From Bacteroidales bacterium (GTDB lineage: Bacteria; Bacteroidota; Bacteroidia; Bacteroidales; ML635J-15): a DNA stretch of 33,329 nucleotides. The number at the start of each line of letters is the position of its first letter. Positions within the stretch are counted from its first letter, which is position 1. This document shows, in pieces, positions 1 to 33,329 of the stretch. A program made the translations under genes and the position numbers. Under the pieces are notes generated by a model. The model did not search any database and was not told the origin of the DNA. It saw only the letters and a program-made list of their open reading frames with translations. The DNA lies in assembly GCA_017994175.1 (NCBI GenBank), contig JAGOLH010000004.1, forward strand, positions 71,650 to 104,978, written 5' to 3'.

Positions 1-323
1 TCTAAACCCAGAATCGAATAAATCAGGTTTAGCGCCAGTGCCGAAATAAGCAACCAAAGGCCTACAAAAATTAAAGCTGAAAAAAAGTGATTCAGCACAA
101 TGTACCCAAATCGCTTATCTAAACCGGCGTAATAGGTAACATAGTAAATTGCGAACCCAAATACGGCAAATAATGTATTAAATATTACCGCATCGATTAC
201 CGACTCAGTGACACCCACATTATTTACTGCAAACATAAAAAGAAAGTTGGCTACTGTAAGTAACAGCCAACTTGCTATATATGTCCACAAATACTTTCGA
301 TATTTCAGTAGTGGGTGATTCAT
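1..323 (-). CDS. LytS-like sensor histidine kinase, N-terminal part (truncated by window edge)
   Basis: The frame is open from ATG at 323 to the window edge, giving about 107 residues starting MNHPLLKYRKYLW. These are almost entirely hydrophobic and form about four membrane segments (roughly residues 11-32, 43-66, 75-88 and 90-105). The start codon directly abuts the stop codon of the LiaF-like gene (TAA 326-324, ATG 323-321), so the two are probably translationally coupled. In Bacteroidetes a multi-membrane-segment protein after a LiaF-like gene is usually a His_kinase-family (PF06580) sensor, often followed by a LytTR regulator. The kinase domain itself lies outside the window, so the function is inferred from the N-terminal topology and the neighbour. 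Confidence 0.6.
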   Translation of the reverse strand, partial: MNHPLLKYRKYLWTYIASWLLLTVANFLFMFAVNNVGVTESVIDAVIFNTLFAVFGFAIYYVTYYAGLDKRFGYIVLNHFFSALIFVGLWLLISALALNLIYSILGL

Positions 324-1079
324 TTATGAATATTTCACTTCTCCCCCGCCCATTACTGCACTTCCTCTTATAAACAAGCGACGACTCCTGTCGATTAATT
401 CAGTATTAACGAACTTTCGTTCATCTTTGAAACCGCCAAGTACACCATCCACTTCAACAATTACATCCCAATGTTTGGGAACAATTATGTTAATACCTCC
501 CAATACTGCTGAAATATTCAGGATGTGATTGCCTTCTGCCATTTCGGCCTGTTCCATATTCAATTCGCAGCCTCCAAGAACGGCTGAAATGTTTCCACCC
601 TGAAAGTTTTTTGAAGTTATTATGCTGTTATCGCCACTCAGCAGAATTTTTTTTTCAATAAAGTCCTGCGAACTTATTTCTGTGTTTTCGTTCATACGTT
701 TTCTGTGCCGGTCGATATTAAATTTTTTAAAAATAATTATTAATCCCACAAAAACCAGCACAACTGGCCAGAATATATGTTGCGTTTCAATGGGAAGTTT
801 TACTATTTCGGCATACAGAAAAAATCCCCCGGTTGCAATAAGCATAAGGTGGAATGCAATTGCTCTAAATCCCGATAAGCCCCAGATTCCAAGTGCAATA
901 AGAAGAGACTGCCAACTAAAAATGTACTGCATCAATTCATGTTTAATCAAGCCCGTGCGGTCCAGAATCAGAAGCACACCAGCAGCAACCAACAACAATC
1001 CGAAAGTAACTTTTTTAATACCTGAGCACGATTTTTTATTTTGTGAACAGGTAAACCGATATTCTTTTTTTATTTCCAT
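324..1079 (-). CDS. LiaF-like membrane protein (LiaF transmembrane and C-terminal domains)
   Basis: A 251-residue protein. Residues about 22-118 hold four membrane segments of the LiaF/DUF5668 type. A short basic linker (NIDRHRKRMNE) leads to a C-terminal LiaF-like beta domain, where the segments AVLGGCELNM, AVLGGINIIV, GVLGGFKDER and AVMGGGEVKY form a four-fold repeat around a GG turn. Members of this family act with membrane histidine kinases in envelope-stress sensing; in Firmicutes LiaF restrains LiaS. The abutting kinase gene fits that role. The ligand or stress sensed here is unknown. Confidence 0.75.
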   Translation of the reverse strand: MEIKKEYRFTCSQNKKSCSGIKKVTFGLLLVAAGVLLILDRTGLIKHELMQYIFSWQSLLIALGIWGLSGFRAIAFHLMLIATGGFFLYAEIVKLPIETQHIFWPVVLVFVGLIIIFKKFNIDRHRKRMNENTEISSQDFIEKKILLSGDNSIITSKNFQGGNISAVLGGCELNMEQAEMAEGNHILNISAVLGGINIIVPKHWDVIVEVDGVLGGFKDERKFVNTELIDRSRRLFIRGSAVMGGGEVKYS

Positions 1080-1103
1080 GACAATTTGCTTTTAAATTTG
1101 AGT

Positions 1104-1135
1104 CAAAACTACAGCGGCAATCCCCCTTTTAAAAA
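1104..1135 (-). promoter_or_regulatory. Putative Bacteroidetes-type promoter of the LiaF-like/kinase unit
   Basis: Read on the minus strand, a TTTTT block (1135-1131) is followed after 19 bases by TAGTTTTG (1111-1104), an exact match to TAnnTTTG. The spacing agrees with the TTTG-N19-TAnnTTTG consensus known for Bacteroidetes. It would place transcription start about 15-20 bases upstream of the ATG at 1079. Confidence 0.5.
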
Positions 1136-1185
1136 CCGGATACGGCAAATTACGATTCTCATCGGTAAATAACGAATCTTGGTAC

Positions 1186-2025
1186 CTAGTGCACCGAAAT
1201 TCCCAAGCTTTCATATATCCCTTCCAACAACTTTTCCGGTGGCATATTAGAATTATACGCATCCTGCACCTGGACAAGGCTTGTGTTCAATTTCTGAATA
1301 AACTGATCGTTCCTCACCAAACCTGTTGCCCGAATCAACTGATCAAGCAATATCATATGATTCACCATTAACTCATCGTTACGTTGTAACGGAAGCTGAA
1401 TTCCAATGCGGTAAGTTTCGAGCCAAAGTCCAGCAGCAATTATAACCGAAATTCCATACAATTCATTTTCCTCCAGATAGTCTGACGTGTTTTTTACAAC
1501 ACTATCAGCAATAGCAAAAAGCTGCTCTTTACTGGTAAGGGTTGCTTCAGACCTGACAATAACATCGTTAAATAACTCTTCGGGTATCGAAAGCCTTGCA
1601 GCGCATGATTTCATTTCTTCAAGGTAATCCATGCAAAGCTGTACTTGTTCGTAATGTCGTACATATCCGATATCGGCAATATATACCCCTAATAAAAAAC
1701 AAGTTTGCTTAATGCCCAATTCCTCATTTTGTGTTGATATACCAACAACGACATCTTTATTAAAAGATCTACCTGATACTGAAAGAGGCTTTATGAACGA
1801 GTCATACTCCGGTATAAGTGAAAAAATGCTATCGGGACAAATAGCTGTATCGCTAGAGTTTTCTGTTTCAGCAAATGCATCTTTCAGGTCGTTATAGTTA
1901 ACTGTATTTCCGCAGCATATAATGAAAAATGTAGTAATAACAATAGCTCCAAACTGCAAATAAGTTCTTGCAGAAAGACCAGTCCTCAATTGGGGAGATC
2001 TAAATTTTAAAAAGCTATTCTTCAA
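1186..2025 (-). CDS. Hypothetical exported protein or lipoprotein, next to GH92 mannosidase
   Basis: A 279-residue protein that I do not recognise. About 23 polar and basic N-terminal residues precede a hydrophobic segment (about 27-37) ending FFIICCGN. This could be a signal peptide with a poor lipobox, or a membrane anchor. The rest is alpha-helical in character, with two cysteines around residues 130-136 (QLCMDYLEEMKSCAARL). The start is uncertain, since an in-frame start nearer the hydrophobic segment would shorten the N-terminus. Its start is 12 bases after the GH92 stop, so it is probably the second gene of that transcript; an accessory role in glycan handling is only inference. Confidence 0.6.
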   Translation of the reverse strand: MKNSFLKFRSPQLRTGLSARTYLQFGAIVITTFFIICCGNTVNYNDLKDAFAETENSSDTAICPDSIFSLIPEYDSFIKPLSVSGRSFNKDVVVGISTQNEELGIKQTCFLLGVYIADIGYVRHYEQVQLCMDYLEEMKSCAARLSIPEELFNDVIVRSEATLTSKEQLFAIADSVVKNTSDYLEENELYGISVIIAAGLWLETYRIGIQLPLQRNDELMVNHMILLDQLIRATGLVRNDQFIQKLNTSLVQVQDAYNSNMPPEKLLEGIYESLGISVH

Positions 2026-2037
2026 TGGGCAAACATT

Positions 2038-5000
2038 CTATTTACAAATTATATCGATTTCGTCAGCAAAAAGCCACGACTTACCTCCGGCACCCAAATG
2101 CCATTCAGGTAATTGGCCATAGTACTTAGCAAAAACCTTAATATATCGTGTTTTTTGGTTTTCAGGAGTATAGGTAAAGTTAAAAATTTGCTGATTATAA
2201 TCCGTATCGGGTATATTATGGGTAATTTTACTCATCTTCACAAAGTTTGTCCCATCAACCGAGAAATAGTATTCAACATACAAAGGAAGTAAAATCCATG
2301 ACCTCAATTCCTGAATAAAGCAGGTTTCTATTGTTTTCACAGGTTTAATCTCTCCAAGGTCGACAACAACTTCGAAATCCTGCCCCTGATAGCCCTGCCA
2401 TGTGCCGGAACGAAAATCTTTGTTACCCTTAATTCTGTCGATAAGAGCATCATCACCTCCTGCACTATATTGCGTATCGTAAGTACTATTTAGTTTTATC
2501 TTCCGATTACCTTCAATTTTAATATATTTCGCTTCAATGGTTTTGGAGCTCCTCATTCCGCTTTTTTTAGCATAGGTTTGCAGCACAGTGTTTTCGCTAA
2601 TTGTGAAAGGTTTTGTGTAAACAAGAAATCGCTTTGTAGAATCGCATCTGAAATATATCATTGCACCTTCAACGGGGCAACTTAATTGAATTTGAATTGA
2701 ATCATAAAATGTCAGTCTTGAGGCATCGGTGTAAGGAACCGGAGTTACCAAATGCTCCTGAACGACTGAATGATATATTGTTTCAGGGGTTTTCCCAACA
2801 GTATTACCAGGCTTATCGCTCATATAAAATTCAAGTTTACCTCCTTTCATAATGGTTTTATGTAAAAGGTATGAATATTTGTAATCTCTGCCATTCAGCT
2901 CAATACGATCGATGTACATATTCTTTGCACTATTGTTATGGGCAATTATGGTGAAGTTTTTTCCGTTTTCAAGCTGAATAACAACCGTATCGAAAATTGG
3001 ACTTCCAAAATCGTATACACCGTTTGCCGGATTTACAGGATAAAAGCCCATTGCACTGAATACATACCAAGCCGACATTTGCCCACAGTCTTCGTTTCCG
3101 CAATTACCCGACGGCGTGGAATTGTACATTTCATTCATAATGCGGCGTACCATTTTTTGAGTTTTCTCCGGTTTGCAGCAATAGTTGTAGAGATATGCAA
3201 TATGATGACTGGGTTCATTTCCGTGGGCATATTGTCCGATAAGTCCGGTAATATCAGCCTGTGTGCGACCCGCTGTTTTACTGTCTGCCGAAAACAGTTC
3301 ATCAAGTTTGGCTTCGAACATTTCTTTACCTCCCATCATCGCGATTAAACCCAAAATATCGTGTGGTACATAAAAACTGTATTGCCATGCATTGGCTTCG
3401 GTATAATTGCAGTCAACTTCCTTGGGGTCAAAAGGGGTTTTCCAGCTTCCGTTCTGTTTAGGTCTCATAAAACCGGTTTCAGTATCGAAAATATGTTTGT
3501 ATGCCTGACTGCGCACAAGGTAATTTTTGAAAACTTCTTCATTACCCGTCATTTTCGCAAATCTAGCAATACACCAATCATCGAAACCGTATTCGAGTGT
3601 TTTCGAAACAGATTCATGCTCCGACTCTATGGGTAAGAATCCATATTTCATGTAGTCGTGCTTTCCCAGTTCATCAGCTTCAGCACGCTGCAACATCGCC
3701 TTAAGTGCCAGATGTGTATCGAAATCTGTTATGCCTTTGCTATATGCGTCAACAATGGGTGGAACTGCATGATATCCAATCATACACCCTGTTTCATTTG
3801 CCGAAAGCTCCCACATAGGAAGCTGACCGCCATAGGTAAATTGTGCCAGAAATGTTTTAATAAAATCGAGTGTACGTTTTTGTTGCACTATGGTAAAAAG
3901 CGGATGAATAGCCCTGTAAGTGTCCCATAACGAAAACACAGTATAATTTGTAAATTCTGTCGCTTTGTGCACCTGCAGGTCAGTGCCCCTGAACTGTCCA
4001 TCAACATCCTGAGCCAGGCTTGGGTGAATAAAACTGTGATAAAGCGCAGTGTAAAAAACTTTCCGCTGCTCATCGCTGCCTCCTTTTACAATAATTTTAC
4101 TGAGTTCAGCATTCCACAATTCTTCTGCATTATGCTTAACCGAGTCGAAATCCCAGTCAGGCAATTCTGCTTCCATATTTTTAATAGCACCATCAGTACT
4201 TACTGTCGATAAGGCTGTTTTTATCATCAGATCATTCACCGAACTGTCAGCAACTTCAAAAACATAAACAGTCGCCTGTGAGTTAAAAGCGTCAGGAATA
4301 GGTTCTAATTTAGCCGGCATATTCTCATTGTTTTTATCAGGCAGTAAACCGCCACGATAGTCGACAATTTCTACCGGTGAAGAAAAATCGATTACGAAAT
4401 ACACATACTGATCATCGGCCCACTCTTTCGACCTACGGAGACCAACGTACCGCGTATCACTGATTTTTTTCAAACTGGTTTCAATCAGTTTATCGCGGTG
4501 TTCAAGGTCGAGTATAACAAAATGCTTTCCCATACTGCGATAATGATACTTATGAAAGCCTACTCTTTGGGTAACAGTCATTTCTGCATCTACACCCGGT
4601 GTTTCGAGAAAAACGGAATAATACCCGGGCGACGCTTTTTCAGTTGCGTGTGAGAACTTGGATGTATAAGATCTGCCCATGGTATTCCCTGTAGCTTCGG
4701 CTACATTCCACATTGAGTAAAAACCCGACATAGGCACAATGAGAATATCGCCATAATCAGAACAACCTGTACCACTAAGATGCGTGTGCGAAAACCCGTA
4801 CATTACCGAATCGGAGTAATGATACCCGCCACATCCATCCCAACCGCTTAACCGTGTGTCGGGACTAAGCTGTACCATTCCAAAGGGAATTACTGCTCCC
4901 GGAAAAGTATGCCCGTGGGCATCGGTTCCCACCATTGGGTTCACCATTTCAGAAAGTGGGAGTGTTTGGAATTTGTTGATTTTATTAAAAAAGGGTATGG

Positions 5001-5058
5001 TTATCAGTAATGCTGACATACCAATAGCCAGAATAATGAAAATAATAGTTCGATTCAT
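2038..5058 (-). CDS. GH92 family alpha-mannosidase with C-terminal carbohydrate-binding-like domains
   Basis: A 1006-residue glycoside hydrolase family 92 protein, expected to be a Ca2+-dependent exo-alpha-mannosidase trimming mannose from N-glycans or mannans outside the cytoplasm. A hydrophobic N-terminus (residues 4-24) acts as signal or anchor. The N-terminal beta domain starts NPMVGTDAHGHTFPGA, which is typical of GH92. The (alpha/alpha)6 domain holds the motifs AHGNEPSHH and GNEDCGQMSAWY, where the family's Ca2+-binding and catalytic acids reside. After about residue 770 come a chitobiase-C-terminal-like module (GAMIYFRCDST, YTKPFTISENT) and, from about 850, an F5/8 type C (discoidin)-like domain. 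The usual family length is about 730-770, so both modules are additions. Linkage specificity cannot be read from sequence. Confidence 0.9.
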   Translation of the reverse strand: MNRTIIFIILAIGMSALLITIPFFNKINKFQTLPLSEMVNPMVGTDAHGHTFPGAVIPFGMVQLSPDTRLSGWDGCGGYHYSDSVMYGFSHTHLSGTGCSDYGDILIVPMSGFYSMWNVAEATGNTMGRSYTSKFSHATEKASPGYYSVFLETPGVDAEMTVTQRVGFHKYHYRSMGKHFVILDLEHRDKLIETSLKKISDTRYVGLRRSKEWADDQYVYFVIDFSSPVEIVDYRGGLLPDKNNENMPAKLEPIPDAFNSQATVYVFEVADSSVNDLMIKTALSTVSTDGAIKNMEAELPDWDFDSVKHNAEELWNAELSKIIVKGGSDEQRKVFYTALYHSFIHPSLAQDVDGQFRGTDLQVHKATEFTNYTVFSLWDTYRAIHPLFTIVQQKRTLDFIKTFLAQFTYGGQLPMWELSANETGCMIGYHAVPPIVDAYSKGITDFDTHLALKAMLQRAEADELGKHDYMKYGFLPIESEHESVSKTLEYGFDDWCIARFAKMTGNEEVFKNYLVRSQAYKHIFDTETGFMRPKQNGSWKTPFDPKEVDCNYTEANAWQYSFYVPHDILGLIAMMGGKEMFEAKLDELFSADSKTAGRTQADITGLIGQYAHGNEPSHHIAYLYNYCCKPEKTQKMVRRIMNEMYNSTPSGNCGNEDCGQMSAWYVFSAMGFYPVNPANGVYDFGSPIFDTVVIQLENGKNFTIIAHNNSAKNMYIDRIELNGRDYKYSYLLHKTIMKGGKLEFYMSDKPGNTVGKTPETIYHSVVQEHLVTPVPYTDASRLTFYDSIQIQLSCPVEGAMIYFRCDSTKRFLVYTKPFTISENTVLQTYAKKSGMRSSKTIEAKYIKIEGNRKIKLNSTYDTQYSAGGDDALIDRIKGNKDFRSGTWQGYQGQDFEVVVDLGEIKPVKTIETCFIQELRSWILLPLYVEYYFSVDGTNFVKMSKITHNIPDTDYNQQIFNFTYTPENQKTRYIKVFAKYYGQLPEWHLGAGGKSWLFADEIDIICK

Positions 5059-5069
5059 ATTTTTTTTAG

Positions 5070-5101
5070 TAAAAATAACCTATGTGATTCAACAATCAAA
5101 A
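5070..5101 (-). promoter_or_regulatory. Putative promoter of the GH92 gene
   Basis: On the minus strand TTTTG (5101-5097) is followed after exactly 19 bases by TATTTTTA (5077-5070), one mismatch from TAnnTTTG. It ends 11 bases upstream of the GH92 start codon. Confidence 0.5.
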
Positions 5102-5144
5102 TGAAAATTTTTCTTTTCCAAGATTATTACAGCACTAGTAAAAT

Positions 5145-5170
5145 TGTTTTGAATTCATGAATTCAAAACA
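5145..5170 (-). terminator. Perfect 26-base palindrome at the recO stop, probable terminator
   Basis: The 26 bases are an exact palindrome with 13-base arms (TGTTTTGAATTCA and its complement), centred between 5157 and 5158. The palindrome contains the recO stop codon (TGA, 5157-5155). Minus-strand transcription leaves it into ATTTTA, a weak T-rich stretch. I read it as the recO terminator, separating recO from the GH92 promoter. A protein-binding site is an alternative. Confidence 0.5.
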
Positions 5171-5883
5171 TCGTGCAATACGGGAATAGTTTTCAGGGAA
5201 CCAAAATTATTCACATGAATGGCATAATAGTCTGCAATTTTTTGAACCAGATATTCCCGGGTTGATTTTGGCATTTTTACCGCTTGATAATTTCTATGAT
5301 CAGCCTGCATCAATAGCCATAGAATAACTGTCGCATCTTTGTTCACCGTATCTGTCTCGGTGGTAAAGACCGGCATAAACACTCCTTCTCTGATGTTGAA
5401 ATAAGGTGTTTGAGATGAGAAATTATCACCTGGTTTAAAACCCAGATAGGGTAGTAAACGAAGTAAGAAGAATAATGGCAAATTTGCAACCTGGGTATTT
5501 TCATCATCGAGATGGATGAGAATCTGGCGCAGAAACAAAAACAAATCAGGTTGAGGCCCTTCTTCTCTTAGGGTTTTGGATAGAATTTCACACATAAACA
5601 TAACCACGGCATTTTTCTCGATTCGTGAATATATCTGCTGAAAAGGGAAATCAACCCGCACCTCTTTAAGGCTATGCAACGACTGCGATTCTTTAAAATT
5701 AAACTCACAGTTCAATACGGTCATTGGTTGAAAAAGGGCCGCTTTTACCTTTGATTTTGGGTTTCTCACACCCCGTACGATAACAGATTGCCGCCCTAAT
5801 GCTTCGGTAAAAAGGTGAACAACAAAACTGCTTTCCCCGTAAGGGATTTTCTTTAATACAATGGCCCGGGTCTTAACAATCAT
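5155..5883 (-). CDS. recO: DNA repair protein RecO
   Basis: A 242-residue protein with the RecO N-terminal OB-fold signature (TRAIVLKKIPYGESSFVVHLF, split as TRAIVLKK and YGESSFVVHLF) followed by GRQSVIVRGVRNPKSK. A helical C-terminal domain includes LPLFFLLRLLPYLGFKP. RecO mediates RecA loading on SSB-coated single-stranded DNA with RecR and anneals complementary strands. The C-terminal domain lacks the Cys4 zinc motif known from some RecO proteins. Length is normal. It sits alone between two hairpins that look like terminators, so it is probably its own transcription unit. Confidence 0.92.
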   Translation of the reverse strand: MIVKTRAIVLKKIPYGESSFVVHLFTEALGRQSVIVRGVRNPKSKVKAALFQPMTVLNCEFNFKESQSLHSLKEVRVDFPFQQIYSRIEKNAVVMFMCEILSKTLREEGPQPDLFLFLRQILIHLDDENTQVANLPLFFLLRLLPYLGFKPGDNFSSQTPYFNIREGVFMPVFTTETDTVNKDATVILWLLMQADHRNYQAVKMPKSTREYLVQKIADYYAIHVNNFGSLKTIPVLHDVLNS

Positions 5884-5950
5884 CTTTTTTTATTATTCCG
5901 CTTTGCTACTTCTCAATGTCCAAAATAACAGCTTCTTCGTAAACCCATTC

Positions 5951-5987
5951 TAAAAAACAGTCGATTCGCATACTCGCCTTATGCAAA
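5951..5987 (-). terminator. Intrinsic terminator after the DUF1287 gene
   Basis: On the minus strand, an 8-base-pair stem (TTTGCATA with TATGCGAA, one G-T pair, 7-base loop) at 5987-5965 starts five bases after the DUF1287 stop. A run of six T follows at 5957-5952. The gap of 7 bases between stem and T run is longer than usual, so efficiency is uncertain. Confidence 0.5.
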
Positions 5988-5991
5988 TAAA

Positions 5992-6585
5992 TCATTGCTT
6001 ACTACCGTATTGATAATGCCCGATAATTGTCCAACTGAACAAGCAGTCTTCAAGAACCTGACCTTCTCCAATATTATGTATCATCATGTATCTTAGCCCG
6101 TCTGCTGATTTTCGGTTCGAAACAATACCAATATGTGTACTCCAGCTGTTTAATCTCCAACAGACAATATCGCCGGGTTTATAATCGATTGAATTTTCGG
6201 TATTTTTCTTTACCGAGCCATATCGTTCAAAAAACACCATCAGGTTCGGAACACGTCTGTGATCAATATTGCTGTCGGGCTTGCTTAATCCCCAATATTT
6301 GGGATATAGATTAAAATTTGACTGCATGTCTTCGTGTACCAGTTTTTGCAAATCAATTCCAAATTTTCTGTATGCTCGCACTATTAAATCGGTGCATACT
6401 CCAATATTTGACGGAACATCACCGTTAGGGTAAGGGATTTGCATATACTTAGGATCGTAACGAACTTTTTGTTGGGTCAAAACGTAGGCAGAGTCAGCCA
6501 GTCGGTTATAAAAATCAGATTGTGCGGAAAGCGTGTTTGCCGTCAGCAATAATGTCAGAGCAAATAAGAGCAGGTTTCTTATCAT
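5992..6585 (-). CDS. DUF1287 family exported protein (NlpC/P60-like fold), copy 1
   Basis: A 197-residue protein with a signal peptide (LLLFALTLLLTANTLSAQ) and a complete DUF1287 domain. The likely papain-like catalytic residues are Cys in GVCTDLIVRAYR, His in STHIGIVSNR and His in IHNIGEGQ. The family has no settled biochemical function; an amidase or peptidase acting in the periplasm is inferred from the fold. It lies 10 bases after porZ in the same orientation, so the two are probably co-transcribed. A paralogue about 70% identical by eye lies at 21959-22543 on the other strand. Confidence 0.85.
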   Translation of the reverse strand: MIRNLLLFALTLLLTANTLSAQSDFYNRLADSAYVLTQQKVRYDPKYMQIPYPNGDVPSNIGVCTDLIVRAYRKFGIDLQKLVHEDMQSNFNLYPKYWGLSKPDSNIDHRRVPNLMVFFERYGSVKKNTENSIDYKPGDIVCWRLNSWSTHIGIVSNRKSADGLRYMMIHNIGEGQVLEDCLFSWTIIGHYQYGSKQ

Positions 6586-6595
6586 TCGTAAGCCC

Positions 6596-8944
6596 TTAAT
6601 TCATGAATAATATTTTTGTAATATTCTTTTTTGATCCGTCTTCGTTTGATGAAAAAACAAGGTAAACTCCAGAGCACACACGATTTCCGTTAATATCGTT
6701 GCCGTCCCAAACAGCCTGACCTCCCAGAGATCGCATTTCGGTAACAAGGTTTCCCGAAATATCGGTAATTTTAACGTAAGAACCGGCAATCAAACCGTGA
6801 ATAGTGATTGTTCCCGTATAACCAGGTGGAACTGGGTTCGGGAACGAATATACTTCAGTAAAATCGTTATCCCCTTCGGTGGCTTCTCCCCTAAAAGAAA
6901 TAAGACCGCGTTCTGTACCGAAAAACACCTCTCCGCTGCTTGGGTTAATTGTGATACAGTACACATTATTCGATAACAGTGGGCTATTATCTGTACTGAA
7001 ATGGTATTTCTGAGAGATACCATCGCTGCTCGTAAGAAACACCCCTCCATTCTGTGTGCCGAACCATTTCCGGTTTGCTCCATCCACTGCAATTGCCGTA
7101 ACCGTTTCTGCTCCAAGCAGAATATCAGCATCATCGGTACCATCGTTTCGCGGAATCTTAACCTGCTGTCCGTAAAAAACCGACTGGTCGAAAACATCAT
7201 CCGGATTGTAGTACACTACAACACCTGCATTTGTTCCTACCCAAACTGCTCCATTTTTATCCTCCGCTATTGAAAACACTTCGTTGCTTATAACCTGCCC
7301 GTATTCATCAACAATACTAAGTTTGCGATATTCATCATCACTTTTATCGGCAGGTGTCCCGTGATCGTCAAATACAAAAAGGCCTCCTCCACGGGGAAGT
7401 ACAATCCATTTTTTCCCTGTTTGGGTAATAATTATCTGCCGTACATTAAGTGCGTTAATTTCGGCACTGTAATCAACAGTATGCCATGTACCATCGGCCA
7501 TTTTTACCACCACAGGCATTTCGTTGTCGGAGCATGTTATCCAAAGGTTGTTTTCGGAATCGAATGCCAGCCCCCCGACCCTGATCAGGTCGTTTCCGGG
7601 GATGGTCTCAATTGGACTATTCGTTTCATCAAAAATATTTGATAGTGCAAAATTATTGAATTCCAGCAGTCCTTTCGTCCACGACCCTGCATACACTTGA
7701 GTTGGGTTCGCCGGATTAACAGCAACACTAACAAGGTCGGTAACCGGTTGCATTTCAGGTTCATTAACGTAATATCTTGTGTCCCACTGATCGGAAAAAC
7801 GATACAGCATACTATATCGATATGTGGGTGTGAGCGACAAGTTAAAACCTCCCGCAACACCATACACTTCGTTTCCCGCAGAAGCCATATCGAAGAAAAC
7901 ATAGTTTAAGGGTCCGTTAATCGATTTCTTTTCGAAAGTCCAGAGGTTACGACTCCTTACCAGTCCATACAAACGGTCGGCAATCCAAAGCGTGTTTTCC
8001 TTGCCGATAATTGCATAGTTCGGATATAGGGATCCGTTTTCGAAATTATAGGACCATACATGATGATAATTCTCAAGACCTTCGTTGTACATCCTGATAT
8101 AATAGTCGCTTGTAACAACCAGTTTATTGCCATTTGACGTAATTGAGTTGGTAGCTTTTACTACTGTGTCGAGATACGACCAGCTCCCATTATCAAAAAC
8201 CAACAACGTATCGGAATTGGCTTCTTCCTGGTTGTCGAAGTTTACAATCAGCTTCCCACCAAACCACTCCAGACAATTAAAACTCATCCCCGCCACCCAG
8301 GCAAACCGGTCAATTGCATACATATCAGTAATTACTTGCCAGTTGGAAAAATCGACAAGATTGCTAGTAAATGCCCCCTTATAAATACCCTGGACCGTTG
8401 CTGCATACAGATTATCGCCATCAGTGGCAATTTCGTTCACATAAACGAAACCACCATTATCGCCAATATAATATGTATCTTTAATTTCAAGTTTTACCAT
8501 ATCGAAAACAACAATACCAAACCCGCACGACAGGTATGCATAGTCGTCAATAAACAAAATACTATTGATCGCTTTTGAATATGTAAGTGGTTTTCGCTTA
8601 ATATCAGGAACATTTATAATTCTATTGTTATTTATAATGTCAATATTTCCATTACTATAACCTATAAACACAAGGTCATGGGTACTATCGTACGCTACCG
8701 AAAGCATCCCTGCGTCGGAAAGTCCTGTAATTTTCGAGAGTTTCTCTATTTCGCCGGAGTTTTTATCGTAGCTATACATTCCTACATTAGTAACAACAAA
8801 GACCTTACTATCGGTTTCGGCAAGCATTTTCCCGTAATTGTAAGGTAAATGGTCTCTCCACTGCCCAACTGCTACCTGTCCGACCGCCAGCATTGAAATA
8901 ATGAGCAACGGTATAATCGAAAAGTATTTTTGAATAGTATTCAT
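6596..8944 (-). CDS. porZ: PorZ-like type IX secretion protein (beta-propeller)
   Basis: A protein of 782 residues if the ATG at 8944 is used. The frame extends to an ATG at 8965, but the signal peptide (MNTIQKYFSIIPLLIISMLA) starts naturally at 8944. After the signal peptide comes GQWRDHLPYNYGKMLAETD, then two-component-regulator-type propeller repeats (for example KKWIVLPRGGGLFVF, GAVWVGTNAGVVVY, RKWFGTQNGGVFL). The C-terminal domain begins about residue 695 with SFPNPVPPGYTGTITI and ends with GQAVWDGNDINGNRVCSGVYL, as in PorZ. In Porphyromonas PorZ is a surface component of the T9SS attachment complex that handles anionic LPS. Together with the sorting domain at 15119-16279 it implies a working T9SS. 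Confidence 0.85.
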   Translation of the reverse strand: MNTIQKYFSIIPLLIISMLAVGQVAVGQWRDHLPYNYGKMLAETDSKVFVVTNVGMYSYDKNSGEIEKLSKITGLSDAGMLSVAYDSTHDLVFIGYSNGNIDIINNNRIINVPDIKRKPLTYSKAINSILFIDDYAYLSCGFGIVVFDMVKLEIKDTYYIGDNGGFVYVNEIATDGDNLYAATVQGIYKGAFTSNLVDFSNWQVITDMYAIDRFAWVAGMSFNCLEWFGGKLIVNFDNQEEANSDTLLVFDNGSWSYLDTVVKATNSITSNGNKLVVTSDYYIRMYNEGLENYHHVWSYNFENGSLYPNYAIIGKENTLWIADRLYGLVRSRNLWTFEKKSINGPLNYVFFDMASAGNEVYGVAGGFNLSLTPTYRYSMLYRFSDQWDTRYYVNEPEMQPVTDLVSVAVNPANPTQVYAGSWTKGLLEFNNFALSNIFDETNSPIETIPGNDLIRVGGLAFDSENNLWITCSDNEMPVVVKMADGTWHTVDYSAEINALNVRQIIITQTGKKWIVLPRGGGLFVFDDHGTPADKSDDEYRKLSIVDEYGQVISNEVFSIAEDKNGAVWVGTNAGVVVYYNPDDVFDQSVFYGQQVKIPRNDGTDDADILLGAETVTAIAVDGANRKWFGTQNGGVFLTSSDGISQKYHFSTDNSPLLSNNVYCITINPSSGEVFFGTERGLISFRGEATEGDNDFTEVYSFPNPVPPGYTGTITIHGLIAGSYVKITDISGNLVTEMRSLGGQAVWDGNDINGNRVCSGVYLVFSSNEDGSKKNITKILFMN

Positions 8945-9069
8945 ATTAATTGCAACAATTATCACATTAAACTTTAAAACTTACTCCTGTATTGGATTCT
9001 TCAGCCCTGCTTTCATCATACAATACTAATAAAAATTATAACTGAAATGACAGCGAATTATTATATTGA

Positions 9070-9645
9070 TCAAAATGTGGAGAGGAATCCGATTAGTTTT
9101 TCAAATGCTAAAGCCCTGTGGCTGATTTTGTTTTTCGTTTGGGGCGACATTTCGGCAAAGCTATGAGTGTATCCGTCTGGCACAAAAACAGGATCATAAC
9201 CAAAGCCTTTTTCTCCCTTCAATGTGTGAATTATGCTTCCGTTCACCGTGCCTTCAAAAAGCAAAATTTTACCCTGTAAACTCAGAGCTATTACCGTTCG
9301 GAACCGAGCTTTCCGATTCGTAACTCCCTGCATTTGTAAAAGTAATTTCTCAATATTATCAGCAGGATTTTTCTGATTACCGGCATATCGGGCTGAGAAA
9401 ACGCCCGGTTGCATGTTTAGGGCTTCTACTTCAAGGCCTGTGTCGTCGGCAAAGCAATCGTAATGGTATTTATCAGAAACATATTTCGCTTTTTGCACAG
9501 CATTCTCACTTAGGGTAGAACCGGTTTCAGGAATATCTTCAAAGCATTGAATATCGGCAAGGCTTTTAATGATTATGTGAGGGGGCAGCATTTCGCTAAC
9601 CTCTCTGAGTTTGTGAGGATTGTTTGTGGCAAATATCAGCTCCAT
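9070..9645 (-). CDS. rdgB: RdgB/HAM1 family non-canonical purine NTP pyrophosphatase
   Basis: A 191-residue protein that hydrolyses (d)ITP and XTP to the monophosphates, keeping them out of nucleic acids. Motifs are FATNNPHKLREV at the N-terminus, DDTGLEVEAL, KGFGYDPVF and SHRALAFEKL. The frame could start at TTG 9651 but ATG 9645 gives the normal N-terminus and lies 2 bases after the upstream stop, so it is preferred. Last gene of the M23-dxr-rseP operon. Confidence 0.93.
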   Translation of the reverse strand: MELIFATNNPHKLREVSEMLPPHIIIKSLADIQCFEDIPETGSTLSENAVQKAKYVSDKYHYDCFADDTGLEVEALNMQPGVFSARYAGNQKNPADNIEKLLLQMQGVTNRKARFRTVIALSLQGKILLFEGTVNGSIIHTLKGEKGFGYDPVFVPDGYTHSFAEMSPQTKNKISHRALAFEKLIGFLSTF

Positions 9646-9647
9646 TG

Positions 9648-10457
9648 TCAATACGAAAATTTGACGTTATGAATAATTTGCCTTATCGCTGGAGGGAAAT
9701 ATTCGCCGACAACAATATCTTTATCGTAAAGATAAAATGGTATATCAACAGAAGCATAGCTTCCATGAACCAAAGTCCCTGTTCTGTCAAAAATACTGAA
9801 ATGTACCTTAAGTGTTCTGGTAAAATCGGATCTTCCCGAAGCATACGGGTCGCTATAATTTCCTTTAATTTCGAACTGGTTTATAAACAAAAAATAATCG
9901 ATATCGCGCCTTTCGGCCAGTGTTCTCAAAAAAGTGGTGTCGTTGAATACAATGTGAAAAAACTTATTTTCGGTACCCTGCGTATAATTTACTAATTCAC
10001 CATTCTGTTTTTTTGTACCATAAAAATTTTCATCTGATTGTTGTTTTTCCTTTTTGGGAAATATTTTTCTGAATAAGGATAGCTCTTTCTCCTCTTCAGG
10101 GGCGTTCTGCATTTTATTACGCATCTCGTAACTGATGATGGTATATAGTCCATCCAAATCGTCTCTGGCTTCTTTTGTATTATCGGAATATAAATCGACT
10201 GTATAGCACGAATCGGCGAAGGCCATATGAATCTGCTTGTTCCATTCGCGACGGAAATATGTCATCAGCTGATCATGCGTCATATTATATTTCTGCGCCA
10301 TTTCTGGAGTGGCATCATTATAATATATAATGGGGTCGAATGGCACGATAAGCATTCTTACATCATGCACAGGGCCTGTCCGGAAATCGAGTTCCAGCTG
10401 GGCAAAAAGTGTTGAAGGGAAAAGTGCAAAACACAGTATTATCCACTTACGAATCAT
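9648..10457 (-). CDS. Conserved hypothetical exported protein in the dxr-rseP operon
   Basis: A 269-residue protein that I cannot assign to a named family. A signal peptide (IRKWIILCFALFPSTLFAQ) is followed by a soluble mixed alpha/beta domain. A basic, low-complexity segment (FRKIFPKKEKQQSDE, about residues 128-142) splits the protein. The second half contains RRDIDYFLFINQFEIKG and HFSIFDRTGTLVHGSYAS, which look like beta strands of a lipoprotein-like or LolA/TolB-like fold, but this is weak. It starts 2 bases after rseP ends and stops 2 bases before rdgB, so it is part of this operon. An envelope role is inferred. Confidence 0.7.
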   Translation of the reverse strand: MIRKWIILCFALFPSTLFAQLELDFRTGPVHDVRMLIVPFDPIIYYNDATPEMAQKYNMTHDQLMTYFRREWNKQIHMAFADSCYTVDLYSDNTKEARDDLDGLYTIISYEMRNKMQNAPEEEKELSLFRKIFPKKEKQQSDENFYGTKKQNGELVNYTQGTENKFFHIVFNDTTFLRTLAERRDIDYFLFINQFEIKGNYSDPYASGRSDFTRTLKVHFSIFDRTGTLVHGSYASVDIPFYLYDKDIVVGEYFPPAIRQIIHNVKFSY

Positions 10458-10459
10458 AG

Positions 10460-11761
10460 TTATCGGAATAAATTTACAATATCGTTACCAAGTAAAAATA
10501 CCATTAGTACCAAGAGTATTGCCAAGCCAATATATTGTACAATTTCAATAAACCTGTCAGAAAATTTTCGCCGAGTTACAGCTTCAATTACCAGAAATAA
10601 TGCATGGCCTCCATCTAAAGCAGGTATTGGCAGGATATTTAAAAAAGCAAGTACCATTGAAAGCAAACCGGTAATATACCAAAACCGAGCCCAATTCCAT
10701 TCAGCTCCATACACTTTGGCGATTCCAATCGGGCCGGCAATATCTTTTGGTTTTTCCACACCGGTAAATATCATTTTATACCCTTTTATATTGGAATATA
10801 TGGCCTCGAAAGCATCGGAATAAGCATATTTGAATGCAGTAAATACAGTATATTTTTTTGTTTGATATTCTGGCATTCTGGCATAAACACCTATTTTACC
10901 CATCGAATCAACGGGAATGCATAGAAACATTGAGCTACCAGCCCTATCTATTTCAAAATCAAGGGTATCGCCCCTGTGTTTAAACAATATCTCTTTAAAA
11001 TTACCATATGAGCTTACCGGAATATTATCAAGTGAAACAAGTTTATCTCCATTTCTAAGACCGGCTTTCCATGCATTTAAAGTATCGTTTACACTATCGA
11101 TATTCAAAGGGAAATTATCGAAACCAATGAAGGGATTTCCTCTGCTGATATATTTATATAATGTATCGGGAACGTCAACAACAACGAAATCATTATTTCG
11201 CTTCACGGTAATTTCGCCTCCGAAATAAAAACGTGTAGAGAGTATATCCTCGGCACGTTCAACTTCTTTTCCATTGATAGCAACAATATGATCCCCTGTT
11301 TTAAAACCAATGAATCGGGCTTGCTCATACGCAAAAATTCCGTCCTTCACATTTTCGGCAGGGAGATATTCCTTCGTAAAAACCAAGTGCGACATGGTAA
11401 AAATCAGAATGCCCAGAATAACATTCATAATAACACCTGCGAGCATTACAATCAATCGCTGCCATGCTGGTTTTGACCGGAATTCCCAGGGTTGGGGAGG
11501 TTGTTTCATCTGCTCTTTGTCGAGCGACTCATCTATCATTCCGGCTATTTTGCAATATCCGCCAAAAGGCAGCCACCCAATACCAAATTCGGTATCACCG
11601 ATTTTCTTACTCCAAATCTTAAACCCTGCGTCGAAAAAAATAAAAAATTTATCTACCCGTATTTTAAAAATCCTCGCAGCAATATAATGTCCGAATTCGT
11701 GCACCAGAACCAGTATTGCAAGCCCTAAAATCAACTGGGCAGCCATTATTATTCCATTCAT
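10460..11761 (-). CDS. rseP: Site-2 protease RseP (membrane zinc metalloprotease)
   Basis: A 433-residue intramembrane protease. The zinc motif HEFGH lies at residues 21-25 in the first membrane segment, and the second active-site motif NILPIPALDGGH is near the C-terminus (about residues 383-394). PDZ-like regions between them include GFKTGDHIVAINGKEV and GLRNGDKLVSLDNIPV, so two PDZ domains are likely. RseP cleaves membrane-bound anti-sigma factors and remnant signal peptides. It overlaps dxr by four bases (ATGA at 11761-11758), indicating translational coupling. An internal Met at residue 6 is a possible alternative start. Confidence 0.93.
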   Translation of the reverse strand: MNGIIMAAQLILGLAILVLVHEFGHYIAARIFKIRVDKFFIFFDAGFKIWSKKIGDTEFGIGWLPFGGYCKIAGMIDESLDKEQMKQPPQPWEFRSKPAWQRLIVMLAGVIMNVILGILIFTMSHLVFTKEYLPAENVKDGIFAYEQARFIGFKTGDHIVAINGKEVERAEDILSTRFYFGGEITVKRNNDFVVVDVPDTLYKYISRGNPFIGFDNFPLNIDSVNDTLNAWKAGLRNGDKLVSLDNIPVSSYGNFKEILFKHRGDTLDFEIDRAGSSMFLCIPVDSMGKIGVYARMPEYQTKKYTVFTAFKYAYSDAFEAIYSNIKGYKMIFTGVEKPKDIAGPIGIAKVYGAEWNWARFWYITGLLSMVLAFLNILPIPALDGGHALFLVIEAVTRRKFSDRFIEIVQYIGLAILLVLMVFLLGNDIVNLFR

Positions 11762-12924
11762 AACTTGTTTTTATTAATTAATTCATTTGCAATAATGCGC
11801 GCAGTCTTATCGGTTTCGATGTAATCAGTTAAATCGGGGCTGCTTATAAAATAGGTTTGTTCCAAAGTTTTTTCAATAATATCTGACATTTGCAAAAAGC
11901 CGGTTTTACGTTGCAGAAACGCTTGTACAGCAACTTCGTTGGCAGCATTCATAGCACATGGGACATTCCCACCTTTTCTCAATGCCTCGTAGGCAATTGC
12001 CAAGTTGCGAAATACCACCAGGTCAGGTTTTTCAAAAGTCAGGTTAAGTGAGCTGTCGAAGTTGATGCGCCCAAATGATGAGGGAACTCTTTCGGGAAAT
12101 GCAAAAGCATAGTGAATAGGCATTCTCATGTCGGGAGGGCTTAACTGAGCCTTCACTGAACCATCGCAGAATTGAACCATGGAATGAATTATTGACTGCG
12201 GGTGTATAATTACTTCCATTTCATCAGGACTTAAGCCAAAAAGCCAGTGGGCTTCAATGAGTTCCAGCCCTTTGTTCATAAAACTAGCCGAATCGATTGT
12301 AACTTTTGCGCCCATCGTCCAGTTGGGATGCTTTAAAGCCTGTTCAGGGGTAACATCTTGGAGAGATTCTCTGTTTTTTCCTCTGAACGGACCTCCTGAT
12401 GCTGTTAAAATTAGTTTTTCGACAGAATTTGATACCTCTCCGATAATACACTGGAAAATTGCAGAGTGTTCGGAATCGACAGGTATTATTGGTGCTTGAT
12501 ACATTTTCGATAGTCGAGTAATGAGGTCACCTGCCACCACAAGGGTTTCCTTGTTGGCAAGTGCAATCACCTTCCCTGCCTCAAGAGCCTGAATGCAGGG
12601 TTCCAGTCCGGCGAAACCAACCATTGCCGTTAAAACAAGGTCGACAGACCCAATAGCCGCAGCATGACGAATCGAATCTTTACCGGCGAAAACCTTAACA
12701 GGAATATCAGAAAGGGCCTCTTTCACCGTGGTGTATTTCGATTCATCGCCAATAACTACCATGTTGGGCTCCAGCATTCTGGCCTGCTGAATCAGCAGAT
12801 CACTATTCGTGTTTGCAACCAGCACTTCAGCCGTAAATTTTTCGGGGTTATTCACGATAACATCAATAGCCTGAGTTCCGATGGAGCCCGTTGAACCTAA
12901 TATGGCAATACGTTTATTGCTCAT
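11758..12924 (-). CDS. dxr: 1-deoxy-D-xylulose 5-phosphate reductoisomerase
   Basis: A 388-residue enzyme of the non-mevalonate isoprenoid pathway; it converts DXP to MEP with NADPH and a divalent metal. The NADPH-binding GSTGSIGTQAIDV is at the N-terminus. Metal and substrate motifs are PVDSEHSAIFQ, ASGGPFRGK and MNKGLELIEAHWLFG, followed by IIHPQSIIHSMV. Length is normal. It overlaps both neighbours by four bases (12924-12921 and 11761-11758), so the three genes are translated as a coupled set. No unusual residues were noticed. Confidence 0.96.
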   Translation of the reverse strand: MSNKRIAILGSTGSIGTQAIDVIVNNPEKFTAEVLVANTNSDLLIQQARMLEPNMVVIGDESKYTTVKEALSDIPVKVFAGKDSIRHAAAIGSVDLVLTAMVGFAGLEPCIQALEAGKVIALANKETLVVAGDLITRLSKMYQAPIIPVDSEHSAIFQCIIGEVSNSVEKLILTASGGPFRGKNRESLQDVTPEQALKHPNWTMGAKVTIDSASFMNKGLELIEAHWLFGLSPDEMEVIIHPQSIIHSMVQFCDGSVKAQLSPPDMRMPIHYAFAFPERVPSSFGRINFDSSLNLTFEKPDLVVFRNLAIAYEALRKGGNVPCAMNAANEVAVQAFLQRKTGFLQMSDIIEKTLEQTYFISSPDLTDYIETDKTARIIANELINKNKL

Positions 12925-13760
12925 TTTGTAAATCGTGTATAATCTTCCGGATTGACTGGTTTCCCGTCGATCCAGACTTCAAAATGCAAATGGGGGCCAT
13001 TGGTAAGTTCTCCTGAATTGCCCATAGCTGCGATTACCTGACCAGCGACCACTTTATCACCAGCTTTCACCATGATTTTACTATTGTGTCTGTAAATCGT
13101 TACTATCCCCATATCGTGCTGAATAACAACACTATATCCGGTTTCAACAGTGAAGTTTGCAGAGATTACCGTTCCCGACCGCGCTGCTTTGACCGATTTG
13201 TCATCGATAGCTACAATATCGGTACCAAAGTGCTGCATCGCAGCGTTAAAAGAGTTGGATACCATACCTTTAACGGGGGGATAAAGATTGATGACATCTT
13301 GTTTGGGGAAAGGATTTTTAAACGATTGATTTACCCAAATACCACCCTTTGTCAGTTCCGATTTCACTCTGGACAGACTGTCGTTTCCCATATTTCCTGC
13401 CGGAAACATATAGTTGCTGTCAACCGAATCGATTCCCACCAGTATACTTTTAATTACTTCGAGGTACTGATCGCGCATCCTTAGCTCCTCTTCAAGGCTA
13501 TCGATTCGGATTTTATTTGTAATCATGTACTCTTTTACATTACTGTCGGGGTATCCAGGGATGCTTTCCTTGATTGACGTATGAACAACAATCAGCCAGA
13601 AAACTGCCATGAGTAAAGCCAATATTGTAAAGTTCAGTAAAACCATACCTGCACGGCTAAACCTGAATGTCCACCGGGCTTCGAGGCTGTCGGACAAGTA
13701 CAATACAAGCCTGAATTTTTTATTCAGCCATTTTTTAAAACTGCGTTTTTGCTTCGCCAT
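12921..13760 (-). CDS. M23 family membrane-anchored metallopeptidase
   Basis: A 279-residue peptidoglycan endopeptidase-like protein. A basic N-terminus is followed by one membrane segment (about residues 38-60), a helical linker (residues 80-110) and a LytM/M23 domain. The zinc motifs look complete: HFGTD (H177, D181) and HLHFE (H257, H259), with YRH at 223-225. It probably cleaves peptide cross-links of peptidoglycan from the periplasmic face. It is the first gene of the operon continuing with dxr and rseP; similar M23-dxr-rseP runs are familiar in Bacteroidetes. Confidence 0.9.
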   Translation of the reverse strand: MAKQKRSFKKWLNKKFRLVLYLSDSLEARWTFRFSRAGMVLLNFTILALLMAVFWLIVVHTSIKESIPGYPDSNVKEYMITNKIRIDSLEEELRMRDQYLEVIKSILVGIDSVDSNYMFPAGNMGNDSLSRVKSELTKGGIWVNQSFKNPFPKQDVINLYPPVKGMVSNSFNAAMQHFGTDIVAIDDKSVKAARSGTVISANFTVETGYSVVIQHDMGIVTIYRHNSKIMVKAGDKVVAGQVIAAMGNSGELTNGPHLHFEVWIDGKPVNPEDYTRFTK

Positions 13761-13797
13761 GCATTAATATCGTAAAACGAAGTAATTTATTTTGCAA

Positions 13798-14985
13798 TTA
13801 TACTTTTTTAAAAGCCTGATCCAAATCTTCGACTAGGTCATTTACATCTTCAATACCAACGGAATACCTCACCAGACCATCGGTGATACCAGCACCAATT
13901 CGGTTCTCGCGACTCACTCCGGCATGGGTCATCGACGCAGGGTGTTGTATCAGTGTTTCGACACCGCCTAGCGAAACCGCCAGTGTTGCAATATGGACAT
14001 TATCCATAAGTATTTCTCCAGCTTTAAGCCCCCCTTTGAGTTCAAAGCTAATCATAGCACCCGGACCATCCATTTGTGAAGATGCCAGTTCGAACTGAGG
14101 ATGCGATTTCAGCCCTGGGTATTTCACCCACTCAACCTTTGGGTGCTTCTCCAGATATTCTGCAATAATACATGCCGATTGCTGAGAACGATCCATACGG
14201 AGTGATAGTGTTTTTAAACCCCGATATACCATGTATGCCTGATGCGGATCCATATTGCCACCAATATAAACCATGGTCTGACGAAGTTTTTTGTATATCT
14301 CATGATTTGCAGCCACCAATGCACCACCAACTATATCGGCATGACCATTTATAAATTTGGTAAGCGAATGAAGCACTATATCGGCACCCAAATCAAGTGG
14401 ACGCTGCAAGTAAGGTGAGCAAAAAGTATTATCTACACAGACCAGGATATTATGCTGATGCGCCAGTTCGGCTGCTTTACGTATGTCGGTAATCTGCATT
14501 GTAGGGTTTGCAGGAGTTTCTAAATACAAAAGTTTTGTATTGGGCCGAATGTGCTTTTCGATATTTGTAATGTCGGAAGTATCGATAAAATCGAAACTAA
14601 CACCGAAGCGCGAAAAATCCCGTTCCATTACTCCACGGCTGGGACCATAAATAGCACTGGTACCAATCATGTGTGCATCCTTCCCCAACAATGCCATGTA
14701 AACTGTTGATACTGCAGCCATCCCTGATGAAAGAGCAATGCATCCGACACCGTTTTCAAGGGCATTTATTTTATCCTCAAGCGAATTAATCGTTGGATTT
14801 CCAATCCGGGTATAAATATAACCAGGGTCTTTTCCGGCAAAACAATCGGCACCATGCTTTGCACTACGGAATTTAAATGTTGATGTCTGATAAATCGGAG
14901 TAACTGCACTACCATACACATCTTCGTGATCACCTGCGTGAATCAGCTTTGTGTTGAATCCTTTTTTTGATGTATCCATAACCAT
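13798..14985 (-). CDS. PLP-dependent gamma-lyase/synthase of the Cys/Met metabolism family
   Basis: A 395-residue trans-sulfuration-family enzyme, probably a methionine gamma-lyase or cystathionine gamma-synthase-like protein acting on sulfur amino acids in the cytoplasm. The N-terminus FNTKLIHAGDHED and motifs YTRIGNPT, SSGMAAVS, VDNTFCSP (D185) and HSLTKFINGH (PLP lysine K210) are intact. Classical methionine gamma-lyases have Cys in the loop LYGCT; here the corresponding loop is IYGPS, so substrate choice is uncertain. A second ATG at 14979 is an equally good start. The start lies only eight bases downstream of a terminator-like hairpin. Confidence 0.85.
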   Translation of the reverse strand: MVMDTSKKGFNTKLIHAGDHEDVYGSAVTPIYQTSTFKFRSAKHGADCFAGKDPGYIYTRIGNPTINSLEDKINALENGVGCIALSSGMAAVSTVYMALLGKDAHMIGTSAIYGPSRGVMERDFSRFGVSFDFIDTSDITNIEKHIRPNTKLLYLETPANPTMQITDIRKAAELAHQHNILVCVDNTFCSPYLQRPLDLGADIVLHSLTKFINGHADIVGGALVAANHEIYKKLRQTMVYIGGNMDPHQAYMVYRGLKTLSLRMDRSQQSACIIAEYLEKHPKVEWVKYPGLKSHPQFELASSQMDGPGAMISFELKGGLKAGEILMDNVHIATLAVSLGGVETLIQHPASMTHAGVSRENRIGAGITDGLVRYSVGIEDVNDLVEDLDQAFKKV

Positions 14986-14992
14986 AAATTAT

Positions 14993-15025
14993 TAAAAAAC
15001 AAAAGGAGCTCAACAAGAACTCCTT
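14993..15025 (-). terminator. Intrinsic terminator after tRNA-Ala
   Basis: On the minus strand the stem AAGGAGTTC / GAGCTCCTT (nine pairs, one G-T, loop TTGTT) at 15025-15003 is followed by TTTGTTTTTTAA. It lies eight bases after the tRNA 3' end and eight bases before the next start codon. It could also act as a leader attenuator for the PLP enzyme. Confidence 0.75.
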
Positions 15026-15033
15026 GAAAATTG

Positions 15034-15107
15034 TGGAGCATAGCGGGGTCGAACCGCTGACCTCGTGACTGCCAGTCACGCGCTCTAGCCAACTGAGCTA
15101 ATGCCCC
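15034..15107 (-). tRNA. tRNA-Ala (anticodon GGC)
   Basis: A 74-base cloverleaf on the minus strand. The acceptor stem is GGGGCAT / ATGCTCC with the G3-U70 pair that marks alanine tRNAs. The D arm is GCTC-GAGC, the anticodon stem is CGTGA/TCACG with loop CTGGCAG (anticodon GGC, codon GCC), and the T arm AGCGG-TTCGACC-CCGCT is normal. The discriminator is A and the CCA end is not encoded. Confidence 0.96.
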
Positions 15108-15118
15108 TATTAAAAGAA

Positions 15119-16279
15119 CTATTTGACAATCAGAAACTTCCCGCTGGTTTTGTTGAGTTCATCCTCATTCCAAAGCTCATAGAAGTACATTCCCTGATTG
15201 GTATTTTGTGCGTCAAAGATAAATATATCTGAATTAAAATCATCATCTGCCACCAATTTCCCATCTATACTAAAGATTCGAATATGTGCCGGGGTTTGTT
15301 TAAGATTTTTAAAATAAATCATTTCGTTTGCGGGATTCGGGTACACCATCCACAATTCGCTATCAACAGGACTGATTCCAGTAAATTCTCCATCGAACAG
15401 AGCAACAGAATAGGCTGTAAGATAATCAGGGCTGGTTTTCATCGACACCATTGGAATACCAAGGTATTTTGTCCAGTAGTTAATTGTGTAAGTAGAATCT
15501 ACCATGGGCAATTCAACAGGCAGTTGGTCTCCGATAAGTGGTGCATCCTGTAGAGGGGTCCATTGACCATTGTAAATTGCATGAAGATATACATTGGTTA
15601 TTTGCTTTTCGTAACGATATTCTCGTAACACATTTCTGGCATCATTAAATGAGTTTGTGTCATTAATTGTGAGAAATCCTTCTGTGTCAAAATCGGAAAT
15701 CTGCTCAAGGGTAATACTGAACTTAACCGAGTCGTAGAGAGCAACTACGAGGTCATAATACTCAGTAGGGATAATATCGGCAAACATTGAAATATGGAAT
15801 TGCTGAGAAAACGAGCCGGATTCAGACAAATCGAGCCCTGTTGTAAGCGGGAACCTCAATGTAAAAAGGTTCTGCTCCGACTTAAGGTTTGCGGTGCCTC
15901 CAAGCATGGGAATTTCTCCCTGCATTCCAACAACTTCCACCTGAGGGTATGTAATCCGCAAAAAAACCACATAGCCAATTTCGTTAATAAAAGCACAATT
16001 TGCCAGTGGGTAATAATCATCAGGGTCGTATTCATCAGGTGCGTAATACCTAATTGTATCAAGAACGCATTGCTCAAAAGTAAAATCTTCGTAAAGCAAA
16101 TTGGCAATTTCCCCGAAACTACTTACCAGCATTCCGGAGGTTGGCGATGAATTTGAGTACCTGGCTACCGGATAAACATCATTTACACTTGCAAAATCAG
16201 AGCGTTTGTAAACAATCTGAGCTGATAGCACATACACTAATATTATAAAATTCAAAAAAAGAAAAAATCTTTTCATCAT
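15119..16279 (-). CDS. Secreted protein with T9SS type A C-terminal sorting domain
   Basis: A 386-residue protein with a signal peptide (MKRFFLFLNFIILVYVLSAQ) and a C-terminal sorting domain of about 75 residues: WMVYPNPANEMIYFK, IRIFSIDGKLV, QGMYFYEL and a final KFLIVK. The middle domain (residues 22-300) is mostly beta and I do not recognise it. The sorting domain predicts export by Sec, then T9SS translocation and attachment or release at the cell surface. It lies 30 bases after the small lipoprotein gene, so the two are probably co-transcribed. Confidence 0.82.
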   Translation of the reverse strand: MMKRFFLFLNFIILVYVLSAQIVYKRSDFASVNDVYPVARYSNSSPTSGMLVSSFGEIANLLYEDFTFEQCVLDTIRYYAPDEYDPDDYYPLANCAFINEIGYVVFLRITYPQVEVVGMQGEIPMLGGTANLKSEQNLFTLRFPLTTGLDLSESGSFSQQFHISMFADIIPTEYYDLVVALYDSVKFSITLEQISDFDTEGFLTINDTNSFNDARNVLREYRYEKQITNVYLHAIYNGQWTPLQDAPLIGDQLPVELPMVDSTYTINYWTKYLGIPMVSMKTSPDYLTAYSVALFDGEFTGISPVDSELWMVYPNPANEMIYFKNLKQTPAHIRIFSIDGKLVADDDFNSDIFIFDAQNTNQGMYFYELWNEDELNKTSGKFLIVK

Positions 16280-16309
16280 AATAAAGGTTTGATTATTTTA
16301 AAGGATATA

Positions 16310-16723
16310 CTAATTAAATACAGTCTGCTCGTTGATAGTAATTGTTTCAACGTAGGTTTTATCGTTTTCGAGCATGAGAACACCAAGACCTCTTCTAACA
16401 AAAGGATGATCGCGATCGGTGCCTTTTGTAACCTCTACTTTATAAATCGACTGGTATTTAAACTCATATGATACCTGACCGTTTTCATTAGTCCACGACG
16501 TATCGGCAACCAATTTGGGACCACTGAGCAGGTAAACAACGGTGTGAGAACTGTCAGAAGACGCAGCTTTAACGATAACCATAGCACCTTCCACCGGCTG
16601 ACCATCTTCATCCTGAACAATAACTATTGCTTCGGGAGGATTTGGTTCTTTGCAAGAATTAAGGAATACAAACAAACCCGCAAACAGGCTCAGCAAAATA
16701 ACAGCGTAGATAGTTTTATTCAT
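16310..16723 (-). CDS. Small lipoprotein with Ig-like (carboxypeptidase-regulatory-like) domain
   Basis: A 137-residue protein. The signal peptide ends in a lipobox (FLNSC, Cys at about residue 24). The mature part, IVIVQDEDGQPVEGAMVIVKA followed by SWTNENGQVSYEF, reads as one carboxypeptidase-regulatory-like or SpaA-like beta-sandwich. It is probably anchored in the outer membrane. It precedes the T9SS-sorted protein in one transcript; no specific function can be assigned. Confidence 0.75.
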   Translation of the reverse strand: MNKTIYAVILLSLFAGLFVFLNSCKEPNPPEAIVIVQDEDGQPVEGAMVIVKAASSDSSHTVVYLLSGPKLVADTSWTNENGQVSYEFKYQSIYKVEVTKGTDRDHPFVRRGLGVLMLENDKTYVETITINEQTVFN

Positions 16724-16738
16724 TGTAAATATATTTTA

Positions 16739-16747
16739 TAACTTTGC
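16739..16747 (+). promoter_or_regulatory. Putative -7 element for the cyclophilin-pheS unit
   Basis: TAACTTTGC matches TAnnTTTGC exactly, 48 bases upstream of the ATG at 16796. No good -33 TTTG is seen about 19 bases upstream (only T-rich sequence near 16714-16720). Confidence 0.35.
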
Positions 16748-16753
16748 AACCCA

Positions 16754-16784
16754 CAATTATACAATATATTTTATTTATTTCAAA
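16754..16784 (-). promoter_or_regulatory. Putative promoter of the lipoprotein/T9SS-protein unit
   Basis: On the minus strand TTTG (16784-16781) is followed after exactly 19 bases by TATAATTG (16761-16754), one mismatch from TAnnTTTG. It is back to back with the plus-strand -7 element, so the two units diverge from a 72-base gap. Confidence 0.5.
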
Positions 16785-16795
16785 ATTTTATTGTA

Positions 16796-17695
16796 ATGTC
16801 AAAACGTATTATTTACATAAGCCTGATTCTAGCAGTTCTGTCCACGTCGTGCAGCCTTCTGAATAAGACCGGCAATATGAAAAACTATGTTTTGTTCAAA
16901 ACCGATATGGGCGATCTTGTAGTGGGAGTTTACGAAGCTACACCCATGCACCGCGATCATTTTATAAAACTTTGCAACAAGCATTATTACGATAGTTTGC
17001 TCGTTTTCAGGGCAAGCCCTTCAGGCTATATTGCCACTGGCGACAGTTTATCGCGCACTGCCACCGCCACCACTTTGCTTGGCGATAACATTACCGACAC
17101 TGCAATAAACCCCGAATTCAACAGCAAACTAATTAACCGCAAAGGTGCCGTTGGCTTTCTGCGTGCCGACGACAAAATAAATCCCCGAAAAATGTCGCAC
17201 TCGGGTATCATTTATTTTGTGATAGGCGAAGTTTTCGACGATAAAATGCTTACAAAACTTGAGACCCAAACCAATGCACCCGTTATCGGAAAATATGTGA
17301 GTGCCTTTATGGATGAACCTGGTCATGAGAAGTTGCGTGACAGTATGCAATATTACCGGCAACATCGTTTGATGGATGATTTCCGAAGAATTTACGTACA
17401 GGTTACCGATAGTGTTATGCCACAAATTAAAAAAGACAAAGTCTCCCTGTTTTCGTTGTCGCCCTATCAACGGAAAGCTTATACTACTGAGGGAGGTTTG
17501 CCCACCATGGATAACAATTATACTGTGTTTGGACATATTGTTTTCGGATTCAATGTAATAGAGCAAATGTCGAAAGTGAGAACCGGCATCAGGTTTCGGC
17601 CCAGAACAGATATTTACATTCATTCCACAACGGTAATGAATAAAAAGGAATGGAAGAACTTTTTAAAAGAACATAAAAAACTAGCCAATCAGTAA
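16796..17695 (+). CDS. Cyclophilin-type peptidyl-prolyl isomerase-like lipoprotein, divergent
   Basis: A 299-residue protein with a lipoprotein signal (LAVLSTSC, Cys at about residue 19) and a cyclophilin-like domain. Recognisable blocks are VLFKTDMGDLVVGVYEATP, FRASPSGYIATGD, KGAVGFLRADDKINP and NNYTVFGHIVFGFNVIEQM. About 80 residues, many charged, are inserted before the last block. The active site looks altered: the catalytic Arg (FR) is present but the Gln positions of the standard FMxQGG and GSQFF motifs are Thr and aliphatic here. It may be a periplasm-facing chaperone with weak isomerase activity. It lies 18 bases before pheS. Confidence 0.78.
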   Translation: MSKRIIYISLILAVLSTSCSLLNKTGNMKNYVLFKTDMGDLVVGVYEATPMHRDHFIKLCNKHYYDSLLVFRASPSGYIATGDSLSRTATATTLLGDNITDTAINPEFNSKLINRKGAVGFLRADDKINPRKMSHSGIIYFVIGEVFDDKMLTKLETQTNAPVIGKYVSAFMDEPGHEKLRDSMQYYRQHRLMDDFRRIYVQVTDSVMPQIKKDKVSLFSLSPYQRKAYTTEGGLPTMDNNYTVFGHIVFGFNVIEQMSKVRTGIRFRPRTDIYIHSTTVMNKKEWKNFLKEHKKLANQ

Positions 17696-17713
17696 CACTC
17701 AATACTATTATCA

Positions 17714-18733
17714 ATGAAAGATATTATCGGCAGGCTGATAACTGAAATTGAAGCTTATTTACCTGAAAATGCAGTTGAAAATGAAAATTTCCGGTTGAAA
17801 TACCTTTCTAAAAAGGGTGCGATCAGCATATTATTCGACGATTTCAGATTGCTGGCTCCCGACGAAAAAAGGGAGGTTGGTAAAATGCTGAACGAATTGA
17901 AGAACCTTGCCTCATCGAAATTCGAAACCTTTAAAGAACTGTTCGAAAAGCAGCAAACCTCAACGAACAATATCGACGTAACACTTCCGGGTGAACCCGG
18001 CGAAATCGGATCACGCCACCCGGTGTCGCTATTGATAAGCGATATCTGCAGTGTTTTTACCCGTATTGGCTACACATTGAGTCATGGTCCTGAAATTGAA
18101 GATGATGATCATAATTTCGCCCGTCTTAATTTTGCGCCCGACCATCCGGCACGCGACATGCAGGACACGTTTTTTATCACTCCCGACCTGAACATTCTGC
18201 TTCGAACGCATACCTCCTCAGTTCAGGCACATGAGATGCAGGAGATGAAACCACCTATCCGTACTATCTCTCCGGGCAGGGTGTATCGTAACGAAGCCGT
18301 GTCGGCACGTTCGCACTGCCAGTTTCATCAGGTTGAAGGGCTATATATAGATGAGAATGTATCGTTTGCCGATCTCAAACAAACGCTGCTGTATTTTGCC
18401 AAAGAAATGTTTGGCGAGCAAACCCGTATACGCCTGCGCCCTTCGTTTTTCCCCTTTACCGAACCTTCAGCCGAAATGGATGTAAGCTGCACCCTATGCG
18501 GAGGCAAGGGATGTCGTGTTTGTAAGAACACGGGATGGCTCGAAGTACTGGGCTGTGGAATGGTTGACCCCAATGTGTTTGACGCTGCAGGTATCGATTC
18601 GCAGAAATACACCGGGTTTGCATTCGGCATCGGCGTTGAACGAATGGCAATGCTTAAATTTGGAGTGAACGACATTAGATTGTATTTCGAAAACGACCTT
18701 CGGTTCCTGAAACAATTTAAAACAATCTATTAA
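17714..18733 (+). CDS. pheS: Phenylalanine--tRNA ligase alpha subunit
   Basis: A 339-residue class II aminoacyl-tRNA synthetase subunit that charges tRNA-Phe in an alpha2beta2 complex with PheT, which is not in this window. A helical N-terminal region leads into the catalytic domain with HPVSLLISDICSVF, GPEIEDDDHNFARLNF, LLRTHTSSVQAHEM, RVYRNEAVSARSH and GCGMVDPNVF. The C-terminal motif 3 is GFAFGIGVERMAML. Length is normal and no residue looks out of place. Confidence 0.97.
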   Translation: MKDIIGRLITEIEAYLPENAVENENFRLKYLSKKGAISILFDDFRLLAPDEKREVGKMLNELKNLASSKFETFKELFEKQQTSTNNIDVTLPGEPGEIGSRHPVSLLISDICSVFTRIGYTLSHGPEIEDDDHNFARLNFAPDHPARDMQDTFFITPDLNILLRTHTSSVQAHEMQEMKPPIRTISPGRVYRNEAVSARSHCQFHQVEGLYIDENVSFADLKQTLLYFAKEMFGEQTRIRLRPSFFPFTEPSAEMDVSCTLCGGKGCRVCKNTGWLEVLGCGMVDPNVFDAAGIDSQKYTGFAFGIGVERMAMLKFGVNDIRLYFENDLRFLKQFKTIY

Positions 18734-18754
18734 ACAAAAGAATATCGTATTTTT

Positions 18755-18853
18755 AATGTCTGACGTCAAATGTCTGATGTTAAATGTTTATGGTTTCCTC
18801 AAATTACATAAAACATTTTACATTTGACTTCTGACTTTTAACATTTGACATTT
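18755..18853. repeat. Imperfect inverted repeat built of CAAATGT/GTCTGA-type units
   Basis: The left arm (about 18755-18793) contains TGTCTGACGTCAAATGT and TGATGTTAAATGTTTATGG. The right arm (about 18807-18853) contains complementary blocks such as CATAAAACATTTTACATTTGAC, here split as CATAAAACATTTTAC and ATTTGACTTCTGAC, and AACATTTGACATT. The arms can fold into a long imperfect stem and are themselves made of short repeated words. It lies between pheS and the histidine kinase gene. It resembles dispersed intergenic repeats; a role as a pheS terminator is possible. Confidence 0.6.
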
Positions 18854-18928
18854 TTAACTGTTAAACCACATTCGCTCATCTTCCCCAAATTCTTGCTCAG
18901 GCATCTGTTTTTGCATTTACAAATATGG

Positions 18929-18937
18929 TATTTTTGC
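18929..18937 (+). promoter_or_regulatory. Putative -7 element for the Cache histidine kinase gene
   Basis: TATTTTTGC matches TAnnTTTGC exactly, 35 bases upstream of the ATG. A T-rich TGTTT about 18 bases upstream could be a weak -33 element. Confidence 0.4.
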
Positions 18938-18960
18938 ATAAATTTCAATGAAGATGTCCT

Positions 18961-18965
18961 GGAGG
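18961..18965 (+). promoter_or_regulatory. Shine-Dalgarno sequence that fixes the kinase start
   Basis: GGAGG lies seven bases before ATG 18973. Strong Shine-Dalgarno sites are uncommon in Bacteroidetes, where A-rich leaders are the rule, so this supports the chosen start. Confidence 0.55.
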
Positions 18966-18972
18966 TATTTTT

Positions 18973-21066
18973 ATGAAGCCATTTTTTTCGAATATTTCGT
19001 ATAAGTTCAAAGTTATTATTCCGCTGATAATAAGCATTGTTCTGTCCATAGTGGTTGTTACCTTGTTCTCGGTTCAGAAATCGCGCGAAAATATCCGTAA
19101 GTCGATGGAGAACTATTTAAGTCTTGAAGTTCAAACCGTAAAGAAAATGTTTGAAAGAGAGAAGGCTTTGAAGACCGAAAAAGCCATTACCGGAATGAAA
19201 GTGGCTCATACCATTTTTTATTCCAATACCTTAACTATCACCGGAAATGACTATACTATTGAAGCAGAAAACCAGCTTACAGGCACCAAACATGATGAAG
19301 AACTGCAGACATGGTTTTTGGATGGGGAATCACTGAACGGAGAAAGCGCATTTGTCGATACGGTGCAATACATTTTAGGAGGGACGGTTACCGTTTTTCA
19401 GAAAATGGATTCCGGTTTTGTGAGAATTGCAACCAATGTACTGAAAACCGATGGTTCAAGGGCAACCGGTACATTTATCCCCTTCGGATCGCCTGTAGTT
19501 GAGGCTGTGATGAAAGGCGAAACCTATGTGGGCAGGGCTTTTGTGGTGAACGACTGGTATGCTTCGGTGTATGAACCCATTGTTGTGAACAACGAAATAG
19601 CAGGTATGCTGTATGTGGGGAATAAGGAGAAAGATATCAGCGAATTGAGAGTGGCACTCAAAAGCCTGAAAATTGGAAAATCCGGCTACGTTTATGTATT
19701 TGACGAAGATGGGAATGTGCTGATACACCCTGAGAACGAGGGGAAAAACTTTGCGAGAGAGACCTTTTTCGGTGAAATGACGAAAAATAAAAAAGGGTTG
19801 ATCCGGTATTCCTACGATGGAAACATGCGCTTGTCGGCTTACGATTATTTCGATGATTTCAAGCTGTATATTGTGGCGACCATTAACGAAAAAGAAGAAA
19901 CAAAACAACAGATCAACAATATTATTCTTTCTTCGTCGGTTATCACTTTTCTGATAATCCTTATACTCTCGGTGTTTGTTTACAGTATCACGGCCAAAAG
20001 CATTAAAAGGTTTTCGGAAAAACTGGAACAAACCGACAAAAATCTGCTATCGGCAAAAGAAGCTTTAAAGCAATCGGAAGACAGGTTTAAAACCTTGTTC
20101 GACAATACAGCAGACGAAATTTTTGTTACCGATGCCGATGAAAACATCATCGAAATTAATACAGCCGCATGCAAAACTTTGGGGTATTCGCGAGATGAAC
20201 TGCTTTCGATGAAAATGCATGAGATTAAAACTCCCAAATTTGCAATGTATGTCGACTCAAACCGGAAAAAGATTTTCAAACTGGGTAAATACACTTTCGA
20301 GACAGAACATCTCACCAAATCGGGCGAAGTGCTTCAGGTGGAGATGAAAAGCCGTCTGATTGAATATGGCAACGACAAACTTATTCTGAGCATTTCGCGA
20401 AACCTTTCGGAACGAAAAGAACTCGAGCGTAAAATTCTGAGTGTCGTTATCCAGACAGAAGAAAGAGAACGCGAACGTTTTTCGAAAGATATGCACGACG
20501 GTTTGGGCCCCCTGCTTTCCACCATAAAACTGTATGTGAACGAATTGGTAAACGACGAAGTGGATGCCGACGAAAAAAATAAAATGGTCAAATACACCAA
20601 CGAACTTATCGATGAAGCCATTTCGAGTACACGGACCATTTCGAACAACCTGATGCCCCGGGTAATACATGAATATGGTCTGGAGAAAGCTGTTGAGTCG
20701 TTCTGTAACAAAGTAAATAAGACCAATAAAATAAATATTGATTTCAAATTTTCAGGGATCGACCGCAGTCTCGATAAGAATGTAGAATTGATACTCTTCC
20801 GTGTTATCAGTGAGCTTATCAACAATACACTGAAGCATGCAAAAGCAAAGAATGTCGCAATCGATCTTGAAAAGAACGAAAATAAAATCCGGCTGCATTT
20901 TAAAGATGATGGAGTTGGATTCGATGTTCAGAACATCATGAACAATAAAAGCACCGGTATGGGCTTGAAGAATATTATCAGCCGTATCCGTTCCATCAAC
21001 GGGAATTGCAGCTTTTTCAGCGAACTCAACAAAGGATTCAAAATCGACATTGAGATAGATGTTTAA
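18973..21066 (+). CDS. Membrane sensor histidine kinase (Cache-PAS-HisKA_3-HATPase)
   Basis: A 697-residue NarX/DegS-type kinase. The first membrane segment is residues 14-33. An extracytoplasmic Cache 3/Cache 2-like sensor domain (about 35-310) contains GGTVTVFQKMDSGFVRIAT and GETYVGRAFVVNDWYASVYEP. The second membrane segment is 315-338, the PAS domain about 368-480, and the HisKA_3 helix has phospho-acceptor H508 (SKDMHDGLGPLLST). The ATPase has N box ELINNTLKHA and G boxes DDGVGFD and GMGLKNI. Cache domains of this kind bind small extracellular molecules; the ligand is unknown. Its partner is the NarL-type regulator 59 bases downstream. Confidence 0.9.
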   Translation: MKPFFSNISYKFKVIIPLIISIVLSIVVVTLFSVQKSRENIRKSMENYLSLEVQTVKKMFEREKALKTEKAITGMKVAHTIFYSNTLTITGNDYTIEAENQLTGTKHDEELQTWFLDGESLNGESAFVDTVQYILGGTVTVFQKMDSGFVRIATNVLKTDGSRATGTFIPFGSPVVEAVMKGETYVGRAFVVNDWYASVYEPIVVNNEIAGMLYVGNKEKDISELRVALKSLKIGKSGYVYVFDEDGNVLIHPENEGKNFARETFFGEMTKNKKGLIRYSYDGNMRLSAYDYFDDFKLYIVATINEKEETKQQINNIILSSSVITFLIILILSVFVYSITAKSIKRFSEKLEQTDKNLLSAKEALKQSEDRFKTLFDNTADEIFVTDADENIIEINTAACKTLGYSRDELLSMKMHEIKTPKFAMYVDSNRKKIFKLGKYTFETEHLTKSGEVLQVEMKSRLIEYGNDKLILSISRNLSERKELERKILSVVIQTEERERERFSKDMHDGLGPLLSTIKLYVNELVNDEVDADEKNKMVKYTNELIDEAISSTRTISNNLMPRVIHEYGLEKAVESFCNKVNKTNKINIDFKFSGIDRSLDKNVELILFRVISELINNTLKHAKAKNVAIDLEKNENKIRLHFKDDGVGFDVQNIMNNKSTGMGLKNIISRIRSINGNCSFFSELNKGFKIDIEIDV

Positions 21067-21090
21067 GGGCAGGGGTGCATATCCCTTAAA
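21062..21090 (+). repeat. Hairpin between kinase and regulator genes
   Basis: TTTAAGGG (21062-21069) and CCCTTAAA (21083-21090) are exact complements around a 13-base loop, starting at the kinase stop codon. No T run follows. It may partly terminate transcription or protect the 3' end. Confidence 0.5.
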
Positions 21091-21094
21091 ATGA

Positions 21095-21102
21095 TATATT
21101 TG
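21095..21102 (+). promoter_or_regulatory. Possible internal -7 element before the NarL-type regulator
   Basis: TATATTTG matches TAnnTTTG and lies 23 bases upstream of the regulator ATG, but there is no TTTG at the -33 position. Confidence 0.25.
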
Positions 21103-21125
21103 TTACTTATTCAATTCTTGAGTAT

Positions 21126-21773
21126 ATGGATGAATTGGTAAAAATGATAATTGTCGACGACCACGAGATTTTTCGCAATGGTCTGAAAATGGTTTTAGGG
21201 AAGCTTAAATATGTCCAATTGGTGGGAGAAGCCTCGAACGGAATGGAGTTTCTTGAAATCCTCCGAAAAACTCCAGCCGATATTGTTCTCATGGATATCG
21301 AAATGCCGGTGATGAACGGGATCGAAGCCACCGAGAAAGCCATCAGTCAGTTTCCTGGGTTGAAAATCATTGCCCTTACAATGTTTACCGACGACGACTA
21401 CATTCAAAGTATGATGGATGCAGGAGTAAAAGGCTTTCTCATTAAAAATGTAAACAAAGAAACTCTCGACAGGGCAATAAAGACGGTGTATATGGGCGGA
21501 AATTATTATTCAGAAGAATTGTTCAACTTTTTTACCAAACAAATCAGCAAAGAAGAACCTGTATCGAAAACCGATTTTAAACTTACCCGCCGCGAAAAAG
21601 AGATACTGCAACTGCTTGCGGAAGGCCTAAGCAACAAACAAATTGCCGATAAACTGTTCGTAAGCGAACGCACCATTGTGGGGCACAAATCGAACCTGCT
21701 GCTGAAAACTGGGTGTAAATCTACTATAAGTCTTCTCTCCTACGCAATTAAAAACAAACTAGTGGTGATATAA
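21126..21773 (+). CDS. NarL/FixJ-family response regulator (receiver + LuxR-type HTH)
   Basis: A 215-residue DNA-binding response regulator. The receiver (residues 5-122) has the acidic pair D11/D12, phospho-acceptor D57 (VLMDIEMP), Thr in LTMFTDDDY and Lys in GFLIKNV. A LuxR-type helix-turn-helix occupies about 150-210 (LTRREKEILQLLAEGLSN, KQIADKLFVSERTIVGHKS). It is the expected partner of the HisKA_3 kinase just upstream. Targets are unknown. It is the only DNA-binding regulator in the right half of the window, so it is a candidate regulator for nearby genes, including the hydrogenase cluster. Confidence 0.93.
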   Translation: MDELVKMIIVDDHEIFRNGLKMVLGKLKYVQLVGEASNGMEFLEILRKTPADIVLMDIEMPVMNGIEATEKAISQFPGLKIIALTMFTDDDYIQSMMDAGVKGFLIKNVNKETLDRAIKTVYMGGNYYSEELFNFFTKQISKEEPVSKTDFKLTRREKEILQLLAEGLSNKQIADKLFVSERTIVGHKSNLLLKTGCKSTISLLSYAIKNKLVVI

Positions 21774-21958
21774 TTAATCAAAATAATTTTTCATTTATTT
21801 CTCAGATTTATAGTAAGTATCTTAACCTCATTTCAAGAGATTTAAAAACGATGATTTTCTGATTGAAATCACAATAATTTAAACCCAAATTTGTTAATAC
21901 GATAGCGTTAAATAAAATAAATCAATTTGACACTGAACGGTTAAACCCATCTTTTTTA

Positions 21959-22543
21959 ATGAAAATACTAGTACTACTTATGGTTGTTCTGTGCGAATGT
22001 ATCTCATCAGCAATAGCACAAACAAATTTTTACGACCAACTTGCTGATTCGGCTTATGTTTTAACAAAGCAGAATGTTAGATACGATCCATCCTATGTTG
22101 TGATTGCCTACCCAAACGGAGATGTTCCTGCGAATAAAGGTGTATGTACCGATGTTATTGTTCGTGCCTACCGCAAATTGGGGATAGACCTACAGAAAGA
22201 GGTTCATGTCGATATGGTGGCAAATTTTGATCAGTACCCCAAAATTTGGGGACTTAGTAAACCAGACCCGAACATCGATCACAGAAGAGTGCAAAACCTC
22301 ATGACATTTTTTTCGAGAAAAGGAACGGTTCTTAAAAACAGCATAGTTCCTGAAGACTATTCTCCCGGTGATATTGTTTGCTGGAATTTGGATGGTAAAG
22401 CCACACACATTGGTATAGTATCTAAAAGGAGATCAATCGATGGGAAACGGAATTTAATTATTCATAACATCGGCGAAGGGCAAATATTGGAAGATTGCTT
22501 GTTTAAATGGAAAATTATAGGACATTACCGCTATAAAAAGTAA
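21959..22543 (+). CDS. DUF1287 family exported protein, copy 2
   Basis: A 194-residue protein with a signal peptide (ILVLLMVVLCECISSAIAQ) and a DUF1287 domain. It is about 70% identical by eye to the protein at 5992-6585, including the likely catalytic GVCTD, THIGIVS and IIHNIGEGQ blocks. Unlike copy 1, which follows porZ, this copy stands alone, with 185 bases upstream and 454 bases downstream free of genes. It is probably a periplasmic cell-wall-type amidase or peptidase, but function is unproven. Confidence 0.85.
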   Translation: MKILVLLMVVLCECISSAIAQTNFYDQLADSAYVLTKQNVRYDPSYVVIAYPNGDVPANKGVCTDVIVRAYRKLGIDLQKEVHVDMVANFDQYPKIWGLSKPDPNIDHRRVQNLMTFFSRKGTVLKNSIVPEDYSPGDIVCWNLDGKATHIGIVSKRRSIDGKRNLIIHNIGEGQILEDCLFKWKIIGHYRYKK

Positions 22544-22997
22544 CAGAATTCATTAAATCATTTTACGTCAGATAAATTCTGTGCATGAAAAACTGATACG
22601 CTGTAAGAAAAAATATAAGCCTCAAAATCAAAATGTATTAAATACCAAATGAGGCTACATCCATTGATTAATGATTTCATTAATAATTAATCGGATAATT
22701 GGGGAATAAATCGTGCACCCGTCCTAAAAAGGAACCTACTTAATACATCTACAACCATTACTATCAAAGGAATTTAACTGTTTTCAGCAAGCTATTATTA
22801 TTTATTAATACAATTATTTCGCGCTAAATACTTCCTAAAAGTACTGGTTTTTACTCAAAACCCTTCTCATTATTACATCCGAAAATCAGTAATAAGCTAC
22901 TTTAAAATTTGCATATCGCGCTAATACTTTTACCATAGAAATTGAAGCGAAAAAAACGGAAACAATAAGTTAGGTAAACCAATAAAAAATTAAAGTC
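22544..22997. other. 454-base AT-rich gap before the hydrogenase cluster
   Basis: I see no convincing gene here. It holds a short palindrome (22667-22684), a loose GCCTCA...TGAGGC pair with a long loop, and a weak promoter-like arrangement (TTTA at 22901-22904, then TACTTTTA at 22925-22932, spacer 20). As the only long non-coding stretch in the window, directly upstream of the H2 cluster, it is the likely site of that cluster's promoter and operators. Confidence 0.5.
22667..22684. repeat. Short perfect inverted repeat upstream of the hydrogenase cluster
   Basis: ATTAATGA-TT-TCATTAAT: 8-base arms with a 2-base centre, followed by a further ATTAAT. The symmetry would suit a dimeric regulator, but in AT-rich DNA it may be chance. 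Confidence 0.35.
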
Positions 22998-23495
22998 ATG
23001 AAAACAACAAAAAAAGTTTTAATCGTAGACGATGACATCGACGTAATCACAGTGCTGGAAACCATCTTAAAAAAAGAAGGTTACACAGTAATTTCGGCAA
23101 ACGACAAGGTAGAAGGTAAAAAACTGGCTCTGGCCGAAAGACCCGACCTTGCAATTCTTGACGTGATGATGACCACACATTACGAAGGTTTTGAACTTGC
23201 CAAAGATCTTATCGAAGATCCAAAACTTGCCGGAATGAAAGTACTGATGCAATCATCGATAGATCTGATTACAACCACCAATTCGAGTGTTCAGGCAATG
23301 GCACGCGAATACCGCAAAGACCCCAGCTACAGGGAACTGCAGGTGCTGCTGATAAAAGACATCTTGTCGAACAACGCAGGCGTTGACTACAGGGCTGAAA
23401 ACGGCGAATCGATTTGGCTTCCGGTTGACGGATTCCTGAGAAAACCGGTTGATGCAGCCAGATTGCTGCCTGAAATCAACAGGGTTTTATCGTAG
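22998..23495 (+). CDS. Stand-alone response regulator receiver with extended loop
   Basis: A 165-residue single-domain receiver with no output domain. It has D11-D13, phospho-acceptor D55 (LAILDVMM), Ser in LMQSSIDL and the conserved Lys K149 in GFLRKPVD. Receivers are normally about 120 residues; here about 45 extra residues lie between the Ser and Lys positions and include GESIWLPVD. The receiver at 29788 has a shorter version of the same insertion. As first gene of the H2 cluster it may take phosphate from the hydrogenase-like kinase and act by protein contact. Confidence 0.88.
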   Translation: MKTTKKVLIVDDDIDVITVLETILKKEGYTVISANDKVEGKKLALAERPDLAILDVMMTTHYEGFELAKDLIEDPKLAGMKVLMQSSIDLITTTNSSVQAMAREYRKDPSYRELQVLLIKDILSNNAGVDYRAENGESIWLPVDGFLRKPVDAARLLPEINRVLS

Positions 23496-23509
23496 AAGAA
23501 CTTCCATCC

Positions 23510-23557
23510 GGGGCAGACACAACTTGGTAAGCAGCAACTGCTGCTTATCATGGCCCC
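23510..23557 (+). promoter_or_regulatory. Strong intercistronic RNA hairpin between receiver and hydrogenase genes
   Basis: TGGTAAGCAGCA (23525-23536) and TGCTGCTTATCA (23539-23550) pair over 12 positions (one G-T) around a 2-base centre. An outer GGGGC/GCCCC pair (23510-23514 with 23553-23557) closes the structure. No T run follows, so it is not a standard terminator. It could be an mRNA-processing or stability element, or an attenuator. Confidence 0.6.
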
Positions 23558-23598
23558 ATATAAGCAGAGATTCATTCAAAGATTAAAACCAGATAGAA

Positions 23599-24069
23599 AT
23601 GAAAAAAAATGTTGAAGCAATATTGAACGAACACCCCAATGCAGGCCGCGATAGTTTAATTCCCATCCTACAGGAAATACAGAACGAAGAAGGCTATATT
23701 TCGGAAAATGCAGTTATTAAAGTTGGAGAATATTTGCAAATACCTTCCAGTAAAATATTTGGTGTTGCAACATTCTACAATCAATTCCGGTTCCGTCCTT
23801 TAGGTAAATTCCACATTCAGGTTTGCCGGGGAACAGCTTGCCATGTGCTGGGGTCGAAAACGGTTCTCGAAGAACTTGAAAAGAAATTAAAAATAAAAGC
23901 CGGACAAACCACAAGCGATGGCAAATTCAGCATCGAAGTTGTTGCATGTATAGGAGCTTGCGGATTGGCACCGGTAATCTCAATAAACGGTGAATTTTAT
24001 GCCAAGGTAACCACGAAGGCAATTAACGACATTATCGATTCATATAAAAATCAGGAGGCTTCAATATGA
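23599..24069 (+). CDS. hndA: [FeFe]-hydrogenase subunit HydC/HndA (NuoE-like, [2Fe-2S])
   Basis: A 156-residue thioredoxin-like [2Fe-2S] protein of the NuoE family. The cluster cysteines are in CRGTACHVLGS and CIGACGLAPV. In soluble NAD(P)-linked [FeFe] hydrogenases this subunit passes electrons within the diaphorase part next to the FMN subunit. It overlaps the next gene by four bases (ATGA, 24066-24069). NuoE of complex I is the alternative, but the following genes encode a hydrogenase and no other nuo genes are present. Confidence 0.92.
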   Translation: MKKNVEAILNEHPNAGRDSLIPILQEIQNEEGYISENAVIKVGEYLQIPSSKIFGVATFYNQFRFRPLGKFHIQVCRGTACHVLGSKTVLEELEKKLKIKAGQTTSDGKFSIEVVACIGACGLAPVISINGEFYAKVTTKAINDIIDSYKNQEASI

Positions 24070-26018
24070 CGGCAACAAAATTTGTGAACAAAGATTTCCT
24101 TACCAAGGAAGTGCTTAAAAAGTTCGATAAAGGTCAGCCCTCAGCAGAAACTGCAAAACGGCTTGCCACAATACGAAACGAAAAGAATCAGAAACCGGTG
24201 ATCTTCATTGGGGCGGGAACATGTGGGCTAGGTGCCGGAGCAGGTAAAACCATAGTAGCAACAAAAAAATATCTGCTTAACACAGGAATCGACGCCGATA
24301 TTATAGAAACAGGTTGCATCGGGTTGTGTGCTGCAGAACCCCTGCTTGATGTGCAGCTTCCGGGATTCAATAGAATTTCGTTCCGAAATGTTACTGAAGA
24401 TAAAGTAGAATCAATACTGAATTCGGTTTTTTCAAAAAAACTCCCTTCAGAACCCGCCCTGGTTCAATTCAGATCGGAGGGCTCCAATGTTTGGGACAAT
24501 GTCTCGTTCATGGAAGACCATCCATTCTTCGGTCCACAAATAAGACTGGTTCTGAAAAACTGCGGTATAATCAATCCTGAAAGTATTGAAGAATATATAG
24601 CACGTGGTGGTTATACCGGTTTTCTGAATATTATTCATCATTACAAACCCGTTGAGGTCTGCGATTTAATAGAAAAAAGCGGTTTGCGGGGCCGTGGCGG
24701 AGGCGGGTTCCCAACAGGTAAAAAATGGAGATTCGCTTTTAATACCGAAGCCGATCAAAAGTACTTAATCTGCAATGCTGACGAAGGCGATCCGGGTGCG
24801 TTTATGGACCGCGCGGTAATCGAGGGCGATCCACATCGTTTGATTGAAGGTATGGCAGTAGCAGCTTATGCTATCGGAGCAACGAAAGCATACGTTTATA
24901 TCCGTGCAGAATATCCTCTGGCAATCAAGAGGCTGCAAATTGCTCTTCAGGATGCTAGGGCATTCGGGTTACTCGGTAAGAATATTTTCGGTACCGGAAT
25001 CGACTTCGACATGAAATTAAAAATGGGTGCCGGTGCATTTGTTTGCGGCGAAGAAACTGCTTTGATAGCTTCTATCGAAGGAAAGCGCGGTATGCCTAGT
25101 CCGCGACCTCCATTCCCTGCAGTAAGCGGTTTATTCCGTAAGCCTACTATTATTAATAATGTGGAAACCTTGTCGAATATCCCCGAAATTATATCTCGTG
25201 GCGCCGATTGGTTTGCTTCTATCGGAACTACTACCAGCAAAGGCACTAAGGTATTTGCTCTTTCAGGGAAAGTTGCACTGACCGGACTTGTTGAAATTGT
25301 AATGGGAACCTCTATTCGCGATATAATATTTACCATAGGAGGAGGGATAAAAAACAATAAAAAATTTAAAGCCGTACAAATTGGCGGCCCTTCGGGCGGT
25401 TGCATCACCGAGCAAAACCTTGATATACAGATCGATTACGAATCGCTTATTAACGCCGGTGCCATGATGGGTTCCGGAGGGCTCGTTGTTATGGACGAAG
25501 ACAACTGCATGGTGGATGTGGCAAAATTTTTTATGGATTTCATCCAGCGCGAAAGCTGCGGGAAATGTATCCCCTGCCGTGAAGGAACTAAAAGAATGCT
25601 TGAAATACTTGAAAGTATTACCCATAAACCGACCAATTCAAATCAATACGATGCCCTCGAAAGATTCAAAGGAATTCTTCAACTGGAACGTCTCGGAAAA
25701 GTTATTAAAGACACTTCACTGTGCGGACTCGGTCAAACGGCTCCCAACCCGGTGTTGAGTACCTTAAAATGGTTCAGGGAAGAGTACGAAGCTCATATTT
25801 TTGAAAGGAAATGTCCTTCGGGTGTTTGTACTGAATTGAGAACTTTCCGCATTGATGTTGAAAAATGTACGGGTTGCACAGTATGTGCAAAAAAATGCCC
25901 GACTAACGCCATAATTGGAACAGCCAAATCTCCTCACTTTATTATTGACAGTAAGTGTATCGGGTGCGGCAGTTGCGAACAGGTTTGTAAGTTCGGAGCT
26001 GTTATTTTAAATGACTAA
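24066..26018 (+). CDS. hndC: [FeFe]-hydrogenase subunit HydB/HndC (NuoF-like NAD(P)/FMN subunit)
   Basis: A 650-residue protein. Residues about 40-125 are a thioredoxin-like [2Fe-2S] domain (GAGTCGLGAGA, TGCIGLCAAEP), equivalent to a fused HndB. The NuoF core follows with GRGGGGFPTGKKW and NADEGDPGAFMDR for FMN and NAD(P) binding, and ESCGKCIPCREGTKRM for its [4Fe-4S] cluster. A two-cluster ferredoxin ends the protein (CTGCTVCAKKCP, CIGCGSCEQVCK). A Shine-Dalgarno AGGAGG at 24053-24058 supports the start. This subunit carries the site where NAD(P) and ferredoxin electrons meet in bifurcating hydrogenases. Confidence 0.94.
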   Translation: MTATKFVNKDFLTKEVLKKFDKGQPSAETAKRLATIRNEKNQKPVIFIGAGTCGLGAGAGKTIVATKKYLLNTGIDADIIETGCIGLCAAEPLLDVQLPGFNRISFRNVTEDKVESILNSVFSKKLPSEPALVQFRSEGSNVWDNVSFMEDHPFFGPQIRLVLKNCGIINPESIEEYIARGGYTGFLNIIHHYKPVEVCDLIEKSGLRGRGGGGFPTGKKWRFAFNTEADQKYLICNADEGDPGAFMDRAVIEGDPHRLIEGMAVAAYAIGATKAYVYIRAEYPLAIKRLQIALQDARAFGLLGKNIFGTGIDFDMKLKMGAGAFVCGEETALIASIEGKRGMPSPRPPFPAVSGLFRKPTIINNVETLSNIPEIISRGADWFASIGTTTSKGTKVFALSGKVALTGLVEIVMGTSIRDIIFTIGGGIKNNKKFKAVQIGGPSGGCITEQNLDIQIDYESLINAGAMMGSGGLVVMDEDNCMVDVAKFFMDFIQRESCGKCIPCREGTKRMLEILESITHKPTNSNQYDALERFKGILQLERLGKVIKDTSLCGLGQTAPNPVLSTLKWFREEYEAHIFERKCPSGVCTELRTFRIDVEKCTGCTVCAKKCPTNAIIGTAKSPHFIIDSKCIGCGSCEQVCKFGAVILND

Positions 26019-26037
26019 TCACTAAAAAATTCACAAA

Positions 26038-27762
26038 ATGGACCTCAGGATAGAAGTTAATAAACAAGTGCTTGAAGCAAACAAAGGTGAAACAATCCTG
26101 GATGTGCTGAACAGAAACGGTATAAAAATACCAACACTGTGCCATATGAAGGAAGCTTTTCCTACCGGTGCCTGTCGTATGTGCGTTGTAGAGAACGAAA
26201 AAACCGGAAAACTCATCACAGCGTGTTCATATCCCGTTGAAGAAGGAATGAAAATTAAAACACATTCTTCTCGGGTTATTGAAGCAAGAAAAACTATCGT
26301 TGAATTGCTTTTATCGAACCACCCCGACGATTGCCTTTACTGTGTAAGAAATCAGAACTGCGAACTTCAGAACCTTTCCGAAGAGCTAAGGGTACGCGAA
26401 CGCAAAATCCGTGGTGTAAAAAATAATTGCTATATCGATAATTCCAGTGCAAGTATAGTACGTGACCCTGACAAATGCATCTTATGCGGAAGGTGTGTAT
26501 TCGTTTGCAGCCAGGTAATCGGAGTGTCGGCTATTGACTTTGTAAACCGCGGAAGCAAATCGGTTATAGGAACAGCATTCAACAGAGGGCTGAACACATC
26601 GAGCTGCGTGAATTGCGGACAATGTATCATGGTTTGCCCCACGGGTGCTCTTACGGAGAAAAATCACTTTGGAGAGATTATGGAAGCATTGAAAAACCCC
26701 GAAAAAACGGTAGTAGTTCAATATGCTCCCGCAATAACTGTTTCTATTGCAGAATCGTTTGGAATGAAGGTTGGGAAAGACCTCAATGGTAAAATGAACG
26801 CAGCTTTGCGCAAAATTGGGTTCGACAAAGTTTTCGACACCAGCTTTTCGGCAGACCTCACCATAATGGAAGAGTCAGCCGAGCTGATCGACAGAATTTC
26901 GAACGGAGGCGTGCTGCCGATGATTACCAGTTGCTGCCCCGCATGGATTAAATATGCCGAAGAATTTGCATCCGACTTTTTACCAAACCTTTCAAGCTGC
27001 AAATCACCGCAGCAAATGATGGGTGCAGTTATTAAAAGTCATTATGCTAAAACCGCTGGCATAGCACCTGAAAACATATATTCGGTGTCGATAATGCCTT
27101 GCACTGCAAAAAAGTTCGAAGCACAGCGCGAAGAAATGACTAACAAAGGAATTACCGATGTTGATGCTGTGTTAACCACCCGCGAATTTGTTCAGCTAAT
27201 AAAAATGTTCGGCATCGATATGGATAAGATTGAACCGGAATCAACCGATTCTCCTCTGGGGGCAAGAACCACTGCCGGAAAAATATTCGGTGCTACCGGA
27301 GGTGTGATGGAAGCTGCTATTCGTACAGCCTACTTCAAATTAACCGGAAAAGAACTCCTTACTTTTAAAGTACCCGAAGTAAGAGGGTTTAAAGACAGAA
27401 AAGAAGCCACCCTTAAGATAGGTGATCTCGACGTTACAGTGGCCGTAGTAAATGGACTTGCAAATGCAGCAGTACTACTCGATGAAATACGTAACGGAAG
27501 AAAAGACGTTCACTTTATCGAAATAATGGCTTGCCCAGGCGGCTGTATCGGTGGTGGAGGTCAAAAAATAGGATCAAGTGTGGAAGAAAAAATGGCCAAA
27601 ATGAAAGCCCTGTATGATATCGACGAACATGAAGCGATAAAAGTTTCGCACAAAAACCCGGAAGTAATTGAACTTTATAAGGAGTTTTTGGGTGAACCTC
27701 TAGGCCATAAGAGCCACGAACTATTGCATACCAAGTATTCGAAAAGGGATGTTTTGAAATAA
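26038..27762 (+). CDS. hndD: [FeFe]-hydrogenase catalytic subunit HydA/HndD (group A type)
   Basis: A 574-residue enzyme that interconverts H2 with protons and electrons. In order: [2Fe-2S] domain (C35, C46, C49, C63); His-Cys [4Fe-4S] (H95, C99, C102, C108); two [4Fe-4S] clusters (C147/150/153/157 and C190/193/196/200); and the H-cluster domain with TSCCPAW (C299, C300), MPCTAKKFE (C355) and EIMACPGGCIGGGGQ (C499, C503). The proton-shuttle Cys C299 and all four cluster ligands are present, at the same numbers as in Clostridium CpI. It lacks the additional C-terminal [2Fe-2S] domain of Thermotoga HydA and resembles Desulfovibrio HndD in length. Maturases HydE, HydF and HydG are not in the window. 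Confidence 0.95.
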   Translation: MDLRIEVNKQVLEANKGETILDVLNRNGIKIPTLCHMKEAFPTGACRMCVVENEKTGKLITACSYPVEEGMKIKTHSSRVIEARKTIVELLLSNHPDDCLYCVRNQNCELQNLSEELRVRERKIRGVKNNCYIDNSSASIVRDPDKCILCGRCVFVCSQVIGVSAIDFVNRGSKSVIGTAFNRGLNTSSCVNCGQCIMVCPTGALTEKNHFGEIMEALKNPEKTVVVQYAPAITVSIAESFGMKVGKDLNGKMNAALRKIGFDKVFDTSFSADLTIMEESAELIDRISNGGVLPMITSCCPAWIKYAEEFASDFLPNLSSCKSPQQMMGAVIKSHYAKTAGIAPENIYSVSIMPCTAKKFEAQREEMTNKGITDVDAVLTTREFVQLIKMFGIDMDKIEPESTDSPLGARTTAGKIFGATGGVMEAAIRTAYFKLTGKELLTFKVPEVRGFKDRKEATLKIGDLDVTVAVVNGLANAAVLLDEIRNGRKDVHFIEIMACPGGCIGGGGQKIGSSVEEKMAKMKALYDIDEHEAIKVSHKNPEVIELYKEFLGEPLGHKSHELLHTKYSKRDVLK

Positions 27763-27789
27763 TTTCCAGAATAAAATGATTACAAAGCC

Positions 27790-29781
27790 ATGAGCCACCC
27801 ACGTAGAAATAAACTCGTATTTACAGTAAAAAATCGCTGTCGGGTTTGCTATACCTGCGTAAGAGAGTGCCCTGCTAAAGCAATAAAAATTGTTAACGGT
27901 CAGGCAGAAGTAATCAGCGAGCGGTGTATTGGATGTGGAAATTGTGTAAAAGTTTGCAGCCAGAATGCTAAAGTCTTTCTCGATACTAAAAAAGAGGTAT
28001 ACGCATTAATACAGTCCTCAAAAAAAACCGTAGCATGTATTGCTCCGAGTTTTCCTGCTGAGTTTACCGAAATAAACGATTACCGGATCATCGTTGGAAT
28101 GATAAAAGCATTGGGCTTCGACAAAGTAGTCGAAGTTTCTTTCGGGGCCGATCTTATTGCCAACGAATATGCTAAAATAATTGACAATAGCAAGTCTACC
28201 TGCATTTCATCCGATTGTCCGGCAATCGTGTATTACATTGAGCACTATTACCCCCATCTCGTAACATCGCTTGCCCCGTTGGTGTCGCCCATGGTTGCCA
28301 CAGCTAGAGTTGTGAAAAAGGAATATGGAGATGTGAATGTTGTGTTCATCGGGCCCTGCATCGCCAAAAAAGCTGAATCGTACGAAATTGATGAAGCTAT
28401 AACTTTTAAGGAATTGCGTGAATTGTTTTTGGAAAATAATATATCATCCAGTTCGGTTTTGCCAGTTAACTTCGACCCACCCCTTGGAGGGAAAGGTGCA
28501 ATATTCCCTGTTAGCAGTGGATTGTTGCAAACAGCAAATAAAAACGAAGATCTTACATCCGGAAAAATAATTGTTGCCAGCGGAAGTAAAAGCTTCAGGG
28601 AGCTGATTGATGAGTACGATGAAGGGCTGATACGAAACAGCCATCTGGAGCTACTCTGCTGCGACGGGTGTATAATGGGCCCCGGAATGTCGAAACAGGG
28701 CAAGAAATATTCCCGACGGGAGTGCATAAGTAATTACGTTAAAAACAAATTGACAGAACTTGATACTGCTGAATGGGAGAAAAACATCGAAAAGCATAGC
28801 CATCTTGATTTATCGAAGGCTTTTGCACCTCTCGACCGAAGGAACGGGAAACCGTCGGAAGAAAGCATCAGTAACGTATTAAAAACAATGGGGAAGGTCG
28901 ATCCGAACGATTTTTTAAATTGTGGTGCCTGTGGTTATAATACCTGTAGAGAACATGCCATTGCTATAATTGAAGGACTCGCCGAAAATGAAATGTGCCT
29001 GCCTTATTCAATCAGTAAATTACATAAATATATTCAGGAATTAAACATTTCGAATTCGAAGCTTAAAAATGCCCAAAGGGCTTTAAAACAATCGGAAAAA
29101 CTCGCAAACATGGGGCAGCTTTCAGCTGGTATCGCACATGAACTCAACAACCCGCTAGGTATAATTACCATGTACAGCAACATTCTTAAGGATGAATCCG
29201 CTGGAGATGATCCAATACGCAAAGACCTTGAGCTCATTGTGGAACAAGCTGATCGGTGCAAGAAAATAGTAAGCGGCCTTTTGAATTTTGCCCGTCAGAA
29301 TCAGGTAAACCTCAGCGAAACCAATATTGAAACGCTATGCAAACATAGTTTTGAATCGATTGTAAACACAGGAAACATTGTCTTCGAGTTCGAATCGAAT
29401 CTGAAAAACCCTATGGCCATGATTGATGCTGATCAAATGATGCAGGTTCTTACCAATCTCGAGAAAAATGCTATTGAAGCTATGCCCAAAGGCGGAACGC
29501 TGAAAATAACCCTCAACGGGGATCAGAATTCGTTTGAGATAAACATCAGCGATACAGGTATTGGTATCGAAAAAAGCAATATCGACAAAATATTTACTCC
29601 GTTTTTCACAACCAAACCGCTCGGGAAAGGAACAGGCTTGGGGTTGCCATTGATTTACGGAATTGTGAAAATGCACCGAGGGCAGATTGAAATGACCTCA
29701 AACGCAGACCCTGGCAAAGGGCCTACTGGAACAAATTTTAAAATTGTATTACCAAGATTAATTAATAACAAACAAAAGTAG
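27790..29781 (+). CDS. Hydrogenase-like sensor fused to histidine kinase (putative H2 sensor)
   Basis: A 663-residue protein. A two-cluster ferredoxin (C17/20/23/27 and C46/49/52/56) leads into an [FeFe]-hydrogenase H-cluster domain (about 80-330) with SSDCPA (D142, C143), GPCIAKKAES (C190) and LLCCDGCIMGPG (C290, C294). A single [4Fe-4S] domain of PF04060 type follows (C378, C381, C386, C403), then a short helix and a histidine kinase with H450 (SAGIAHELNNP), N box LEKNAIEAM and GTGLGLPLIYG. Four H-cluster cysteines are kept, but Asp replaces the proton-shuttle Cys. It lacks membrane segments, so sensing is cytoplasmic. Sensory hydrogenases (HydS) are known; this fusion probably reports H2 or redox state by phosphorylation. 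Confidence 0.9.
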   Translation: MSHPRRNKLVFTVKNRCRVCYTCVRECPAKAIKIVNGQAEVISERCIGCGNCVKVCSQNAKVFLDTKKEVYALIQSSKKTVACIAPSFPAEFTEINDYRIIVGMIKALGFDKVVEVSFGADLIANEYAKIIDNSKSTCISSDCPAIVYYIEHYYPHLVTSLAPLVSPMVATARVVKKEYGDVNVVFIGPCIAKKAESYEIDEAITFKELRELFLENNISSSSVLPVNFDPPLGGKGAIFPVSSGLLQTANKNEDLTSGKIIVASGSKSFRELIDEYDEGLIRNSHLELLCCDGCIMGPGMSKQGKKYSRRECISNYVKNKLTELDTAEWEKNIEKHSHLDLSKAFAPLDRRNGKPSEESISNVLKTMGKVDPNDFLNCGACGYNTCREHAIAIIEGLAENEMCLPYSISKLHKYIQELNISNSKLKNAQRALKQSEKLANMGQLSAGIAHELNNPLGIITMYSNILKDESAGDDPIRKDLELIVEQADRCKKIVSGLLNFARQNQVNLSETNIETLCKHSFESIVNTGNIVFEFESNLKNPMAMIDADQMMQVLTNLEKNAIEAMPKGGTLKITLNGDQNSFEINISDTGIGIEKSNIDKIFTPFFTTKPLGKGTGLGLPLIYGIVKMHRGQIEMTSNADPGKGPTGTNFKIVLPRLINNKQK

Positions 29782-29787
29782 ATTGCC

Positions 29788-30183
29788 ATGACAAACAAAA
29801 TGAAAACCATTGCCATTGTTGATGATGATATCGATTATTTAACGATACTCAAAATGCAGGTTGAGAGAATGGGATTTAATGTGGTTTTTGCTGAAAACCA
29901 AAAAGATGGTGAAAAATTACTGGAAACCACAAAACCCGATCTGGCCATTTTCGACCTGATGATGGAAAATCAGGATAGTGGGTTTATTCTCAGTTACAAA
30001 TTAAAAAAAATGTATCCCGATGTACCGGTGATTATTGCAACTGCAGTAACCGCTGCCACAGGCATCGAATTTGGGATCGAAACTCAGGAAGACAGAAGCT
30101 GGATAAAGGCTGACAAATATCTTGAGAAAGGCCTCCGGCCCGACCAGTTACACCGCGAAATAAATAAGTTGCTGAAATTATAA
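29788..30183 (+). CDS. Stand-alone response regulator receiver, second copy in H2 cluster
   Basis: A 131-residue receiver with D12-D14, phospho-acceptor D56 (LAIFDLMM), Thr in IATAVTAAT and the conserved Lys K114 (KYLEKGLRP). It has no output domain. Between Thr and Lys it carries EDRSWIKADKYLEK, which matches the ESIWLPVDGFLRK stretch of the receiver at 22998. It begins six bases after the sensor kinase stop, so the two proteins are almost certainly made together. Confidence 0.9.
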   Translation: MTNKMKTIAIVDDDIDYLTILKMQVERMGFNVVFAENQKDGEKLLETTKPDLAIFDLMMENQDSGFILSYKLKKMYPDVPVIIATAVTAATGIEFGIETQEDRSWIKADKYLEKGLRPDQLHREINKLLKL

Positions 30184-30195
30184 AAACCAACCGTT

Positions 30196-31314
30196 ATGGA
30201 AACGCTTAAGGTATTAGTTGTTGACGACGAACCTGGAATACGTTCCGGAATTGAAAGAATTCTCCGAAACTACACTGTTGGCTTCCCTTTCATGGAAAGC
30301 GACTTTTCATTCGAATTAATCGAAGTGGAGACGGGCGAAAAAGCGATGGAAACATTGGCAAAAGATCGTATCGATATTATTTTGCTCGACAATAAGTTGC
30401 CCGGCATTCAGGGCATTGAGGTACTGGAGAATCTCAATAAGATGCAATACGACGCAGTTGTAATGATGATAACATCGTATGCATCGCTCGACCTGGCTGT
30501 AAAAGCTACCAACAACGGTGCTTATAACTTTGTTCCCAAACCCTTCACCCCGCAGGAGTTGAAGTCGGCTATGGAAAATATAACAAAACACCTGTACCTG
30601 AAGCGCATGACACGTAAGATGAATGATGCCGGAAAAGAAATCCGCTTTCAGTTTTTATCAGTACTATCGCACGAACTAAAATCACCAATCAATGCTATCG
30701 AAGGATATTTAAAGATAATGCAGGAAAAACAGGTGGGCGACAACATCGATGATTATCAGGTGATGATCGACAGGTCGATTACGCGTATTAAAGGCATGCG
30801 AAACCTAATAATGGATTTACTTGACCTGACAAAGCTTGAGTCAGGAAAAAAATCAAGGGAAATTAAACCAACTGACATGTATGAGCTTGCCAAGCTGACA
30901 ATGCAAAGTATTGAGCCATTAGCAATTCAGCGAAACGTACAAATCCAGTTCGATGCCGATGAAAACACCTATTTTGACGCTGATGCTGATGAAATAGAAA
31001 TAATTTTCAACAACCTGCTTTCGAATGCTGTGAAATACAACAAGGAAGGTGGCAGGGTGTATTTCACAATAAAAGCACTTAAAGATGAAATAAAAATAAG
31101 CGTTCAAGACACCGGTATCGGTATGAACGACGAAGAATTGTCGAAAATTTTTCATGATTTCGTAAGAATAAAAAACAAAAAAACTATCGACATTACCGGT
31201 AGCGGGTTAGGCTTGTCGATAATGAAAAAAATGGTCGATTTATACGGTGGTAACATCGATGTTACAAGTGTTCCCGATGAGGGGAGTACTTTTACTGTTA
31301 CCTTGCCAAGATAA
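30196..31314 (+). CDS. Receiver-histidine kinase hybrid, last gene of the H2 cluster
   Basis: A 372-residue protein with an N-terminal receiver (D10/D11, phospho-acceptor D65 in ILLDNKLPG, Thr in MITSYA, K115 in VPKPF). A HisKA domain follows with H159 (LSVLSHELKSPINAIEG) and a HATPase domain with NNLLSNAVKYN, DTGIGMND and GSGLGLSIMKK. A receiver before a kinase lets one phosphorylation signal control a second kinase, so this may be an intermediate of a phosphorelay. It starts 12 bases after the second receiver. There is no membrane segment and no DNA-binding domain. Confidence 0.9.
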   Translation: METLKVLVVDDEPGIRSGIERILRNYTVGFPFMESDFSFELIEVETGEKAMETLAKDRIDIILLDNKLPGIQGIEVLENLNKMQYDAVVMMITSYASLDLAVKATNNGAYNFVPKPFTPQELKSAMENITKHLYLKRMTRKMNDAGKEIRFQFLSVLSHELKSPINAIEGYLKIMQEKQVGDNIDDYQVMIDRSITRIKGMRNLIMDLLDLTKLESGKKSREIKPTDMYELAKLTMQSIEPLAIQRNVQIQFDADENTYFDADADEIEIIFNNLLSNAVKYNKEGGRVYFTIKALKDEIKISVQDTGIGMNDEELSKIFHDFVRIKNKKTIDITGSGLGLSIMKKMVDLYGGNIDVTSVPDEGSTFTVTLPR

Positions 31315-31333
31315 CAACAAAATACTTTTGTTG
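31315..31333 (+). terminator. Hairpin at the end of the H2 cluster
   Basis: CAACAAAA-TAC-TTTTGTTG starts directly after the stop codon of the last cluster gene: a perfect 8-base stem with a 3-base loop. The T's are inside the stem rather than after it, so termination by this element alone is uncertain. Confidence 0.45.
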
Positions 31334-31439
31334 GAATTTCCAGTATCTATGATAAACAAAATTGTCCTTATTTTCGTTACAACAATTTTATGCATCTTAT
31401 AGCAATGTCGTAATCGATGTAATTTGTATTTTTGGCTTA

Positions 31440-32246
31440 ATGGAATTATTTGTACGCAAATATGGCAATGCCCCCCAACACCTGATCATTCTTCACGGGA
31501 TGTATGGCAGTGGCGATAACTGGACAAGTATTGCCAGAAACCTATCCGACGGGTTTACGGTGCACCTGCCCGACCTTCGTAACCACGGTCGTTCTCCGCA
31601 CAGCCCCGATCACACCTATGAATTGCTGGCTGAAGATGTATATGAATTTGTTACCGGTCAGCGCATCGAGCGATTTTATCTTGCCGGTCATTCGATGGGT
31701 GGAAAAACTGCCATGTTTTTTGCCCGGCAGCATCCGGAAATGCTTATAAAAATGGCAGCCATCGACATATCGCCCCGCACTTACCATCAATTGAACCAAC
31801 TGTCGGAGCAGACAATTTTTCATCTCAATCTTATAAGCTATCTCATCCGCTGCAACGTGGAAAAAGCACACAACTATGCCGAAGCTGCAAGCATTCTCAG
31901 CGAAGGTGTACCGAGCCAGCGCATGGTGCAATCGCTGCTGAAAAATCTCGAAAAAACCGGGGATGGAATGATGTGGCGTATTAATATTGAGGCGCTTAAA
32001 GACAATATTTACGCTATGGGAGATGGTCTTGATCCCGACGACTTTATCGATAGAAAAATCGCAGTTCCCACATTGTTTTTGCGAGGGCTTAAATCAAACT
32101 ATCTTCCAGTCGAAGATGAAAAGCTGATCCACTTTATTTTCAGCAATGCCCGCATTGTGAACGTTCCCGAAGCAAGTCACTGGATGCACACCGAACAGCC
32201 CGAAGCCATTGTTACAGAACTCCGGCATTTTTTCAGTGAAGATTGA
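31440..32246 (+). CDS. Alpha/beta hydrolase (YbfF-like esterase)
   Basis: A 268-residue protein if it starts at ATG 31440. The frame extends to a TTG at 31362, but those residues match nothing in the family and the family N-terminus begins near [10 protein letters not shown]. Motifs are [11 protein letters not shown] (oxyanion hole), DLRNHGRS, nucleophile S85 in GHSMGG and His in [11 protein letters not shown]. This matches YbfF-like acyl esterases acting on small or CoA-type esters. A TATTTTTGG element (31427-31435) sits six bases before the ATG, so the transcript may be nearly leaderless. Confidence 0.88.
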
Positions 32247-32281
32247 TTATCAGCAGAAACATTACTATAACCAAAAAAAGC

Positions 32282-32290
32282 TATTTTTGC
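32282..32290 (+). promoter_or_regulatory. Putative -7 element of the DUF362 gene
   Basis: TATTTTTGC matches TAnnTTTGC exactly and lies 27 bases before ATG 32318. The -33 region (CATT near 32260) is weak. Confidence 0.4.
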
Positions 32291-32317
32291 GGCATAAAAA
32301 CCTGTAATACAATACCT

Positions 32318-33329
32318 ATGATACTTCACAGCATGCTCAAAATTAAACTAACTCTCCTGATAATAGCAGGATTCCTTCTAACCGTAAATACTACTTTCTC
32401 GCAATCTGCCAGCGACACTGCCATTGTGTATTTCACAAAAGAAATTTCGCCCGAAAGTGTGATGAAAATTTTTGAATATGTGAAAGATAACGTCAAAGGG
32501 AAAGTGGGGATAAAAGTACATTTTGGTGAAGACGGCAACGAGTATTTTGTACCTGCAAGCATGGTGGAGCCTTTATGCAAAGCCTATAATGCCACACTGA
32601 TAGAGACGAATGTAGCCTATACCGGGCGCAGACAGAAAACCGAAACCCACATTGAACTGGCAAAAGATCATGGCTTTACATTCGCACCCATCGACATTCT
32701 CGACGAAGGCGGCACGCTGAGTTTGCCAATCGAAGGAGGCAGACATTTTAAAACCGCCCTGATTGGAAAGAATTTCGAAAACTACGAAATCATAATTTAT
32801 TTCACACACTTTAAGGGACATGGCAGAGCAGGTTTCGGAGGATGCATCAAAAACGCATCGATGGGAATGGCTACTCCCGAAGGCAAACGCGATATGCACT
32901 TCAACGATTTTCCGAAACCTGAAAGCAAAAACTGCATGGGCTGCGGTGCCTGTGTAAGTGAATGTCCTGCAAATGCCATTACCCTCAACCCGCTTACCAT
33001 CGATAAAGAGAAGTGTATCGGCTGCGGGAAATGCATTTCCACCTGCCCCTATGGTGCCATTACCAAGCCTGACAATGCCGAACAAACAATTCGTTTTCTG
33101 GAAGGTCTGGTTGAATATGCCAAGCCGGTGATTGAGCACACCAATTCCATTTTCTTCAATATTATTATCAATGTATCGCCAAGTTGCGACTGTTCACGGA
33201 ACCCAAAGCAACCCTTTGTTGCCGACATCGGGATACTGGTTTCCACCGATATTGTTGCCATTGAAGCCGCTGCCCACGACCTTGTCGATAAGGCACACAA
33301 CTGCGACGATGCCTTCCTGAAAGCCAATT
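32318..33329 (+). CDS. DUF362 protein with ferredoxin domain, exported (truncated by window edge)
   Basis: The frame is open from ATG 32318 through the window end (337 codons, no stop). The N-terminus ([18 protein letters not shown], then TTFSQ) looks like a signal peptide; ATG 32333 is an alternative start. A DUF362 domain follows ([36 protein letters not shown]), then two [4Fe-4S] motifs (C206/209/212/216 and C233/236/239/243), then the rest of DUF362 ([15 protein letters not shown]). DUF362 proteins are widespread in anaerobes and of unknown function. An exported iron-sulfur protein is unusual. Confidence 0.82.

Follow-up and report, generated by a model that had tools for sequence, protein, structure and literature searches.

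A kinase-fused [FeFe] hydrogenase of a Bacteroidales genome with a clade-conserved aspartate at the proton-shuttle site

A standing question about sensory [FeFe] hydrogenases is how they detect H2 without consuming it and, for the group C enzymes, by which route protons move. The window analyzed here (33,329 nucleotides of contig JAGOLH010000004.1, assembly GCA_017994175.1, from a Bacteroidales bacterium) raises this question through a single residue: a hydrogenase domain fused to a histidine kinase (HydS) carries aspartate at the position of the shuttle cysteine. The earlier note had reported this substitution in the L1 motif of HydS alongside an intact TSCCPAW motif in the catalytic subunit (HydA) of the same cluster, and both readings are borne out, with residue 142 encoded by a GAT codon. 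The aspartate clade, beside similar clades with alanine, proline, serine, and asparagine, offers a natural panel for relating one residue to H2 affinity, direction bias, and signaling, and because the kinase is fused to the sensor, H2 binding should be readable as autophosphorylation in a single purified protein.

The HydS protein and its gene cluster

HydS lies within a conserved cluster for a bifurcating hydrogenase, the genes of which are as follows, preceded by a regulator gene upstream of the cluster (window coordinates):

21126-21773, + strand: NarL-type DNA-binding response regulator, candidate output (PF00072 and GerE)
22998-23495, + strand: REC165, stand-alone receiver with which the conserved cluster begins (PF00072)
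23599-24069, + strand: HydE/NuoE-like subunit of the bifurcating hydrogenase, thioredoxin-like 2Fe-2S (PF01257, NuoE family)
24066-26018, + strand: HydF/NuoF-like subunit (FMN, NADH, Fe-S; PF01512, PF10589)
26038-27762, + strand: HydA catalytic subunit with TSCCPAW, MPC, and EIMACPGGC motifs (NCBIfam FeFe_hydrog_A6, 830 bits against a cut-off of 765)
27790-29781, + strand: HydS, kinase-fused sensory [FeFe] hydrogenase, 663 amino acids (open reading frame, Pfam, and fold)
29788-30183, + strand: REC131, stand-alone receiver, 6 bases downstream of HydS (PF00072)
30196-31314, + strand: REC-HisKA-HATPase hybrid, kept downstream of REC131 (domains)

From the HydE/NuoE-like gene onward the intergenic gaps are at most 27 bases, the distance separating HydA from HydS, and the order REC - HydE - HydF - HydA - HydS - REC - REC/kinase is seen in dozens of genomes. 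REC165 occurs upstream of the HydE subunit gene in many related loci and REC131 directly follows HydS in nearly all of them; these stand-alone receivers have no DNA-binding domains. The NarL-type regulator, also found close to the hydrogenase cluster in several relatives, is the nearest candidate output of HydS signaling. The genome encodes all three maturases (HydE, HydF, and HydG, each above its cut-off) and has only two PF02906 genes, HydS and HydA. Elsewhere in the window, a Cache-PAS histidine kinase and this NarL-type regulator form a pair upstream of the cluster (18973-21773), which is found downstream in one related locus (L048), and an open reading frame at 32243-33328, open at the window end, has two 4Fe-4S motifs and is possibly ferredoxin-like.

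Within HydS, the following domains were assigned:

27829-27969, + strand: two N-terminal [4Fe-4S] cluster motifs, residues 14-60 (PF13237/PF12838)
28021-28683, + strand: H-cluster domain, residues 78-298 (PF02906/Fe_hyd_lg_C, 155 bits against a cut-off of 22.1 bits)
28915-29004, + strand: C-terminal [4Fe-4S] domain, residues 376-405 (PF04060)
29110-29301, + strand: HisKA (DHp), residues 441-504, with phospho-acceptor H450 in HELNNP (PF00512 and motif)
29425-29757, + strand: HATPase_c, residues 546-656, with N, G1, and G2 boxes (PF02518 and motifs)

The eight cysteines of the N-terminal cluster motifs are present in every aligned row, the cysteine positions of the C-terminal domain (C378, C381, C386, and C403) form a Cx2Cx4Cx16C motif, and, read as motifs, the H, N, G1, and G2 boxes of the kinase are all intact. 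A Pfam search (E 0.01) found no PAS domain in HydS, and only 35 residues separate the C-terminal Fe-S domain from the HisKA. Residues 1-430 gave a confident structure prediction (pLDDT 92, pTM 0.89) that matches [FeFe] hydrogenase structures, including CpI, CbA5H, HydABC, and the engineered CpI C299D (6glz), with VIA-align Z scores of 40 against CbA5H and 38 against CpI; the model thus places a hydrogenase fold in the N-terminal part of the protein. In the full-length model, the linker at 415-457 has a pLDDT <50, which is too low to trace a helix from C403 into the DHp. Taken together, the kinase fusion, the operon shared with a bifurcating hydrogenase, the intact kinase boxes, the receiver partners, and the maturases in the genome favor the sensory role proposed in the earlier note.

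Aspartate 142 and the H-cluster pocket

The three H-cluster motifs of HydS read ISSDCPAI (L1), IGPCIAKKAES (L2), and LELLCCDGCIMGPG (L3), and contain the following residues of interest:

28213-28215, + strand: D142 (GAT), equivalent to CpI C299 (aspartate in 85/91 orthologues)
28216-28218, + strand: C143, L1 ligand (91/91 orthologues)
28357-28359, + strand: C190, L2 ligand (91/91 orthologues)
28657-28662, + strand: C290 and C291, with C291 the likely L3 ligand and C290 a clade-typical neighbor (91/91 for C291, 84/91 for C290)
28669-28671, + strand: C294, L3 ligand (91/91 orthologues)

Orthologues were gathered in three ways, from the genome's own family, from named genomes, and from an even draw across the order. 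Within the family, an orthologue is present in 13 of the 31 genomes (this one counted), and the 12 others all share D142, such that aspartate occurs in 13/13. The named-genome scan returned 80 loci, nearly all from Bacteroidetes or Bacteroidales MAGs, and across these two sources aspartate is found in 91 of the 97 non-identical high-scoring homologues. The least biased sample, the even draw of 295 genomes from the order, had matches in 144 genomes and yielded 91 kinase-type places, with 85 aspartates, three asparagines, and three serines at position 142, a distribution that rules out a random mutation or a single-genome oddity. Judged across these 91 orthologues, the conservation of D142 (93%) is more than recent descent, because the median pairwise identity of the hydrogenase domain is 54%; about 23% of the domain columns are conserved at least as strongly. 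By the same alignment, aspartate is not indispensable, as ~7% of the orthologues have asparagine or serine in its place.

The earlier note had listed C143, C190, C290, and C294 as the retained ligands of the H-cluster, of which C143, C190, and C294 stand (each invariant) and C290 probably does not. Position 290 is cysteine in 84/91 orthologues of the order-wide sample and serine, glycine, alanine, or threonine in the other seven, while position 291 is cysteine in all 91, and other Bacteroidota sensors have phenylalanine or tyrosine at 290 and cysteine at 291. These counts were taken from the order-wide sample, as the search pattern of the named-genome scan required cysteine or tyrosine at 290 and so biased its count. 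C290 was set aside as the L3 ligand, although its CxxxC spacing matches that of CpI and the Firmicutes HydS, because only C291 is invariant, and the ligand set is thus probably C143, C190, C291, and C294. The CN-binding lysine (K193) is likewise invariant in the 91 orthologues, and we infer that an H-cluster is assembled in HydS. The suggestion that the site is "tuned rather than dead" fits an aspartate fixed in the clade together with retained ligand cysteines and CN-binding lysine.

Aspartate at this site falls in a single clade, made up of Bacteroidales-type genomes. Position 142 is proline, alanine, or serine in the kinase-fused homologues that an even sampling of 395 genomes gave for other families of the phylum. 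A phosphatase-linked paralogue (beside a SpoIIE phosphatase gene) has mostly asparagine, and Firmicutes HydS on plasmids have cysteine or serine; the plasmid search for HydS returned distant homologues only. With columns 142 and 290 excluded, a 166-row tree explains aspartate by two changes, and in a smaller mixture-model tree 31 aspartate and three asparagine rows form one group of 34 (SH-aLRT 86), with the serine rows outside of it. With moderate support, a single gain of aspartate followed by a few aspartate-to-asparagine changes is the simplest history.

The phosphatase-linked paralogue, a second sensory hydrogenase, lacks a HATPase, lies beside a SpoIIE phosphatase gene in one locus (L044), often has aspartate or asparagine in place of the L3 ligand cysteine (position 291; eight loci), and in six of these loci is encoded upstream on the opposite strand. 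In same-family genomes, Rex-, RibF-, and UDP-glucose dehydrogenase-like genes, as judged from their N-terminal sequences only, lie between the cluster and this second sensory hydrogenase. Because of the residue at 291, the second paralogue may be without an H-cluster.

The neighboring HydA is of the bifurcating type, its L2 motif reading MPCTAKKFE in full. Among 73 clusters for which both genes were read, HydS has aspartate in 73/73 and HydA has the shuttle cysteine in 43/73; in the remaining 30 the HydA site is occupied by alanine, aspartate, glutamate, serine, or histidine, and 24 of these 30 also lack the CN-binding lysine equivalent to CpI K358. As the HydS aspartate is constant while the HydA site varies, the sensor pocket is, at the level of sequence, steadier than the 'catalytic' HydA pocket in this clade, and HydABC-like complexes with a cysteine-less HydA may not be ordinary hydrogenases. 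HydA proteins without the shuttle cysteine and lysine have usually lost Met353 as well, with the ligand cysteines mostly kept (seven loci, among others). An apparent lack of the L2 cysteine in HydA-like neighbors of the same family was rejected, the alignment placing a cysteine there and the change at Lys358/Met353 instead.

Proton path, proposed mechanism, and alternatives

Loss of the shuttle cysteine is in itself ordinary and already published for sensory [FeFe] hydrogenases, in which the site is occupied by alanine (~43%), cysteine (~17%), and proline and serine (~10% each)(PMC10055695). In HydS the rest of the known path has also changed. The equivalent of CpI S319 is Ala162, the sites of CpI E279/E282 are not conserved acids (the helix register differing by ± one residue between alignments), and the group D residue E252 would correspond to Leu245, judged from an alignment of the F417 region; Y127, near the old proton path, is well conserved. 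By alignment, HydS lacks the group A proton path and, judging from the position of Leu245, probably that of group D. Because the other group A path residues are missing and activity fell when the cysteine was restored in TmHydS (A131C; PMC10055695), Asp142 should not be regarded as part of an intact classical shuttle. On the same two grounds, the earlier expectation that loss of the cysteine would by itself slow turnover is not supported in that form, and a D142C swap should not be expected, by analogy, to restore turnover, which would make it a weak test alone.

Engineered enzymes point to what an aspartate at this position could do instead. The carboxylate of CpI C299D hydrogen-bonds the azadithiolate amine, and this variant retains 30-80% of its H2 release (PMC6226526); across three catalytic enzymes the cysteine-to-aspartate change left 10-58% of evolution and 0.02-4% of oxidation (PMC9563086). 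By analogy, the substitution in HydS is predicted to suppress H2 oxidation far more than H2 evolution.

HydS is, on balance, probably an H2-responsive histidine kinase whose H-cluster pocket is acid-tuned. The HydE, HydF, and HydG maturases would build the H-cluster into the N-terminal hydrogenase domain, where D142, with the other known proton paths missing, would set the acidity beside the azadithiolate amine and, as in the engineered variants, would be expected to preserve the binding of H2 and part of the proton reduction but to make net H2 oxidation much slower. From the cluster, the change would reach the DHp by way of the C-terminal [4Fe-4S] domain and the helix that follows C403, with no PAS in between, and would alter the phosphorylation of H450 and the flow of phosphate to the REC131 receiver and the REC-kinase hybrid, with REC165 or the NarL-type regulator as further possible recipients. 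We infer the H2 response, the direction of signaling, and the role of D142. A more specific and tentative form of this proposal, which we consider somewhat unlikely, is that the clade-fixed change to aspartate is functional in that its acidic group makes the H-cluster bind H2 and hold an oxidized or pH-gated state without turnover, with the C290-C291 pair part of the same tuned pocket.

HydS might instead contain an H-cluster with incidental H2 chemistry while the kinase reports cellular redox, through ferredoxin or NADH by way of HydABC together with the N-terminal clusters, leaving the aspartate as a clade marker with little effect. The asparagine or serine in six of the 91 orthologues, the kinase still kept beside many co-operonic HydA that lack the shuttle cysteine and lysine, and the redox-active N-terminal clusters of TamHydS (PMC13104023) would all suit such a role, but D142 is far more conserved than the domain around it and the H-cluster ligands are invariant, making this account improbable. 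The domain could also be a structural relic with [4Fe-4S] clusters and no [2Fe] subsite that senses oxygen or iron-sulfur status. Decay of this kind does occur in the family, as some SpoIIE-linked paralogues have lost a ligand cysteine (aspartate or asparagine at 291), but with C143, C190, C291, C294, and K193 invariant in the 91 orthologues and the maturases present, a relic is very unlikely for HydS. Equally hard to credit is an efficient hydrogenase in which Asp142 is the first residue of a third, unrecognized proton path, for while few swaps at this CpI site do less damage than C299D (PMC6226526) and Y127 is conserved close to the old path, Ala162, the unconserved E282/E279 sites, and Leu245 (with the helix register uncertain by one residue) argue against it.

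Comparison with known systems

HydS lacks the features of group A (the TSCCP shuttle cysteine and the E279/E282/S319 path). It has the group C (M2f) layout of two N-terminal clusters, an H-domain, and a Cx2Cx4Cx16C cluster, without the PAS that follows the C-terminal cluster in that group, and it does not have the hydroxyl residue of group D (M2e) at CpI M353, where glycine (G188) occurs in 97/97 homologues. Its own HisKA and HATPase_c domains provide the histidine kinase linkage that defines HydDB C1, and HydS would be placed, by domain make-up, as a kinase-linked (C1) sensory enzyme of group C/D.

This kinase-fused, HydABC-linked architecture is already known. The HydDB group C1, '[FeFe] histidine kinase-linked (putative)' (PMC5037454), shares with HydS a hydrogenase domain and a histidine kinase and has been proposed to sense H2. 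Zheng and Huang (PMC11406978) could barely detect H-cluster motifs in the Hydrogenedentota C1 enzymes, whereas HydS has all of the ligand cysteines and a clade-fixed aspartate; they also describe BfuT, of the sub-type V BfuABC of Hydrogenedentota, a sensory hydrogenase that is HydABC-linked and bears a histidine kinase domain, as HydS does, and file it as C3. TmHydS from Thermotoga maritima (group C, M2f) resembles HydS in its two N-terminal clusters, missing shuttle cysteine, glycine at CpI M353, Cx2Cx4Cx16C domain, and operon shared with HydABC (PMC8163306, PMC10055695), but combines a shuttle-site alanine with a PAS where HydS has aspartate and a fused kinase without PAS, and near CpI M497 it has serine where HydS has leucine. 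TamHydS from Thermoanaerobacter mathranii (group D, M2e) likewise has no PAS, has a C-terminal cluster domain, and adjoins a bifurcating hydrogenase, but differs in its alanine at the shuttle site, serine at M353, and E252/E289 path, compared to the aspartate, glycine, Leu245 (likely at the E252 position), and fused kinase of HydS.

None of the papers searched was found to describe a natural conserved aspartate at the shuttle site; the supplementary logo of PMC10055695 may show one. The closest counterparts are the engineered C299D CpI, C298D CaI, and C169D CrHydA1 and a CpII variant, all with aspartate at the position matching D142 (PMC6226526, PMC9563086). These are catalytic laboratory mutants with an otherwise intact proton path, while HydS is a natural sensor from which the rest of that path is missing, and by this analogy the clade-fixed aspartate may be regarded as a new, natural counterpart of the C299D variants.
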